NCBI GenBank assembly: GCA_017882445.1
Contig: JADGPK010000010.1
Coordinates: forward strand, 1-64,000
Length of the DNA stretch: 64,000 nucleotides
Source of the DNA: Solirubrobacteraceae bacterium
Lineage (GTDB): Bacteria; Actinomycetota; Thermoleophilia; Solirubrobacterales; Solirubrobacteraceae
Direction of reading: 5' to 3'
This document shows, piece by piece, positions 1 through 64,000 of the stretch. Numbering within the stretch: position 1 is the first letter of the stretch; the number at the start of each line of letters is the position of its first letter. The notes under the pieces were generated by a model, which saw nothing but the letters and a program-made list of their open reading frames with translations, was not told the origin of the DNA and did no database searches. Made by a program: the position numbers and the translations under genes.

Positions 1-1
1 A

Positions 2-1027
2 TCGCTCGGCGCAGGCGGTGAATCAGTGACAGGCGCTCAACATGACGGCGTCTCAGCACTGGCCCGGAGAGAAATCCCGTCGCCCTACCTGCGCCTGTAC
101 CAACAGGCCGCGGCGCGATACGGCATCGACTGGGCGATCCTCGCCGGTATCGGCAGGGTGGAGTGTGATCACGGGCGCGACCCCGATCCCTCCTGCACGA
201 GGGAAGGCGCGGTCAACTCGGCGGGCGCGGGCGGGCCGATGCAGTTCATGGCGTCGACCTGGTCCACCTATGGCGTGGACGGAAACGGTGACGGCAGCGC
301 CCGGCGATGGGACCCGGCGGACGCCATCTATTCGGCCGCCAACTACCTCAGGGCCTCGGGCGCCCCAGGCGATTACCGGCGTGCGATCTTCGCGTATGAC
401 CACGCCGACTGGTACGTCAACGAGGTCGAGAGCTTCGCGGCGAAGTACCGCGGCCCGTCGATCGAGCCGGTGTACTCAGCGGGCGGGGAAGCGCCGGAAG
501 GCGCCGACTGGAGCCTCGAGGGTCAGAGTCCCACGCCGATTCGGTTCATCGTCGGCCAACGCGCGACGCTAGCGCCGCAAGACGGTCACCTCGCGCTGGT
601 GCCGGCGGGCGTGCCGGCGACCGTGCAGGCGATGGTGGTCGCGGGGAACGAGCTTCAGGATCTCCCATACGGTCCGAGCGGTCATCCAGACCCGCGGGGG
701 GCGACGCAGGAGGACTGCTCGAGCACGGTCAACTACGTGCTCTACCGCTCGGGCGTGCGCGCGATCGCCGAAATCGTCGCAGCGAACCCGCTGGCGCAGG
801 ACTACGTTCACTGGGGCTCGCTTGGCCCGGGCCGGTGGGTGACCATCTACGCAGCCGCGAGCCCGACGCCCCACGTGTTCGTGGTCATCGCCGGCCTGCG
901 CCTCGACACCAGCCACAACGGCACGGATGTCGGTCCGAACCGCGAACAGGACGGCCCGCGGTGGCGCATCCTCGATCATCTCCCGACCTGGGCCCACTGG
1001 TCCGTCCGCCATCCGCCGGGGTTGTAA
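2..1027 (+). CDS. Lytic transglycosylase-like protein with NlpC/P60-like C-terminal part, 5' end probably cut by window
   Basis: The first ~110 residues look like a soluble lytic transglycosylase fold: AILAGIGRVECDHGR carries a plausible catalytic Glu, followed by GAGGPMQFMASTW and a region with NYLRASGAPGDYRRAIFAYDHADWYV. Such enzymes cleave the glycan strands of peptidoglycan outside the membrane. The last ~120 residues contain EDCSSTVNYVLYRSG and, later, PHVFVVIAG, which resemble the Cys and His regions of NlpC/P60 peptidases, so this may be a two-domain wall hydrolase. The ORF track starts at a GTG at 26, but the frame is open with no stop back to base 2. No signal peptide is visible after position 26, so the real start and export signal probably lie upstream of the window. 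The lytic part is fairly sure; the C-terminal peptidase assignment is tentative. Confidence 0.7.
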   Translation, partial: SLGAGGESVTGAQHDGVSALARREIPSPYLRLYQQAAARYGIDWAILAGIGRVECDHGRDPDPSCTREGAVNSAGAGGPMQFMASTWSTYGVDGNGDGSARRWDPADAIYSAANYLRASGAPGDYRRAIFAYDHADWYVNEVESFAAKYRGPSIEPVYSAGGEAPEGADWSLEGQSPTPIRFIVGQRATLAPQDGHLALVPAGVPATVQAMVVAGNELQDLPYGPSGHPDPRGATQEDCSSTVNYVLYRSGVRAIAEIVAANPLAQDYVHWGSLGPGRWVTIYAAASPTPHVFVVIAGLRLDTSHNGTDVGPNREQDGPRWRILDHLPTWAHWSVRHPPGL

Positions 1028-1039
1028 GGTGGCGAGGCA

Positions 1040-2287
1040 ATGGGCATTCGCAAGGTCGACTACCTGCTCATCGGCGGAGGCCTGGCCTCGGCGAACTGCG
1101 CGCGCTGGCTGCGCGAGGAAGGCGCAGAGGGCGAGGTGCTCCTCGTCGGCCGCGAGCCCGACCCGCCCTACAACCGGCCGAACTGCTCCAAGGGCTATCT
1201 GCGCGGCGAGGAGAGCCGCGAGGAGGCGCTGTTCCGCCCCAACGAGTGGTGGTCAGGGCAGAACATCGAGCTGCTGACGCGCACGAGCGTCATGGCGTTG
1301 GATGTAGGATCGCGCACCGCCAGGCTCTCGACCAAGGAGGACGTCGAGTTCGACAAGGCGCTGATCGCCACCGGGGCCAACGTGCGCCGCCTGAACGTCG
1401 ACGGTTGCGAGCTCGAGCAGATCCACTACCTGCGCACGCTCGGCAACGCCGACGCGATCCGCGAGGGCGTCAAGGACGCCGAGGAGGTGGTGCTGATCGG
1501 CGGCTCCTACATCGGCTGCGAGGTCGCCGCCTCGCTCACGTTGATGGGCAAGCACTGCACGATCGTGACGCAGGAGCAGCACACGCTCGAACGGGGCTTC
1601 GGCGCGCGCGTGGGCCGCTTCTTCGGAGAGCTGCTCGAAGCTCACGGCGTGACGGTGCACGGAGGCGATGAGCTCGAGCGCTTCGAGGGCCAGGGACGTG
1701 TCTCGGAAGTCGTCACGCGGGGCGGCCTCGAGCTGGCGGCCGACGCGGTCGTCATCGGAGCGGGCGTCACGCCCGACGTCGGGCTCGCCCAGCGGGCCGG
1801 CCTTGAGATCGGCGAGCGCGGCGGCGTGCGCTGCTCCTCGCGCCTGGAGAGCTCGCTCCCCGGCCTGTTCGCCGCCGGAGACATCTGCGAGTACGACTCC
1901 GTCGTGCACGGTGGCGCGGCGATGCGGATCGAGCACTGGGACGTGGCGTTCAACCACGGCAAGACCGCCGCCCTGAACATGCTCGGCAGGGACGTGGCCC
2001 ACGAGGAGGTTCCCTACTTCTTCTCCGTGCTGGGCGACTGGGGCGAGCTGGAGTACGTCGGGCCGGCCCATGAGTGGGATCAGGAGATCGTGCGCGGGTC
2101 CTTCGACGACGGGTCGTTCACCAACTGGTATCTGAACGACGGCGTCGTGAAGGCGGCGCTCACGCTCGGACGCTCTGATGACCTCGACCACGCGCGACGC
2201 CTGCTCGTGGGTGAAGTCGTGCTGGACGACGCCCAACGGGCGGCCCTCGGCGACCTCGGCTCGGATCTGGGCGCCGTCGGGCATTGA
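1040..2287 (+). CDS. FAD-dependent pyridine nucleotide-disulfide (ferredoxin reductase-like) oxidoreductase
   Basis: The protein has 415 residues. An N-terminal FAD-binding Rossmann motif (LIGGGLASANCA), a second dinucleotide motif near residue 150 (VVLIGGSYIGCEVAA) for NAD(P)H, and a late AAGDICEYD motif contacting the FAD place it in the two-dinucleotide-binding-domain flavoprotein family. It is closest in layout to ferredoxin/rubredoxin reductases and AIF-like proteins. It has no CxxxxC redox-active disulfide, so it is not a dihydrolipoamide or mercuric reductase type. It probably moves electrons from NAD(P)H to a small iron-sulfur partner, but no ferredoxin or P450 gene is adjacent. It starts 12 nt after the preceding gene and may be cotranscribed with it. 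The electron acceptor cannot be told from sequence. Confidence 0.85.
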   Translation: MGIRKVDYLLIGGGLASANCARWLREEGAEGEVLLVGREPDPPYNRPNCSKGYLRGEESREEALFRPNEWWSGQNIELLTRTSVMALDVGSRTARLSTKEDVEFDKALIATGANVRRLNVDGCELEQIHYLRTLGNADAIREGVKDAEEVVLIGGSYIGCEVAASLTLMGKHCTIVTQEQHTLERGFGARVGRFFGELLEAHGVTVHGGDELERFEGQGRVSEVVTRGGLELAADAVVIGAGVTPDVGLAQRAGLEIGERGGVRCSSRLESSLPGLFAAGDICEYDSVVHGGAAMRIEHWDVAFNHGKTAALNMLGRDVAHEEVPYFFSVLGDWGELEYVGPAHEWDQEIVRGSFDDGSFTNWYLNDGVVKAALTLGRSDDLDHARRLLVGEVVLDDAQRAALGDLGSDLGAVGH

Positions 2288-2309
2288 GTTTCCGGAAGCT
2301 CTAGAGAAT

Positions 2310-2334
2310 GGTGCTGTACTGCGGTGCTACACTG
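2310..2334 (+). promoter_or_regulatory. Promoter/operator of the toxin-antitoxin pair: 12-bp tandem repeat with -10 box
   Basis: Two near-identical copies of GGTGCTRYACTG lie in tandem (2310-2321 and 2323-2334, period 13). The second copy contains TACACT (2328-2333), a good -10 hexamer that ends 6 nt before the GTG of the antitoxin, so the transcript may be leaderless. Direct repeats over the promoter are a plausible site for autorepression by the antitoxin. No convincing -35 is seen. Confidence 0.45.
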
Positions 2335-2339
2335 ATCGG

Positions 2340-2609
2340 GTGCCGACCACTCATCCCCGTCGCTCGATCACTGAAACGCCTTCAGTACGCGAGGCGCTCG
2401 ATGCGCTGCGCCACCGCGGCGAGCGCGTGCGACTGGCGGAGCTCGTGATCCGCGGCGCTTCTGAGCGGCTGCGCGAGATAGAGGCCGAGCGCGACGAGGA
2501 GACCAGCAAGGCCGAGCTCCGTCGTCAGTTGGTCGAGCAACTGCGCACGGGAGAGGGTCTCGATGCGGATGCCGCCTACGAGGTCCGTGAGCACGGCTGG
2601 ACTCACTGA
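2340..2609 (+). CDS. Putative antitoxin of a VapBC-like pair
   Basis: This is an 89-residue, charged, largely helical protein placed 6 nt before a PIN-domain toxin gene, the standard antitoxin-first layout. The ORF track extends it upstream to 2178 inside the oxidoreductase gene. I chose the GTG at 2340 because a -10-like TACACT precedes it by 6 nt and because the upstream extension would overlap the FAD enzyme. The middle (VREALDALRHRGERVRLAELVIRGA) could be a short DNA-binding helix region, and the C-terminal part, rich in Glu and Arg, would wrap the toxin. I do not recognise the exact antitoxin family; identity rests mainly on the neighbour. Confidence 0.6.
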   Translation: MPTTHPRRSITETPSVREALDALRHRGERVRLAELVIRGASERLREIEAERDEETSKAELRRQLVEQLRTGEGLDADAAYEVREHGWTH

Positions 2610-2615
2610 GGGTCC

Positions 2616-3062
2616 GTGACCGGCTACCGCCGAGCGTTGCTGCTCGACAACTCGGTATGGGCGAGGGCGATGGATGGCCGTCTTGCCGGTTCTCCCCGTA
2701 AGGTCTTTGAGGCTGCGCTGACCGCCGGTGAGCTGTGGACCTGCCCGCCGTCCCTACTCGAGATGCGCTACAGCGCACGCGACAGAAGTGGGTTTGCAGT
2801 CACGGCGAGGCGGCTCGACGCGCTTTCTCATGTACCGCTCACGGGCGAGGCTGCAAACGCTGCGGTGATGGCGCAGGCCGAGCTCGCATCCGCTCCGGGT
2901 ATCTCTCATCGCGTCAAGCCGGTCGATCTTCTGATCGCCGCGACCGCAGCAGCTGCCGGCCTCGGCGTGCTGCACTATGACCGCGACTACGACACGATCG
3001 CCGAGCACACCTCGCTGTCGTTCGCCAGCGTGTGGGTAGCTCCCCGCGGCAGCATCGGCTGA
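2616..3062 (+). CDS. PIN-domain ribonuclease toxin (VapC-like)
   Basis: The 148-residue protein has the acidic residues of PIN nucleases: LLLDNSVW near the N-terminus (first Asp), SLLEMRYSA in the middle (Glu), and VDLLIAATA followed by HYDRDYD at the C-terminal end (two more Asp). VapC toxins cleave specific RNAs, often tRNA or rRNA, using Mg2+ or Mn2+. The GTG start follows the antitoxin stop by 6 nt, so the two are translationally close. Toxin activity is inferred from family and context. Confidence 0.85.
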   Translation: MTGYRRALLLDNSVWARAMDGRLAGSPRKVFEAALTAGELWTCPPSLLEMRYSARDRSGFAVTARRLDALSHVPLTGEAANAAVMAQAELASAPGISHRVKPVDLLIAATAAAAGLGVLHYDRDYDTIAEHTSLSFASVWVAPRGSIG

Positions 3063-3125
3063 CCGTTCGACGTCTGACGCGTCCCGGCGTCCGCCGACGG
3101 CCGTCGAGTACGATGTGCCGTTCAA

Positions 3126-3293
3126 CGGTCGGTGGTGAAGGGAAGCCGGTGAGAATCCGGCGCGGACCCGCCACTGTGACCGGGGATGCCCAGCGTGGCG
3201 CGCCTGCTCGGCGCGCAGCCACCGACCCGCCTCCGGCGGGATGGGAAGGCGCGGAGGGGTAGGCCCGGGAGCCAGGAGACCTGCCTCCGACCG
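3126..3293 (+). promoter_or_regulatory. Cobalamin riboswitch
   Basis: The closing stem is visible: CGGTCGG (3126-3132) pairs with CCGACCG (3287-3293). Inside lie the conserved B12 elements GGGAAGCCGGTGAGAATCCGGC and GCCACTGTGAC (3170-3180, the B12-box core), and the 3' element GGGAGCCAGGAGACCTGCC. A -10-like TACGAT at 3110-3115 puts the transcript start just before the aptamer. The element ends 36 nt before the ATG of the first DUF4430 gene, whose ribosome site (GAAAGGGG, 3313-3320) is a plausible expression platform, so control may be at translation start. Adenosyl- or other cobalamin would normally switch the genes off. It implies that the downstream operon serves B12 or corrinoid uptake. 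Confidence 0.95.
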
Positions 3294-3329
3294 AAAGCCC
3301 ACAAGCCCTCGTGGAAAGGGGTTGGCTCC

Positions 3330-4529
3330 ATGCCCTCATCTCGTCGTGTCTCGGAGGCGCTCATCGCCGGATGCCTCTCACTCCTGTTCGTCTCAACCGC
3401 GCTTGCCGCAGGACCGGCGACCGTCACCGTGCGTGTTGAGGGGGTGACCGAAACGAAGCTCCCGCTGACGCTCCTCACCACTACGACCGAACCCGTGGTG
3501 AAGGGCGGCGAAGGCTCGTGTTCGGGCACGAGCGCGCTCGGCGCGTTGCAGCTCGCGACCGGCGGCAACTGGAGCGGCGCATGGAGCGCCGGCTACCACG
3601 GGTACTTCATCGAAGCGATCGAGGGCGAGGGCGAAGCGGTGGGGAGCTCCAAGTACTACTGGTCGTTCTGGGTGAACGACCGCTATCAGGAAGAAGGCGC
3701 GTGCGCCGTCGAGCTGGAACCGGGCGACCGTGTGCTGTTCTTCCCGATCTGCTGGGAAGCATGTCCCGCCGGCGCGGAACCCACGCCGCTCGAGGTCGAA
3801 GCGCCCGCCACGGCCAACGTCGGCGAACAGGTGAACGTCACCGTCAAGCAGTACAACGTCAAGGGCGAACCTTCGCCGGCGGCCGGCGCGCACATAGCTT
3901 CGAACGGGACATCAGCGACCACCGATTCGCAAGGGCACGCCACCCTCACGTTCGCTACGCGCGGCGCATACAGCCTGCAGGTCACCGGCGCGGAATCCGG
4001 CCCGCCCGCGGTGCGCACCGAGACGGCCGTCTGTGTTCATGCCGGCAACGACGGCAACTGCGGCACGCACGTGGAAGTGACTGCGGCCAACCCGACCGGC
4101 TCCAGCACGTCTGCGGGCGGTGGCGGCGTGGCCGGTTTCACACAGGCTCGGCCCTACACCGGACCCTTTGCGCTCGTCGCCGACGCCACGAGCCTGATCG
4201 ACGGCCACGTCTACACGCACGGTCACGCGCCGAGGGAACTCGCCGGCAGGATCCTCGCGCACAGCGCCGTCTCGTCGGTGAGCCTCGAGCTGCGTCGGCG
4301 CTACCGGGGACGCTGCTACTCCTACGACGGGATCAGCGAGCGGTTCCACTCGTCGCGCTGCGGCAGGGGCAGCCTCTTCAAAGTCTCCAGCAACGGCGTC
4401 TTCTCCTATCTGCTGCCCGCGACGCTCGGACCGGGGCGTTACGTGCTCGACGTGCACGCTACCGACGCGGCCGGTAATCAGGTGACGCTCGCGCGGGGGA
4501 CATCGAGGCTCGTCTTCTATGTCCGCTAA
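3330..4529 (+). CDS. Secreted DUF4430 (transcobalamin beta-like) protein with Ig-like domain
   Basis: The product has 399 residues if the ATG at 3330 is used; it sits 9 nt after GAAAGGGG, while the longer track ORF would begin inside the riboswitch. An N-terminal signal peptide (ALIAGCLSLLFVSTALAAG) is followed by a DUF4430-type domain (about residues 28-150) with the hallmark YYWSFWVNDRYQEEGACAVEL and PGDRVLFF. DUF4430 is related to the C-terminal beta domain of animal transcobalamin and intrinsic factor. A bacterial Ig-like domain follows (about 155-245), then a C-terminal beta-rich region of unknown type. No LPXTG or membrane anchor is seen. As the first gene behind the riboswitch it probably helps capture cobalamin outside the cell; the ligand is inferred from context. 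Confidence 0.85.
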   Translation: MPSSRRVSEALIAGCLSLLFVSTALAAGPATVTVRVEGVTETKLPLTLLTTTTEPVVKGGEGSCSGTSALGALQLATGGNWSGAWSAGYHGYFIEAIEGEGEAVGSSKYYWSFWVNDRYQEEGACAVELEPGDRVLFFPICWEACPAGAEPTPLEVEAPATANVGEQVNVTVKQYNVKGEPSPAAGAHIASNGTSATTDSQGHATLTFATRGAYSLQVTGAESGPPAVRTETAVCVHAGNDGNCGTHVEVTAANPTGSSTSAGGGGVAGFTQARPYTGPFALVADATSLIDGHVYTHGHAPRELAGRILAHSAVSSVSLELRRRYRGRCYSYDGISERFHSSRCGRGSLFKVSSNGVFSYLLPATLGPGRYVLDVHATDAAGNQVTLARGTSRLVFYVR

Positions 4530-5304
4530 GCGGGTCTCGGTCTCGGTCTCGGTCTCGGCACTGGCCGCGGTCGTCGTCGCGTTGACGGCGGCCGCGGGCG
4601 TGGACGCGCTGCCCGCCGCCCGCGTCTCGGCGGCGGGGCCGAGCGTGCAGAGCATGATCGTCGGTGCGACGGGTGCGATCATCTCGACGGCGCGCACGGT
4701 GACCGCGAGCGCCACCACCGTCCGCGTCGGGCGCCGCGGCTGCGCGGTGGCGGCGGGCACGCCGCTCGCGGTCCTCGCCGCCGTCCGGCGCGCCGGTGGG
4801 CCGGGCTTCGCGCTGCGCGACTACGGACGTTGCGGCTCGGCGCCGCGCAACTCCGCCGAGCTGTTCGTCTACTCGCTCGGCGGCGAGACGAACAGCGGGC
4901 AGAACGGCTGGGAGTACAAGGTCGCCGAGGTGTCTGGCGCGACCGGCGCCGCCGATCCCAGCGGTCCCATGGGCGACCGTCGGCTCCTGCGCTCGGGCGA
5001 GCGCGTGCTGTGGTTCTGGTGTCAGGCGTCCGGCGGCGGCTGCCAACGCACGCTCGCGGTCGCTCCCGCGGCCTCCACCGCGCCTGCCGGCGGTTCGCTG
5101 ACCGTCACGGTGACCGGCTATGACAACGAAGGCCGCGGCGCGCCGACAGCGGGGGCGATCGTCACGCTCGGCTCGGATTTCGCCTCAACAGGCGCGCACG
5201 GACGCGCCACGCTCGTCGTGCCCTCCACGCCGGGTCGCTACCGGATCAAAGCAACCCGCCGTGGTCTCGTGCCGTCGTTTCCGGAGACGATCCTCGTCAG
5301 ATGA
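4519..5304 (+). CDS. Exported DUF4430-like protein with Ig-like tail, second member of B12 operon
   Basis: The 261-residue product begins with a signal-peptide-like stretch (SVSVSVSALAAVVVALTAAAG). The core (ELFVYSLGGETNSGQNGWEYKV and GERVLWFWCQ) is a degenerate counterpart of the DUF4430 motif, and residues ~180-261 form an Ig-like domain (SLTVTVTGYDNEGRGAPTAGA). The ATG overlaps the end of the preceding gene by 11 nt, so translation is probably coupled. The signal peptide is encoded partly by a pure hexanucleotide tract (GGTCTC)4. The conserved aromatic/Gly pattern supports a DUF4430-related fold, but the match is weaker than in the first protein. The likely role is in extracellular cobalamin handling. 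Confidence 0.7.
   Translation: MSAKRVSVSVSVSALAAVVVALTAAAGVDALPAARVSAAGPSVQSMIVGATGAIISTARTVTASATTVRVGRRGCAVAAGTPLAVLAAVRRAGGPGFALRDYGRCGSAPRNSAELFVYSLGGETNSGQNGWEYKVAEVSGATGAADPSGPMGDRRLLRSGERVLWFWCQASGGGCQRTLAVAPAASTAPAGGSLTVTVTGYDNEGRGAPTAGAIVTLGSDFASTGAHGRATLVVPSTPGRYRIKATRRGLVPSFPETILVR
4533..4558 (+). repeat. Hexanucleotide tandem repeat (GGTCTC)4GG in a signal-peptide coding region
   Basis: Four perfect copies of GGTCTC encode the VSVSVSVS part of the signal peptide of the second B12-operon protein. Because the unit is six bases, gain or loss of units would lengthen or shorten the signal peptide without a frameshift. Confidence 0.8.
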
Positions 5305-6236
5305 GACCGCTCCGAGTCCTCGGCGCATGTCTCGCCGCAATGCTCGGTGCGGTCGCGCTCGCCGGCTGCGGGCTCGGCCCCGGACCGGCGCCGAGCGCCG
5401 TCCAGCTGCTGGTCACGCGCGACTTCGGTGCGCGTGTGCTGCACCGCAGCGGCGCGCTGAAGGTCAGCGGGCAGGAGACGGTGATGAGCCTCCTGATGCG
5501 CAACTACACCGTCACCACCCGCTTCGGGGGCGGCTTCGTGCAGAGCATCGACGGGCTCTCAGGGGGTCAGCAGGCCCGGCAGCCGGTCGACTGGTTCTAC
5601 TACGACAACGGCGTTCAGGCGACCAAGGGAGCCGCGGCGACCGACGTGCATCCCGGAGATCACATCTGGTGGGATGACCACGACTGGAGCCAGACCGAGG
5701 AAGTGCCGGCCGTGGTCGGATCGTTCCCCGAGCCGTTCCTGAACGGCATCGGCGGCAAGCGTCTGCCGGTGCGCGTCGAATGCGCGGACGTCGCCGGCTA
5801 TGCGTGTCGTACCGTCACCTCGCGGCTGCGCTCCTTCGGGGTCCCGGCGGCGATCGCGGCGCTCGGCAGCAGCGGCGAGCCGCAGACGCTGCGCGTGATC
5901 GTCGGTCCGTGGGCCACCATCGGCGGCGATCTCAGCGCTCAGGGAATCGAGCGCGGTCCTCGCGACAGCGGCGTCTACGCGCGCATGTCGCAGGACGGAC
6001 GCACGCTGACGCCGCTCGATGAGAACGGCCGGGCGCTGACGCCGCTCTTCGCCGGCACGGGGGTGATCGCCGCGACGCGACACGCCGAAGACGCGCCCGT
6101 GTGGGTCGTCAGCGGAACCGACGGCCGCGGCGTGGAACTCGCCGCGCGGGGCTTCAACCAGACCACGCTGCAGGATCGCTTCGCCGTGGCCCTCCTCCCC
6201 GGCGGTGCGCTGCCGTTGCCGGAGGTGCAGGGGTGA
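5301..6236 (+). CDS. DUF4430-containing lipoprotein, third member of B12 operon
   Basis: The 311-residue product has a lipoprotein signal peptide with lipobox LAGC at about residues 20-23, so it should be anchored to the outer face of the membrane. The following region (about 35-140) has the DUF4430 layout: LLVTRDFGARVL, then GQETVMSLLMRNYTVTTRFGGGFVQSI, then VDWFYYDNGVQATKGAAATDVHPGDHIWWD. The last ~170 residues are not recognised. The gene overlaps both neighbours by 4 nt. Membrane anchoring next to an ECF transporter suggests that it presents the bound vitamin to the S component; that role is inferred. Confidence 0.75.
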   Translation: MRPLRVLGACLAAMLGAVALAGCGLGPGPAPSAVQLLVTRDFGARVLHRSGALKVSGQETVMSLLMRNYTVTTRFGGGFVQSIDGLSGGQQARQPVDWFYYDNGVQATKGAAATDVHPGDHIWWDDHDWSQTEEVPAVVGSFPEPFLNGIGGKRLPVRVECADVAGYACRTVTSRLRSFGVPAAIAALGSSGEPQTLRVIVGPWATIGGDLSAQGIERGPRDSGVYARMSQDGRTLTPLDENGRALTPLFAGTGVIAATRHAEDAPVWVVSGTDGRGVELAARGFNQTTLQDRFAVALLPGGALPLPEVQG

Positions 6237-7138
6237 GGGCCGTCGCCGCGTCGCGCCGCGTCGTCTACCGTCGCCGTGCGAGCCCGCTGCACGCCGCCCG
6301 CGCACCGGTCGCCGCCGCATACGGGTCCGCGTTGGCCGCCTCCGCCCTGATCGTCCAGAATCCGGTGCTGCTCGGCGCTCTGCTGTGCGCGGTGCTCGTC
6401 GCGGCCGCCGCTTCGGGGCTGGGTCGTGATCTCCTCGGGGCCGCCCGTGTCACCGTGCTGCCGATCGTGCTCGTGACCGTGCTGGTCAACGTCCTGGTGA
6501 GTCGGGGTGGCCTGACCGTGTTCGCGCGACTCGGCGACTGGGGCGTGCTCGGGCAGATGAACCTGACGGTCGAGGCGGTCGTCTACGGCCTGGTGTTCGC
6601 CCTGCGCCTGCTCGTCGTCACGCTCGCATGCCTGCTCGTGGTCTGCACGGCCGACCCCGACGAGCTGCTGTTCGCGTTCCGGCGCGTCTCGCCCCGCTCG
6701 GCGCTGACCGCCGCGCTGGCGACAAGGCTGATCCCCGTCCTCTCCCAGGACGCGCAGCGGCTGGCCGAGGCTCAGCGCTGCCGGCCCGACGGGGGAGCGC
6801 GCGGAGCCCGCGGCGTGCTCGCGATTCTGCGCGCGACCGTCGGCGGAGCGCTTGAGCGTTCGCTGGACGTGGCGGCGGTGCTCGAGATGCGCGGCTACGG
6901 CGCCTCCGGGAGAGCACCACGCGCCCGTCACGCCTTCTCGCGCCACGACCTCGCGTTTGCGGCGGCCGCCGTCGCCCTGGTCGGCCTGTCGGTGCTCACG
7001 GCCGTGAGCGGGGCCGCCCCGTTCAGTGCATATCCGCTCGTCAGCCTGCCGCTGGGGACACCGGCGTTGGCGGTTGCGGCGCTGCTGCTCGTGCTCAGCG
7101 CCGTTCCCTTTGCCGACAGGCGGGGGATCGAGCCGTGA
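6233..7138 (+). CDS. ecfT: ECF transporter transmembrane component EcfT (CbiQ-like)
   Basis: The GTG at 6233 overlaps the lipoprotein stop (GTGA) and gives 301 residues, usual for EcfT; the longer track ORF from 6101 would overlap the lipoprotein gene. Several hydrophobic helices are visible (for example SALIVQNPVLLGALLCAVLVAAA and VVYGLVFALRLLVVTLACLLVV). The cytoplasmic coupling region includes FAFRRVSPRSALTAALATRLIPVLSQDAQRLAEAQRCRP and LEMRGYGASGRAPRAR, which corresponds to the Ala-Arg-Gly coupling helix that rests on the ATPases. It links ATP hydrolysis to toppling of the S component. Its position between the DUF4430 genes and the ATPase/S genes makes it a dedicated (group I-like) module. 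Confidence 0.88.
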   Translation: MRAVAASRRVVYRRRASPLHAARAPVAAAYGSALAASALIVQNPVLLGALLCAVLVAAAASGLGRDLLGAARVTVLPIVLVTVLVNVLVSRGGLTVFARLGDWGVLGQMNLTVEAVVYGLVFALRLLVVTLACLLVVCTADPDELLFAFRRVSPRSALTAALATRLIPVLSQDAQRLAEAQRCRPDGGARGARGVLAILRATVGGALERSLDVAAVLEMRGYGASGRAPRARHAFSRHDLAFAAAAVALVGLSVLTAVSGAAPFSAYPLVSLPLGTPALAVAALLLVLSAVPFADRRGIEP

Positions 7139-8817
7139 GCGTCCTGCGCTTCGAGCGCGTCAGCTACCGCTATCCCGTCGCGGACACCGACGCGCTGCGC
7201 GAGGTCAGCCTCGCGGTGGCGCCCGGTGAGTTCTGCGTGCTGGCGGGACTCTCCGGATCGGGCAAGTCGACCCTGCTGCGCTCCGCAGCCGGCCTCGTTC
7301 CCCACTTTCACGGCGGCACCTTCTCGGGGACTGTCACCGTGGGCGGGCTCGACACGCGCGAGCACCCCCCGGCCGCGATCGGCGCCGTGGCCGGGACGCT
7401 GCTGCAGGACCCCGAGACGCAGGTGATCATGAGCACCGTGCGGGCCGAGATCGCGCTCGCGCTCGAGAACCTCGGGCACGGCGCCGCAGCGGTCGCGCGG
7501 GCGGTCGAGGAGACCTCGCTCGCGCTGGGGATCGGGCACCTGCTCGACCGCTCCACAGGCGAGCTCTCCGGCGGGGAGCTTCAGCGGGTGGCCCTCGCGG
7601 CGGCGCTCGCCTCCCGTCCACCGCTCGTGCTGCTCGACGAGCCCACCTCCCAGCTCGATCCCGTCGCCGGGGACGAGCTCATCTGGCAGCTGCGCCGCCT
7701 GAACCAGGAGTCCGACACGGCCGTGCTCCTGATCGAGCATCGCCTCGAGCGATGCCTCGCAGCAGCCGACCGTGTGATCGTCCTCGCCGACGGAGCCGTG
7801 GTGTGCGACAGAGATCCCCGCGGCTTCCTGGAATGGGCGGCTGAGAACGAGCCCTCGCTCCAGACGCCCGGAGCGCGCCTGTTCGCCACGGTCGGACTGC
7901 GCCCGGCGCCCACCGGTGTCAAGCAGGCACGCGCGACGCTGCGCCAACACGGCTTGCTCGCGCTCGCGGGCGCCTCACCGAGCCCACCTTCCACGAGCAG
8001 CCTCCGCAAAGCGCGCGGGCGCAGGGCCGGGCGCGCGGGCAGATGGCTCGCAGGGGGGGAGAGGCAGGCCCAGGCGGCGCTCGAGCTACGGGGCGTCTGG
8101 CATGAGCTGCGCGACGGTCCCGCGATCCTGCGCGGAGTCGATCTGTGGATTCACCCCGGCGAGACGGTGGTTCTGATGGGACGCAATGGCGCGGGCAAGT
8201 CGACGCTGTTGCGGCATGCCGCCGAGATCATGGAGCCGACGCGCGGAACCGTCAGGCGAGCCGGGCGGGTGGCGCTGCTGTTGCAGAACCCCGGCGACTA
8301 CTTCCTGCGCGAACGGGTCGGGCAGGAGGCGCCCGCCTCGGCCCTGAGGACCGTCGGCCTCGGCGAGCTCGTCGATCGCCACCCTCGTGACCTCTCCGGA
8401 GGGCAGCGACAGCGGCTGGCCCTGGCGATCGTGCTGGGCGGCGATCAGCCGGCGGTCCTCCTCGCGCTCGACGAGCCCACCCGTGGAATGGACAGGGCGG
8501 CCAAGGAACTGCTCGCGCGTTGGCTGTGTGAGCGCGCGCGAGAGGGCATCGCGGTGCTCGTCGCCACCCACGACGCCGAGTTCGCCGCCGACTTCGCCTC
8601 GCGTGGGGTGCTGCTCGCCGACGGTCGCGTCATCGCCGACGGACCGATCGAGGAGATCCTGTCCGGGGGCTGGTATTTCGCGACCGAAACCGCGCGGATC
8701 CTGGGCGGCGCTCAGGGCGCGCTGCGCCCCGAGCAGGGCGCAGAGACGCTGCTCACCGTAATCGCCGACCGCGAGGGAGCGCCCACCCGGCTCCTCGTTG
8801 AGGAGGCCGGCCGATGA
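7135..8817 (+). CDS. ECF transporter ATPase with two fused ABC domains (EcfA-EcfA')
   Basis: The 560-residue protein contains two full nucleotide-binding domains. Domain 1 has Walker [13 protein letters not shown], signature LSGGELQR and Walker B VLLDEPTSQLD. Domain 2 (from about residue 315) has Walker A GRNGAGKSTLLR, signature LSGGQRQR and Walker B LALDEPTRGMD. A basic linker rich in Arg and Ser joins them. This is the A/A' pair of an ECF transporter on one chain, so no second ATPase gene is needed. It overlaps ecfT by GTGA and the S-component gene by ATGA, so the stoichiometry is probably set by coupled translation. It powers uptake of the ligand bound by the S component. Confidence 0.92.
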   Translation: MSVLRFERVSYRYPVADTDALREVSLAVAPGEFCVLAGLSGSGKSTLLRSAAGLVPHFHGGTFSGTVTVGGLDTREHPPAAIGAVAGTLLQDPETQVIMSTVRAEIALALENLGHGAAAVARAVEETSLALGIGHLLDRSTGELSGGELQRVALAAALASRPPLVLLDEPTSQLDPVAGDELIWQLRRLNQESDTAVLLIEHRLERCLAAADRVIVLADGAVVCDRDPRGFLEWAAENEPSLQTPGARLFATVGLRPAPTGVKQARATLRQHGLLALAGASPSPPSTSSLRKARGRRAGRAGRWLAGGERQAQAALELRGVWHELRDGPAILRGVDLWIHPGETVVLMGRNGAGKSTLLRHAAEIMEPTRGTVRRAGRVALLLQNPGDYFLRERVGQEAPASALRTVGLGELVDRHPRDLSGGQRQRLALAIVLGGDQPAVLLALDEPTRGMDRAAKELLARWLCERAREGIAVLVATHDAEFAADFASRGVLLADGRVIADGPIEEILSGGWYFATETARILGGAQGALRPEQGAETLLTVIADREGAPTRLLVEEAGR

Positions 8818-10571
8818 ACTGGCAGCTCGCTTCGTTCGGCCTCGTCCTGGCCTCGCTCACGCTCGCCTTCTGGTGGTATGAGCGCTCGCGCCCGCCCGCC
8901 AGGCTCATGGCTGTCGTAGCGACGCTCGCGGCGCTCGCGGCGCTGGGTCGCGACGCCTTCGCGGCGATCCCCGACGTGAAGCCGATCACGGCGATCGTGC
9001 TCGTCAGCGGTGTCGCCTTCGGCGCCGGTCCCGGCTTTGCCGTGGGGGCGATCTCGGCCCTGGCTTCCAACGTCCTGCTCGGCCAGGGTCCCTGGACCCC
9101 CTGGCAGATGCTCGGCTGGGGGCTGGTCGGGCTGATCGGCGCTGCGCTCGGCCGGCTCACCTCTCGGCGGATGGGGACGCTGGCGCTCGCGCTCGCCTGT
9201 GCGCTCTCCGCGGAGGTCTTCAACCTGCTCCTCGACGTGTACACGTGGACGGGAACCGGCAACCACACGCTCGCGGGATTTGGCCTCGTGCTCGGCTCGG
9301 CCGCGGTCTTCGACATCACGCACATCCTCGCCAGCTTCGCCTTCGGACTCGCGTTCGCAGGCGCGCTCCTGCGCATGCTGGAGCGGGTGCGCTCGCGCCT
9401 GGAGGTGAGCTGGCAGTCGCCCGGGGCGGGAGCGACCCCAGATCCGTCGAGCGTCGCTTCGCCGTATCTCATCAGATCGTCCCTGGTGGCGCTCCTGGTC
9501 GCGATCGCGCTGCTCGCCGCGGGCGCGCCCACCGCTGCGCACGCAGCGGGTCCTGCGCACGCAGCGGGTCCCGCGCAGGGCGGCGACGGCGGCGCGCTCA
9601 CCGCTGTGGTGTCGCGCCTTGCGATCTCCCGCGAGGTCTCCTTCCTCGCCGGCGCCCAGAACGCCGACGGCGGCTTCGGAGGCGCGCGCGGGCAGACGAG
9701 CAGCGAGCTCTACTCGGCGTGGGTCGCGATCGGGCTGGCTGCCGCCGGGCGCGATCCGCTCAGCGTCCGCCGGGGCGCAAGGACGGTGCTCGATGCGATC
9801 CGCGGCGAAGCGGCGACGCTCAAGGGCGCGGGCGACCTCGAGCGAACGATCCTTGCGCTGCATGCCTGCGGCGTGTCCGTGCACTCGCTCCCGCGTGCTG
9901 CAGGTGGGGATCCGGTGGCGAGGCTGCTGCGCTTCCGCGAACGCGGCGGCTCGTTCGGCCGCCTCAGCAACCTGACAGCGTTCGCGGTCTTCGCGCTGCG
10001 CGCCGCGGGCTACCCGGCCGCCAGCCCCGTGGTGCGCTCGGCCGGCCGCTGGCTGGTCGACCAGCAGAACGCCGATGGCGGCTTCGGCTTCGGCATGCGT
10101 GGCGGCGGCAGCGACGTCGACGACACCGCCGCGGTGTTGCAGGCGATCGTCGACGCGGGCGTGCGCAGGGGAGGCGCGGTCGCTCGTGCGGCCGCATACC
10201 TCGCGCGCGTCCAGAACCTCGACGGTGGCTATCCACAGCAGCCCGGCGGCGTATCCAACGCCCAGTCGACCGCATGGGCCGTGCAGGCGCTCATCGCGGC
10301 CGGACGCGACCCGGCGGCGATCACGCGAGGAGGCAGCCGTTCGCCGCTCTCCTACCTGGAGAGCCTGATCGCGCCCGACGGCAGCGTGCGTTACTCCCGC
10401 ACCGGCTCACAGACCCCCGTGTGGGTCACCGCACAGGCCCTCACCGCGCTGGCCGGCAAGCCGTTCCCGGTCGCGCCGGTGCGCCGTGCCTCCGGCGCGG
10501 GCGCCTCCGCCGGCATCGTCGGTGTGATCGGCAGCCTGCTCGACGCCGTCCTCACGCCCGTGCTCTGGTAG
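8814..10571 (+). CDS. ECF S component fused to six-repeat alpha/alpha-barrel (transcobalamin alpha-like) domain
   Basis: The 585-residue protein has two halves. Residues ~1-205 are a membrane domain of about six helices with the S-component pattern PITAIVLVSGVAFGAGPGFAVGA followed by LGQGPWTPWQML. A further hydrophobic segment (LVALLVAIALLAAGAPTAAHAAG, about 222-245) leads to an extracytoplasmic region. That region (about 262-560) consists of six repeats of the prenyltransferase/squalene-cyclase type, seen as FLAGAQNADGGFGG, RFRERGGSFGRL, LVDQQNADGGFGFG, LARVQNLDGGYPQQ and two more degenerate copies. Six repeats would form a closed alpha6/alpha6 barrel, the fold of the alpha domain of transcobalamin and intrinsic factor. 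With the riboswitch and DUF4430 proteins, this argues for a B12-specific S component carrying its own capture domain. Cyclase activity is unlikely, as no DxDD or DDxD acid motif is seen. The fusion and B12 role are inferred from sequence. Confidence 0.82.
   Translation: MNWQLASFGLVLASLTLAFWWYERSRPPARLMAVVATLAALAALGRDAFAAIPDVKPITAIVLVSGVAFGAGPGFAVGAISALASNVLLGQGPWTPWQMLGWGLVGLIGAALGRLTSRRMGTLALALACALSAEVFNLLLDVYTWTGTGNHTLAGFGLVLGSAAVFDITHILASFAFGLAFAGALLRMLERVRSRLEVSWQSPGAGATPDPSSVASPYLIRSSLVALLVAIALLAAGAPTAAHAAGPAHAAGPAQGGDGGALTAVVSRLAISREVSFLAGAQNADGGFGGARGQTSSELYSAWVAIGLAAAGRDPLSVRRGARTVLDAIRGEAATLKGAGDLERTILALHACGVSVHSLPRAAGGDPVARLLRFRERGGSFGRLSNLTAFAVFALRAAGYPAASPVVRSAGRWLVDQQNADGGFGFGMRGGGSDVDDTAAVLQAIVDAGVRRGGAVARAAAYLARVQNLDGGYPQQPGGVSNAQSTAWAVQALIAAGRDPAAITRGGSRSPLSYLESLIAPDGSVRYSRTGSQTPVWVTAQALTALAGKPFPVAPVRRASGAGASAGIVGVIGSLLDAVLTPVLW
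9536..9571 (+). repeat. Short tandem repeat GCGCACGCAGCGGGTCC x2
   Basis: Two near-identical ~18-bp copies encode AHAAGPAHAAGP, immediately after the hydrophobic segment that precedes the barrel domain of the S-component fusion. The region acts as a flexible linker between membrane and barrel. Confidence 0.6.
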
Positions 10572-10612
10572 GGGTTCAGCGGCTCTTTAGCAAGCGCTCT
10601 ACGCTTGTGAGC

Positions 10613-11293
10613 ATGTCAGGACGTGCGTACACCGCCGCCGCGCTGCGGCCGATATCCGTGCGCGCCGCACGCTCCGGCCCCGCGGGCGTCCTCGCCGTCG
10701 CATGCGTGCTGGCGCTCGCGCTGATCTGGGTCCTCGCCGAGCTGGTGCCGGCCGTGCAGCTCAGGGACGCGACTGCGCTCTACGACTTCACGCTGCTCTC
10801 CCAACCGCTCGTCGACGGTGTGGCCAACCACCTGGTCCATCTCCTGGAACCGCCGCTGTTCGTCATGTGGGGTCTCGCGCTGGTGGCGATCGCGCTCGCC
10901 CGCGAGCGTCCGCGGATCGCGCTGGCCGTCGTGGCGGTGATGGCACTCGCGCCGCTGAGCGCGGATATACTCAAGCCGCTGCTCGCGCATCCCCACGCGA
11001 GAGTCGGACGTGTCTTCATCGCGCCCGCGTCGTGGCCGAGCGGCCACTCGGCCGCTGCGCTCGCGCTCGTGCTGAGCGCTGTGCTCGTGGCGCCGGCCCG
11101 CCTGCGTCCCCTCGTCGCCACGCTCGGAGGCCTGTTCACGGCGGCGGTCGGCGTTTCGCTCTTGATCCTCGCCTGGCACATGCCCAGCGACGTCCTCGGC
11201 GGCTTCCTCGTGGCGACGTTCTGGGCCGCCGTCGCCCTCGCCGCGCTGCGCGCCGCCGATCGGCGCTGGCCGCGGTCGCGGCCGGCGGACTGA
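10613..11293 (+). CDS. PAP2-family membrane phosphatase, divergent active site
   Basis: The product has 226 residues from the ATG at 10613, which lies 7 nt after TACGCT, a possible leaderless -10; the track ORF from 9245 is mostly a shadow of the S-component gene. It has about six hydrophobic helices and the PAP2 core PASWPSGHSAAALAL. The third motif reads SLLILAWHMPSD, so His and Asp are kept but the usual Arg after Ser is Leu, and the first motif (LKPLLAHPHAR) is also atypical. PAP2 proteins dephosphorylate lipid phosphates such as undecaprenyl pyrophosphate or phosphatidic acid at the outer membrane face. It may be a B12-unrelated neighbour; its substrate is unknown. Confidence 0.75.
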   Translation: MSGRAYTAAALRPISVRAARSGPAGVLAVACVLALALIWVLAELVPAVQLRDATALYDFTLLSQPLVDGVANHLVHLLEPPLFVMWGLALVAIALARERPRIALAVVAVMALAPLSADILKPLLAHPHARVGRVFIAPASWPSGHSAAALALVLSAVLVAPARLRPLVATLGGLFTAAVGVSLLILAWHMPSDVLGGFLVATFWAAVALAALRAADRRWPRSRPAD

Positions 11294-11319
11294 GGCCTTC
11301 GCGGCCGGCTGGCTGAGGC

Positions 11320-11940
11320 CTAGGAGCCGGCGGGCCCTCCGCCCGCGCCGTGCGCGCCGGGGTCCCACAGGGGCTCGGCAGGCCCGCCGTCGCCCCCTCC
11401 CGCATTGGCCGCGCGGCTGAGGATGAACAGCAGGTCGGAGAGGCGGTTGAGGTAGCGCACGACCTCGGCGTTGACCTCCGCGCCGATGGCGATTGTCCGC
11501 CGCTCGGCGCGCCTGCAGACGGTCCGGCAGACGTGCAGATGCGCCGCCGCAGGGCTCCCGCCGGGGATCACGAACGAGCGCAACGGCTCCAGCCCGGCGT
11601 TGACCTCGTCGCATGCCTGCTCCAGCCACGCCGTGTAGGCGCCGTCGACTCGCAGGCGGCCCCGTGGCGAGCCCTCGGCGGAGCCGCCGGACGGGGGGGT
11701 GGGCACCGACAGGTCGGCGCCCACGTCGAGCAGGTCGTTCTGCACGCGACGCAGCCACGCCGCGAACGTGTCAGAGAGCCCAGGTGCGAGCAGGGCGACG
11801 CCGATCGCCGCGTTCAGCTCGTCAACCGTGCCGTAGGCCTCGACCCGCGGGTGCAGCTTGGAGACCCGGCTCATGTCCCCGAGATGGGTCTCGCCTCCGT
11901 CGCCGAGCTTGGTGTAGATGCGCGTCAGGTTCACGGTCAT
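11320..11940 (-). CDS. Cob(I)alamin adenosyltransferase, PduO/MMAB type
   Basis: The start at 11940 (MTVNLTR) gives 206 residues and places the conserved ATP site IYTKLGDGGETHLG at the N-terminus; the longer track start would add a basic tail not usual in the family. The other family signatures are RVEAYGTVDELNAAIG, LRSFVIPGGSPAAAHLHVCRTVCRRAERR and YLNRLSDLLFILSRAAN. The enzyme transfers the adenosyl group of ATP to cob(I)alamin to make coenzyme B12, acting as a trimer in the cytoplasm. It is convergent with the PAP2 gene and lies within 1 kb of the B12 import operon, which supports that assignment. A Gly-rich C-terminal tail is dispensable-looking. A perfect CAGAC-N4-GTCTG palindrome sits just upstream. 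Confidence 0.93.
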   Translation of the reverse strand: MTVNLTRIYTKLGDGGETHLGDMSRVSKLHPRVEAYGTVDELNAAIGVALLAPGLSDTFAAWLRRVQNDLLDVGADLSVPTPPSGGSAEGSPRGRLRVDGAYTAWLEQACDEVNAGLEPLRSFVIPGGSPAAAHLHVCRTVCRRAERRTIAIGAEVNAEVVRYLNRLSDLLFILSRAANAGGGDGGPAEPLWDPGAHGAGGGPAGS

Positions 11941-11942
11941 CT

Positions 11943-11956
11943 CAGACCCGAGTCTG
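11943..11956 (-). promoter_or_regulatory. Inverted repeat CAGAC-N4-GTCTG upstream of adenosyltransferase gene
   Basis: A perfect 5-bp inverted repeat with a 4-bp spacer lies 2 nt upstream of the adenosyltransferase ATG, between it and the divergent pntA. It could be an operator or a 5' hairpin of the transcript. No regulator is known from the sequence. Confidence 0.3.
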
Positions 11957-12008
11957 GCATACCGGGCCGCCGCCCATCCGTGGGATCGGATACGTTCCCG
12001 CACCTCAG

Positions 12009-13139
12009 ATGCGCATCGGCGTTCCGAAAGAGACCGCGGCGGGCGAGCACAGGGTCGCGCTCGTGCCCGAGGTCGTCAGCAAGCTCAAGGCCAAGGGCCT
12101 CGACGTCGTCGTTCAGAGCGGCGCCGGTGCGGACGCGCTGCTGAGCGACGCGGCGTACGCCGCGGCGGGGGCGCAGATCACCCAGGACGCCGCCGAGGTG
12201 TGGGGCTCCGACGTGGTCGTCACGATCGCGCCGCCCGACCCGCAGGCGATCCGCGGGCTCGGCTTGGGCTCGATCCTGATCGGCTTCCTGGCGCCGCTCA
12301 CGAGCCCGCAGACCACGAGCGCGCTGGCGGACGCCAAAGCGACGGCGTTCGCGATGGAGGCGATTCCGCGGATCTCGCGCGCCCAGGCGATGGACGCGCT
12401 GTCCTCGCAGAGCAATGTCGCCGGCTACCGGGCGGCGCTGCTCGGCGCCGAGCAGATTGGCCGCTTCTACCCGATGCTGATGACCGCCGCCGGCACGATC
12501 CCGCCGGCGAAGGTGCTCGTGCTCGGCGTCGGGGTCGCGGGGCTGCAGGCGCTCGCGACCGCCAAGCGCCTCGGAGCTCGCACGACGGGCTACGACGTGC
12601 GCCCCGAGGTCGCCGAGCAGGTGGAATCGCTGGGAGCCCAATGGCTCGACCTCGGCCTGGAGGCCAGTGGAGAGGGCGGCTACGCCCGCGAGCTGACCGA
12701 GGAGGAGCGCGCCCGCCAGCAGCAGGCGCTCACCGACGCGATCAAGGGGTTCGACGTGGTGATCACGACCGCGCTCGTGCCCGGACGCCCGGCGCCGAGG
12801 CTCGTGACCGCGGAGGCCGTGGAAGGCATGAAGCCGGGCTCGGTGATCGTCGACCTCGCGGGCGAGGCTGGCGGCAACTGCGAGCTGACCGAGCCGGGCC
12901 AGACAGTCGTGCGCCACGACGTCAAGATCGTCTCGCCGCTGAACCTGCCCGCGAGCATGGCCGAGCATTCCTCCCAGCTGTTCGCGCGCAACGTGCTCGC
13001 GCTGCTCGATCTGTTCGTGGGGGAGGACGGGGCGCTGAGCCTCGACTTCGACGACGAGATCGTCAGGGGGGCGTGCGTGGTGCGCGACGGCGAGATCGTC
13101 AACCCGGGAGCCAAAGCGGCCGTGGAGCAGGCGCGATGA
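12009..13139 (+). CDS. pntA: NAD(P) transhydrogenase alpha subunit, soluble part
   Basis: The ATG at 12009 gives 376 residues starting MRIGVPKETAAGEHRVAL, the classic N-terminus of alanine dehydrogenase/PntA proteins; the longer track ORF is a shadow. The NAD-binding Rossmann motif is VLVLGVGVAGLQALATAKRLGA near residue 175, and the region RQQQALTDAIKGFDVVITTALVPGRPAP is typical of PntA rather than alanine dehydrogenase. This dI domain binds NAD(H). It works with the two following genes, which carry the membrane parts and the NADP(H) site, to transfer hydride between NADH and NADP+ using the proton gradient. A candidate -10 TACGTT lies at 11991-11996. The next gene overlaps by ATGA. Confidence 0.93.
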   Translation: MRIGVPKETAAGEHRVALVPEVVSKLKAKGLDVVVQSGAGADALLSDAAYAAAGAQITQDAAEVWGSDVVVTIAPPDPQAIRGLGLGSILIGFLAPLTSPQTTSALADAKATAFAMEAIPRISRAQAMDALSSQSNVAGYRAALLGAEQIGRFYPMLMTAAGTIPPAKVLVLGVGVAGLQALATAKRLGARTTGYDVRPEVAEQVESLGAQWLDLGLEASGEGGYARELTEEERARQQQALTDAIKGFDVVITTALVPGRPAPRLVTAEAVEGMKPGSVIVDLAGEAGGNCELTEPGQTVVRHDVKIVSPLNLPASMAEHSSQLFARNVLALLDLFVGEDGALSLDFDDEIVRGACVVRDGEIVNPGAKAAVEQAR

Positions 13140-13477
13140 TCCTCGCGAGCACGCTAACCACCAACCTCGCCATCCTCGTGCTCGCCGGCTTCATCGGCTT
13201 CGTCGTGATCTCCAAGGTGCCCAACACCCTGCACACGCCGCTGATGTCCGGCACCAACGCGATCCACGGGATCGTCCTGCTCGGCGGCCTCTTGGTCGTC
13301 GGCCTGTCCGGCAACGGCACGTTCAACAAGGTCATTCTCGTGGTCGCGATCGCCTTCGGCACGATCAACGTCGTCGGCGGGTTCCTCGTCACCGACCGCA
13401 TGCTCGAGATGTTCAAGTCCAAGCCCAAGGCTCGTGCCCCGGGCAAGGACGACGACGGCAAGGGGAAGGCGGCGTGA
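13136..13477 (+). CDS. NAD(P) transhydrogenase alpha subunit, membrane part (PntAB-like)
   Basis: The 113-residue protein has three to four hydrophobic helices (LTTNLAILVLAGFIGFVVIS, AIHGIVLLGGLLVVGLS, KVILVVAIAFGTINVVGGFLVTDRMLEMFK) and a charged C-terminal tail. This matches the separate PntAB subunit of three-gene transhydrogenases, in which the alpha chain of E. coli is split. It forms part of the proton channel. It overlaps both neighbours by ATGA/GTGA, so the three subunits are probably made in a coupled way. Confidence 0.93.
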   Translation: MILASTLTTNLAILVLAGFIGFVVISKVPNTLHTPLMSGTNAIHGIVLLGGLLVVGLSGNGTFNKVILVVAIAFGTINVVGGFLVTDRMLEMFKSKPKARAPGKDDDGKGKAA

Positions 13478-14901
13478 TCGCTGTGCCCCTCGCCACCTCC
13501 TTCCTGCAGGATCAGAGCTTCCTCGACGTCCTCTACATCCTCGCCTTCGGGCTGTTCATCCAGGGACTGCGGGGGCTGTCCGGTCCGACGACCGCGGTGC
13601 GGGGCAACCGCATCGCCGCTGTCGGCATGGCGATCGCCGTGATCGCCACGCTCTTGAACGTCAACGAGGGAAACTGGGGCCTGATCGCCCTCGGGATCGT
13701 GCTGGGCACCGCGGTCGGCGTCCCCGCCGCGCGGCGGGTGAAGATGACGGCGATGCCGCAGATGGTGGCGCTGTTCAACGGCGTCGGCGGCGGCGCGGTG
13801 TTCCTGATCTCCTGGTCGGAGTTCCGCCTCACCCACGGGTTCTCCTCCACCGCCACCTACGTGACGATCTTCTCCCTGTTCGCGGCGATCGTGGGCTCGG
13901 TGTCCTTCTGGGGCTCGAACATAGCCTTTGGCAAGCTGCAGGAAGTCATACCGGGCCGCCCGATCACGCTCGGCTCCTCCCAGCAACTCGTCAACCTCCT
14001 CCTGTTCGCCCTCGCGGTGGCAGCCGGCGTGGACATCGCCGCGGGCGACCAATCTGAAGCGATCTTCATCGGCATGCTCGTGTGCGCCGCGCTCTTGGGC
14101 AACGCGGTGGTGCTGCCGATCGGCGGGGCTGACATGCCGGTGGTGATCTCGCTGCTGAACGCGTTCACGGGGCTCTCTGCGGCGGCGACGGGGATCGCGC
14201 TCAACAACCCCGCGCTGATCGTCGCCGGCATGATCGTGGGCGCATCGGGCTCGATCCTGACCAATTTGATGGCCACCGCGATGAACCGCTCCATTCCCGC
14301 GATCGTCGCCGGCGGGTTCGGCGGGGGAGGGGCCGTGGAGGGCGCCAGCGGAGCCGGCGAGCACGCCGGCACGGTGCGCTCCACGAGCGCCGCGGACGCG
14401 GCGATTCAGCTGGCGTACGCCAACCGCGTGGTGATCGTCCCCGGCTACGGCATGGCCGTCGCGCAGGCCCAGCACGCCGTTCGCGAGCTCACCAAGGAGC
14501 TCGAGAAGCGACAGGTCGAGGTCAGCTACGCGATCCATCCTGTCGCCGGGCGCATGCCCGGCCACATGAACGTTCTGCTGGCGGAGGCCGACGTGCCCTA
14601 CGACCAGCTCAAGGAGATGGACGACGCCAATCCCGAGTTCCAGCGCACGGACGTCTCGCTGGTGATCGGCGCCAACGACGTCACCAACCCGGCGGCCAAG
14701 AACACGCCGTCCTCGCCCATCTACGGAATGCCGATCCTCGAGGTCTCCGACAGCCATTCGGTGATCGTGATCAAGCGCTCGATGAACCCCGGGTTCGCGG
14801 GCATCGAAAACGAGCTGTACTACGACCCCAAGACGACGATGCTCTTCGGGGACGCCAAGTCGGCGGTGAGCGAGATCACGGCCGAGCTCGCACAGATCTG
14901 A
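13474..14901 (+). CDS. pntB: NAD(P) transhydrogenase beta subunit
   Basis: The 475-residue protein has an N-terminal membrane domain of about nine helices, followed by the NADP(H)-binding dIII domain. The latter is clear from VVIVPGYGMAVAQAQHAVRELTKEL, YAIHPVAGRMPGHMNVLLAEADVPYDQL, VIGANDVTNPAAKN and the C-terminal KRSMNPGFAGIENELYY. It completes the proton-translocating transhydrogenase begun by the two upstream genes, which mainly supplies NADPH. It starts with a GTG that overlaps the previous stop. Confidence 0.96.
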   Translation: MIAVPLATSFLQDQSFLDVLYILAFGLFIQGLRGLSGPTTAVRGNRIAAVGMAIAVIATLLNVNEGNWGLIALGIVLGTAVGVPAARRVKMTAMPQMVALFNGVGGGAVFLISWSEFRLTHGFSSTATYVTIFSLFAAIVGSVSFWGSNIAFGKLQEVIPGRPITLGSSQQLVNLLLFALAVAAGVDIAAGDQSEAIFIGMLVCAALLGNAVVLPIGGADMPVVISLLNAFTGLSAAATGIALNNPALIVAGMIVGASGSILTNLMATAMNRSIPAIVAGGFGGGGAVEGASGAGEHAGTVRSTSAADAAIQLAYANRVVIVPGYGMAVAQAQHAVRELTKELEKRQVEVSYAIHPVAGRMPGHMNVLLAEADVPYDQLKEMDDANPEFQRTDVSLVIGANDVTNPAAKNTPSSPIYGMPILEVSDSHSVIVIKRSMNPGFAGIENELYYDPKTTMLFGDAKSAVSEITAELAQI

Positions 14902-14926
14902 GCAGCGTCTCTGCGAGACTGCGCTC

Positions 14927-16711
14927 GTGATCGAGCGCAGCCAGGCTCTCGCGGCTCTGTCTGAGGACGAGTTCGACGTCGTCGTCGTCGGAGGCGGCAT
15001 CACCGGCGCGGGCGTCGCCCTCGACGCGGCGTCCCGCGGCTACAGCGTCGCGCTGCTAGAGCGCGCCGACTTCGCCTCGGGCACCTCGAGCCGTTCGAGC
15101 AAGCTGGTCCACGGCGGTCTGCGCTACCTGCAGAACTTCGACCTCGGCCTCGTTCGCGAGGCGCTCCTGGAGCGTCAGCTGATGGTGGCGCTCGCGCCCC
15201 ATCTCGTCCACCCGCTGCCGCTGGTAGTGCCGGCATTCGACGGCGCCCATCCGGACCGTCTGGTCGGCGTCGGGCTGAACCTCTACGACGTCATGTCGGT
15301 CGACCGGGGCCGCCGGCGCGCCAGGCGGGGCCGGCGGGCTCGCGCCGAGCGCTCCCAGAGCCCGGCGGTCGAGGAGACCGACTCCTGGAGCCCGGAGCGC
15401 CACCGCGTGATCACCGGAGAGGAGGTCCTCGAGCTCCTGCCCGCGCTCGCCTCGCGTGAGCCGACGAGCGGCTACCTCTTCTATGACTGCCAGACCGACG
15501 ACGTGCGCCTGGTGCTGACGGTGCTCGGCGAGGCGGAGCGCTTCGGCGCCGTGTGCGCCAACCGCGTCGGCGTCACCGGGCTGCTCGAGCGTGACGGCAA
15601 CGCCGAAGGGGTCCAGGCCATCGACGAGGAGAGCGGCGCGCGGTTCGAGGTCCACGCGGCGAACGTCGTCAACGCGACGGGCGTGTGGGCCGACGAGCTG
15701 CGCCCGCAGGAGCTCCACGAGGAGGCCGAGCTGCCGCGCATCCGGCCCAGCCGCGGCACGCACGTCACGATCAGGAACGAGGATCTCCCGCTCGTCGGCG
15801 GTGCGATCGTCCCCGCCGCCGCCGGACGCTCGATCTTCGCTCTTCCCTGGCTCGGACACACGCTCGTCGGCACCACCGACAACGACTACGACGGCCCGCT
15901 CGATCACATCAGGCCGTCCAACGAGGACGTGGACTACCTGCTGGAGGCGATCAACGGCTTCTTCGGCACCACGCTCGGGCCCGCCGAGCTGACGGGTGCC
16001 TTCGCGGGCGTGCGCCCCCTCATCTCGACCGGAGACCCGAAGAAGTCGGTGGACATCTCCCGCAAGGCCGAGCTCTATGAGACCTCCTCCGGGATGATCA
16101 CGATCACCGGCGGCAAGCTCACGACCTGGCGGCGCATGGCGAAGATGACCGTCGATCGGATGGTCGAGCGCGACGCCCGCGACGCTCCTTGTCGGACGCA
16201 CGAAATCCCCCTCGGCCAGGCGATCGCCGTAGAGGAGCTCCCGCGCGTCGAGGGCGTTCCCGATGAGTCCTACCAGGCGCTCGCCTCCCGTTATGGCCAT
16301 GCCGCCCACGACGTGCTCGCGCTTGTGAGCGAGCGCTCAGAGCTCGCCCGGCCGATCGTGCCGGGCCTGCCGGACCTGCTAGCCGAGGTGGCGCTTGCCG
16401 CCCGCCACGAGCAGGCGCGGAGCATCGGCGACGTGCTCCTGAGGCGCACCCGGCTCGGCCTGCTGGCGGCGCGCGAGCTCACCGGGAATGCGCCCGGCGA
16501 CGGGCAGCCAGCGGGGCGCCGTCCCGTCGAGTGGGTGGGGGGCATACTCGCTTCAGAGCTCGGCTGGAGCGGCGAGCGCCTGACCCTCGAGCTCGCGCGC
16601 TTCGCCGAAGAGGCCCTCGCGGAGGGGATCGTCGCCGAGGTCGAGCGCCCCGCGAGCGTCGCCGCCGCGGACGCTCCGCCCTCGCCTCCGGCGCCCATGC
16701 CGATGCCGTGA
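14927..16711 (+). CDS. glpD: FAD-dependent glycerol-3-phosphate dehydrogenase
   Basis: The 594-residue protein starts with VVVVGGGITGAGVALDAASRGYSVALLERADFASGTSSRSSKL, the FAD-binding motif and the family-specific segment of GlpD/GlpA. A later block, GITITGGKLTTWRRMAKM-like (TITGGKLTTWRRMA), is also diagnostic. It oxidises sn-glycerol 3-phosphate to dihydroxyacetone phosphate at the membrane and passes electrons to quinone. A basic insertion (RGRRRARRGRRARAERSQSP, about residues 126-145) is unusual. The C-terminal ~130 residues form the helical domain, followed by a Pro-rich tail. The GTG is 6 nt after GAGACT, suggesting a leaderless start. No glpK or glpF is nearby. Confidence 0.95.
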   Translation: MIERSQALAALSEDEFDVVVVGGGITGAGVALDAASRGYSVALLERADFASGTSSRSSKLVHGGLRYLQNFDLGLVREALLERQLMVALAPHLVHPLPLVVPAFDGAHPDRLVGVGLNLYDVMSVDRGRRRARRGRRARAERSQSPAVEETDSWSPERHRVITGEEVLELLPALASREPTSGYLFYDCQTDDVRLVLTVLGEAERFGAVCANRVGVTGLLERDGNAEGVQAIDEESGARFEVHAANVVNATGVWADELRPQELHEEAELPRIRPSRGTHVTIRNEDLPLVGGAIVPAAAGRSIFALPWLGHTLVGTTDNDYDGPLDHIRPSNEDVDYLLEAINGFFGTTLGPAELTGAFAGVRPLISTGDPKKSVDISRKAELYETSSGMITITGGKLTTWRRMAKMTVDRMVERDARDAPCRTHEIPLGQAIAVEELPRVEGVPDESYQALASRYGHAAHDVLALVSERSELARPIVPGLPDLLAEVALAARHEQARSIGDVLLRRTRLGLLAARELTGNAPGDGQPAGRRPVEWVGGILASELGWSGERLTLELARFAEEALAEGIVAEVERPASVAAADAPPSPPAPMPMP

Positions 16712-17682
16712 ACGCTCCCGTCCGCAACCTACGCGCCGTCGAGCTGACGATCGAGCTCGGCGCACGCCCGCTGTTGATGGGCATCGTCAACGCCTCGCCG
16801 GACTCCTTCAGCGACGGCGGGCTTCACGCGGGCCTCGATGCACAGCTGAAGCTGTCCGCCGATCTACTCGACGCGGGAGCGGACATCCTGGACATAGGCG
16901 GCGAGTCAGCCTCAACCGGGCGCCCGCCGGTCGAGGTCGAGCAGGAGATCGAGCGGGTCGTGCCGCTCGTCGAACGCGTGACGCGCGAGCTCGGCGCGAT
17001 CGTGTCGGTCGACACCTACAAGCCACCCGTCGCCCGCGCCGCGATCGCCGCGGGCGCGAAGATCGTCAACGACGTAAGCGGCCTGCGCGACCCGGGCCTG
17101 GCCGAGGTGTGCGCGGCGTCCGGCGCCGCGCTGGTCATCATGCACACCCGCGCCGCGCCGCGCGAGCGCCTCCAGGACCCGGATCTCTACGGTGACATCA
17201 CCGGCGAGGTGCTCGCCTTCCTGCGTGAGCGCGTTGCGGCGGTGGTCGCCTGTGGTGTGCACCCCGAGCAGTTGATCCTCGATCCCGGACCGGATTTCGC
17301 CAAGACGCCCGCCCAGACGATCCGGCTGCTCGCGGAGATCTCGCGGCTGCACGAGCTGGAAAGGCCGTTGCTGATGGCCATATCGCGCAAGGACTTCATC
17401 GGGGCGCTGACAGGACGCGCACCCCGCGAGCGCCTCGCCGGAACGCTGGCCGCGCTGGCCCACGGCGTGCAGCAGGGGGCGCACATCTTCCGCGTGCACG
17501 ACGTGGCCGCCTCGTCTGACTTCCTCGCGGTGCGCGCGGCGCTCGCCGGCGACTCCGAGCCGAGCAGGGATCTGGCTCTGGGCGAGGAAATCCGTTACGA
17601 GCGGCTGCTCGCCGAGGAGCGCCCCGCAGCCAAGCGGCACACGGGCGTGGGGGCGGGCTCGCCGGACGAGACGCTACGCTGA
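16708..17682 (+). CDS. folP: Dihydropteroate synthase
   Basis: The GTG at 16708 overlaps the glpD stop and gives 324 residues. The start region LLMGIVNASPDSFSDGG and the block ADILDIGGESASTGRPPV are the two DHPS signatures; VSVDTYKPPVARAAIAAGAKIVNDVSG and the late ISRKDFIGAL complete the barrel. It condenses 6-hydroxymethyl-dihydropterin diphosphate with p-aminobenzoate in folate synthesis. The C-terminal ~45 residues past the barrel are an extension rich in Glu, Arg and Ala, of unknown role. No other folate genes are adjacent, so it is a scattered member of the pathway. Confidence 0.95.
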   Translation: MNAPVRNLRAVELTIELGARPLLMGIVNASPDSFSDGGLHAGLDAQLKLSADLLDAGADILDIGGESASTGRPPVEVEQEIERVVPLVERVTRELGAIVSVDTYKPPVARAAIAAGAKIVNDVSGLRDPGLAEVCAASGAALVIMHTRAAPRERLQDPDLYGDITGEVLAFLRERVAAVVACGVHPEQLILDPGPDFAKTPAQTIRLLAEISRLHELERPLLMAISRKDFIGALTGRAPRERLAGTLAALAHGVQQGAHIFRVHDVAASSDFLAVRAALAGDSEPSRDLALGEEIRYERLLAEERPAAKRHTGVGAGSPDETLR

Positions 17683-17760
17683 AGGTCATTCACGGGTGCC
17701 CGCCGCTGTCCAACGCGACGGGACTCCAACCGCCCCTCCACCAAGAAAGAAGGAACATCC

Positions 17761-19146
17761 ATGGCCGTACTCGAGCGCTCCGAGCTGGAGGCAAGTCCTC
17801 TGGCCGACCTCCACGCGATCGCCAACCAGATCGGTCTAGACGGGTTCAGGCGGCTGCGAAAGGCCGACCTGATCAACGCGATCCTCGGCGAGCCGGCGGG
17901 CTCGGAGGACTCCGACGAGCGTTCCGAGGACTCGCTCGGCGACTCCGAGGACGACGAGGAGGGGCGCCCCGCTCGCCCCCGCAGGCGCCGTTCCTCGCGC
18001 TCGCGCCGCTCGAGCTCCGCCGCGCTGGGCGACTCCGAGGAGAGCTCCGAGAGCGACGAGAGCTCTGAGAGCGACGAGGGCTCCGAGAGCGAGAGCTCCG
18101 AGCGCGCAGCGCCCTCACGCGCCCGGAGCGGTGCCCGCCGCGCAAGGGGCAGGAGCACCCGCGGCGGCGCCGCGGCGGCGGATGCCTCAGCTGCGAGCGT
18201 CGAGCGGGCTGAGCCGGCGGACGCTCTCGAGGCCCCTGGTCGTATCGCGGAGGGCGTTGTCGAGGTGCTGGGCAACGGCTCGGCCTTCCTGCGCGTCGAC
18301 CCGCCTGAGCCCTCTGACGAGGACGTCTACATCTCCGCCGCTCAGGTTCGCCGCTGCGAGCTCGTCTCCGGCGATCGCGTGACCGGCCCGGTGCGCACGC
18401 CCCGCCGCTCGGAGCGCTACTCCTCGCTGGTGCGGATCGACATGATCAACGGTGCGTCGGCGGACACGGTCGCCGACGGCGTGCGCTATGAGGATCTCCC
18501 GGTGGCGTGGCCGAGCGAGCGGCTGGCGCTGGGCTCCAAGGACCCGACGCTGGAGGCGATCGAGTGGCTCACCCCGCTCGGTCGGGGCTCGCGCGCGGTG
18601 ATCGTGGGAGCTCGTCACGCCGGCAAGACCGAGACGCTGCGGCGGCTGCTCGACGCTCTCAGCGGACGTGATGACCTGGAGGTCAGCGTGGTGCTCGCGG
18701 GGGCGAGGCCCGAGGAGATCCAGGAATGGCAGGACGGCGCCGTCCCGCCCGTCGTCGCCGTCAGCTTCGCTGCCTCGGCCGACTCGCAGGGCCAAGCGGT
18801 CGAGCGCGCGATCGACGCGGCCAGGCGCGTGGCCGCGCGCGGAGCTCACGCGCTCGTCCTGATCGACAGCCTCGACGGTCTGAACCCGCACACAGCCCGC
18901 AAGGCGCTCGCCGGCGCCCGCTGCCTGCGCGGCGGCGGCTCGCTCACGGTGATCGCCACCGCCGCGCGCCCGTTCGGCGGCGAGACGACCGTGATCGCGC
19001 TCGACGCCACATTGACGTCGACCGGCCGCCAGCCGATCCTCGACCTCACGAACAGCGCCACGCTCAAGCTCGAGCTGCTGGTCGGCGAGGACGGCGCCGA
19101 GGCGGTCACCAAGGCACGCGCGGCGGCGGTCGAGGCGGCCGGCTAG
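17761..19146 (+). CDS. Rho-like protein lacking key catalytic elements of transcription terminator Rho
   Basis: The 461-residue protein keeps the Rho layout: an N-terminal Rho_N-like helical domain (ASPLADLHAIANQIGLDGFRRLRKADLINAIL), a low-complexity Ser/Glu/Arg insert (about 45-150), an OB-fold RNA-binding region (GVVEVLGNGSAFLRV, then DVYISAAQVRRCELVSGD) and a RecA-like core. In the core the P-loop is VGARHAGKT and Walker B is LVLIDS. Against E. coli Rho, the DERPEE motif with catalytic Glu211 reads AGARPEE, the Q-loop is shortened, the R-loop segment is missing, the Arg-finger position (SGTRKEE) reads SATLKLE, and the protein ends early. It could still bind nucleotide and RNA but may be a non-translocating or regulatory paralogue. 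A good ribosome site (AAGGAAC) precedes the ATG. Whether a normal rho exists elsewhere cannot be seen. Confidence 0.82.
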   Translation: MAVLERSELEASPLADLHAIANQIGLDGFRRLRKADLINAILGEPAGSEDSDERSEDSLGDSEDDEEGRPARPRRRRSSRSRRSSSAALGDSEESSESDESSESDEGSESESSERAAPSRARSGARRARGRSTRGGAAAADASAASVERAEPADALEAPGRIAEGVVEVLGNGSAFLRVDPPEPSDEDVYISAAQVRRCELVSGDRVTGPVRTPRRSERYSSLVRIDMINGASADTVADGVRYEDLPVAWPSERLALGSKDPTLEAIEWLTPLGRGSRAVIVGARHAGKTETLRRLLDALSGRDDLEVSVVLAGARPEEIQEWQDGAVPPVVAVSFAASADSQGQAVERAIDAARRVAARGAHALVLIDSLDGLNPHTARKALAGARCLRGGGSLTVIATAARPFGGETTVIALDATLTSTGRQPILDLTNSATLKLELLVGEDGAEAVTKARAAAVEAAG

Positions 19147-19171
19147 AACAAGCCGGGCGGGGTCGCGAGGG

Positions 19172-19648
19172 TCAGCGGCGGTAGGCGACCCGGCCCCAGG
19201 AGGGCTCGGGGGCGAGTTCTATCGGTTCGCCGCTGCCCGTCGATCCGGGATCGGCGGGCTGCACGTAGGCGAAGGTGGCGGTCTCTTCGTCGAAGGTGAC
19301 GTCGAGCTCGCCCTCCTTGACGCGCTGGTCCAGCCACGCTCCGCGGAAGACCAGACGGCGAAGCCAGTGCACGAGCGAGCGCTCCGCGGGGCCGACGAGC
19401 TCAGGCCAGCAGTCGTTGACGTGCTCGCCCAGGTCTGAGGCGGGCTCGGAGATCTCGCCGTTGACGGCGAGGTTGACCAGGTCTTCGAGCTCCTCGGAGC
19501 CGAGACGCGCGCCGACGAACCCGAGCTTGAGGGCCGCCTGCTCGCAGCGCTCGGAGAAGTCGGTCTCGTTGAACGTGAAGCGCAGCTCGCCGTATTCCAG
19601 GACGAAGTGCTCTCCCGAGTCGTAGTTTTCGCGTCGCGCTGTTTCCAT
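19172..19648 (-). CDS. Hypothetical protein, 158 aa
   Basis: I do not recognise this family. It is an acidic, soluble protein with alternating beta-like and helical stretches (HFVLEYGELRFTFNETDFSERCEQAALKLGFVG) and no signal peptide or membrane segment. It is convergent with the Rho-like gene, with 25 nt between stops, and divergent from the APC permease gene. A -10-like TATGAT on the minus strand (19692-19687) overlaps a plus-strand TACGAT, so the divergent promoters may share a region. The GC-rich codon use is normal for the window, which supports a real gene. Confidence 0.6.
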   Translation of the reverse strand: METARRENYDSGEHFVLEYGELRFTFNETDFSERCEQAALKLGFVGARLGSEELEDLVNLAVNGEISEPASDLGEHVNDCWPELVGPAERSLVHWLRRLVFRGAWLDQRVKEGELDVTFDEETATFAYVQPADPGSTGSGEPIELAPEPSWGRVAYRR

Positions 19649-19768
19649 GACGTATGCCGAATCGTTGCGGACTCCGGGTCGTCGGGATCATACGATGCGT
19701 TCCTGCTTTTGCGGCTGCGGTGCATGGGATTTTGCACGGCGGGCGGGCATCGATAGCCTCCACGGCCG

Positions 19769-21661
19769 ATGGCACGCCTCTCAGAGCATGGACTGCGCCG
19801 ATCCGTCGGCGTGTCCGGCCTGTTCGCGACCGCCTACGGCAACGTCGGCTCCTCGATCTACTACGCGCTCGGGCTCGTGGCCGGGTACGCCCTCGGACTC
19901 ACGCCGGTGGTGTTCATGTTCGCGGGGGGCCTGTTCGTGCTCACCGCCAAGACGTATGCGGAGGGCGCCTCGATGCACCCCGAAGCGGGTGGGTCCTCGT
20001 CGTTCGCGCGCCACGCATTCAACGATGTGGTCTCGTTCTTCGCCGGCTGGGCGCTGAGCCTCGACTACATCATCACGATCGCGATCTCCGCGTTCTTCGT
20101 CCCGCACTACCTCGGCGCTTTCTTCCCCAGCCTCACGCACAACCCCGGCGACATCATCGGGGGCCTGATCACGATCGTCCTGCTGGCCGCGCTCAACATC
20201 CGCGGGCTCGGCGAGTCGGCCAGGCTCAACCTGTTCCTCGCGGTCGCCGATCTGTGCACCCAGGTGCTGCTCGTCGGCCTCGGCTTCGTGCTCGTGCTCA
20301 ACCCGTCGCTGCTGCTCAACCAGGTGCACCTCGGGGTTGCCCCGACCTGGACGCGGCTGATCTTCGCGCTGTCGGTCGCGATGGTCGCCTACACCGGGAT
20401 CGAGACCGTCTCCAACATGGCCGAGGAGGCCAGGGACCCCGGTCACGACATCCCCAAGGCGGTCAACATGGTCCTCATCGCGGTACTCGGGGTCTATGCC
20501 GGGATCTCGGTCGTCGCCCTGTCGGCATTGCCCGTCGTGCAACACGGACACCAGTACGTCACCCAGCTCGGCACAACGTTCGAAAACGACCCGGTGCTCG
20601 GCATCGTCTCGCGTCTGGGGCTGCACGGGACGCTCCTGGAGGTGGCCAAAGACTACGTCGGCATTCTCGCCGCCACGATCCTGTTCATCGCCACCAACGC
20701 GGGTCTGATCGGGATATCGCGCCTGTCGTGGTCGCTGTCCGAGCACCGCCAGCTGCCGAGCATCTTCTCGCGCCTGCACCCGACCTTCCGCACCCCTTGG
20801 TTCACGATCGTGTTCTTCTCGATCCTCGCAGGGCTGCTCATCATCCCCGGCGAAACCACGCTGCTCGGCAACCTGTACTCGTTCGGGGCGATGCTGTCGT
20901 TCACGACCGCGCACGTCTCGGTGATCGCGCTGCGCATCAAGGACCCCGACCGCGAGCGCCCGTATCGGATGCCCTGGAACGTGCGGATCCGCGGCTATTC
21001 GATTCCCATGACGGCCGTGCTCGGAGCGATCGGCACGTTCGCGGCGTGGTGCGCGGTCGTCGCTCTGCACCACGAGGCCCGTACGATCGGCATCCCCTGG
21101 ATGCTCCTCGGGATGGCCGGCTACTTCTACTACCGCAAGCGACAGGGCCTGGACCCGCGCGAGCATCACAAGATTCCCCACCCGGAGCGGCCCCCGGACT
21201 TCGAGGAGCTCGAGTACCGCACAGCGCTGGTGCCGATCTTCGGCAACGACGTCAGCGCCACGGCGCTCAGCAGCGCGGCCAAGCTGATCGGCGAGGAAGG
21301 CGTGGTGTATGCGATGTACGTGCTGCCGGTGCCGAGCCAGCTCTCGCTGGAGTCGGGCCTGGAGGAAGAGGAGGCGCACGGCCGCTCGGTGCTCGAGAGC
21401 GCCCGCATCCAGGCCAGGCGCGCCGGGATCAAGATCCACACGGGTCTGATCCGGACCCGCAACCCGGGGGCTGCGCTCGTCGAGGAAGCCGAACGCGTGG
21501 GCTCGGATGTCATCTACTGGTCTACGCTCCACGCTCCAGCGGGCGAGCAGCGGATCGGCCCGACCGCGACCTACCTGTTGAGCAAGCGTCCCTGCAGGAT
21601 CATCATCGAGACCGAGAATCGCCCGGCGTCGCCGACCGAGCGCGTTCCGGCGCCCGTCTGA
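19769..21661 (+). CDS. APC-family amino acid permease with C-terminal universal stress domain
   Basis: The 630-residue protein has about 12 hydrophobic helices in the first ~470 residues, with the APC start GLFATAYGNVGSSIYYALG and the family-typical TYAEGASMHPEAGGSSSFARHAFND and YTGIETVSNMAEEARDP. The C-terminal ~150 residues are cytoplasmic and resemble a UspA-type nucleotide-binding domain (TALVPIFGNDVSATALSSAAKLIGE and later VGSDVIYWST). APC members move amino acids or polyamines with protons or by exchange. The same two-domain layout occurs in a second gene at 62125. The substrate cannot be told. Confidence 0.88.
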   Translation: MARLSEHGLRRSVGVSGLFATAYGNVGSSIYYALGLVAGYALGLTPVVFMFAGGLFVLTAKTYAEGASMHPEAGGSSSFARHAFNDVVSFFAGWALSLDYIITIAISAFFVPHYLGAFFPSLTHNPGDIIGGLITIVLLAALNIRGLGESARLNLFLAVADLCTQVLLVGLGFVLVLNPSLLLNQVHLGVAPTWTRLIFALSVAMVAYTGIETVSNMAEEARDPGHDIPKAVNMVLIAVLGVYAGISVVALSALPVVQHGHQYVTQLGTTFENDPVLGIVSRLGLHGTLLEVAKDYVGILAATILFIATNAGLIGISRLSWSLSEHRQLPSIFSRLHPTFRTPWFTIVFFSILAGLLIIPGETTLLGNLYSFGAMLSFTTAHVSVIALRIKDPDRERPYRMPWNVRIRGYSIPMTAVLGAIGTFAAWCAVVALHHEARTIGIPWMLLGMAGYFYYRKRQGLDPREHHKIPHPERPPDFEELEYRTALVPIFGNDVSATALSSAAKLIGEEGVVYAMYVLPVPSQLSLESGLEEEEAHGRSVLESARIQARRAGIKIHTGLIRTRNPGAALVEEAERVGSDVIYWSTLHAPAGEQRIGPTATYLLSKRPCRIIIETENRPASPTERVPAPV

Positions 21662-21716
21662 GGGAGCTCCGCGTCGGCGGCAGGCGCGGCGGCGTGGGAG
21701 CTGCGAGCGCCTGGCC

Positions 21717-22286
21717 TCAGAAGTGTCCGGTCAGGCCGACCGCGGAGATCCGGCGGTCGTCATCGGGCGCCGGGCGGAGAATCAGGATCTCGCCCGGGGC
21801 GCGCTCGAGCAGCCAGCGCAGGTCCTCGTAGCTGAGGCCCGCGTGCGGGTCTTCGTCGGCCGAGACGATGATGCGGTCGAAGTGCTCCGCGTCCAGCAGC
21901 CTGTGCAGCGCGTCGCGCGCCGACCGGCCGCGCCCGATGCGCGACTCGACCGGGACGCCCTGGGAGGCGACGCGCTGCTCGACCGCCTCGAGCAGTGGCA
22001 TCCCGGTGGCGCACTGGACGGGCAGGGGCGTGTCGAGTGGCAGGGTCATCGGCACGCGCGCCAGAAAGGCGGGCATGATGATCGCGTTCTCAGCCTTGGC
22101 AAGTCGCACGGCGGCCTCGAAGGAGCGCCTCGAGATCGCCTGACCGGTGAACGGCAGCAGGATCCGCCGCACGGGTCGCGGGCGGCTACGGGACGGGAGG
22201 CGCCCATGCGGGGGCAGCCAGTAGCCGGCCGCGATCCCGAGCAGGATGCCGCTCGCGGCGACGATCACGATCGTGTAGACGCTCAT
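21717..22286 (-). CDS. Membrane-anchored universal stress-like protein at end of Kdp operon
   Basis: The start at 22286 overlaps the kdpD stop (ATGA) and gives 189 residues; the longer track start would run into kdpD. One N-terminal membrane helix (TIVIVAASGILLGIAAGYWL) is followed by a Usp-like domain: RRILLPFTGQAISRRSFEAAVRLAKAENAII, then a GRGRSARDALHRLL loop and FDRIIVSADEDP. The final gene of the Kdp cluster, it may be an accessory sensor of potassium or nucleotide state; the function is inferred only from context. Confidence 0.7.
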   Translation of the reverse strand: MSVYTIVIVAASGILLGIAAGYWLPPHGRLPSRSRPRPVRRILLPFTGQAISRRSFEAAVRLAKAENAIIMPAFLARVPMTLPLDTPLPVQCATGMPLLEAVEQRVASQGVPVESRIGRGRSARDALHRLLDAEHFDRIIVSADEDPHAGLSYEDLRWLLERAPGEILILRPAPDDDRRISAVGLTGHF

Positions 22287-23455
22287 GGTTTCTCGCTGCC
22301 GTGACGCTGGGAGCGGTCGGCCACGATGCGCACGTCGACGCCCGGGAGCTGCTCCATCAGTCGCTGGGCGAGCGGCACGCGCAGGCGCGCGACGCCGCGC
22401 GCGGGGCGTGAGCGCCCGATCACGATGTAGGTGCTCCCGCGGCGTGAGGCCACCTCCGCGACCTTTGCCGTGACGTCGTCGGACTCCTCCACGAGCATCG
22501 TCGCGCCGAGCACCGAGGCGAGCTGCTGCAGGGCGGCGAGCGAGCGCTGATGATCGTCTGAGAGCGTCTGCCCCGGCCCGCGTACCCACAGCAGGTCGAG
22601 GTCGGCACCGAGGCGCTGGGCTGAGCGCCAGGCGCGCCGCACGAGGCGCTGCGCGCCCGGATAGGGCTCGACAAGCGCGAGCAGGCGCTCGCCCACGGCT
22701 CCCGCCGCGTCAGAGGCGAGGCTTTCCTCGCGCGAGCCGACGAGCTCGGTCGTCAGGCGCTTGGCGCCGATTTCCTCGGCGACCTGTCGCAGGGCGATCT
22801 CGCGCAGCGCGGCCAGGTTCTCGATGCGAAAGAAGTTGTTCAGGGCCGCGTCGATGCGCTCGAGCGGATACACGTTCCCGGCTCGCAGGCGGTCGAGCAG
22901 CGCCTCGGGTGTGATGTCGATCAGCACGACCTCGTCGGCCCGCCCGAGGATCGCGTCCGGGATCGTCTCGCGCACACGGATGCCGCTGAGCTCAGTGATG
23001 CGGTCGTTGAGTGACTCGAGGTGCTGGACGTTGAGCGTCGAGAGGACATCGATGCCGGCCGCGAGGATGTCCTCGACGTCTTCGTAGCGCTTGACGTGCT
23101 CGAGCCCGGGAGCGTTGGTGTGGGCGAGCTCATCCACCAGGCACAGCTCGGGAGCGCGGCGCAGGATCGCCTGCAGGTCCATCTCCTCGAGTTCCGCCTG
23201 CCGGTAGCTCACGCGCACGCGCGGAACCATCGGCAGGCCCTCGGCGAGCCTGGCGGTCGCCGGGCGGCCGTGGGTCTCGAGCAGCCCGATCACGACATCC
23301 CTGCCCGCCTCCTGTTCTGCGTGCCCCTCGAGCAGCATCCGGTAGGTCTTGCCGACTCCTGCGGCCATGCCGAGGAAGAGCCTCATGTGACCGCGGCGCC
23401 GGTCCGGCTGCGCCGAGGCGGCAGCAGGACTGTCGGGGTTGGCCGCGCTGCTCAT
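22283..23455 (-). CDS. KdpD N-terminal sensor protein without kinase domain
   Basis: The 390-residue protein matches the cytoplasmic N-terminal half of KdpD: Walker A-like [27 protein letters not shown], and the [19 protein letters not shown] stretch, followed by a Usp-like domain (about 250-390). There are no membrane helices, no DUF4118, no HisKA and no HATPase, which are found in a separate gene at 30115-31608. In E. coli this half modulates kinase/phosphatase balance in response to K+ and ATP, and in some species the Usp part binds c-di-AMP. It overlaps kdpB (ATGA) and the downstream usp gene (ATGA). It is complete at both ends, so this looks like a natural split rather than a truncation. 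Confidence 0.9.
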
Positions 23456-25548
23456 CCTCCGAGCAGATTGTGCACGATCAGGTCGATCAGCTTGATCCCG
23501 ATAAACGGGGCGATGATGCCGCCGAGCCCATACATCAGGAGGTTGCGCCGCAGCAGGGCGCTGGCGCCGATCGGGCGGTAGCGCACGCCCCGCAGCGACA
23601 GCGGGATCAGCAGCGGGATCACGAGCGCGTTGAAGATGATCGCCGAGACGATCGCCGAGCGGGGCGTGCCGAGGCCCATGATGTTGAGCACGTGCAGCGG
23701 TCCCTTTGATTCGTGCCCGCCCACCCCGCCGGCCGCATACGTGGCGATGAACACGGCCGGCAGGATCGCGAAGTACTTGGCGATGTCATTGGCGATCGAG
23801 AAGGTCGTCAGGGCGCCGCGCGTGATCAGCAGCTGCTTGCCCACCTCCACGATCTCGATCAGCTTCGTCGGGTTGGAGTCCAGGTCGACCATGTTGCCCG
23901 CCTCGCGTGCGGCCTGGGTGCCGGTGTTCATCGCCACGCCGACGTCGGCCTGCGCCAGCGCCGGCGCGTCGTTGGTGCCGTCGCCCGTCATCGCCACCAG
24001 CCGGCCATCCTGTTGTTCTTTGCGGATCAGCGCCAGCTTCGCCTCCGGGGTCGCTTCGGCGAGGAAGTCATCCACGCCGGACTCCTCGGCGATCTTGGCG
24101 GCCGTCAGGCGGTTGTCGCCAGTCACCATCACCGTCTTGATGCCCATCGCGCGCAGCTGGTCGAAACGAACGCGCATGCCCTCCTTGATCGTGTCCTTGA
24201 GGTAGATCACGCCGAGCACCTGACTGTCACGCGAGACGGCGAGCGGCGTGCCTCCCTCCCGGCCGATGCGGTCGAGCTGTGCCTGCAGCTCCGGCGGAGG
24301 GGAGCCGCCCTCGCGCGTGACCAGCTCGATGATCGCGTCGCCGGCGCCCTTGCGCAGCTGCCGGCCGTCGAAGTCCACGCCGCTCATCCGCGTCTGCGCG
24401 GTGAAGGGCACGAACTCGGCGTGCAGCGTCGCCATGTCGTGCTCGCGGATGCCGTACTGCTTGGCCAGCACAACGATCGAGCGGCCCTCGGGGGTCTCGT
24501 CCGCGAGCGAGGACAGCTGCGCCGCCTCGGCGAGCTCGGCCTCGGGCACGCCCGGCATCGGGATGAACTCAGAGGCGAGCCGGTTGCCGATCGTGATCGT
24601 GCCGGTCTTGTCGAGCAGCAGCACGTCGACATCGCCCGAGGCCTCCACAGCTCGGCCCGAAAGCGCGAGCACGTTGCGGCGCACGAGACGGTCCATGCCG
24701 GCGATCCCGATCGCCGAGAGCAACGCGCCGATCGTCGTCGGGATCAGCGCGACCAGCAATGCGATCAGCGTCGTCTCGGAGATCGAGGTGCCGGCGAACA
24801 GGCCGAACGGGCGCAGCGTCGCCACGACGATCATGAAGATCAGCGTCAGCGCGGCGAGCAGGATGTTGAGCGCGATCTCGTTCGGTGTCTTGCGCCGCTC
24901 GGCTCCCTCGACGAGCGCGATCATGCGATCCATGAAGGACTGGCCGGGCTCCTGTGTGATTTCGACGACGATTCGGTCGGAGGTCACCCGCGTGCCGCCC
25001 GTGACCGCGCTGCGGTCGCCGCCGGACTCGCGGATCACGGGCGCGGACTCGCCGGTGATCGCCGACTCGTCGACCGTGGCGATCCCCTCGATCACGGTCC
25101 CGTCGCCGGGGATCAGCTCGCCGGCCTCCACGACGACGACGTCTCCCCGCGTGAGATCCGAGGCGGCCCTCGTGGAGCCGTCGCGCATCGTGGCGACCGT
25201 CTCCTTGCGCATGTTGCGCAGCGTGTCCGCCTGCGCGCGCCCGCGACCCTCGGCGAACGCCTCGGCCATGTTCGCGAACACGACCGTCAGCCACAGCCAG
25301 ATCGCGATCAGGAACGTGTACCAGGCAGGCTCGTTCCCGCCGCCGAGCGGCTTGCCGCCGAAGACCTGGATCAGCCACGTCACCGTCGTGATGACCGAGC
25401 CGACCTCCACCACGAACATCACCGGGTTGCGGATCTGCACGCGCGGGTCGAGCTTCTTGAAACTGTCGATCAGCGCACGCACGACGATGTCGTGCTTGAA
25501 CAGCGAGATCGCCTGGCGCTCCTGTGTCCCGTGCATTTGCGCTGACAT
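23452..25548 (-). CDS. kdpB: Potassium-transporting P-type ATPase, ATP-binding subunit KdpB
   Basis: The 698-residue protein shows the P-type ATPase motifs in order: actuator loop [15 protein letters not shown], phosphorylation site [13 protein letters not shown], nucleotide-binding KGAGDAII region, and the hinge [31 protein letters not shown]. The length is as expected for KdpB. It hydrolyses ATP to drive K+ uptake through KdpA at micromolar external K+. Its start overlaps the kdpC stop by 1 nt (TGATG), and its stop overlaps the next gene. Here it follows kdpC, the reverse of the usual A-B-C order. Confidence 0.97.
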
Positions 25549-26210
25549 CAGCCTTTCCCTCCTGTGAGGCGGTCGAGGGCGAGGTTGAGCTCGAGCACGT
25601 TCACGCCTTCCTCGCCGGAAAAGCCGAGCGCGCGGCCGGACGTGTACTTCGCGATCAGGCCGTCGACGACGCTCAGCGCGAGCTGCCGCTTGGCCGCGAC
25701 GCGATGGGCCTGGATCCAGGCGTCGGCCTGAGAGATTTCGGGGTCCAGGTTCGAGGCCGAGGTGTTGACGGCGTCGACCGGGATCTGGGCGGAGGTCAGG
25801 CTCGGGTCATACGGCTTCTCCATTTCCAGATAGGCCTTGATGTTTTCTTCGTCCGCTTCCTTGGTCTTCACGCTGTTCGGCCCGCGGTTGGAGAAGGTGC
25901 TGGCAGCGGCGTTGTCCGCTCCGCCTTCGGTGACCGAGGGACGGCTCTGGAAGTAGCGCGGGTCCGCTTCGGTCACCACCACGCCCTTCACTTCCTTGGG
26001 CTTGCCATTCTTTTCGAGCACAGGCGTGGCGAAGCTCTGGCCGATGATCCTCGAGCCGACGAGCTTGCCGCCGACGTAGACCTTCTGTCCGTTGGCGTTG
26101 CCGGGGAAGGCGACCTGGCTTACGCCCCAGATTGCCAGCGGGTAGACGAGCCCGAGCAGGATCGTCATGACGACGATGCCGATCACCGATGTGACGATGT
26201 CGCGGCGCAT
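25548..26210 (-). CDS. kdpC: Potassium-transporting ATPase subunit KdpC
   Basis: The 220-residue protein has one N-terminal membrane helix ([23 protein letters not shown]) and the family signatures RIIGQSF, YFQSRPS and [15 protein letters not shown]. KdpC stabilises the KdpFABC complex and raises its affinity for ATP. It lies between kdpA (1 nt gap) and kdpB (1 nt overlap), so the gene order is A-C-B. The periplasmic part is somewhat longer than in E. coli, with a charged insert around residues 80-125. Confidence 0.96.
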
Positions 26211-26211
26211 G

Positions 26212-28002
26212 TCAGTAGAGGTGTCCCGTCAGGCCCTGCACGATCGGTCCGAGCAGCAGCGCGGGGAAGAAGGTGAGCGCGCCGACGAGCACGACCACGC
26301 CGATCAGCAGGATTGCGAACGTGGTGTTGTCGGTGCGCATCGTGCCGAGGCCCGCCGGCGTCACCCGCTTGCCGGCCAGAGCGCCGGCGACGGCTAGAGC
26401 GAACAGGATTGGCGCGTAGCGCGCGAAGAGCATGTCGAAGCCGCCGAGCAGGTCGGCGAACGTGACGCCGTGGGAGCCGACGTTGCCGGCGTTCGGCTGG
26501 ACGAAGCCGGTGTAGCCGGCGAAGGCGGAGCCGTTGTTGTTGGCCTGCGAGAGGTAGGCGTAGAAGGTCTCCGAGAAGCCCTGTGGAGTGTTCGCGCCGG
26601 CTTTGGAGAGCGCCACTTCAGAGATCGACTTGCGTCCGGCGCTGCTGGCGGTAGCCATCGCCGTGCAGAACAGCGCCGCCAGCGGCGTGACCAGGATGCC
26701 GAGGCCGGCGAGCTTGATCTCCCTGGCCTCGAGCTTCTTGCCGAGCCACTCGGGTGTGCGTCCGACCATGAGGCCGCCGATGAAGACGGCCAGTAGGACG
26801 TAGAGCAGCATCGAGTACAGCCCGGTGCCCGTGCCGCCGAAGATGACCTCGCTCGCCGACAGGTTGGCGAAGGGGACGGCCCCGCCGATGCCTGTGAAGG
26901 ACTCGATCGCGCTGTTGACCGCCCCGCAGGAGGTCACGGTGGTGACCACATCGAACAGCGCGGAGCCGGCTATCCCGAAGCGCTGCTCCTTGCCTTCCAT
27001 GTTGCCGCCGGTGGAGCCCAAGATCACGTGCGTGTGCAGACCGGCGGCGTGCTGGGCCGGTGAGCCATGGGCCTCGGCGATGTAGGCGACCGACACGGCG
27101 CCGAGGAACATCACCATCATCACGCCGTAGATCGCGTAGCCCTGGCGGCGGTTGCCGGTCATACGCCCGTACATGAACACGAGCGCCGCGGGGATGATCA
27201 GCACGAGCAGCATCTCGAAGAAGTTCGTGAAGGCTGTCGGGTTCTCGAACGGGTGTGCCGAGTTGGTGTTGAAGAAGCCGCCGCCGTTGGTGCCGAGCTC
27301 CTTGATCACCTCTTGTGAGGCGACCGGACCCATCGCGATCGACTGCGTGAGGCCCGTAACGGTGTGCGCGGTCAGGTAGCTCGTGAAGTTGTCGATCACG
27401 CCCTGGGAGACGAGCACGAGCGCCCCGACGGCCGAGATCGGCGCGAGCACATAGAGGATCGTGCGCACGAGGTCCTGCCAGAAGTTGCCGATGCCCTTGC
27501 CCGAGCGCGAGACGATCCCACGCACGAGCGCAACCGCCACGACGATGCCGACGCCGGCCGACAGCCAGTTCTGCACGGTCAGCCCGATCATCTGGCTGAG
27601 GTAGCTCATCGTCATCTCGCCGCCGTAGTACTGCCAGTTCGTGTTCGTGAGGAACGACGAGGTGGTGTTGAACGTCACGTTCCACGGCGCCGAGTGGTAG
27701 CCGAGCGGGTTGAGCGCATGCGGCACGAAGAACGCGTTCTGCGTGCGCAGGATCACGTACAGCAGCAGCCATCCCGCGAGCGAGAAGACGATCAGGCTTT
27801 TCGCGTACGCCTTCCACTCCTGCTCGCGCTCGGGGTCAACCCGCAGCAGTTTGTAGAGGAAGCGCTCGGGCCCTCCGAGGATTGGAGTGAGCAGTACCCG
27901 TTGGCCGGTGTAGACCCTGGCCATGTACCGGCCGAGCGGCAGGGCGAGCGCCGTCAGGACGACAGCGAAGAGGATGATCGTGAGCCAGCCGGAGAAGGTC
28001 AC
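26212..28002 (-). CDS. kdpA: Potassium-transporting ATPase, channel-like subunit KdpA
   Basis: The 596-residue membrane protein has the four selectivity-filter loops of KdpA: TTSSFLTNTNWQ, GTNGGGFFNTNSAHPFENP, TSCGAVNSAIESFTGIGG and NNNGSAFAG. It binds and conducts K+ inward as part of the KdpFABC pump. The GTG start shares one base with the TAG stop of kdpF just upstream, indicating coupled translation. The length and loop content are normal. Confidence 0.97.
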   Translation of the reverse strand: MTFSGWLTIILFAVVLTALALPLGRYMARVYTGQRVLLTPILGGPERFLYKLLRVDPEREQEWKAYAKSLIVFSLAGWLLLYVILRTQNAFFVPHALNPLGYHSAPWNVTFNTTSSFLTNTNWQYYGGEMTMSYLSQMIGLTVQNWLSAGVGIVVAVALVRGIVSRSGKGIGNFWQDLVRTILYVLAPISAVGALVLVSQGVIDNFTSYLTAHTVTGLTQSIAMGPVASQEVIKELGTNGGGFFNTNSAHPFENPTAFTNFFEMLLVLIIPAALVFMYGRMTGNRRQGYAIYGVMMVMFLGAVSVAYIAEAHGSPAQHAAGLHTHVILGSTGGNMEGKEQRFGIAGSALFDVVTTVTSCGAVNSAIESFTGIGGAVPFANLSASEVIFGGTGTGLYSMLLYVLLAVFIGGLMVGRTPEWLGKKLEAREIKLAGLGILVTPLAALFCTAMATASSAGRKSISEVALSKAGANTPQGFSETFYAYLSQANNNGSAFAGYTGFVQPNAGNVGSHGVTFADLLGGFDMLFARYAPILFALAVAGALAGKRVTPAGLGTMRTDNTTFAILLIGVVVLVGALTFFPALLLGPIVQGLTGHLY

Positions 28003-28130
28003 TAGAGCTTCTCTCCACGGATCAGCGCATAGAACAGGTAGCCGATCAGCAGCACCGAGACGACCAGGCCGAAGAAGTCGGCGCCGCTCATGTGCGCGAT
28101 GAACGCGCCGAGGGTGAGCGGCACGCTCAT
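28002..28130 (-). CDS. kdpF: Small Kdp subunit KdpF
   Basis: This 42-residue ORF, too short for the track, ends GADFFGLVVSVLLIGYLFYALIRGEKL, a clear KdpF single-helix sequence; its stop touches the kdpA start. Two starts are possible: the ATG at 28130, which overlaps the stop of a preceding micro-ORF (ATGA), or an internal ATG at 28091 that gives the 29-residue length of E. coli KdpF. I prefer 28130 because of the coupling and because the internal ATG has no ribosome site. KdpF stabilises the KdpABC complex in the membrane. Confidence 0.85.
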   Translation of the reverse strand: MSVPLTLGAFIAHMSGADFFGLVVSVLLIGYLFYALIRGEKL

Positions 28131-28207
28131 ATCCGCTCGATGCCCTCGATCAACGCCAAGAGGATCGCGAAGACGACGATCCCCATCGCGATGGCCACGA
28201 TGTCCAT
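28127..28207 (-). CDS. 26-residue single-helix membrane peptide upstream of kdpF
   Basis: The ORF reads MDIVAIAMGIVVFAILLALIEGIERI: one hydrophobic helix with a charged C-terminal end. Its stop overlaps the kdpF ATG by 4 nt (ATGA), and its ATG lies 6 nt after a -10-like GATACT on the minus strand, so it would be the first cistron of a leaderless kdp message. I recall tiny hydrophobic ORFs at this place in actinobacterial kdp operons, but no name is certain. It may be an extra KdpF-like subunit or a translational lead-in. Confidence 0.55.
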   Translation of the reverse strand: MDIVAIAMGIVVFAILLALIEGIERI

Positions 28208-28213
28208 GGACCC

Positions 28214-28283
28214 AGTATCTGGGCTGGTGTGTTACGACTTCATGACGATTCGCGCGCGGCGCATAACGATTTCGTGACGGTGG
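28214..28283 (-). promoter_or_regulatory. kdp promoter with tandem candidate KdpE boxes
   Basis: Read on the plus strand, two copies of ACGAYTT-N4-ACGRT appear: ACGACTT CATG ACGATTC (28234-28251) and ACGATTT CGTG ACGGTGG (28266-28283), with a period of 32 bp (three helical turns). The 7-bp direct repeats with 11-bp spacing suit OmpR/PhoB-family regulators such as KdpE, encoded 1.2 kb away. On the minus strand, GATACT (28219-28214) is a plausible -10 for the micro-ORF-kdpFACB-kdpD message, and the nearer box covers the -35 position. Both patterns are visible; the regulator is inferred. Confidence 0.6.
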
Positions 28284-28293
28284 CAGGAGCCGT

Positions 28294-29289
28294 TCACGCC
28301 GTCAGCTGAAACGCGACGAAGGCGGCGTAGAACAGCACCAGCAGGGCACCCCAGCGACGCCCGATGCCGCCTCCTCGTGCGAGCCCGAACAGGCACAGCA
28401 CCGTGATCGCGCCCAGCCAGGCCAGGTCGAGTCGTTCGGTGTCGGTCCGGCTCGCCACCGTCACGAACAGCGCCGGCGCGAGCACCCCGCCGAGCAGGTT
28501 GATCGTGTTGCTGGCGAGCGTCTCGCTGACGAGCGCCGCGCCACGCCCGGCGAGCCCGAGGCGCACCCCTGTCTGCGCGTTGGGGATGCTCGTCAGCGGC
28601 CCCAGGACGAGCACCCCGATCAGCGTCCCCGAGACGGCCCAGTGTTCGCCGAGTGATACGGCCGAGCGCACCATCCCGACGCTCCCCAGGAGAATCAGCG
28701 CGATATCCCCGACGATCAGGGCCATCTGCCGCCGGTGGTCGACGAGGTGCGCTGCCGGGGAGTGCTCGCGCTTCGGCGTCGCCAACACTCCCGCGAGCGA
28801 CCGGCTGAGCTTCGCGGGCAGCGGCAGGACGAAATCGGGCCGACCCCCGCCGAGCGCCAGCAGCGCATAGGGGGCGAGGACAACCGCTGCGAGGATCGCG
28901 CCGGTCAGCGGCGCCAAGACGTCCAATAGGACGCCTGCCGCGAGCAGCGTCACGAGCGCCCCGATCGTCCCCTCGAATGCGAGCGCGGCGCGGGACACCC
29001 TCACGCCGCCGGCGATCAGCGCGCTCAGGCCGATCATCGCGGCGATGTTGAAGACGTTCGACCCCACCACCACACCCGCGCTCACCGCGCGCTGGCCGCT
29101 CGCCAGCGCCGCCACCGCTGAGGAGATCTCCGGACCGTCCGCGGCGACGGCGGTCAGTAGTCCGATCACGGTCTCCGAGAGCCCGAACTTGACGCCGAGG
29201 ATGTCGAGCCGGCGCGCGAACGTCCGGGCCGCGGCGAGCGTCGCGAGCAACGAGACGAGAAACAGCGGGACGGCGACGGCGACCGCCAT
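28294..29289 (-). CDS. CaCA-family sodium/calcium (cation/proton) exchanger
   Basis: The 331-residue protein has about ten hydrophobic helices in two repeats. The alpha-1 motif is seen as SETVIGLLTAVAADGPEISSAVAAL and the alpha-2 counterpart as VLGPLTSIPNAQTGVRLG and LASNTINLLGG. These carry the acidic and polar residues of the ion site, although the second has Asn/Gln where many exchangers have Glu. The family extrudes Ca2+ or other cations in exchange for Na+ or H+. It lies inside the Kdp locus between kdpE and the kdp promoter, suggesting coordinated cation homeostasis. A possible structured leader precedes it. Confidence 0.85.
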   Translation of the reverse strand: MAVAVAVPLFLVSLLATLAAARTFARRLDILGVKFGLSETVIGLLTAVAADGPEISSAVAALASGQRAVSAGVVVGSNVFNIAAMIGLSALIAGGVRVSRAALAFEGTIGALVTLLAAGVLLDVLAPLTGAILAAVVLAPYALLALGGGRPDFVLPLPAKLSRSLAGVLATPKREHSPAAHLVDHRRQMALIVGDIALILLGSVGMVRSAVSLGEHWAVSGTLIGVLVLGPLTSIPNAQTGVRLGLAGRGAALVSETLASNTINLLGGVLAPALFVTVASRTDTERLDLAWLGAITVLCLFGLARGGGIGRRWGALLVLFYAAFVAFQLTA

Positions 29290-29407
29290 CAGCGGACGCT
29301 CCGCAGCATGCGGGCGCGATCAGGTGAGCGGGCTGTGCGAGGTGAGGGCATGCCGTAGCGGTGCCGACCAGGCTTCCCGGCTCACCGCCCGCAACATACC
29401 AAGGGCC
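29290..29407 (-). promoter_or_regulatory. Candidate structured leader RNA before the CaCA exchanger gene
   Basis: Read on the minus strand, the 118-nt gap between kdpE and the exchanger contains GCGGT-GA-GCCG, loop GGAAGCCTGGT, then CGGC-ACCGC, a two-part stem with a GA bulge. Two later segments (CCTCACC and GCTCACC) could pair with the GGTGAGC of that stem, giving an alternative fold. A final perfect hairpin GCGGA-GCG-TCCGC holds the probable ribosome site (GGAG) just before the ATG. The layout suggests a cis-regulatory RNA. I cannot assign it to a known riboswitch class. Confidence 0.35.
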
Positions 29408-30118
29408 TCACAGCGCGAAGCGGTAGCCCACGCCCGGGTCGGTCACGATGTAGCGCGGTCCGGCCGGGCCGTCGGGCTCGATCTTCGCGCGCAGGCGGGC
29501 GATGTGCGTGCGCAGCGGCTGGACGTCGTCGACATACTCGGGTCCCCACACCTCGGAGAGCAGCTTGCGGTGTGTCATCAGGCGTCCGCGGTTGTGCACC
29601 AGCACCCGCAGCAGGTCGAACTCGATCGGGGTGAGGTGGACGGGCTCGGAGTCGCGCCGAACTATGCGCGCCGCGAGGTCGATCTCGAGCCCCTCCACGG
29701 CGATCGTGGACTCGGACTCGCCGCGCGGCGAGCGGCGCAGCGCGGCCTGCAGGCGCGCCACCAGCTCACGACCGCCGAAGGGCTTCGTGATGTAGTCGTC
29801 CGCCCCCGCATCCAGCGCTCTCACCTTCTGCTCCTCCTCGCCCACTGCGGACAGCACGAGGATCGGCATCTGGCTCCACCGGCGCAGATCCCGTGTCACC
29901 TCGACGCCGTCGCCGTCGGGGAGCACGAGGTCGACGATCGCCGCATCGGGTGGGCGCACCGCCGCGAGGTCGAGCGCCTGCGATGCCGTTTCGGCAGGGA
30001 CCGCCTCGAAGCCCGCCTCGCGCAGCAGGACTTTCAAGGCGCGCACGATCTGCGGCTCGTCGTCGACGACGAGCACACGCTGCGGGGCGCCGGGTGCGGC
30101 TGGCGTGTTGGAGTTCAC
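29408..30118 (-). CDS. kdpE: Response regulator KdpE
   Basis: The 236-residue OmpR/PhoB-type regulator has a receiver domain with VLVVDDEPQIVRALKVLL, phospho-acceptor DLVLPDGDG (AIVDLVLP), switch Ser in LSAVGEEEQKVRALDAGADDYITKPF, and a winged-helix DNA-binding domain (LTPIEFDLLRVLVHNRGRLMTHRKLLSEVWG). The receiver and the QPLRTHIARLRAKIE end are typical of KdpE. It should be phosphorylated by the upstream kinase, whose stop overlaps its start (ATGA), and activate the kdp operon from the boxes at 28234-28283. Confidence 0.93.
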   Translation of the reverse strand: MNSNTPAAPGAPQRVLVVDDEPQIVRALKVLLREAGFEAVPAETASQALDLAAVRPPDAAIVDLVLPDGDGVEVTRDLRRWSQMPILVLSAVGEEEQKVRALDAGADDYITKPFGGRELVARLQAALRRSPRGESESTIAVEGLEIDLAARIVRRDSEPVHLTPIEFDLLRVLVHNRGRLMTHRKLLSEVWGPEYVDDVQPLRTHIARLRAKIEPDGPAGPRYIVTDPGVGYRFAL

Positions 30119-31608
30119 GCCTCGCCCCTGCCGTCCGGCGGGAGCGGCAGCTCGAACACGAAGGTCGCGCCCTGCCCCGGGAGGGACTCGACGTCGAGAG
30201 ACCCGGCGTTCGCCTCCGCGAACCCGCGCGCGATCGCGAGGCCGAGACCGGCGCCTCGGTGTCCGCCGGCCACACTCCCGGAGCGGTAGAACGGTTCGAA
30301 CACACGCTCGAGCTGAGCGAGCGGGATGCCGGGGCCGCGATCGACCACGCGCACGATCACGCGGTCACCCGGCCGGGAGCGCTCGCCGGCGTTCCTCTCG
30401 CCGCCGCCCGGCCCCGGTTGTTGGCGCTCAGCGGGCGCGAGACTGCGTATGGCGCGGGCGCGCACCGACACCGGATGGCCGCCCGAATGGCGGCGTGCGT
30501 TCTCGAGCACGTTGACGAAGGCGCGCTCCATCTGCACGGCGTCGACGCGGACGGGCGGGAGCTCGCGGTCGATCGAGAGGCTGAACTCGCCGTCGCTCGC
30601 GGCGAGCTCCCGCAGCGCGGCGTGGATCAGCTCTTCCACCGATGTCGAGTCGCGGTGCGGCTCGGCGGCGCCCGCTTCCAGGCGCGAGAGATCGAGCAGG
30701 TTGTCGACCAGCCGCGACAGGCGCCGTGCCTCCTCCTGGATGACCGCCGCCAGCTCCTGGTGCTCGGCGGGCGATACTGCGGGTGACGCGATCGCCTCGC
30801 CCGCAGTCGCGATCGCGGTCAGCGGCGAGCGCAGGTCGTGGGAAACCGCGCGCAGCAGGGCCGTCTTCACAGTGTCGGCGCGGCGCAGCGCCGCCGTCTC
30901 GACGACCTCGGCCTGGAGCTCGGCGCGGCTGCGGGCCGCGGCCAGGATCGAGCTGAGCGACGGCACGATGCGCTCTTGCACGCGGGCACGTTCGCTCGCC
31001 GGCAGGCCGGTGGGCAGCAGCAGGGTGCCGATGCGAGCGCCCCCGCTCTCGAGCGGGAACGCCAGCGTCCGCTCGCCGGCCGGCCCCTCACGCGGCTCGA
31101 TCGCGACCGATGCCACGCCGAGCGCCGCGCCGAGCCGCTGCGCGGCGACGGGCAGGGCGTCCTGCAGGCGCTCCGCTCCCAGCAGCTGCCGTGCGAGCTC
31201 GGCCGACAGGTCGGCCTCCTGACGTCGCAGCTCCGCTTCGCGTGCACGCGCCCGCGCCAGCTCTGCCACCAGCCCGGTAGCCGCCGCCACGACGACGAAC
31301 GCCGACAGCGCCACCCAGTTGCGACTGTCGGCGAGCGTGAAGCGGCCCGTCGGCGGCAGGTGAAAGAAGTTGAATGCGGCGGCGCTGAGGATGCCCGTCG
31401 TGACGCCGAACGCGAGTCCCCAGAACGTCGCCACGATCACCACCGCCAGCAGGTAGACGACGCCGAGCGACACCACCGGCGCGATGTGCTTCAGCGGGTA
31501 GATCAGGGCCGTCGCCGCGGCCACGCTCACGGCGGCCACGATCACGCCCGCAGTGCGCGACGGGCGCTCGGCGTTCAGAGACAGGGCAAGGCGCGCGGGC
31601 GAGAGCAT
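30115..31608 (-). CDS. KdpD-type sensor histidine kinase without the N-terminal KdpD domain
   Basis: The 497-residue protein starts with a DUF4118 membrane domain of four helices (about 20-115, including SLGVVYLLAVVIVATFWGLAFGV and FNFFHLPPTGRFTLAD), then a GAF-like region (about 125-235), HisKA (LLRAVSHDLRSPLTAI, with the phosphorylated His) and HATPase (ENARRHSGG, DRGPGIP, GAGLGLAIARG). This is the C-terminal half of KdpD; the N-terminal sensor half is a separate protein at 22283-23455. It would phosphorylate KdpE. A Gly/Arg-rich insert sits in the ATPase domain. The gene is complete, so the split is natural. Confidence 0.92.
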   Translation of the reverse strand: MLSPARLALSLNAERPSRTAGVIVAAVSVAAATALIYPLKHIAPVVSLGVVYLLAVVIVATFWGLAFGVTTGILSAAAFNFFHLPPTGRFTLADSRNWVALSAFVVVAAATGLVAELARARAREAELRRQEADLSAELARQLLGAERLQDALPVAAQRLGAALGVASVAIEPREGPAGERTLAFPLESGGARIGTLLLPTGLPASERARVQERIVPSLSSILAAARSRAELQAEVVETAALRRADTVKTALLRAVSHDLRSPLTAIATAGEAIASPAVSPAEHQELAAVIQEEARRLSRLVDNLLDLSRLEAGAAEPHRDSTSVEELIHAALRELAASDGEFSLSIDRELPPVRVDAVQMERAFVNVLENARRHSGGHPVSVRARAIRSLAPAERQQPGPGGGERNAGERSRPGDRVIVRVVDRGPGIPLAQLERVFEPFYRSGSVAGGHRGAGLGLAIARGFAEANAGSLDVESLPGQGATFVFELPLPPDGRGEA

Positions 31609-31661
31609 CCTCCGCCCAATGATCCTCCATCGCAGCCGTCACGGGCCGGTGCGGAACTCCT

Positions 31662-32582
31662 CTAGGTCGCCGACAGCGCCGCGCGCAGCGCCTCCTCGAG
31701 CTCTGAGTGGCGGAACTCGAAGCCGAGCACCAGCGGTTTGGCGGGCACCACGCGCGCGCCCGTGGTCACGATCTCGGCCATCTCTCCGTAGAGCGCGCGC
31801 AGGGCAAGGCCCGGGATGGGCAGCAGCGAGGGACGTTTGAGCACTCGTCCAAGCGTCCTTGAGAAGTCGCGGTTCGGCACGGGCGTGGGTGCCGTGGCGT
31901 TGATCGGCCCGCTCCAGCGCTCGTCGTCCAGCGCCGTGAGCATCATCCCGACGAGGTCGTCGGCGTGGATCCAGGACATGTACTGGCATCCTCCCGCGAC
32001 CGGTCCGCCGACGCCGAGCCTGAACGGCGTCAGCATCTTGCCGAGCGCGCCGCCGGAGCTGTCGAGCACGACGCCCGTTCGCACCTGCACCACCCGCAGG
32101 CCCAGCTCGGTGGCCCTGTGTGCCTCTGCCTCCCAGTCGACGCACACGCCGGCGAGGAAGTCGTCTCCGGGCGGCGCGTCCTCGTCGAGCGGCTCCTCGC
32201 CGTGCGCGCCGTAGTAGCCGGTGGCCGAGGAGCTCACCAAGATGCGCGGGAGCTCCTGCGTGAGGCGCAGGCCCTCGACGAGGTTGCGGGTTCCGGTCAC
32301 GCGACTGTCGCGGATCGCGCGCTTGGCCTTGGCGGTCCAGCGCTGAGCGACGGGCTCGCCCGCCAGATGCACGACCGCGTCGCGGCCCGTGAGCGCCTCT
32401 GCCGGAGCCGGCTCGCTCAAGAGGTCCCAGCGCACCGCCTCGACGTCTCCGAGCCTGGCCCGGGCGCGGTCGGGATCGCGCGTGAGGACCGTCACGTGCG
32501 CTTCACGCTCTCGCAGGGCGTGAAGGAGCTTGCGACCGATCAGGCCTGTCGCTCCCGTGACCGTGACGCGCAGGGCGCTCAC
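31662..32582 (-). CDS. TIGR01777-type NAD(P)-dependent epimerase (YfcH-like)
   Basis: The 306-residue protein has an N-terminal Rossmann motif VTVTGATGLIGRKLLHALRE and the family-typical DAVVHLAGEPVAQRWTAKAKRAIRDSRVTGTRNLVE, plus a C-terminal DUF1731-like end (VLKRPSLLPIPGLALRALYGEMAEIVTTGARVVPAKPLVLGFEFRH). This atypical SDR subfamily occurs widely, but its substrate is unknown. It is 11 nt downstream of the malic enzyme on the same strand and likely cotranscribed. Confidence 0.92.
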   Translation of the reverse strand: MSALRVTVTGATGLIGRKLLHALREREAHVTVLTRDPDRARARLGDVEAVRWDLLSEPAPAEALTGRDAVVHLAGEPVAQRWTAKAKRAIRDSRVTGTRNLVEGLRLTQELPRILVSSSATGYYGAHGEEPLDEDAPPGDDFLAGVCVDWEAEAHRATELGLRVVQVRTGVVLDSSGGALGKMLTPFRLGVGGPVAGGCQYMSWIHADDLVGMMLTALDDERWSGPINATAPTPVPNRDFSRTLGRVLKRPSLLPIPGLALRALYGEMAEIVTTGARVVPAKPLVLGFEFRHSELEEALRAALSAT

Positions 32583-32593
32583 AACTCAAGGCC

Positions 32594-34090
32594 CTAGGCG
32601 TGAGCGTCGTTGATGTGTGCTGCGCTTGAGCTCCCCGTCGCCGTGTCGCCCTGGGCGAAGCCGACCTCCTGGCCCGCCAGGGCGGTGCCCGCGGCGCGCG
32701 CCTCTTCGGCCACGGCGGCCGCCACGGCGGGGGCGACGTCGCGATTGAACACCGAGGGGATGATGTAGTCCTCGCGCAGCTCGCCCTCGTCGACGATCGC
32801 CGCTATCGCACGGGCGGCCGCCATCTTCATCTCCTCGGTGATCGTCGGCGCGCGCACGTCCAGCGCGCCCCTGAAGATGCCCGGGAAGCACAGCACGTTG
32901 TTGATCTGGTTGGGAAAGTCCGAGCGCCCGGTGGCCATGATCCGCACGTACGGCGCCGCCTCCGCGGGGTGCACCTCGGGGTTCGGGTTGGCCATCGCGA
33001 ACACCATGGCGTCCTTGTTCATCCGCGCCAGCGCCTCCGCCGGCAGCGCGCGCGCGCCGGAGACGCCGATGAGCAGGTCCGCTCCGTCGATCACGTCCGC
33101 CGGAGCGCCCGAGCGGCAGTCGGGGTTGGTCGACTCGGCGAACCAGCGCTTGACGGAGTTCAGCGACCCATCCAGGTAGTCCTCGCGCTGGACGTGCAGC
33201 GCGCCGCTCGAATCGGCGCCGATGATCTTGTGCACTCCGGCGGCGAGCAGGATCTTCGTGACCGCGATCCCGGCCGCGCCCAGGCCGATCACGAGCACGT
33301 CCAGGTCCTCCAGGTGCCGGCCCGTCAGCTTCACCGCGTTCAGCAGTGCCGCCATCACGACCACCGCCGTTCCATGCTGGTCGTCGTGGAACACGGGGAT
33401 GTCGAGTTGGGCCTTTAGCTGCTCCTCGATTTCGAAGCAGCGCGGCGCGGAGATGTCCTCGAGGTTGATGCCGCCGAAGGCCGGGGCGATCAGCTTGACC
33501 GTCCGCACGATCTCCTCGGCGTCGGTCGTGTCGAGGCAGATCGGGAACGCATCGACGCCGGCGAACTCCTTGAACAGGCAGCACTTGCCCTCCATCACCG
33601 GCATCGCCGCGCGGGGTCCGATGTCTCCCAGGCCGAGCACCGCGGTGCCGTCTGAGACGACGGCGACCGTGTTGCGCTTGATCGTGTACTGGAACGCCTT
33701 GTCCGCGTCGTCCGCGATCGCGCGGCAGACGCGCGCGACCCCGGGGGTGTAGGCCATCGAGAGGTCATCGCGGGTCTTCAGCGGGTGCTTGTTGTGCTGT
33801 TCGATCTTTCCGCCGACGTGCAGTAGGAAGGTGCGGTCGGTCGTGTCGATCACATCCGCGCCGTCGATCGCGTCGATCGCTGAGATGATGCGATGCCAGT
33901 GCTCCCTTCCCGAGGCGTCGACGATGATGTCGCGCACGCTGTGCCCGCCGTCGACCTCGACGAGATCGACGGCGCCGACCATGCCGCCCGCCTCGCCGAT
34001 CGTGCTCGTGACGCTTCCGAGGATTCCCGCTGAGTCATTGAGCTTGACGCGGATGGTGAGGCGATACTGCGCGCTGGGGGTGGCGCTCAC
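32594..34090 (-). CDS. NAD(P)-dependent malic enzyme with N-terminal ACT domain
   Basis: The 498-residue protein begins with an ACT-like domain (about 8-85: [28 protein letters not shown]), then the malic enzyme body: [37 protein letters not shown], catalytic-metal region [17 protein letters not shown], Rossmann [16 protein letters not shown] and [15 protein letters not shown]. It decarboxylates malate to pyruvate. The ACT domain probably gives allosteric control by an amino acid or similar ligand. The C-terminal tail (~35 residues) is unlike the core. It lies divergent from polA. Confidence 0.95.
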
Positions 34091-34214
34091 GGGCTGGGGC
34101 TCCTAGGTTGTTGGCGGGACCGGATGTTAGGAGGTATCCCGCAGGAGCGATTGTTCGTGTTCTGGGAGGGCGTGGCCGTCGATGGGCCGCGCCTCCTCGT
34201 AAAGTGCTCAGACG

Positions 34215-36881
34215 ATGGCGGTCAAGACGACAGCGGATGCCAGCACGCGCGCCGCGGGCGGCTCGCATGCAGCCGCCGAGGCGGCGGACGCGGGCCGGCG
34301 CCTGTTCCTGATCGACGGCCCGAGTCTCGTCTACCGCGCGTTCTACGCGCTGCCCGAGTCGATCGCCACCTCGACGGGGATACCCACCAACGCGATCTTC
34401 GGGTTCGCCTCGATGCTCGTCAAGATCGTCACCGAGCACGGCGTGTGCCCCACCGTCGTGGCCTGGGACGCCGGCACCTCCGGGCGCAGCGAGATGTTCG
34501 CCGAGTACAAGGCCCAGCGGCGCTCGCGCCCGGACCTGCTCAAGCAGCAATGGCCGGCGATGGAACCGCTGGTAGAGGCGTTCGGCTACCGCAACGTGCG
34601 CGTCGAGGGCTACGAGGCCGACGACGTGATCGCCTCGCTCGTCGAGCGGGCGTTGCACGCGCGCCCGCCGGTGCCCGTGATGATCGTCACAGGCGACCGC
34701 GACGTCTTCCAGCTGATCGACGAGCAGGGGCTGGTCAAGGTCATGGCCACGACGCGGGGGATCACCGACACGAAGGTCTATGACCGCCGGGCCGTGATCG
34801 ACCGCTACGGCATCCCTCCGGAGCTGATCCCCGACTTCTACGGTCTGAAGGGGGACACCTCCGACAACATCCCCGGCGTCCCGGGGATCGGCGACAAGAC
34901 CGCCAGCGAGCTGATCCAGAGCTTCGGCTCACTCGAGCAGGTGCTCGCCCACGTCGCTGACATCAGCGGACCGAAGCGCAAACAGAACCTGCTCGAGCAC
35001 GCCGAGGACGCGCGCGTGTCCAAGCGCCTGGCGACGGTCCAGCGTGACGTGGCGGTCGACTTCGACATCGCCGCCGAGGCCGCCCGCGAGCCAGATCGCT
35101 CGCGAGTGCGCGAGGTCTTCCGCGAGTATGAGCTCCGCGACCCCCTGCGCCGCCTGGAGGAGGCGCTCGCCGAGTCCGATGCGGCCGCGTCCGTGCCGTT
35201 CGAGCAGGCCGTCACGCTCACCGCGCGCCTGCGTGCTGGCTCAACATCGGACATCGAGCGGCTGGGCGACAGCGACGCGGAGCTGCGTGTGGCGGCGCGC
35301 GCGAGCGAGGCGCCCGAGGGCGCGCTGTTCGCCGACGGCGCGCCGTGGCGCTTCGCGGTGGCCGTTGAGGGCGAGGTGCTGGCCGGTGACTGCGCCGGCC
35401 CCGAGGAGGTCGTCGAGGCCTGCGCCGAGCGCCCGGTGGTGGCCCACGACGCAAAGGCGCTCGGAGCGGTGCCGGCGAGACTCCTCCACGACACGCTGCT
35501 CGGCGCGTACCTGCTCGAGCCGGCCCGGCGCGGCTACCCGTTTGCGGAGCTGTGCGAGGAGCGCGGGATGGCCACCGACGTCGAGGACCCCGTCGCGGCC
35601 GACGCCGTGTTGCTTGGCGCGCTGGCCGACTGGCAGCGCGAGCAGCTCGCCGAGCGAGGCCTCGAGCCGCTGATGCGCGACATCGAGCTGCCGTTGGTGG
35701 CCGTCCTGCGCGACATGGAGCTGCTCGGGGTGCGCCTGAACGTCGAGCGCCTGGCCGGTATCACCGAGCGCGTGCGCGAGGAGATCGGGGCCCTCGAAGC
35801 GGAGATCTTCGCGCTGGCGGACGAGGAGTTCCTGATCGCCTCGCCCCAGCAGCTGGGGGAGATACTGTTCGAGAAGCTCGGGCTGTCGCGCAAGCGTCGC
35901 GGCAAGACCGGGTTCTCGACCGATGCGCGCGTCCTGCAGGCGATTCGCACAGAGCATGAGATCGTCCCCAAGATCGAGCGCTGGCGCGAGCTCTCGACCC
36001 TCACAAAGACCTATCTGGACGTCCTTCCCGAGCTCGTCGACGAGCAGTCGCGGATACATACGACGTTCCTGCAGGCGGTCGCCCAGACGGGTCGCCTGTC
36101 GAGCACCAACCCGAACATGCAGAACGTGCCCATCCGCACGCCGCTCGGACGGGAGATCCGGGGCTGCTTCGAGGCGCAGGACGGCTGGGTGCTCATCTCG
36201 GCCGACTACTCGCAGATCGAGCTGCGAGTGCTGGCCCATGCCGCCGGCGAGGACGCGCTGATGGAGATCTTCGCGCGCGGCGAGGACGTGCACACCGCGA
36301 CGGCCTCGCGCGTGTTCGGCGTGACGCCGAGCGAGATCGATCCGGGGATGCGCTCGAAGGCCAAGATGATCAACTACGGGATCGTCTATGGCCTGTCCGA
36401 CTACGGGCTGGCGGACCGCCTGAACATCGGGCGGGCGGAGGCCAAGGAGTTCATCGACGCCTACCTCGAGCGCTTTCCGCAGGTCGCCCGCTTCATGGCC
36501 GCGACCGTCGAGAGCGCCCGCGAGGCCGGCGACGTCAAGACGCTGTGGGGCAGGCGCCGGCAGATACCCGAGCTGCGTGCGCGCAACTACCAGGTGCGCA
36601 CGCTCGGCGAACGTCTGGCGGTCAACACGGTCATCCAGGGCACCGCCGCGGACATCATCAAGCTGGCGATGGTGCGTTGCCACCGGGCGCTCTCAGAATC
36701 GGCACTGCAGACCCGGCTGCTGCTCACGATCCACGACGAGCTGCTGTTCGAAGGGCCTCCGGCCGAGAAGGTGCAGGCGCGTGAGCTGATCGAGCGCGAG
36801 ATGGTCGGCGTGTGGGGGTCTCGCGAGCCGCGCATGGCGGTGGACATCGGCGACGGGCGCACCTGGTTGGAGGCGAAGTGA
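34215..36881 (+). CDS. polA: DNA polymerase I
   Basis: The 888-residue protein has the 5'-3' exonuclease domain (FLIDGPSLVYRAFYALP, TGDRDVFQLI, YGLKGDTSDNIPGVPGIGDKTA), a middle 3'-5' exonuclease-like domain lacking the usual DxE motifs and so probably inactive, and the family A polymerase domain (QTGRLSSTNPNMQNVPIRT, LISADYSQIELRVLAH, RSKAKMINYGIVYGLSDYGL, LTIHDELLFE). It fills gaps in repair and removes RNA primers. A leader of ~25 residues precedes the exonuclease domain. It lies on the strand opposite to the malic enzyme; the intergenic 124 bp holds both promoters. Confidence 0.97.
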   Translation: MAVKTTADASTRAAGGSHAAAEAADAGRRLFLIDGPSLVYRAFYALPESIATSTGIPTNAIFGFASMLVKIVTEHGVCPTVVAWDAGTSGRSEMFAEYKAQRRSRPDLLKQQWPAMEPLVEAFGYRNVRVEGYEADDVIASLVERALHARPPVPVMIVTGDRDVFQLIDEQGLVKVMATTRGITDTKVYDRRAVIDRYGIPPELIPDFYGLKGDTSDNIPGVPGIGDKTASELIQSFGSLEQVLAHVADISGPKRKQNLLEHAEDARVSKRLATVQRDVAVDFDIAAEAAREPDRSRVREVFREYELRDPLRRLEEALAESDAAASVPFEQAVTLTARLRAGSTSDIERLGDSDAELRVAARASEAPEGALFADGAPWRFAVAVEGEVLAGDCAGPEEVVEACAERPVVAHDAKALGAVPARLLHDTLLGAYLLEPARRGYPFAELCEERGMATDVEDPVAADAVLLGALADWQREQLAERGLEPLMRDIELPLVAVLRDMELLGVRLNVERLAGITERVREEIGALEAEIFALADEEFLIASPQQLGEILFEKLGLSRKRRGKTGFSTDARVLQAIRTEHEIVPKIERWRELSTLTKTYLDVLPELVDEQSRIHTTFLQAVAQTGRLSSTNPNMQNVPIRTPLGREIRGCFEAQDGWVLISADYSQIELRVLAHAAGEDALMEIFARGEDVHTATASRVFGVTPSEIDPGMRSKAKMINYGIVYGLSDYGLADRLNIGRAEAKEFIDAYLERFPQVARFMAATVESAREAGDVKTLWGRRRQIPELRARNYQVRTLGERLAVNTVIQGTAADIIKLAMVRCHRALSESALQTRLLLTIHDELLFEGPPAEKVQARELIEREMVGVWGSREPRMAVDIGDGRTWLEAK

Positions 36882-36903
36882 GCGTCGCGCGGGGGAGCGC
36901 GGC

Positions 36904-37347
36904 GTGAGCCGCACCATCGCCGTCCTGCTCGGCGTCGGCGCCGGCTGCGTGGTGGGCATGCAGGCGCCGATCAACTCGCGCCTGGGCAGATCGGTCGGGA
37001 GCGTTCAGGCCGCGACGTTCTCCTTCCTGATCGGCACGGCGCTGCTCTTGGTGATCGCCGCGTTCGTGCGCGGCGGACTCGGCGATCTGGGCCACATCGG
37101 CAGGGCGCCGTGGTGGGCGCTCGTGGGCGGCCTGCTCGGAGCGCTCTACGTGACGGTGGCGCTCGTCGCGGTCCGGACGCTCGGCGCGAGCGGCCTGACG
37201 GCGGTCACGATCGCCGGTCAGCTCGCCATCTCGGTGGCGATCGACCGCTTCGGCCTGCTCGGCGTCGCGCGCCAGCCGATTGGCGCCACGCGCGTCGTCG
37301 GTCTCGTGCTGCTCGTCGCCGGCGTGCTGCTGGTCGTGCGCAAGTAG
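36904..37347 (+). CDS. DMT-type small membrane protein (YdcZ/DUF606-like)
   Basis: The 147-residue protein has five hydrophobic helices and the family start IAVLLGVGAGCVVGMQAPINSRLGRSVGSVQAATFSFLIGTALL. A GGLLGALYVTVALVAVRTLGASGLTAVTIAGQL segment is typical of YdcZ proteins, half-size relatives of EamA drug/metabolite transporters that often work as pairs. No partner copy is seen here. The GTG start is 22 nt after polA. Confidence 0.85.
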   Translation: MSRTIAVLLGVGAGCVVGMQAPINSRLGRSVGSVQAATFSFLIGTALLLVIAAFVRGGLGDLGHIGRAPWWALVGGLLGALYVTVALVAVRTLGASGLTAVTIAGQLAISVAIDRFGLLGVARQPIGATRVVGLVLLVAGVLLVVRK

Positions 37348-37348
37348 C

Positions 37349-37450
37349 TCAGCCGAGCGCCACGCGGAACCCGTCGCGCGAGCTGGAGTGCTCAGGCGTC
37401 CAGCCGAGCTCGCGCCTGGCGCCCGCGAGGAAGACCCTCACGCGTGACCG
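37349..37450 (-). pseudogene. Possible remnant of an SDR epimerase C-terminus
   Basis: In the minus frame ending at 37349 the peptide RVFLAGARRELGWTPEHSSSRDGFRVALG resembles the C-terminal end of NAD-dependent epimerases, where a ARxELGWxP-x-HS-xRxGFRxAL pattern is common. Nothing upstream in the same frame resembles an epimerase; that part belongs to the FAD reductase gene in another frame. It could be a gene scar, or the tail could have once been part of a neighbouring gene. The match is short, so confidence is low. Confidence 0.35.
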
Positions 37451-37455
37451 GTTGC

Positions 37456-38616
37456 TCAGGCCGCCAGCGCGGCGAGCCGCGGCGGTGTCGAGCGCGATCC
37501 ATCCCCGACGAACGAGGGCGGCGCGATCGCCAGGTACTGGGAGAACACCCACGTGGCCACCCGGCGATTCTCGAAGCCATGGACGATCGCGGACGCGGCC
37601 CGGCTCGGGTTGATCTGCCCCATCGCCCGCTGCGCGCCGAGCAGCCAGCGGTATTTGCGGGCGTGGGAGTCCGAGAAGGCGCCGTAGCGAGCCAGCGCCT
37701 GCTCGCGCGTTCGCCCGCCCTCCAGCACAGCGCGCAGCTCCCGTCCGCAGGCGAGCCCGAAGTAGATCGCGGTGCGTATGCCCTCGGCCGTCAACGGGAG
37801 ACAGTGCCCCGCCGAGTCGCCCGCGAAGAAGACGCCGTCCTCGCTCGCGCGGCGCAGCTGGTGGGGGATCCAGTTGCCCTGGTAGCCGTCCGCTGCCAGC
37901 CCGACGTGGTGCGCGAGCCTGACGGTGGGCTCCTTCACGCGGTGGGAGGGCCAGAAGGAGCCGACTCCGACGCGCAGCTCGTCGCCGGCGGGAAAGCTCC
38001 AGGAGTAGCCGGCCCTGATGTAGCGGGCGTCGAGCCACAGCTCCATCTCCTCGCCGCGGCCCTCGGGGTGGACCTCCAAGCCTCTGGAGAGCGGGGCGTT
38101 GGGCGGCTGGATCGCCGTCGCGTTCGAGAGCACGCGCCTCCAGCCGAGCCCGTCCACCACCAGCGGAGCGTGCAGCTCGCCGCGGTCGGTGTGTACCGTG
38201 AGGCCCTCCCGTCCCGTGACGGTGGCCGTCTCGAACTCGAGCTCGGGCGAGGCGGCCTGACTCCACAGCAGAGCGCACAGCTCGCGGTAGTCGAACATCG
38301 AGAACGACCACGGCAGCTGCCAGCGCGAGGTGCGAAACGGCGTATGGACGACCAGCTCGTCGAAGCTCTGGCGCAGCGAGCCGAGGAGATCGAGCGCCTC
38401 GAGCCAGACGGTTGGGATCGCGCAGGCCGAGGTCTGGCGCTCGCCGATCTCGTAGCGGTCGATCACCAGCACCCGCGCACCCGACCCGGCAAGCTCCCGC
38501 GCGACTGCCAATCCGGCGAAGCTCGCCCCGCAAACGAGCACGTCGCAGTCACGCTCCAAGCGGGTGCGCCGCTCTCCGCGCTTCGTCGCTCGAACAGGCA
38601 TGTGCCCGGCAATCAT
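37456..38616 (-). CDS. FAD-dependent oxidoreductase, geranylgeranyl-reductase-like
   Basis: The 386-residue protein has the FAD-binding motif CDVLVCGASFAGLAVARELAGSGARVLVIDRYEIGERQTSACA, a core with Asp-rich FAD contact VFFAGDSAGHCLPLTAEGIRTAIYFG, and a C-terminal helical region. This is the layout of the geranylgeranyl reductase/halogenase-type flavoproteins that reduce isoprenoid double bonds or hydroxylate aromatic rings. The substrate is not known. The start could be the ATG at 38616 or the internal one at 38601. It is divergent from rpsA, with only 23 bp between starts, so the promoters overlap. Confidence 0.85.
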   Translation of the reverse strand: MIAGHMPVRATKRGERRTRLERDCDVLVCGASFAGLAVARELAGSGARVLVIDRYEIGERQTSACAIPTVWLEALDLLGSLRQSFDELVVHTPFRTSRWQLPWSFSMFDYRELCALLWSQAASPELEFETATVTGREGLTVHTDRGELHAPLVVDGLGWRRVLSNATAIQPPNAPLSRGLEVHPEGRGEEMELWLDARYIRAGYSWSFPAGDELRVGVGSFWPSHRVKEPTVRLAHHVGLAADGYQGNWIPHQLRRASEDGVFFAGDSAGHCLPLTAEGIRTAIYFGLACGRELRAVLEGGRTREQALARYGAFSDSHARKYRWLLGAQRAMGQINPSRAASAIVHGFENRRVATWVFSQYLAIAPPSFVGDGSRSTPPRLAALAA

Positions 38617-38639
38617 ACGGCTGCGCTACGCTTCGGCCG

Positions 38640-40166
38640 GTGCAAACGCTGATGGAGAATCCTCAGGCCCGCGTCGTTGACGGGTCAAACGGGCTGTTGC
38701 TCGAAGTCGACGGACAGATCGTTCCCAACTACGACGCCACTTTCCGGGCGATCGAGGAGGGCGAGGTGGTCACCGGCCACGTCGTGCGCATCGACAAGGA
38801 CGAGGTCCTGGTCGACATCGGCTACAAGTCCGAGGGCGTCATCCCGGCCAACGAGCTCTCGATCCGCAAGTCGGTCGACCCGAACGAGGAGGTCCACCTC
38901 GGCGAGGAGGTCGACGCGATCGTCATGACCAAGGAGGACCAGGACGGTCGCCTGATCATGTCCAAGAAGCGTGCGCGCTTCGAGAAGGCCTGGCGCCGCA
39001 TCGAAACGGCGGCCGAGTCCGGCGAGCCGGTCGAGGGAACGGTCATCGAGGTCGTCAAGGGCGGCCTGATCATCGACCTCGGCGTGCGCGGGTTCCTGCC
39101 CGCGTCGCTCGTGGACATCCGCAGGGTTCCGAACCTCGACGAATACATGGGCACCAAGATCGAGACCAAGGTGATCGAGCTCAACCGCTCGCGCAACAAC
39201 GTCGTGCTCTCCCGCCGCGCGGTCCTCGAGGAGGAGCGCAAGGAGGTTCGCCAGCAGATCCTCGACCGCCTCCAGCCCGGGCTGGTCGTCGAGGGCCAGA
39301 TCTCCAACATCGTGGACTTCGGGGCGTTCGTCGACCTGGACGGGATCGACGGCCTGATCCACATCTCCGAGCTGTCGTGGTCGCACGTGAACCACCCGAG
39401 CGAGATCCTGGCGATCGGGGACACCGTCAAGGTCAAGGTGCTCGACATCGACCGCGACCGCCAGCGCATCTCGCTGGGCCTCAAGCAGACCCAGGAGGAT
39501 CCCTGGCAGCGGATCGTGGACACATACAACGTCAACGACGAGCTCCAGGGCAAGGTCACCAAGGTGGTCACGTTCGGCGCGTTCGTCGAGATCCTCGATG
39601 GCGTCGAGGGCCTCGTGCACATCTCAGAGCTGGCTCCCCACCACGTCGAGAGCCCACGCGAGATCGTCCATCCCGGCGATGAGATCCGGGTTCGCATCCT
39701 GGAGATCGATTCCGAGCGCAGGCGCCTGTCGCTGTCGGCCAAGCGGGTCGAGGACCAGCTCCTCCCCGTGACACGGCCCGGCGAACCAGAGCGTCCCCCC
39801 GTGCCCGCCGGCGAGGCGAGCGAGATCGCGGTAGACGACGGCGGTGAGGGCGCGGTCGCGTTCGAGGCTGACCTCGCCCATGAGGCTGAGCAGAGCGTCG
39901 CTGAGGTTGAGGTCGCGGAGGCCGGGATCGACGTTGATGTCGCCACTGAGGCTGAGCAGGGCGTCGCCGAGCCCGAGGTCGCGTCAGCCGAGGTTGAGGT
40001 CGCCGAGGCGTCGAGCCCTGAGGCAGCCGTAGAGGCGCCCGAGACGGTCGAGGTCCCTGGGGCGACGGCGCAGCCCGACGATTCCACTACCGCAGAGCAG
40101 GCCGCATCGACGCAGGGCGAGGTGGCCGAGCCCGAGCTCACCGCCGAGTCCGCGCAGCAGGACTGA
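38640..40166 (+). CDS. rpsA: Ribosomal protein S1
   Basis: Four S1 (OB-fold) repeats are seen: GHVVRIDKDEVLVDIGYKSEGVIP, GTVIEVVKGGLIIDLGVRGFLPASLV, GQISNIVDFGAFVDLDGIDGLIHISELSW and GKVTKVVTFGAFVEILDGVEGLVHISEL. It binds mRNA on the 30S subunit. The start is GTG 38640, 7 nt after TACGCT (leaderless pattern), or ATG 38652; the track ORF from 38412 overlaps the divergent FAD gene. After residue ~385 comes an acidic, low-complexity tail of ~120 residues with imperfect repeats (AEQSVAEVEVAEAG, AEQGVAEPEVASAEVEVAEA), longer than in E. coli relatives. Confidence 0.95.
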   Translation: MQTLMENPQARVVDGSNGLLLEVDGQIVPNYDATFRAIEEGEVVTGHVVRIDKDEVLVDIGYKSEGVIPANELSIRKSVDPNEEVHLGEEVDAIVMTKEDQDGRLIMSKKRARFEKAWRRIETAAESGEPVEGTVIEVVKGGLIIDLGVRGFLPASLVDIRRVPNLDEYMGTKIETKVIELNRSRNNVVLSRRAVLEEERKEVRQQILDRLQPGLVVEGQISNIVDFGAFVDLDGIDGLIHISELSWSHVNHPSEILAIGDTVKVKVLDIDRDRQRISLGLKQTQEDPWQRIVDTYNVNDELQGKVTKVVTFGAFVEILDGVEGLVHISELAPHHVESPREIVHPGDEIRVRILEIDSERRRLSLSAKRVEDQLLPVTRPGEPERPPVPAGEASEIAVDDGGEGAVAFEADLAHEAEQSVAEVEVAEAGIDVDVATEAEQGVAEPEVASAEVEVAEASSPEAAVEAPETVEVPGATAQPDDSTTAEQAASTQGEVAEPELTAESAQQD

Positions 40167-40190
40167 CGCGGCCCGGGCGACTCTGAGACT

Positions 40191-40787
40191 GTGCGCAACC
40201 CGGCGCCCCTGCTCGGGCTGACCGGCGGCCTGGGCGCAGGCAAGTCGACCGCCCTTCAGGTGCTCTCGAGGCTGGGCGCGGAGGTGCTGTCGAGCGATGC
40301 GGTCGTCCACGAGCTCTACGAGGGCGATGAGCTGCGCGAGGCGGTGGTCGCCCGCTTCGGTCCGCAGGTGGCGCCCGACGGCGTGGTGGACCGCTCGGCG
40401 GTCGCCCGGCGGGCGTTCGCGAGCCCCGAGGACCGAGCGTGGCTCGAGGGTCTGGTGTGGCCTCTGGTGGGCGTCCGGGTAGCGAGCTGGGTGGAGAGGG
40501 TGCGGGCGCAGAGACCCGCGCCACGCGCGGTGGTCGTGGAGGTTCCGCTGCTGTTCGAGGCGGGCATGCAGGGGCTGTATGACGCGACGATCGCGGTGGT
40601 CTCCGAGGAGGGTCTACGCCGGGCGCGGGCCGCGGCCCGGGGCCACGCGCTGCTGGACGAGCGCACGGCGCGCCAGCTCTCCCAGGAGGAGAAGGCCGAG
40701 CGCGCCACGTTCGTCGTGCTCAACGACGGAACCGAGGAGGACCTCGAACGAGAGCTGTCGGCGGTCCTTGAGAAGCTTGGAGAATGA
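40191..40787 (+). CDS. coaE: Dephospho-CoA kinase
   Basis: The 198-residue protein has the P-loop LTGGLGAGKSTALQVL, the SSDAVVHELY block and the conserved VVEVPLLFEAGMQGLYD. It phosphorylates dephospho-CoA in the last step of CoA synthesis. GTG start directly after GAGACT. It is followed by an overlapping lytic transglycosylase gene (ATGA). The panC-panD-panB genes for the same pathway lie 8-10 kb away. Confidence 0.95.
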   Translation: MRNPAPLLGLTGGLGAGKSTALQVLSRLGAEVLSSDAVVHELYEGDELREAVVARFGPQVAPDGVVDRSAVARRAFASPEDRAWLEGLVWPLVGVRVASWVERVRAQRPAPRAVVVEVPLLFEAGMQGLYDATIAVVSEEGLRRARAAARGHALLDERTARQLSQEEKAERATFVVLNDGTEEDLERELSAVLEKLGE

Positions 40788-41362
40788 GGCAGCGGACACT
40801 CGGAACGCTGGCGGCGATCGCCGCGACCCTGGTGTGTGCGGCCCTCGTGGTCTCTGCGCTCCAGCAGGCGGCTCGCAACTCTGCATTGCCGCTCACCAAC
40901 TCGAGCATCATCCGCGAACAGGCGGCCGCGAAGCGACTGGACCCCGCACTGATAGCCGCGGTGATCTACGCGGAGACGAGATTCGAACCGCGTCCCTCAC
41001 CAGCGGGAGCGCAGGGCCTGATGCAGATCCTCCCCGCGACCGCCTACTACCTGGCGCGGCTGTCCGGCGGCAGTGCCTTCACCGCCCGCGATCTGGCGAG
41101 TCCGAGCGTGAACGTGGCCTACGGCAGCTACTACCTGAGGTACCTGCTCGATCACTACGGGGGCAACGAGATGCTCGCCGTGGCCGCCTACAACGGCGGT
41201 CTCGCCAACGTCGACCGGTGGGTGGCGCAGGCGGTCGGGGCGGGCAGGACGCTCACCGTGGAAGCCATCCCGTTTCCGGAGACGCGCGAATACGTCCAGC
41301 GCGTCCTGAGCGCCCAGCGCGCCTATCGCGCGACCTACCCCCGCGCGCTAGGGCTGCTGTAG
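40784..41362 (+). CDS. Soluble lytic murein transglycosylase-like protein
   Basis: The 192-residue protein has an N-terminal membrane/signal segment (LGTLAAIAATLVCAALVVSALQQAA) and an SLT domain: ALIAAVIYAETRFEPRPSPAGAQGLMQILPATA with the catalytic Glu, then AYGSYYLRYLLDHYGGNEMLAVAAYNGG. It cuts peptidoglycan glycan strands outside the membrane. It overlaps coaE by 4 nt and precedes uvrB. Confidence 0.93.
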   Translation: MRQRTLGTLAAIAATLVCAALVVSALQQAARNSALPLTNSSIIREQAAAKRLDPALIAAVIYAETRFEPRPSPAGAQGLMQILPATAYYLARLSGGSAFTARDLASPSVNVAYGSYYLRYLLDHYGGNEMLAVAAYNGGLANVDRWVAQAVGAGRTLTVEAIPFPETREYVQRVLSAQRAYRATYPRALGLL

Positions 41363-41393
41363 GAAGCCCTGACCGCTCGCTACGGTAGGGAGG

Positions 41394-43457
41394 ATGCCCG
41401 ACTTCAAGCTCGACTCGGTCTTCACCCCGACCGCCGACCAGCCCAAGGCGATCGCATCGCTCGCCGAGGGCGTCGAGCGGGGTGAACGGTTCCAGACCCT
41501 GCTCGGGGCGACGGGCACGGGCAAGACGATGACGATGGCCGGCGTGATCGAGGCCGTGCAGCGCCCGACGCTGGTGATCGCCCACAACAAGACCCTCGCG
41601 GCGCAGCTGTGCAACGAGTTCCGCACGTTCTTTCCCGACAACGCGGTCGAGTACTTCGTCTCCTACTACGACTACTACCAGCCCGAGGCGTATGTCCCGA
41701 GCCGCGACCTGTATATCGAGAAGGACTCGGCGATCAACCAGGAGGTCGACCGGCTGCGCCACGCCGCGACGGCAGCGGTCTTCGCGCGTAGGGACGTGAT
41801 CGTGGTGGCCTCGGTGTCGTGCATCTACGGCCTGGGCTCGCCCGAAACGTATGAGATGAACATGCAGATCCTCAAGCGCGGGGAGGAGGTCGATCGGGAC
41901 CGGCTGCTGCACAAACTCGTCTCGATCCAGTACACCCGCAACGACACGGTGCTCTCGCGCGGGACCTTCCGCGTGCGGGGGGACACGCTCGAGGTGTTTC
42001 CCGCCTACGCCGAGACGGCCTTCCGCGCGACGATGTTCGGCGAGGAGGTAGAGCGCCTGCAGCAGTTCGACCCGCTCACAGGCGAGCTGATCGCCGACGA
42101 TCTGGAGCACGTGGCGATCTGGCCCGCGACCCACTACAACGTCAGGGAGGGCACGATCGAGGCCGGCGTCGCGGAGATCGGGCGGGAGCTGAACGAGCGC
42201 TGCGAGCAGCTGGAGTCCGAAGGCAAGCAGCTGGAGTCCCATCGCCTGCGTCAGCGCACCCAATACGACATGGAGATGCTGCGCGAGGTCGGATTCTGCT
42301 CGGGGATCGAGAACTACTCGCGCATCCTCGACGGCCGCAAGCCCGGCGATCGGCCGTACTGCCTGATCGATTACTTCCCGAAGGACTTCATCTGCTTCCT
42401 CGACGAGTCCCACCAGACGGTGCCGCAGATCGGCGGCATGCACGTGGGCGACCGCTCGCGCAAGCAGACGCTCGTGGACTACGGCTTCAGGCTGCCCAGC
42501 GCGCTGGACAACCGACCACAGACGTTCGCGGAGTTCCTGTCGATCACCCCCCAGCTGCTGTTCGTCTCGGCCACGCCGGGCGAATACGAGCGCACGCAGG
42601 CGACCCGCATCGTCGAGCAGATCGTGCGGCCGACGGGGATCGTCGATCCGATGGTGGAGGTGCGCGAGACGCGCAACCAGATCGATGACCTGATGAACGA
42701 GGTACGTGTGCGCGTCGACCGCGACGAGCGGGTGCTGGTGACGACGCTGACCAAGAAGATGAGCGAGGACCTCTCGCAATACCTCCTGGAGATGGGCTTC
42801 AAGACCCGCTATCTCCATTCGGAGATCGACACGCTCGAACGCATCCAGATCATCCGCGACCTGCGCCTGGGCGAGTACGACGTGCTCGTCGGCGTGAACC
42901 TGCTGCGCGAGGGCCTGGATCTCCCCGAGGTCTCGCTGGTCGCGATCCTCGACGCCGACAAGGAGGGGTTCCTGCGCGGGGAGACCTCGCTGATCCAGAC
43001 GATCGGCCGCGCCGCCCGCAACGTCGACGGGACGGTGCTGATGTACGCCGACAAGGAGACGCGAGCGATGCGCGTCGCGATCTCAGAGACCAGTCGCCGG
43101 CGCGAGATCCAGCTGGCCTACAACGAGCGTCACGGGATCACTGCGGCGACGATCGTCAAGGGCATATCGGACATCGCGGAGTTCCTGCAGGCCGAGTCCA
43201 AGGTCCCGCGGGGACGGAAACGCCGTTCGGCCAGGCGCGGGGCGGGCCGGGAGATGCCCAAGCACGAGCTCGAGCGGATGCTGGTGGAGCTCGAGGAGGA
43301 GATGATCGCGGCCGCCGACGATCTGCGCTTCGAGTACGCCGCGCAGCTGCGCGACGAGCTGCGCGAGCTGCGCCGCGACCTGCAGGAGATCCGCTCCGAG
43401 GAAGCTCCGGCGGGCCTCGCGCCGGCTAGCGAGACCCCGACGGGCGACATCGCCTAG
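41394..43457 (+). CDS. uvrB: Excinuclease ABC subunit B
   Basis: The 687-residue protein has the helicase P-loop [17 protein letters not shown], the beta-hairpin region [48 protein letters not shown], the motif VI-type QTIGRAARN and a C-terminal UVR domain (about 630-660). It loads on damaged DNA with UvrA and positions UvrC. TACGGT 7 nt upstream of the ATG suggests a leaderless start. No SOS box is seen near this gene, unlike uvrA. Confidence 0.97.
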
Positions 43458-43458
43458 G

Positions 43459-44250
43459 ATGCGCGCCGTGGACTTCGACCGGCAGGCCATTGAACGCAGG
43501 GACTTCCCCGTCGGCCGGCGGGGATACGACACGGCGGCCGTCGAGGCGCATCTGCGCGCGCTAGCCGCCGAGTTCGAAGAACTCCAGCGCGCGGCCACCA
43601 CCGGCGGAGTCGACCTGTCGCTGGCCTCGACCGCTGGCACCCAGGTTCAGGGCATCCTCGAGGCCGCCCAGGCCGCGGCTGCGGAAATCGAGCGTCATGC
43701 GCTCGACGCGGCGCGGCAGGTGCGCGAGGCCGCAGACCGCGACGCGGAGAGCACGCGCGAGGAGGCGGTCGCAAAGGCTCGCACCCACGTCGCCGCGGTC
43801 GCGCAGGTCGCCGCGAGCCTGCTGGAGCGCGTCGGGTCGATGGACGGCGAGGTGAGCGCGCTCGTAGAGATCCTGCGCTCCGGCGCCGGCCGTCTGGCGG
43901 CCGACCTCTCCGCGGTCGAGACCGGAATGGGAGAGCTCTATGACGCAGCGGCCGGTCGCAATCTCCCCGAATCCGAGCATTCGGGGTTGTTCGAGGCGGA
44001 GCTCGACGAGGCGATGACCGCCGCGCCCGCTGCGGTCGGGATGTCCGCTGCGCCCGCTATTGGGACGGCCGCGGAGGAGTCGCAGCAGCCCGTCGCCGCC
44101 GCGGATCTCGACGGCGCGCGCCTGATCGCCCTGAACATGGCGCTCAACGGCGAGTCGCGCACGGACACCGAGCGCTACCTCGAGGACAACTTCCAGCTGC
44201 CCGACCCGGTGAAGCTGATAGACGAGGTCTACGCCGCGATCGAAGGCTAG
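43459..44250 (+). CDS. DivIVA-domain protein
   Basis: The 263-residue protein has the DivIVA N-terminal motif RRDFPVGRRGYDTAAVEAHLRALAAEFEEL, followed by a coiled-coil stretch (about 60-130) rich in Ala, Arg and Glu. The C-terminal half is unlike DivIVA, with a mostly helical RLIALNMALNGESRTDTERYLEDNFQLPD end. DivIVA family members mark poles or septa and organise wall growth in actinobacteria. Its start is 1 nt after the uvrB stop, so it is probably coupled, though its role in repair is not evident. Confidence 0.85.
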   Translation: MRAVDFDRQAIERRDFPVGRRGYDTAAVEAHLRALAAEFEELQRAATTGGVDLSLASTAGTQVQGILEAAQAAAAEIERHALDAARQVREAADRDAESTREEAVAKARTHVAAVAQVAASLLERVGSMDGEVSALVEILRSGAGRLAADLSAVETGMGELYDAAAGRNLPESEHSGLFEAELDEAMTAAPAAVGMSAAPAIGTAAEESQQPVAAADLDGARLIALNMALNGESRTDTERYLEDNFQLPDPVKLIDEVYAAIEG

Positions 44251-44276
44251 AGCGACGCTCTAGAGGCCGCGCGGGG

Positions 44277-44290
44277 CGAACGTCTGTTCG
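44277..44290 (+). promoter_or_regulatory. LexA (SOS) box upstream of uvrA
   Basis: The palindrome CGAAC-GTCT-GTTCG is a perfect match to the CGAAC-N4-GTTCG SOS box of Gram-positive bacteria. It lies 21 nt before the uvrA ATG, next to a -10-like TAGAAT (44297-44302), so LexA bound here would block the promoter. uvrA is a known SOS gene, which supports function. Confidence 0.88.
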
Positions 44291-44311
44291 CAGTCATAGA
44301 ATGAAACGCAG

Positions 44312-47353
<3,042 letters not shown>

Positions 47354-47357
47354 GCGC

Positions 47358-47945
47358 ATGGGAGATCTGGCGCGCAACGCGCGGCTGTGGGCTCAGAAGT
47401 GGCGCTGGTATGAGCGCAATTCGCTGCCGTGGAACCGTGTGCGCATCCACTGGGAGTTCATGCGCCGCGAGGCCTTTGTCAGGTGGCCGGTGCACGGAAA
47501 CGTCCTGGAGGCTCTGAGCGAGGGGCGCCTCACCCTCGAGCCTGGCGTGCTGCTCGAGCCGGGGGTGTGGATCACCGCGCCGGCGAGCGCCCGGGTGCGC
47601 ATCGGCGCCGGCACGTTCCTGAACATGGGGGTCATGGTGGCCGCCCAGGATCTCGTCGAGATCGGCGCGCACTGCATGCTCGCCAACGGCTGTTTCGTCT
47701 CGGACGCAAGTCACCGCTTCGACGACGCGGCGAAGCCGGTGACCTGGCAGGGGTTCGAGAGCAAGGGGCCGACGCGGATCGGCGACAACTGCTGGCTCGG
47801 CGCGAACGTCGTCGTAACCAGCGGGGTCACGATCGGCGAGCGCTGCGTGATCGGCGCCAACAGCGTGGTCACGCACGACGTCGAGCCCCACTCGATCGCC
47901 GCCGGCGCTCCCGCCCGCACCCTACGGCGCGTCGAGTACGTGTAG
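47358..47945 (+). CDS. Left-handed beta-helix acyltransferase
   Basis: The 195-residue protein has hexapeptide repeats typical of LbH transferases: RVRIGAGTFLNMGVMVAAQDLVEIGAHCMLANGCFVSDASH, then RIGDNCWLGANVVVTSGVTIGERCVIGANSVVTHDV and the end IAAGAPARTLRRVEYV. It probably acetylates a sugar or similar acceptor using acetyl-CoA. It follows uvrA by 4 nt and may be read through from it. The substrate is unknown. Confidence 0.85.
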   Translation: MGDLARNARLWAQKWRWYERNSLPWNRVRIHWEFMRREAFVRWPVHGNVLEALSEGRLTLEPGVLLEPGVWITAPASARVRIGAGTFLNMGVMVAAQDLVEIGAHCMLANGCFVSDASHRFDDAAKPVTWQGFESKGPTRIGDNCWLGANVVVTSGVTIGERCVIGANSVVTHDVEPHSIAAGAPARTLRRVEYV

Positions 47946-47952
47946 CGTCCGC

Positions 47953-48609
47953 GTGATGGACCTGCTCGAGGCGATGCGCTGCGCGCCGACAAGCCGGCGC
48001 TTCACGACAGAGCCCGTGCCCAATGAGATGCTCGTGCGAGCGTTGGACAGCGCGCGCTACGCGCCCAGCGGCGGCAACCGGCAGGGGTGGCGCGTGATCG
48101 TGGTCAAGGACGCCGGGCGGCGAGCGGCTCTGCGCGACCTCTACCTACCCTACTGGCGCGCATATCTGCAGCACACAGGAGGTGCGCTGATGCTCGCAGA
48201 CCCCGAGAGCTTCGACCCGGCGCGGGTGCGGATGGTCCAGCGGGCCGACCACTACGCAAGAGGCCTGGCAGAGGTGCCGGTGCACCTCGTCGTGGGCGTT
48301 CGCCTCGAGGACCTGGCGGTGACCGACTCAGAGCTGGGACGCCAGAGCATCGTCGGCGGCGCCTCGGTGTATCCGTTCGTGCAGAACCTGCTGCTCGCGC
48401 TGCGTGGCGAGGGGCTCGGCGCCGCGATGACGACCCTGCTCGTGCCGGCCGAGGGGGACGTCAGGCGACTGCTTGAGATCCCCGACGAGATCGCGCTGGC
48501 GGCTCACATCGGCGTCGGCTATCGCGCGGAGGCATGGCCGCGGCGGCTCGCCCGCCGGCCGGTGGCGGAGTTCGCGTTCTCCGAGCGCTACGGCGAGCCG
48601 CTCACCTAG
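47953..48609 (+). CDS. Nitroreductase-family FMN oxidoreductase
   Basis: The 218-residue protein has the nitroreductase layout: MRCAPTSRRFTTEPVPNEMLVRALDSARYAPSGGNRQGWRVIVV at the N-terminus (FMN contact), SIVGGASVYPFVQNLLLALRGEGLGAAMTTLL, and the C-terminal IGVGYRAEAWPRRLARRPVAEFAF. Members reduce nitro groups, quinones or flavins with NAD(P)H. It starts at GTG 47953 or ATG 47956, 7 nt after the acyltransferase gene. The substrate is unknown. Confidence 0.88.
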   Translation: MMDLLEAMRCAPTSRRFTTEPVPNEMLVRALDSARYAPSGGNRQGWRVIVVKDAGRRAALRDLYLPYWRAYLQHTGGALMLADPESFDPARVRMVQRADHYARGLAEVPVHLVVGVRLEDLAVTDSELGRQSIVGGASVYPFVQNLLLALRGEGLGAAMTTLLVPAEGDVRRLLEIPDEIALAAHIGVGYRAEAWPRRLARRPVAEFAFSERYGEPLT

Positions 48610-48644
48610 CCCCGGCCGGCGCGCGCACGTCGGCAACGCCGCGC

Positions 48645-49538
48645 TCAGCGCGCGGCGAGGCGCTCCTGCAGCTCGGCCAGCTCCGCCGGGTCGATCGAGT
48701 AGGTGTGCTCGGGGCCCGGGTAGCGACGCGCGCGCACGTCCTCGGCGTAGGCGCTCACGCCGTCGTTCATCTCCTGCTGGAGGTTCGCGTAGCGCTTGAC
48801 GAATCGCGGCCCGAGCCCGTCGCGGATGCCCAGCAGGTCGTGGAAGACGAGCACCTGGCCGTCGGTCGAGGGCCCCGCGCCGATGCCGATGACCGGTATC
48901 TCGACGAGCTCCATCAGCTCCTCGCTCACCGCGCTCGGGATCGCCTCGAACACGAGCGCGAAGCAGCCGACCTCCTGCAGAGCGAGCGCCTCGGAGGCGA
49001 TGCGCGACGCGGCTGCGGCGGTGCGCCCCTGGGCCTTCCACCCGCCGAGGGCGGTCGAGGTCTGCGGGGTGAGACCGACATGCCCCATCACGGGGATGCC
49101 AGCGCCTACGATCGCGCGCGCGCGTCTCGCCGAGGCCTCGCCGCCACCCTCGAGCTTGACCGCCTCGCAGCCCGCCTCCTTGACCATCCGCATCGCGGTC
49201 GTGATCGCCTGCTCGTCGGATACCTCATAGGAGCCGAAGGGCAGGTCGCCGATCAACAGCGGGGTACGCAGCCCGCGGCGCACGGCGCGAGCGAGCACGA
49301 GCATGTCGTCCAGATCGACCGGCGTGGTTGCGTTGTAGCCGAGCACGGTCGTGGCGGCCGAGTCGCCGACCAGCACGAGGTCCACGCCCCCAGCCTCGGC
49401 CGCGCGGGCGCTCGGGTAGTCATACGCCGTGACCATCACGATCGGCTCGCCGAGCCGCTTCTTCTCCATCAGCAGCGGCAGGGTCATCGGCAGGCGCCCC
49501 GGATCGGACGGGACCTTGGCTGATGGGCGGCTGGACAT
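48645..49538 (-). CDS. panB: 3-methyl-2-oxobutanoate hydroxymethyltransferase
   Basis: The start at 49538 follows an AGAGAGGA site and gives 297 residues; the longer track frame overlaps panD's region. The signatures are IVMVTAYDYPSARAAEAGGVDLVLVGDSAATTVLGY, LLIGDLPFGSYEVS and PVIGIGAGPSTDGQVLVFHDLLG. It forms ketopantoate from 2-oxoisovalerate and methylene-tetrahydrofolate, the first step to pantothenate. It is the last gene of panC-panD-panB, 49 nt after panD. panE is not present here. Confidence 0.96.
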   Translation of the reverse strand: MSSRPSAKVPSDPGRLPMTLPLLMEKKRLGEPIVMVTAYDYPSARAAEAGGVDLVLVGDSAATTVLGYNATTPVDLDDMLVLARAVRRGLRTPLLIGDLPFGSYEVSDEQAITTAMRMVKEAGCEAVKLEGGGEASARRARAIVGAGIPVMGHVGLTPQTSTALGGWKAQGRTAAAASRIASEALALQEVGCFALVFEAIPSAVSEELMELVEIPVIGIGAGPSTDGQVLVFHDLLGIRDGLGPRFVKRYANLQQEMNDGVSAYAEDVRARRYPGPEHTYSIDPAELAELQERLAAR

Positions 49539-49587
49539 GGTGGATTCCTCTCTGACGGTCGCTTGAGGGGCGGGCGGAAATCTGCTC

Positions 49588-49971
49588 CTAGGAGAGCAGG
49601 CTCGCCACCTCGTCGTCGATCGTGATGATGCGATTGGTGTGCGCCTCGACGTGGACGACGCGCGGCGTGTATCGCTCCAGGGCGGCCTCGTCGTACTGGC
49701 CGTAGGAGATGACGATGATGGTGTCTCCGCGGTGAACCAGGCGGGCGGCGGCGCCGTTGACGCGCATGTCGCCTGAACCCCGCTCTCCGGCGATCGTGTA
49801 CGTCTCAAAACGAGCGCCGTTGTCGATGTCGACCACGTGGACCTGCTCGTGCTCGAGGATGTCCGCCGCGTCCAGCAGATCGCGGTCGACGGTGATCGAG
49901 CCGACGTAGTGAAGGTCGCAGTCGCTGACCGTGGCCCGGTGGATCTTCGACTTGAGCATCACACGCTGCAT
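49588..49971 (-). CDS. panD: Aspartate 1-decarboxylase
   Basis: The 127-residue protein has the self-cleavage site YVGS, with Gly24-Ser25, which makes the pyruvoyl group. [45 protein letters not shown] is typical of PanD. It makes beta-alanine for pantothenate. Its start overlaps the end of panC by 13 nt, so the two are coupled. Confidence 0.96.
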
Positions 49972-50897
49972 AGGGTGATCGCCTCTCGCTTTGGCTGTTG
50001 GGGGTCCTCGCCGGTCGGCTGCGCCGACAGGACGGTGTTGTCGATCAGCCTGACCGCGCCGACGCGGGCGGCGATCGCCAGCAAAGCCTCGCCGGCGAGG
50101 CTCTCGAGCGGCTCGAGCGTGTCGGGATTCACGAGCGCTACGTACTCGGCCTCGACGCCTGAACGACTCAGCTCCCCGCGGGCGGCCGCGAGCAGGGCCC
50201 CGCTCGAGCGCTCGCCCGTCGCGGCGAGATCGCCGGCTGCTCGCAGGGCGGCCGGCAGGGCGAGTGCGCGGGCGCGTTCGGCCGGACTGAGCAGGGAGTT
50301 GCGGCTCGACATCGCCAGGCCGTCGTGCTCGCGCACCGTCGGCAGGGCCGCGATCCGCACGGGCAGGTTCAGGTCCTCGGCCAGGCGACGGATCACCACC
50401 ACCTGCTGTGCGTCCTTCTGGCCGAAGTAGGCCACATCGGGCATCGCCATGCAGAGCAGCTTCGTCACCACGGTGGCCACGCCGCGGAAGTGCTCGGCGC
50501 CGCGCGCCTCGCCCTCGAGCCTCTCGGTCAGGCCGAACACCTCGACGGCCGTGGCGAAGCCCCGCGGATAGACCTCCTCGACGGAGGGCGCGAACAGCAG
50601 GTCGGCGCCGGCGGCGGCGGCGAGATCCGTGTCGCGGCGCTCGCGGCGGGGGTAGCGCTCGAGATCTGTGCGCTCGTTGAACTGCACAGGGTTGACGAAC
50701 AGCGAGACCACGACCCGATCGCACTGCTCGTGCGCAGTCCGGATCAGCGACAGGTGGCCCTCGTGGAGCGCGCCCATCGTGGGCACGAGGCCGATCGTGA
50801 GGCCGTCTCGGCGGGCCGGCTCAAGCGCTGCGCGCAGCTCTGAAACCGTGCGCACGGTCCTCATGCGCATGGCGGAATCGAGGTTTGTCGAACTCAT
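49959..50897 (-). CDS. panC: Pantothenate synthetase
   Basis: The 312-residue protein has the nucleotidyl-transferase HIGH-like [20 protein letters not shown], the metal/pantoate region [18 protein letters not shown] and the [10 protein letters not shown] motif. It joins pantoate and beta-alanine with ATP. The ATG at 50897 gives a ~9-residue extension; the internal ATGs at 50870 and 50864 are alternatives. First gene of the pan cluster. Confidence 0.96.
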
Positions 50898-51073
50898 CGG
50901 TTTCGGTCCAGTTCCCTTCGGATACCGGCGCGACTTCAGATTTCAGTCGGATGCTGCTTCAGATCCATCCCGAGCCAGCTCGGTGACGGCCAGCGCTTGG
51001 ATGATACCGCCGTTCTCACTCTACGGGAAGCGTCCCGCGCGTGTGTGCGCAGAGTCACATTCGCGCCCGGGTC

Positions 51074-52912
51074 TCACCAGGCATCGATGTGCGGGCGCTT
51101 CTTGCCCGCGTGACGCCACCATTCGCCGGTCGTCCCGTCGAGCAGCGTCGCGATCCAGCGACGTGAGTCGGCCGGATCGATCACGTCGTCGATCTCGCCA
51201 TAGGCAGCCATGTTGATGCCCCGGCCACGCTCGTAGGCCGCCGCGACCGTCTCCTGAAACAGCTGCTCGCGCTCCTGCGGATCCTCGATCGCCTCGAGCT
51301 CCCGGCGCATGCCCAGGCGCACCGCGCCCTCCAGCCCCATGGCGCCGAACTCCGCGGTCGGCCAGGCGACCGTGAACAGGGGCACCTTGAAGCCGCCGCC
51401 CGCCATCGCCTGGGCGCCGAGCCCGTAGCCCTTGCGCAGCACGATCGTCCCCGTCGGCACGGTCAGGTTGGCCCCGGCGAGGAACAGGCGCGAGAGGTGA
51501 CGCACGGTCGCCGTCCGCTCGGCTGCCGGCCCGACCATGAATCCGGGCGTGTCGCACAGGAACAGGATGGGCAGGGAGAAGGCGTCGCACAGCTGCAGGA
51601 AGCGCGCAGCCTTATCGGCGCCGTCGGCGTCGATCGCACCGCCGAGATGGGTCGGGTCGTTGGCCACCACCCCGATCGGGCGACCGTCCAGGCGTGCGAG
51701 CGCCGTCATCATCCCGGGGGCGAACCCGCCGCGAAGCTCGAGCACGGAGTCGTCGTCGAAGAGCGTCTCGACGACCGCGCGAACGTCATAGACGCGCTTG
51801 CGCTGCTCGGGGATCAGCTCGCGCAGCAGCTGCTGGTCGGCCGCGGGGCCCGGCTCGCTCGGGCCGCGGAAGTAGGACAGGTAGCGCTTGGCGTAGGAGA
51901 CGGCCTCGCGTTCGTCGGCCGCGCGCAGATCGACCACCCCGTTCGCGTACTGCACGTCGATCGGTCCGACATCCGCCGCATGGTGAACGCCGAGGCCGCC
52001 ACCCTCGATCATCGCCGGGCCGCCCATCCCGATGCTGGAGTCCTCGGTGGCTATCACCACGTCGCAGCATCCGAGCAGAGCCGCGTTGCCGGCAAAGCAG
52101 TAGCCGGACGCGATGCCCACGAGGGGCACGAGGCCGCTCAGGGAGGCGAACAGCGCGAATGCGCGACAGTCCAGGCCCGCGACGATCGGCATGTCGACGT
52201 CGCCCGGGCGCCCGCCGCCGCCCTCGGCGAACAGCACCACCGGCAGCCGGCGCCGCTCGGCGATCTCGAACAGGCGGTCCTTCTTGAGATGGTTGCGCAT
52301 GCCCTGGGTGCCGGCCAGGACGGTGTAGTCGTAGGACATCGCCACGCAGGGCCGGCCCGCAACCTCGCCGAGGCCCCCCACGAGCCCGTCGGCGGGGGTA
52401 CGCGCGATCAGCTCCTCGCGCGAGCGGCGCCGCTCCTGGGCCGCGAACAGAAGCGGTCCGTACTCGACGAACGTCCCGTCGTCGAGGAGTTCGGCGAGGT
52501 TCTCGCGCGCGGTGCGCCGCCCATGCTCGTGTCGGCGGGCCACCGCCTCGACCCGTGCAGCGTCCAGCCCGATCTCGTGGCGTTCGCGCACCGCCCGCAG
52601 ATCCTCGCGCTCCTCGCCGCCCTGCTGCTCCGGGAGATCCGCCGTGTACGCCGCGCCGGTGGCGCCGGGCTCGAGCGTCAGCAGCAGCTGGCCCTCCTCG
52701 ACGGCGTCTCCGACGGCGACCGCGACGTCGATGAGGACCCCGTCGGTCTCCGCCAGAACCTCGTGCTCCATCTTCATCGCCTCGAGCACCACCAGCGCGG
52801 CTCCGGCCGCGACGCGCTCGGAGGGAGCGCGCGCGATCGCCACGACCACTGCGGCGAAAGGAGCGGTGACCGGGACCGCGGTGGGCGAGGGCATCGTGAG
52901 ATCATCGCTCAC
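51074..52912 (-). CDS. Biotin carrier-carboxyltransferase fusion (acyl-CoA carboxylase type)
   Basis: The 612-residue protein starts with a biotinyl carrier domain (about 1-85) containing VVLEAMKMEHEVLAETDG, whose Lys receives biotin. It is followed by the carboxyltransferase of propionyl/acetyl-CoA carboxylase beta type (from about 110): RTARENLAELLDDGTFVEYG, CVAMSYDYTVLAGTQG, SSIGMGGPAMIEGGG, DTPGFMVGPAAERTATVRHLSRLF and GGGFKVPLFTVAWPTAEFGAMG. Carrier and biotin carboxylase usually share a chain; a carrier fused before a carboxyltransferase is uncommon. No biotin carboxylase is adjacent, so the partner is elsewhere. It may carboxylate an acyl-CoA; the substrate is unknown. Confidence 0.9.
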   Translation of the reverse strand: MSDDLTMPSPTAVPVTAPFAAVVVAIARAPSERVAAGAALVVLEAMKMEHEVLAETDGVLIDVAVAVGDAVEEGQLLLTLEPGATGAAYTADLPEQQGGEEREDLRAVRERHEIGLDAARVEAVARRHEHGRRTARENLAELLDDGTFVEYGPLLFAAQERRRSREELIARTPADGLVGGLGEVAGRPCVAMSYDYTVLAGTQGMRNHLKKDRLFEIAERRRLPVVLFAEGGGGRPGDVDMPIVAGLDCRAFALFASLSGLVPLVGIASGYCFAGNAALLGCCDVVIATEDSSIGMGGPAMIEGGGLGVHHAADVGPIDVQYANGVVDLRAADEREAVSYAKRYLSYFRGPSEPGPAADQQLLRELIPEQRKRVYDVRAVVETLFDDDSVLELRGGFAPGMMTALARLDGRPIGVVANDPTHLGGAIDADGADKAARFLQLCDAFSLPILFLCDTPGFMVGPAAERTATVRHLSRLFLAGANLTVPTGTIVLRKGYGLGAQAMAGGGFKVPLFTVAWPTAEFGAMGLEGAVRLGMRRELEAIEDPQEREQLFQETVAAAYERGRGINMAAYGEIDDVIDPADSRRWIATLLDGTTGEWWRHAGKKRPHIDAW

Positions 52913-53038
52913 GGACGCCCGGCCGGTCGCCTCGCATACGCCTGTGACGGCGTGTCGCCGGATCGTGTGGGTGCGCGCGCCGGGATCGTGCGGGTGCGCG
53001 CGTCCGATCGTGTGAGAGCGTGCGCTGAACGAAATAGC

Positions 53039-53791
53039 ATGCGGTTCGTGTCACTGGAGCAGAGCGAGCAATCCCCCTCCATGCGGCGTGAGGCCCTGAA
53101 GGACCTGCTCACCCAGGCGCAGGGATGCGTCCGCTGCCCCGAGCTCGCGGCGACGCGCAAGACGGTCGTGTTCGGCGCCGGCAACGCCGACGCGGAGCTG
53201 ATGTTCGTCGGCGAGGCGCCCGGGGCGAGCGAGGACGAGCAGGGGCTGCCCTTCGTCGGACGCGCCGGGAAGCTGCTGGAGAAGCTGCTGGTGGAGGTCG
53301 GCATGTCCCGCTCGGATGTGTTCGTGGCGAACGTGCTCAAGTGCCGCCCTCCCGGCAACCGTGATCCGCTGCCGATCGAGATCGAGAACTGCCGCGAGTA
53401 TCTGCTCGGGCAGGTCGAGCTGATCCAGCCGACGGTGATCTGCGCGCTCGGCAACTTCTCCACCAAGCTCCTACGGAATGACCCTACGGGCATCACGCGG
53501 CTGCATGGTCAGCCCGAGGTGATCGTGCTCGGGCAGCGCGCTGTGCGGCTGTATCCCATCTTCCACCCCGCTGCAGCGCTATACACGCCGCGGATGCTCG
53601 AGACTCTGCGCGAGGACTTCGCGAGGCTGCCGGCCCTGCTCGCCCTGGGAGCGCCCGAGCAGCCACCGGCGCAGCCGGCGCCCGAGATGCCGGAGTCCTC
53701 CGACATGCCCGAGCCGCCCCGGGCCCTGCCGGAGGACTCGGCGGCCCAGGCCCGGCGGAGCGCCGAGGCGGACCAGCTTGGGCTGTTCTAG
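53039..53791 (+). CDS. Type-4 uracil-DNA glycosylase with C-terminal clamp-binding motif
   Basis: The ATG at 53039 gives 250 residues; the track ORF from 51497 is a shadow of the carboxylase. The Fe-S cluster cysteines are visible (CVRCPEL and VLKCRPPGNRDPLPIEIENC), with the active-site region VGEAPGASEDEQGLPFVGRAGKLL and the IFHPAAALYTPRM C-terminal motif of family 4 UDGs. It removes uracil from DNA. After the core comes a Pro/Glu/Ala-rich tail of ~50 residues ending in QLGLF, which matches the beta-clamp-binding consensus QLxLF. A terminator follows. Confidence 0.93.
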   Translation: MRFVSLEQSEQSPSMRREALKDLLTQAQGCVRCPELAATRKTVVFGAGNADAELMFVGEAPGASEDEQGLPFVGRAGKLLEKLLVEVGMSRSDVFVANVLKCRPPGNRDPLPIEIENCREYLLGQVELIQPTVICALGNFSTKLLRNDPTGITRLHGQPEVIVLGQRAVRLYPIFHPAAALYTPRMLETLREDFARLPALLALGAPEQPPAQPAPEMPESSDMPEPPRALPEDSAAQARRSAEADQLGLF

Positions 53792-53800
53792 ACGTCCGTT

Positions 53801-53845
53801 GTGGACGGCGTCCACGACCGTCTGGACATCATCCAGACGCGTTTT
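53801..53845 (+). terminator. Rho-independent terminator after the UDG gene
   Basis: The hairpin GTGGAC-GGC-GTCCAC (53801-53815) is followed by CGTCTGGA-N5-TCCAGACG (53819-53839) with TTTT two bases later (53842-53845). The second hairpin plus U-tract fits an intrinsic terminator for the gene that ends at 53791. Confidence 0.75.
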
Positions 53846-53861
53846 CCCTGCAAACGAGGAG

Positions 53862-53925
53862 TTTCCGGAGAAACGTCGAAGATTTCCGGACAGGCTCTAA
53901 AGTCGGCCACGGTCGTTGCCGATAA
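53862..53925 (+). promoter_or_regulatory. Sigma-28 (FliA/WhiG-type) promoter with upstream direct repeats
   Basis: TAAA (53898-53901) and GCCGATAA (53918-53925), separated by 16 nt, match the sigma-28 consensus TAAA-N15-GCCGATAA closely. Upstream, TTTCCGGA occurs twice (53862-53869 and 53883-53890), spaced 21 bp or two helical turns, a possible activator site. A start is expected near 53932. No ORF with a good start follows at once, and a hairpin (53957-53991) lies 25 nt downstream, so the product could be a short RNA or an attenuated message toward tsaE. Confidence 0.6.
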
Positions 53926-53956
53926 AGATCCTATCTCCATCCCTCCAGGAGTAGTC

Positions 53957-53997
53957 GACCGGCCCGCGTCCCATTCTCCCGCGGGTCGGTCTATTTA
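53957..53997 (+). terminator. Hairpin with short U-rich end downstream of the sigma-28 promoter
   Basis: GACCGGCCCGCG (53957-53968) pairs with CGCGGGTCGGTC (53980-53991) with one G/A mismatch and a loop of 11 nt, followed by TATTT. It resembles an intrinsic terminator or attenuator, although the U-run is short. It would end a transcript from the sigma-28 promoter at about 65 nt. Confidence 0.5.
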
Positions 53998-54068
53998 ACG
54001 GGTCAGTTCATCGGAGGGTCGCGAGGGGTCGGTCTCAGCGGGGGTCCCAACGGGTCGATCTCATCCGG
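53983..54068 (+). repeat. Short GGGTCRRTYTCATC-like repeats before tsaE
   Basis: Variants of GGGTCRRTYTCAKC occur at 53983 (partial), 54000, 54026 and 54052; the last three are spaced 26 bp apart. They lie in the untranslated stretch between the hairpin and the tsaE promoter. They may be protein-binding sites or a decayed repeat; I see no gene here. Confidence 0.4.
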
Positions 54069-54105
54069 GGGTTTCGTCGCATCCGGGCCCGGGCTCGGCA
54101 GCCTT

Positions 54106-54111
54106 TAGAGT
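54106..54111 (+). promoter_or_regulatory. -10 box of a leaderless tsaE promoter
   Basis: TAGAGT lies 6 nt before the GTG of tsaE, which would make the transcript begin at or very near the start codon. The same spacing recurs upstream of several genes in this window. Confidence 0.45.
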
Positions 54112-54117
54112 CTCGGG

Positions 54118-54573
54118 GTGGCCGTGCGCAGCATCGAAACCACCGGCTCCGCCGAGACCGAATCACTCGGCGCCGAGCTTGCGGGCGCGCTCAGGGATGG
54201 CGACGTCGTGCTGGTGAGGGGTGATCTCGGCTCGGGAAAGACCACGCTCGTGCGCGGCGCGGCCCGCGCGCTCGGGGTGAGCGATCCGGTGACCAGCCCG
54301 ACATTCAGCATCGGTCACCGCTATCGCGCTCGCGACGTCACCGTGTCGCACCTGGACCTCTACAGGCTGGGTGGCCTGCAGGACGAGGATCCGGCCCTTC
54401 TGGCCGACTACCTGGGAGCGGGGCGGATCGCGTTCGTGGAGTGGCCCGAGGACGACGCCGGCGAGCTGTCCGACGCCCGGATGCGGGTGACCCTCAGCCA
54501 CCGGGGTGGCGACCGCCGGTACGTCGAGGTCGATGAGATGGAGCCGGCCTCCGAGGGAACCGAGCCGCGATGA
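54118..54573 (+). CDS. tsaE: tRNA t6A biosynthesis ATPase TsaE
   Basis: The 151-residue protein has the P-loop VLVRGDLGSGKTTLVRGAARALG, the ITSPTFSI-like segment VTSPTFSIGHRY and HLDLYRLGG. TsaE is an ATPase needed with TsaB and TsaD to make N6-threonylcarbamoyladenosine in tRNAs. It is the first gene of tsaE-tsaB-rimI-tsaD, each overlapping the next by 4 nt. Confidence 0.95.
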   Translation: MAVRSIETTGSAETESLGAELAGALRDGDVVLVRGDLGSGKTTLVRGAARALGVSDPVTSPTFSIGHRYRARDVTVSHLDLYRLGGLQDEDPALLADYLGAGRIAFVEWPEDDAGELSDARMRVTLSHRGGDRRYVEVDEMEPASEGTEPR

Positions 54574-55322
54574 TCGTGCTCGGCTTCGACACCGCCACGG
54601 CAGCGACCGCCGTGGCGCTGCGCCTCGACGAGGAGACCACCACCGAGGCACGCGATGACCCGGGTCCCGGGGAGCACCCCGGTCACGCCACGCGGCTGCT
54701 GGCGATGACCCGCGAGCTCCTCGACGAGGCGGGCGTGCGCTGGAGCGATCTCGACCGCATCGCCGTGGGGGTGGGTCCAGGCACGTTCACCGGGCTGCGC
54801 GTGGGGATCGCGACGGCGCGCGGGCTGGCGCAGTCGCTGTCGGCGGAGCTCGTGGGGGTCTCGAGCCTCGCGGCGCTCGCCGAGGCGGCGTTCGCGGCGA
54901 TGGCGGACGATCCGCGCGTGGACGGGGTACTGGCGGTGATCGACGCCCGCCGCGGCGAGGCGTTCGCGGCCGCCTATGAGCGGGGGGCGGGCTCTCCTGT
55001 CGAGTTGACGACTCCGCTGGCGCTCGCCCCGGAGGACCTCGGGAGCGTCATCGTGCGGGCCGCAGGGGCGAGCGGCGGCCGCCTGCGGCGCTGGCTGGCC
55101 GTCGGCGACGGAGCGACACGCTTCCGCGGCCAGCTGGAGGCGACGGGTGCGCACGTTCTGAGCGACCGCTCCCCTCTGCAGACGGTCAGTGCGGCGGCGA
55201 TCTGCGAGCTCGGCTCACGCGCAGAGCCCGGAGGCGGCTATGAGGCGATAGTGCCCGACTACCGGCGCCGGCCGGACGCCGAGATAGCCTTCACGGGGGG
55301 CGGGGGGCGATCTGAGTCATGA
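54570..55322 (+). CDS. tsaB: tRNA t6A biosynthesis protein TsaB
   Basis: The 250-residue protein begins VLGFDTATAATAVAL and has GVGPGTFTGLRVGIATARGLAQ, the TsaB signature. The C-terminal half is divergent, as usual in this family. It forms a complex with TsaD and TsaE that makes t6A. Start overlaps tsaE by 4 nt. Confidence 0.94.
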   Translation: MIVLGFDTATAATAVALRLDEETTTEARDDPGPGEHPGHATRLLAMTRELLDEAGVRWSDLDRIAVGVGPGTFTGLRVGIATARGLAQSLSAELVGVSSLAALAEAAFAAMADDPRVDGVLAVIDARRGEAFAAAYERGAGSPVELTTPLALAPEDLGSVIVRAAGASGGRLRRWLAVGDGATRFRGQLEATGAHVLSDRSPLQTVSAAAICELGSRAEPGGGYEAIVPDYRRRPDAEIAFTGGGGRSES

Positions 55323-55846
55323 GCGAGCGATCCGCCCCCCAAAAAGAGATCGAGCAATCGGCGCCGGTGGAAATCCGGCCTCTGAGCTACCCCGACCTTC
55401 CCCAGGTGACCACGATCGAGCGAAGGGTCTTCCCGACGCCGTGGTCGCTGGCGATGTTCGTGCTCGAGCTGTCCAAGCAATCCGGCATCTGCCTCGCCGC
55501 GGTCCGCGAACGACGGCTGGTGGGCTACCTGATCTGCTCGCGCTACGACACCGTGTGGCACGTGATGAACGTGGCCGTGGACGCCGACAGTCAGCGCCAG
55601 GGGCTGGCCTCGGCGCTGCTCGCCGAGCTGTATGAGCGGGTCGGCGACAGCCGGGCGCGCTTTACGCTCGAGGTGCGTCCATCCAACGCCGCCGCCATCC
55701 ATCTGTATGAACGCGAGGGCTTCCGCGCGGCGGGAATGCGCCGCCGCTACTACCAGGACAACGGCGAGGACGCGCTCGTGATGTGGCGTACGCCGGCGAC
55801 GCGCGAGGGGTCGCTCGACGATGTGCCGAACCCCGACCCGGTATGA
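55319..55846 (+). CDS. rimI: Ribosomal protein S18 alanine N-acetyltransferase RimI
   Basis: The 175-residue GNAT protein has the acetyl-CoA-binding motif VAVDADSQRQGLASALLAELYERV and the region LEVRPSNAAAIHLYEREGFRAAGMRRRYYQDNGEDALVMWR typical of RimI. It acetylates the N-terminus of S18. Its place between tsaB and tsaD is common in bacteria. It has N- and C-terminal extensions of ~15-20 residues. Confidence 0.93.
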   Translation: MSERSAPQKEIEQSAPVEIRPLSYPDLPQVTTIERRVFPTPWSLAMFVLELSKQSGICLAAVRERRLVGYLICSRYDTVWHVMNVAVDADSQRQGLASALLAELYERVGDSRARFTLEVRPSNAAAIHLYEREGFRAAGMRRRYYQDNGEDALVMWRTPATREGSLDDVPNPDPV

Positions 55847-56937
55847 CGATCCTCGCGGTTGAGACCAGCTGCGACGACACGTGCGCGGCGGTCATCGACA
55901 CGAACGGGTGGATACGCTCGAACGTGGTCTCCTCGCAGGAGGTCCACGAGCGCTTCGGCGGAGTGGTGCCGGAGATCGCCTCTCGTCATCATCTGGAGCT
56001 CGTCAACGTGATCGTCGAGGAGGCTCTGCGCCGGGCCTCCGCGACACTCGCGGACGTCGAGCTCGTCGCCGCGACACAGGGCCCGGGTCTCGTGGGGGCG
56101 CTGCTGGTCGGCCTCTCGACCGCCAAGGCGCTTGCCGCCGCCAGGGAGCTCCCGTTCGCGGCGGTTGACCACCTGCAGGGCCACGTCGCGGCGAACTTCC
56201 TCTCCCACGCAGGTTCCGCCGGGGACGCCGACCCCACGGAGGGCGTCGAGGGCGAGCCGGGCCCGGGCGCCGGAGCGTTTGAACCGCCGTTCCTGTGCCT
56301 GCTCGCAAGCGGCGGGCACACGCTGCTCGCCCACGTCACAGAGCACGACGGCTTCGAGGTGCTCGGCCGCACGCTCGACGACGCCGCCGGCGAGGCGTTC
56401 GACAAGGGCGCAAGGATGCTCGGACTCGGCTATCCGGGCGGCGCGGCGCTCGAGCGCCTCGCGCGCGAGGGAGATCCTGAGGCCTTCTCCTTCCCCGGGT
56501 CCGCCGGCGAGCGCTCGCGCGGGGGTCTCGGGGCACGCCGCAAGGCGTTCGCCGAGAGCCTCGACTTCTCCTTCGCCGGCGTGAAGACCGCGCTGCTGTA
56601 CGCGCTGCGGGACCTGTCCGAGCCTGACAGGAAGGCGCGGGCCGCGGACCTGGCCGCCTCCTACCAGGCCGCGATCGTCGACAGCCTCGTCCTGCGCACC
56701 GAGCGCGCGCTGCAGCGGACGGGCATCAGGCGTCTGGCCGTGGGCGGCGGCGTGGCGGCCAACGGCGAGCTTCGCCGCCGCCTCAAGGATCTTGACGCCA
56801 CGCTGCACATCCCCGCACCCCCGCTGTGCACGGACAACGCCGCGATGATCGCCAGCGCGGCGCGCTTCGGCCGGCGGTTGCCCTATCCGGACTACCTGGC
56901 GCTCGACGCCTATGCGACCGGGGAACGCCCGCGGTGA
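55843..56937 (+). CDS. tsaD: tRNA N6-adenosine threonylcarbamoyltransferase TsaD
   Basis: The ATG at 55843 overlaps the rimI stop (ATGA) and gives 364 residues; the track start at 55783 lies inside rimI. The motifs are ILAVETSCDDTCAAV, the metal-binding HHLELV/DHLQGHV pair, GPGLVGALLVGLSTAKAL and GGGVAANGELRRRL. It transfers the threonylcarbamoyl group to A37 of tRNAs. A Gly/Glu-rich insert (about residues 120-145) is unusual. Confidence 0.96.
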   Translation: MTILAVETSCDDTCAAVIDTNGWIRSNVVSSQEVHERFGGVVPEIASRHHLELVNVIVEEALRRASATLADVELVAATQGPGLVGALLVGLSTAKALAAARELPFAAVDHLQGHVAANFLSHAGSAGDADPTEGVEGEPGPGAGAFEPPFLCLLASGGHTLLAHVTEHDGFEVLGRTLDDAAGEAFDKGARMLGLGYPGGAALERLAREGDPEAFSFPGSAGERSRGGLGARRKAFAESLDFSFAGVKTALLYALRDLSEPDRKARAADLAASYQAAIVDSLVLRTERALQRTGIRRLAVGGGVAANGELRRRLKDLDATLHIPAPPLCTDNAAMIASAARFGRRLPYPDYLALDAYATGERPR

Positions 56938-57176
56938 CGGTGATGACCGTCTATTCCAGGCCCGGATGCCACCTGTGCGAGGACGCGATCGTGGTGCTGC
57001 GCCGCTTGCAGGCGGAGTTCGCCTTCGAGCTGTGCGAGCGCGACATCAGCACGGATGAGAGCCTCCTGCGCGCCTATTTCGAGCGGATTCCGGTGATCGC
57101 GCTGGACGGCGAGGAGCTGTGCGAGTACTTCGTCGAGGAGAAGCTCGTGCGCGAGCGTCTAGAGTCACGACGATGA
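56934..57176 (+). CDS. Glutaredoxin-like thiol-disulfide protein
   Basis: The 80-residue protein has the active-site-like motif SRPGCHLCEDAI (CxxC) near the N-terminus and RIPVIALDGEELCEYFVEE, the cis-Pro region of glutaredoxins. The GTG at 56934 overlaps the tsaD stop; an ATG at 56943 is an alternative start. It may act as a small redox carrier. The next gene encodes the redox sensor Rex, with which it overlaps (ATGA). Confidence 0.85.
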   Translation: MTVMTVYSRPGCHLCEDAIVVLRRLQAEFAFELCERDISTDESLLRAYFERIPVIALDGEELCEYFVEEKLVRERLESRR

Positions 57177-57853
57177 GCTTCGGAGAACCGACGACGGGCG
57201 CAGTCGAGGCCGACCACGATGGCGCCGGCGCCTCCAGCGAGCGTCTCTCGCTGGGCGTAGCCGCGCGCCTCTCGCGCTACCTGCAGGTGCTCACGCAGGC
57301 GAAGAAGATGGGCAAGGAGACGATCTCCTCGCAGGAGCTCTCCGACTACACCCACGTGAACTCCACCCAGATCCGCCGCGACCTGTCCGGCTTCGGGAAG
57401 TTCGGCAAGCGCGGCGTCGGCTACAACGTCGAGGCGCTCGTGTCGCAGATCCGCAAGATCCTGCGCACCGCTGGCCAACACAACATCGCGCTCATCGGCG
57501 CCGGGCACCTGGGCAAGGCGATCGCCTCCTCGGAAATCTTCGCCGACCACGGCTTTCGCGTCGTGGCGATCTTCGACAGCGACCACGCCAAGGTGGGCAC
57601 GCAGGTCGGCAATCAGATCGTGCGCCACATCGACGAGCTGCACCAGGTCGTCGAGGACGAGGACATCGTGGTCGGCGTGCTGGCGGTGCCCGCCGGCGCC
57701 GCGCAGGGGCTGGCCGACGAGCTCGTCGAGGCGGGCGTGAAGATCATCTTCAACTACTCGGAGTCGCTGGTGGACGTGCCGCCCGAGGTGACCGTCCATA
57801 CATCGAGCCCCGCCGTCGATCTGCTCTACGCGCTGTACTTCTATCTGACGTGA
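57173..57853 (+). CDS. rex: Redox-sensing transcriptional repressor Rex
   Basis: The 226-residue protein has the N-terminal winged-helix domain (LSRYLQVLTQAKKMGKETISSQELSDYTHVNSTQIRRDLSGFGKFGKRGVGYNV) and a Rossmann domain (IALIGAGHLGKAIASSEIF) that binds NADH. Rex represses genes of anaerobic or respiratory metabolism when NADH/NAD+ is low. It is coupled with the glutaredoxin-like gene, hinting at a redox module. A clear Rex operator is not seen in the window. Confidence 0.95.
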   Translation: MSFGEPTTGAVEADHDGAGASSERLSLGVAARLSRYLQVLTQAKKMGKETISSQELSDYTHVNSTQIRRDLSGFGKFGKRGVGYNVEALVSQIRKILRTAGQHNIALIGAGHLGKAIASSEIFADHGFRVVAIFDSDHAKVGTQVGNQIVRHIDELHQVVEDEDIVVGVLAVPAGAAQGLADELVEAGVKIIFNYSESLVDVPPEVTVHTSSPAVDLLYALYFYLT

Positions 57854-59070
57854 GCGCCCGCACAGCGGCAAACGCTCGTCACGCCGAACACAGCAACCTC
57901 AACACTCGAGATCAGCACGAGATGCCCAGCCTGGATCTAGACCAAGCGGCCGAGACGTTCGCCGAAGCACCCGACCTCACGGTGGGGGTGGAGGAGGAGT
58001 TCGCGCTCCTGGACCCCGACACGCTCGAACTGGCGCCGCGCTTTGAGGAGCTGCGTGACCTCTCCGCGAGCGACGGGGTCCTCCGCGAGAGCATCGCCGG
58101 CGAGCTGATCTCCTCGGAGATCGAGATCATCTCCGGAACCGGAGCCGATCTCGACGACGCGCTGACGCGCCAGCATGAGCGCTGCAGGCGGCTGTTCGCG
58201 CTGGCGGGAGCACAGGGCGTCGCGCTGGGCGCGACCGGAACCCACCCGTGGGCGGACTATCGCGAGCAGCCGATCATCGACACCGAGCACTACCGCCGCG
58301 TCGAGGACGGGCTGAAATACGTGGCCTGGCGCAACAACACGTTCAGCCTGCACGTGCATCTGGGGGTTCGCGACATCGACCGCGCGGTGCGCGTCTGTGA
58401 CAGGTTGCGCCCGGTGCTGGCGCTCCTGCTGGCCATCTCGGCGAACTCCCCCTACCTCGACGGGCGTGACAGCGGCCTGCACTCGGCGCGGACGCAGAGC
58501 TTCACCAAGAGCTTTCCCCGCTGCGGCATCCCGGACGTGTTCGGCAGCTGGCGGGCCTACCGCGAGTACATCGAGTTCCTGCTGCGGACCAACTCGATCG
58601 TCGAGTTCACCCAGATCTGGTGGTCGGTCAGGCCGCACTTCAGCTTTGGCACGGTCGAGGTGCGCGTCTGCGATGCGCAGGCTACGGCGCAGGAGTCCGA
58701 CGCGCTCGCCGGGCTGATGGTCGCGTGCATCGCGCAAGCGGCCCGCGATGTCGACGAGGGCGTGCCGTTCACCGCCCTTGAGCCGCGGATGATCGAGGAG
58801 AACATGTGGCGGGCGATCCGCTACGGGCTGGACGGGAGGCTGATCGACCTGGAGCTCGGCGAGGAGTATCCGGCCCGGGCTGCGATCGAGCGGCTCGGCG
58901 CCTGGACGGCGCCGGTGCGCGCAGAGCTGGGAATCGACCTCGCCTTTCCCGAGCTCAACGGCGCCCAGCGCCAGCGGCGAATGATCGAGTCGGGTGCGAC
59001 GCGCGAGGAGGTCTACGCGACGTCGGTGAACGAGACCAGACAGACATATGCGGAAGGAGTGTCGGTGTGA
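57850..59070 (+). CDS. Carboxylate-amine ligase, GCS2 (YbdK) family
   Basis: The 406-residue protein has the GCS2 signatures LTVGVEEEFALLDPDTLEL, GATGTHPWADYREQPI and the NNTFSLHVHLGVRDIDRAV block, with HFSFGTVEVRVCDAQAT. Related enzymes join glutamate and cysteine, the first step of glutathione or similar thiol synthesis. In actinobacteria the product is uncertain, since mycothiol is common. The start may be GTG 57850, overlapping Rex, or ATG 57922, which gives MPSLDLDQ. Confidence 0.92.
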   Translation: MSARTAANARHAEHSNLNTRDQHEMPSLDLDQAAETFAEAPDLTVGVEEEFALLDPDTLELAPRFEELRDLSASDGVLRESIAGELISSEIEIISGTGADLDDALTRQHERCRRLFALAGAQGVALGATGTHPWADYREQPIIDTEHYRRVEDGLKYVAWRNNTFSLHVHLGVRDIDRAVRVCDRLRPVLALLLAISANSPYLDGRDSGLHSARTQSFTKSFPRCGIPDVFGSWRAYREYIEFLLRTNSIVEFTQIWWSVRPHFSFGTVEVRVCDAQATAQESDALAGLMVACIAQAARDVDEGVPFTALEPRMIEENMWRAIRYGLDGRLIDLELGEEYPARAAIERLGAWTAPVRAELGIDLAFPELNGAQRQRRMIESGATREEVYATSVNETRQTYAEGVSV

Positions 59071-59594
59071 GCGCAGATGCGGCAGGGCAAGCAGGCGGGC
59101 AGGCGGGTGCGGGCTCGGGAGAGCCGACCGAGGATGAGCTGCGGGCGGCCTACGAGGCGGAACTGAGCCGTATCACGGCCACCGACATGATGGCCCAGAC
59201 GGCGGTGTCGCTGCTGAACATCGGCGCTCGCCGGCTCGCCGGGCCGGGCGACGGGCCGGGCGCCGACGGTGCGGGATTCCAGCCGGACCTCGAGCAGGCG
59301 CGCGACGCGATCGACGGAGCACGGGCCCTGATCGAGATCCTCGAGCGCCGGATCCCGCATGAGCTCGGACCCCTGCGCGACGCGCTCTCACGGCTTCAGA
59401 TGGCCTACGCACGTGACGTTCAGGGCGCGGCCGGCCAGGGCGGCCCCGGGCAGTCTGAGCCAGCCTCCGAGGCGCCCGCGGCGGGTGCTCGGCCTCAACC
59501 CGCGCCCGGCGAGGAGGCAACGGCGGGGCGCGAGCAGCCGGGTGGTCCGGGACCGGCGGAGGCCAGCGGAAGGTTGTGGGTGCCGGGAAGGTGA
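59067..59594 (+). CDS. DUF1844-family protein
   Basis: The GTG at 59067 overlaps the previous stop and gives 175 residues; the track ORF from 58806 is a shadow. The core TATDMMAQTAVSLLNIGARRL and DLEQARDAIDGARALIEILERR is the DUF1844 pattern of two helices. The N- and C-terminal parts are Gly/Ala/Pro-rich. The function is unknown. A hairpin follows the stop. Confidence 0.75.
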   Translation: MSADAAGQAGGQAGAGSGEPTEDELRAAYEAELSRITATDMMAQTAVSLLNIGARRLAGPGDGPGADGAGFQPDLEQARDAIDGARALIEILERRIPHELGPLRDALSRLQMAYARDVQGAAGQGGPGQSEPASEAPAAGARPQPAPGEEATAGREQPGGPGPAEASGRLWVPGR

Positions 59595-59602
59595 CGCACC
59601 GC

Positions 59603-59627
59603 GTGCCCGCCTTTCGGTGCCGGGCAC
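59603..59627 (+). terminator. Hairpin after the DUF1844 gene
   Basis: GTGCCCG (59603-59609) pairs with CGGGCAC (59621-59627) with an 11-nt loop. No U-tract follows. It could be a Rho-dependent or weak terminator, or part of the hppA 5' region; TAGACT (59630-59635) just after it is a plausible hppA -10. Confidence 0.4.
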
Positions 59628-59742
59628 GATAGACTCCGCCCGCGTTTGCGCCGGCTACGGCTCGCTCTGAGCTGTCTGGCTGTCAAACGTGCGCGCGACA
59701 CATCCTCGCGCGGCACGCAACCAACACCGCGGAGGATTTCTG

Positions 59743-61833
59743 TTGAGCAGCTTTCTGACGAACCATGGGGTCGTCGTCGCCCTCGTTTGCGCCGCCTGTG
59801 CCGTGGTCTACGGTCTCGTGACCGCACGGTCCCTACTCGCGCTCTCACCGGGCAACGAGAAGATGCAGAGCATCTCGCTGGCGGTGCAGCAGGGCGCGCG
59901 CGCCTACCTGAACCGGCAGTACACGACGATCGCCGGCGTCGGCGTGGTGCTGTTCGTGGCGCTGATCTTCGTCCAGGACATCGCCGTTGCGGGCGGCTTC
60001 GCGATCGGCGGCCTGCTCTCCGGTTCGACCGGCTACATCGGCATGAACGTCTCCGTTCGCGCGAATGCCCGCGTGGCTGAGGCCGCGCGCGGTGGAGTCA
60101 CCCCGGCGCTGCGCGTCGCCTTCCAGGGGGGCGCCATCACGGGCCTGCTCGTGGTCGGGCTGGCGCTGATCGGCGTGGCCGGCTACTACGGCGCGCTGAC
60201 CTCGATCTTCAACGACAGCCAGAAGACCGCCGTCGACGCCCTGATCGGCCTCGGCTTCGGAGGCTCGCTGATCTCGGTGTTCGCGCGACTCGGCGGTGGA
60301 ATCTTCACGAAGGCCGCCGACGTCGGCGCCGACCTCGTCGGCAAGGTCGAGGCGGGCATCCCCGAGGACGATCCGCGCAACCCCGCGACGATCGCGGACA
60401 ACGTCGGCGACAACGTCGGCGACTGCGCCGGCATGGCGGCGGACCTGTTCGAGACCTATGCGGTCACCGCGGTGGCCGTGATGCTGCTCGGCGTGCTGAC
60501 CTTCAAACAGGAAGACGCGACGAGGGTGGTGCTGTATCCGCTCGTGCTCGGCGGCGCTGCGATCATCGCGTCGATCATCGGCACCTTCGCGGTCCGCTCG
60601 AGGTCCGGAAATGTCGAGCGCGCCCTCTACCAGGGCCTGATCGTCTCCGGGCTCCTCGCCGCAGCCGCCTTCGCGCCGATCACATACTGGCTGATGCACG
60701 GCCTCTCGGGCTTCGCCAGCGCCACCGAAATCCCGAGCGTGCACCCGCCCTCGTGGGGCCGCTTCTATCTGTGCTCGCTGATCGGAATCGCCGTGACCGC
60801 GTTCCTGTTCGTGATCACCGACTACTACACCTCGACGCGCTTCGGGCCCGTGAAGAAGACCGCCAAGGCCTCGATCACGGGTCACGCCACGAACATCATC
60901 CAGGGCTTCGGCTCGGGCATGCAGGCGACGGCGCTCCCCGCGATCGTGATCGTGCTCGGCATATTCGGCGCCTGGAAGCTCGCCGGCGGAGGCGTCACCG
61001 GGATCTACGGCATCGGCGTCGCCGTGGTCGGCCTGCTCTCGCTGACCGGGCTGATCGTCGCCCTGGACGCGTTCGGCCCGATCACCGACAACGCCGGCGG
61101 AATCGCGGAGATGGCCGACCTGCCCGAGGAGGTGCGCACCGTAACGGACCGGCTCGACGCGGTCGGCAACACGACCAAGGCGGTCACCAAGGGCTACGCG
61201 ATCGGCTCGGCCGTGCTGGCGGCCGTCGTGCTGTTCGCAGGCTTCCAGAAAGAACTCGAGGCCAAGATCGGGCACTCGATCTCCTTCGGCATCAACGATC
61301 CCCCAGTGCTGATCGGCCTGCTGCTCGGCGGGCTGATGGTGTGCCTGTTCGCCTCGCTCTCGATCGAGGCCGTCGGGCGTGCCGGCGGTGCGGTCGTGGA
61401 GGAGGTGCGGCGCCAGTTCCGCGAGCACCCCGGGATCATGGACTACTCCGAAGAGCCCGACTACGCGACCTGCGTGGACATCGTCACCAAGACCGCCCAG
61501 CGCGAGATGATCCTGCCCTCGATGCTGCCGATCGGGCTGACGCTGATCGTGGGCCTGATCGATCAGCAGGCGCTCGGCGGGCTGCTGATCGGCGTGATCG
61601 TCGTCGGCTTCTTCTTCGCCGTGCTGATGACCGCCGGAGGCGGAGCGTGGGACAACGCGAAGAAGCTGATCGAGGACGGCGCCTACGGTGGCAAGGGCTC
61701 GGACGCCCACGCCGCGTCGGTGACCGGCGACACGGTCGGCGACCCGTTCAAGGACACCGCCGGTCCTGCGATCAACCCGATGATCAAGGTCGCGAACATC
61801 GTCGCCATCCTCATCATCCCGATCATCACCTGA
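59743..61833 (+). CDS. hppA: K+-independent proton-translocating membrane pyrophosphatase
   Basis: The TTG at 59743 has an ideal GGAGG 7 nt upstream and gives 696 residues, the usual length; the track ATG would add 18 residues without support. The family motifs are [22 protein letters not shown] and [21 protein letters not shown] (pyrophosphate/Mg site). The [15 protein letters not shown] segment has Lys where K+-dependent enzymes have Ala, so it should be K+-independent. It pumps H+ using pyrophosphate, with about 16 helices. Confidence 0.97.
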
Positions 61834-61930
61834 GAGGCCGGACGCCGGACTCGCGCTCGCGTGCTCAAGGAGCGGCGGTGAGCGCGGTCCGGCTCCCGGC
61901 CGGTCCGCCAGGACCTAAGCTCACGTTGAG

Positions 61931-62128
61931 ATGAACGGCCGACAGGCGCACCGCATGGGCACCCTCGTGCTCTCGCTGCTGATGGTGGGTGTCGGCACGG
62001 CGCTGATCGTTCAGGTCGTGGACGGCCGCGGCAGCGTGATCTCGCCGCGCCTGCTGCTCGCCGTCCTGTTCGTCGCGGCGGGCGCCGGCCGGGTATACGC
62101 GGAGATACGCCGGGGTCGCGGCGCATGA
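61931..62128 (+). CDS. Small two-helix membrane protein
   Basis: The 65-residue protein has two hydrophobic helices (GTLVLSLLMVGVGTALIVQVV and LLLAVLFVAAGAGRVYAEI). The family is not one I recognise. Its stop overlaps the start of the downstream APC permease gene (ATGA), and TAAGCT 9 nt upstream could be a -10. It may assist the permease. Confidence 0.6.
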   Translation: MNGRQAHRMGTLVLSLLMVGVGTALIVQVVDGRGSVISPRLLLAVLFVAAGAGRVYAEIRRGRGA

Positions 62129-64000
62129 GCCCCGGCGAGGTCGAGCACGGCGCATCAGAGCTCGCGGCGCGCTCGCGCGTGGTCCTGCGGCGCAGCATCG
62201 GCTCGCCGATCCTCTTCTCGATCGTCTACACGTCGCTGGCGAGCGCGATCTACTTCTCGCTCGGCGTGATCGCCGGCCACGCGCTCGGGCTCACGCCGGT
62301 GGTGTTCCTGTTGGCGGCGCTGCTGTTCGCGCTGACGGCGATCACCTACGCCGAGGGTGCGTCCCTGCACCCGGAGCGCAGCGGTTCGACCGTGTTCGCG
62401 CGCTACGCCTTCAACGAGCTCGTGAGCTTCATCGCCGGCTGGGCGATCCTGCTCGACTACATCATCCTGATCGCCGTAACGGCGTACTCGGCGACGCAGT
62501 ACCTGCGTGAGTTCTGGAGCCCACTGGGCCAGCACGACGAGGCGCTCGCGCTGGCGCTCGCGTTCATCGCGCTGGTGGTGCTGGTGAACATCCGTGGCTT
62601 CGGCGGACGTCGCGCACGGCGGATCGGCATGCTCGTCATAGCCGACCTGGCCCTGCAGGGGTTCGTTGTGGTGCTCGGGCTGGCGCTGTTCTTCAACCCG
62701 CACACGCTGCTGAGTCCGATCCACCTGGGGCGCTCGCCGAGATGGTCGGACCTCGTCTTCGCCCTGACCATCGCCGCGATCTCCTTCACGAGCCTCGAGT
62801 CGGCCGCGGGGCTCGCCGGTGAGATCAGGATCACCCGCCGCGCGCTGAAGCGCGTGGTGTTCAGCGGCACCGCCACGGTGGTTGTGCTGTATGCCGGGAT
62901 CGCGCTGGTGGCGGTGACGGCGCTGCCGGTGCACGCGGGCCACACGGAACTGGCCAGCCGCTACATGAACTCCCCGATGGTGGGCGTCGTCGTGCACATG
63001 CGGCCGCACTGGCTGGCCGAAGCGTTGAAGTACCTGGTGGGGGGGCTGGGGACGCTGACGCTCCTGGCGGCCGCCAACTCGGCGATGCTCGGCCTCTCGC
63101 GGCTGGCGTATTCGCTGTCCACCAATCGCCAGATCCCGAGCGGCCTGGGGCGGCTGCATCCCGTGCGCTCGACTCCCTATGTTCTGATCATCCTGGCGGG
63201 CCTCATAGCGGCGGGGCTGGCGGCGACGGAGGACCTCGACTTCCTGATCGGCATCTACGCCTTCGGGGCGATGCTCGCGTTCACGATCGCCCACCTGTCG
63301 ATCTGCCGCCTGCGCTATTCGGAGGGCCACCTCGACCGTCCCTACCGGGTGCCGATGTCGGTGCGGGTGCGCGGCGGCGACCTGCCGCTGCCGGCCGTCT
63401 TCGGGGCGGTTGCCGCGGCGGCGGGCTGGGTGGCGGTCCTGGTCGTCCACGAGCCCGCTCGCTACGTGGGGCTCGGGTGGATGGCGCTCGGCCTGGCTGG
63501 GTACGTGGTCTACCGCCGCGCTGACGAAACGTCGCTGCTGCGGCGCGTGACCGTCTCGCCGGAGATCCTGCGCGCCGAGCAGCCGCGGGAGCGCGACTAC
63601 GGCTCGGTGCTCGTGCCGCTGTTCGGCACCGACCTCGACGACGACATCGTGCAGACCGCAGCGCTGCTCGTCTCGGGCGAGCCGACCGACGAGGCGGCGA
63701 TCGACACTGCGACGATCGAGGCGCTGTGGGTGTTCGTCATTCCGATGTCGCTGCCGTTGGACGCGAGCCTGCCCGACGCACACATCAAACACGCCCGCCA
63801 GGTGCTCGCGCGAGCCAAGGCCGTGGGGGAGGAGTACACCGGCGTGCACGTGGCCACCGCCACCGTGCGGACGCGCCGCGCGGGCTACGCGATCGTCGAC
63901 GAGGCGCGCAGGCGCGGTGTCGAGGCGATCGTGCTCGGCGCCGAGGAGCCGTCGCTGATCCGCGGCGGCGCGCGCCTCGGGGGTTTGGGAGGACAGCTGG
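62125..64000 (+). CDS. APC-family permease with C-terminal universal stress domain, cut by window end
   Basis: The frame stays open to base 64000 (625 codons), so it was absent from the ORF track. It starts MSPGEVEHGASELAARSRVV and has the APC core SPILFSIVYTSLASAIYFSLGVIAG, ITYAEGASLHPERSGSTVFARYAFNELVSF and FTSLESAAGLAGEIRIT. From about residue 495 a Usp-like domain follows (SVLVPLFGTDLDDDIVQTAALL, GVEAIVLGAEEPSL). It is clearly related to the permease at 19769-21661. The substrate is unknown and the C-terminus is missing. Confidence 0.88.
   Translation, partial: MSPGEVEHGASELAARSRVVLRRSIGSPILFSIVYTSLASAIYFSLGVIAGHALGLTPVVFLLAALLFALTAITYAEGASLHPERSGSTVFARYAFNELVSFIAGWAILLDYIILIAVTAYSATQYLREFWSPLGQHDEALALALAFIALVVLVNIRGFGGRRARRIGMLVIADLALQGFVVVLGLALFFNPHTLLSPIHLGRSPRWSDLVFALTIAAISFTSLESAAGLAGEIRITRRALKRVVFSGTATVVVLYAGIALVAVTALPVHAGHTELASRYMNSPMVGVVVHMRPHWLAEALKYLVGGLGTLTLLAAANSAMLGLSRLAYSLSTNRQIPSGLGRLHPVRSTPYVLIILAGLIAAGLAATEDLDFLIGIYAFGAMLAFTIAHLSICRLRYSEGHLDRPYRVPMSVRVRGGDLPLPAVFGAVAAAAGWVAVLVVHEPARYVGLGWMALGLAGYVVYRRADETSLLRRVTVSPEILRAEQPRERDYGSVLVPLFGTDLDDDIVQTAALLVSGEPTDEAAIDTATIEALWVFVIPMSLPLDASLPDAHIKHARQVLARAKAVGEEYTGVHVATATVRTRRAGYAIVDEARRRGVEAIVLGAEEPSLIRGGARLGGLGGQL

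What the first reader, a model, noticed from the sequence alone, without database searches (positions are those of the whole stretch)
17761..19146. Rho-like protein that has lost catalytic Glu, Arg finger, Q-loop and R-loop
The P-loop and Walker B are kept, but DERPEE becomes AGARPEE, SGTRKEE becomes SATLKLE, the Q- and R-loop regions are deleted and the C-terminal helices are absent. The N-terminal RNA-binding parts are preserved, with a long Ser/Glu/Arg insert. It may be a non-motor Rho, acting as an RNA-binding regulator, a Rho partner or an inhibitor.
Basis: partly seen in the sequence, partly recalled or inferred. Interest (0 to 1): 0.75.

Follow-up and report, generated by a model that had tools for sequence, protein, structure and literature searches.

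The report
Motorless Rho across an actinobacterial order
Soil bacteria of the order Solirubrobacterales carry only one copy of the transcription-stopping motor protein Rho, and that copy has lost the motor while keeping its fold, a likely RNA grip and signs of natural selection, so it probably works by holding on rather than by pulling.

Summary
The 461-aa ORF at 17761-19146 is a Rho descendant with Rho_N, the primary RNA-binding OB fold, a Walker A P-loop (GKT) and the Walker B Asp, but without catalytic Glu211, Arg finger 366, Q-loop or R-loop (E. coli numbering). It is not a sequencing error. Across 80 Solirubrobacteraceae loci, including isolates and complete chromosomes, E211, R366, Q-loop and R-loop are absent in 80/80, while GK[ST] is kept in 78/80 and the RNA-site residues Y80/E108 in 80/80. 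No canonical Rho accompanies it in its own genome or in any sampled relative, so 'partner or inhibitor of Rho' fails. Synteny and a tree show it is the class's ordinary rho decayed in place. The two loops and the finger went once, at the base of the order. Hydrolysis residues then fell independently: Lys184 in three families, Glu211 in the window's branch. Two genera keep only a 230-290 aa stub without the OB fold. dN/dS is well below 1 in Rho_N and core. A second actinobacterial family (f36) shows a similar, apparently independent decay. Most likely it is a non-translocating, ATP-binding RNA-binding factor acting on transcripts or RNA polymerase. Motor loss is strongly supported by sequence; the cellular role is inferred. 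I found no published description in the papers held.

The parts
17761..19146 (+). motorless Rho (pseudo-Rho), 461 aa
   Evidence: ORF, Pfam/NCBIfam matches, alignment and AlphaFold model
17750..17754 (+). Shine-Dalgarno-like AAGGA, 6 nt before the ATG
   Evidence: sequence read directly
17782..17889 (+). Rho_N domain (residues 8-43)
   Evidence: PF07498 E 2.6e-09; dN/dS 0.04-0.35
17890..18240 (+). Ser/Glu/Arg-rich disordered linker (residues 44-160)
   Evidence: pLDDT < 50 over most of it; dN/dS 0.27-0.65
18250..18462 (+). OB-fold RNA-binding domain, primary RNA site kept (R66, D78, Y80, R102, E108, Y110 equivalents)
   Evidence: PF07497 E 2.3e-21; residue table
18544..19143 (+). RecA-like core, shortened (residues 262-461)
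   Evidence: model pLDDT >= 90; Foldseek best hit E. coli Rho 3ice, E 5.9e-27
18607..18630 (+). Walker A GARHAGKT (residues 283-290), Lys184 kept, Lys181 lost
   Evidence: alignment
18700..18717 (+). GARPEE (residues 314-319): catalytic Glu211 replaced by Ala; Arg valve R212 and PEE kept
   Evidence: alignment
18856..18870 (+). Walker B VLIDS (Asp265 equivalent D369)
   Evidence: invariant in 48/48 degenerate sequences of the tree set
18883..18888 (+). junction where the Q-loop region (about E. coli 272-293) is missing
   Evidence: alignment
18964..18969 (+). junction where the R-loop region (about E. coli 321-334) is missing
   Evidence: alignment
19054..19077 (+). SATLKLE segment: Arg finger R366 replaced by Leu435
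   Evidence: alignment
19172..19648 (-). convergent conserved 158-aa protein; neighbour of rho in all four families of the order, but present class-wide also without Rho, so not part of the system

Best explanation
This is the ordinary rho gene of the class, inherited in place, after loss of the RNA-translocating motor; it is the only Rho the cell has. Step 1 (strongly supported by sequence): at the base of the order the ring's secondary RNA site (Q- and R-loops) and the trans-acting Arg finger were lost once, which removes RNA-coupled ATP hydrolysis and translocation. Step 2 (supported by sequence): hydrolysis residues then decayed independently in different families. The window's family lost Glu211 but kept Walker A GK[ST], the Arg valve R212 and Walker B Asp265, the pattern of a protein that can bind ATP but not hydrolyse it. 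Step 3 (inferred): the conserved OB-fold primary site still grips pyrimidine-rich, C-containing RNA, and the Rho_N domain, basic linker and folded core hold a partner, most plausibly nascent RNA on the elongation complex (NusG is present). It therefore acts as a static, ATP-bound RNA/RNA-polymerase-binding factor, a pausing, protection or antisense-marking factor rather than a pulling terminator.
For: Sole Rho. Residue losses and retentions. One loss of Q-loop, R-loop and R366 against three of K184 and two of E211 by parsimony. Vertical descent: the gene order metallophosphoesterase-c10-2-phosphoglycerate-kinase-like-[transaldolase-like]-rho is shared by canonical loci and by degenerate loci of families f2 and f4; all degenerate forms are one clade, 100/100. 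Selection: OB+core dN/dS 0.05-0.38, Rho_N 0.04-0.35, linker 0.27-0.65. Well-folded model, 338/461 residues at pLDDT >= 90, matching Rho structures. Literature: Q-loop 278-290, R-loop 322-326, and Q-loop mutants that could not be rescued for RNA release (PMC1950744); R212, R366, K181 and E211 roles (PMC11718236, PMC8828861); a 'stand-by' route thought to work by allostery rather than by the motor (PMC8964686). NusG in the genome.
Against: The OB fold is not kept everywhere: family f4 has lost the RNA-contact residues, and genera g41/g42 of f3 have lost the whole OB domain and the P-loop. So RNA binding through the primary site cannot be the function common to the order, and in those lineages only Rho_N, an Arg-rich linker and a truncated core remain. 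Phe62 of the RNA site is Ser in the window's family. No biochemical data; ring formation could not be tested. Intrinsic-terminator and purine-bias comparisons were uninformative.
Confidence: 0.62

Rival explanations
1. Dying relic: rho became dispensable in this class and the gene is sliding towards loss, with no specific function left.
For: Serial decay (full length -> no loops -> no OB fold) and complete absence of Rho in other families of the class (f5, f7, f10, f11).
Against: dN/dS well below 1 in Rho_N and core and 0.18-0.51 even in the core of the stubs; kept in nearly all genomes of four families; GK[ST] kept in 78/80 loci of the window's family; high-confidence fold.
Confidence: 0.17
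2. It still terminates transcription, but without a motor: it rides RNA polymerase in the stand-by mode and inactivates it allosterically when the OB domains catch a C-rich transcript.
For: Primary RNA site and folded core are kept; a translocation-independent route has been proposed for E. coli Rho (PMC8964686; the Said et al. title as cited in PMC7819879).
Against: E. coli mutants in the Q-loop could not be rescued for RNA release (PMC1950744). No rut-like signal or compensating terminator signal could be shown.
Confidence: 0.25
3. Partner or inhibitor of a canonical Rho in the same cell.
For: Typical use of pseudoenzymes (general knowledge).
Against: No canonical Rho in the own genome or in any sampled genome of the order; one Rho-type hit per genome.
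Confidence: 0.01
4. Still an active motor using substitute catalytic residues.
For: Walker A Lys, Arg valve R212 and Walker B Asp are kept in the window's family.
Against: Catalytic Glu, Arg finger and both RNA-channel loops are missing in 80/80 loci, and Walker A itself is lost in the sister families with the same architecture.
Confidence: 0.03
5. Sequencing or assembly error.
For: The window is from a fragmented draft genome (234 contigs).
Against: Same losses in 80 independent loci, including complete chromosomes of Paraconexibacter antarcticus and Conexibacter sp. S30A1 and type strains.
Confidence: 0.005

Closest known systems
Transcription termination factor Rho (TIGR00767 / NF006886; E. 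coli Rho, PDB 3ice)
   Same: Same domain order (Rho_N, OB-fold primary RNA site, RecA-like core), same gene neighbourhood as the class's canonical rho, fold match E 5.9e-27.
   Different: No catalytic Glu211, Arg finger R366, Q-loop, R-loop or last C-terminal helices; scores 169 bits against a cut-off of 509.
Mycobacterium tuberculosis Rho (7oqh)
   Same: Actinobacterial Rho with a long low-complexity insert in the N-terminal part and reportedly weak enzyme activity (PMC8828861).
   Different: M. tuberculosis Rho keeps all catalytic residues and loops and is a motor; the window's protein does not.
Rho short-form paralog (NF041509 paralog_Rho2)
   Same: A Rho-derived second kind of protein; OB and core match at 120 bits.
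   Different: Far below its cut-off of 628 bits; here the protein is the sole Rho, not a paralog.
Degenerate Rho of an actinobacterial family outside the class (f36: L243, L245, L246, L248)
   Same: Sole Rho of its genome, Walker A Lys184 lost in 4/4, E211 lost in 2/4, OB domain kept.
   Different: Q- and R-loops largely kept in several; different class, so probably an independent decay.

Membership tests
Transcription termination factor Rho (TIGR00767 equivalog) | curated whole-protein score >= 509.45 bits | tested here: not met
   168.9 bits, positions 3-266 of 415 only
Transcription termination factor Rho (TIGR00767 equivalog) | Rho_N domain | tested here: met
   PF07498 37.3 bits, cut-off 24.9
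Transcription termination factor Rho (TIGR00767 equivalog) | OB-fold primary RNA-binding site (R66, D78, Y80, E108) | tested here: met
   PF07497 75.8 bits, cut-off 27; residues kept
Transcription termination factor Rho (TIGR00767 equivalog) | Walker A GK[ST] and Walker B Asp | tested here: met
   GKT and D369 in the window; 78/80 and 80/80 in the family; GK lost in families f2, f3, f4
Transcription termination factor Rho (TIGR00767 equivalog) | catalytic Glu (E211) | tested here: not met
   A315; V/A/I in 80/80
Transcription termination factor Rho (TIGR00767 equivalog) | Arg finger (R366) | tested here: not met
   L435; never Arg in 80 loci
Transcription termination factor Rho (TIGR00767 equivalog) | Q-loop and R-loop (secondary RNA site) | tested here: not met
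   both missing in 80/80
Transcription termination factor Rho (TIGR00767 equivalog) | descent from rho (orthology) | tested here: met
   shared gene order and single clade
Transcription termination factor Rho (TIGR00767 equivalog) | hexameric ring | not testable with these tools
   only monomer prediction available
Transcription termination factor Rho (TIGR00767 equivalog) | RNA-dependent ATPase, helicase and termination activity | not testable with these tools
   needs biochemistry; residue losses predict none
Rho short-form paralog (NF041509) | curated score >= 628 bits and presence beside a canonical Rho | tested here: not met
   120.1 bits; no other Rho in the genome

The most novel reading that the evidence does not exclude
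A whole order of common soil bacteria runs on a Rho that regulates transcription or RNA purely by binding: an ATP-bound static clamp on nascent RNA or RNA polymerase. This would show that Rho's non-motor interactions are a selectable function of their own. The same route (motor lost, RNA-binding front kept) was taken at least twice in Actinomycetota.
Probability: 0.4. Interest if true: 0.9.

Novelty: new variant of a known kind. Interest (0 to 1): 0.77.

Why it matters
Rho is usually described as a helicase whose motor pulls RNA from the polymerase, while structural work argues that binding and allostery come first. Here is a natural series that separates the two: canonical Rho in sister families, loop-less and ATPase-dead Rho across one order, a stub without the RNA-binding domain in two genera, and full absence in other families. 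It makes testable what Rho does without its motor, and raises how high-GC bacteria with no functional Rho motor end transcripts and curb antisense transcription. Genomes of this order should not be counted as 'Rho-positive' in surveys based on domain hits.

Tried and rejected
Split or second Rho supplying the missing parts: rejected, since the other hits in the genome with the Rho model are ATP synthase and flagellar-type ATPases. Neighbour c1 (19172-19648) as a dedicated partner: rejected, since it occurs in 209/299 class genomes, including many without Rho. Excess of intrinsic terminators, purine bias or C-over-G after stop codons as a sign of lost termination: a small sample with a crude gene caller gave no usable difference between canonical, degenerate and Rho-less genomes; inconclusive, not evidence either way. 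Placing the second lineage (f36) on the tree: the quick tree put it beside the degenerate clade with weak support and long branches, so its independence rests on taxonomy and on different residue losses, and is not proven. Literature search for a description of degenerate or absent Rho in Solirubrobacterales: nothing in the open library; subscription journals were not searchable.

Full report
Observation. The ORF at 17761-19146 (+) begins with ATG behind AAGGA and encodes 461 residues. It has Rho_N (8-43) and the Rho RNA-binding domain (164-234), while the Rho equivalog model reaches only 168.9 bits against 509.45 and stops matching at model position 266. Against E. coli Rho and 17 canonical Rhos of the same class, all intact over the aligned regions (one is cut off by its contig end), the window lacks Glu211 (A), Arg366 (L), Arg353, Lys181, the Q-loop region and the R-loop region. 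It keeps Lys184, Thr185, Arg212, Asp265 and the primary-site residues R66, D78, Y80, R102, E108 and Y110.

It is not an error and not a private oddity. In 80 named loci, all matched with the window's family profile and including Solirubrobacter, Conexibacter, Patulibacter and Paraconexibacter isolates and complete chromosomes, E211, R366, Q-loop and R-loop are missing in 80/80. GK[ST] is kept in 78/80, Asp265 in 80/80, Tyr80 and Glu108 in 80/80.

It is the only Rho. In the own genome (94.9% complete) the other hits to the Rho model are a flagellar-type ATPase and ATP synthase subunits. Among 61 relatives none has a match above the Rho cut-off, and the RNA-binding domain occurs once per genome. 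In the phylum 329 of 397 sampled genomes have a Rho above the cut-off, so the model itself works.

Where it came from. Canonical loci of the class carry metallophosphoesterase, c10, a 2-phosphoglycerate-kinase-like gene, sometimes a transaldolase-like gene, then rho. Degenerate rho genes of families f2 and f4 sit in exactly that order, now followed by c1; in the window's family the upstream genes have become glpD and folP but c1 still follows. A maximum-likelihood tree puts all 48 degenerate sequences in one clade (100/100), apart from the class canonicals (99/92), with f3 first, then f1 against f2+f4. On that tree the loss of Q-loop, R-loop and R366 each needs one change, E211 two, K184 three, and Asp265 is never lost. 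So the RNA-pulling parts went first and the hydrolysis residues followed separately: f3 keeps Glu211 in 8/9 but has lost Lys184; the window's family is the reverse. The deletions differ in size between f3 (17) and the others (22), so further trimming, or independent deletion, is possible.

How far decay goes. Two genera of f3 (g41, g42), which give no hit with the RNA-binding domain model, still encode a 230-290 aa stub next to c1: Rho_N, an Arg-rich linker and a shortened core with PEE...W and VDSL but no OB domain and no P-loop. The stub core is predicted as a compact alpha/beta fold with 137 residues at pLDDT >= 90. Families f5, f7, f10 and f11 have no Rho found by these searches.

Selection. 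dN/dS by the Nei-Gojobori method was 0.05-0.38 in OB+core, 0.04-0.35 in Rho_N and 0.27-0.65 in the linker for nine close pairs (the script then stopped on a partial sequence), and 0.18-0.51 in the stub core. Canonical pairs were mostly 0.03-0.12, up to 0.35. The degenerate protein is thus constrained, though less than canonical Rho. The AlphaFold model has 338/461 residues at pLDDT >= 90 and matches Rho structures best.

Mechanism. Established roles: the Q-loop (278-290) and R-loop (322-326) are the secondary RNA site, Q-loop mutants cannot be rescued for RNA release and Tyr80 is needed for primary RNA binding (PMC1950744); Arg212 and Arg366 hold the gamma-phosphate and Glu211 is catalytic (PMC11718236, PMC8828861). 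Hence translocation is very unlikely; ATP binding in the window's family and RNA binding by the OB fold are likely. The step from there to a cellular role, a static factor on nascent RNA or RNA polymerase, is inference. The stand-by route of Rho, thought not to need the motor (PMC8964686), shows such a role is conceivable. The stubs without an OB fold argue that Rho_N, linker and core matter beyond RNA contacts.

A second case. Four genomes of another actinobacterial family (f36, different class) have a sole Rho with Lys184 lost in 4/4, Glu211 lost in 2/4 and Asp265 changed to His in one, but with the OB domain kept. This looks like convergence; the tree cannot prove it.

Limits. Families f2, f3, f4 and f36 are anonymous handles; only the window's family is named. 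No biochemical data. Termination-signal comparisons were uninformative. Novelty was checked only in the open-access library.

Noticed in passing
L186-L189, L236-L242 (G224, G228, G234, G250, G275, G297, G311): Stub Rho of 230-290 aa without OB domain and without P-loop in two genera of family f3, at the rho locus next to c1.
   Followed up: yes
L243, L245, L246, L248 (G470, G557, G547, G357): Sole Rho with degenerate Walker A in an actinobacterial family of another class; probable independent loss of the motor.
   Followed up: partly
L244 (G561, family f70): Rho with Walker A and DER intact but Arg finger replaced by His (SGTHNEE) and a changed Q-loop.
   Followed up: no
19172-19648 (-): Highly conserved 158-aa protein without any Pfam or NCBIfam match, in 209 of 299 genomes of the class; convergent neighbour of rho in the order.
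   Followed up: partly
families f5, f7, f10, f11 of the class (for example G066, G068, single-contig genomes): No Rho of any kind found, although the genomes are high-GC and nearly complete.
   Followed up: partly
22283-28002 (-): Potassium-transport genes with KdpA, KdpB and a KdpD-like non-kinase sensor (no histidine kinase part).
   Followed up: no
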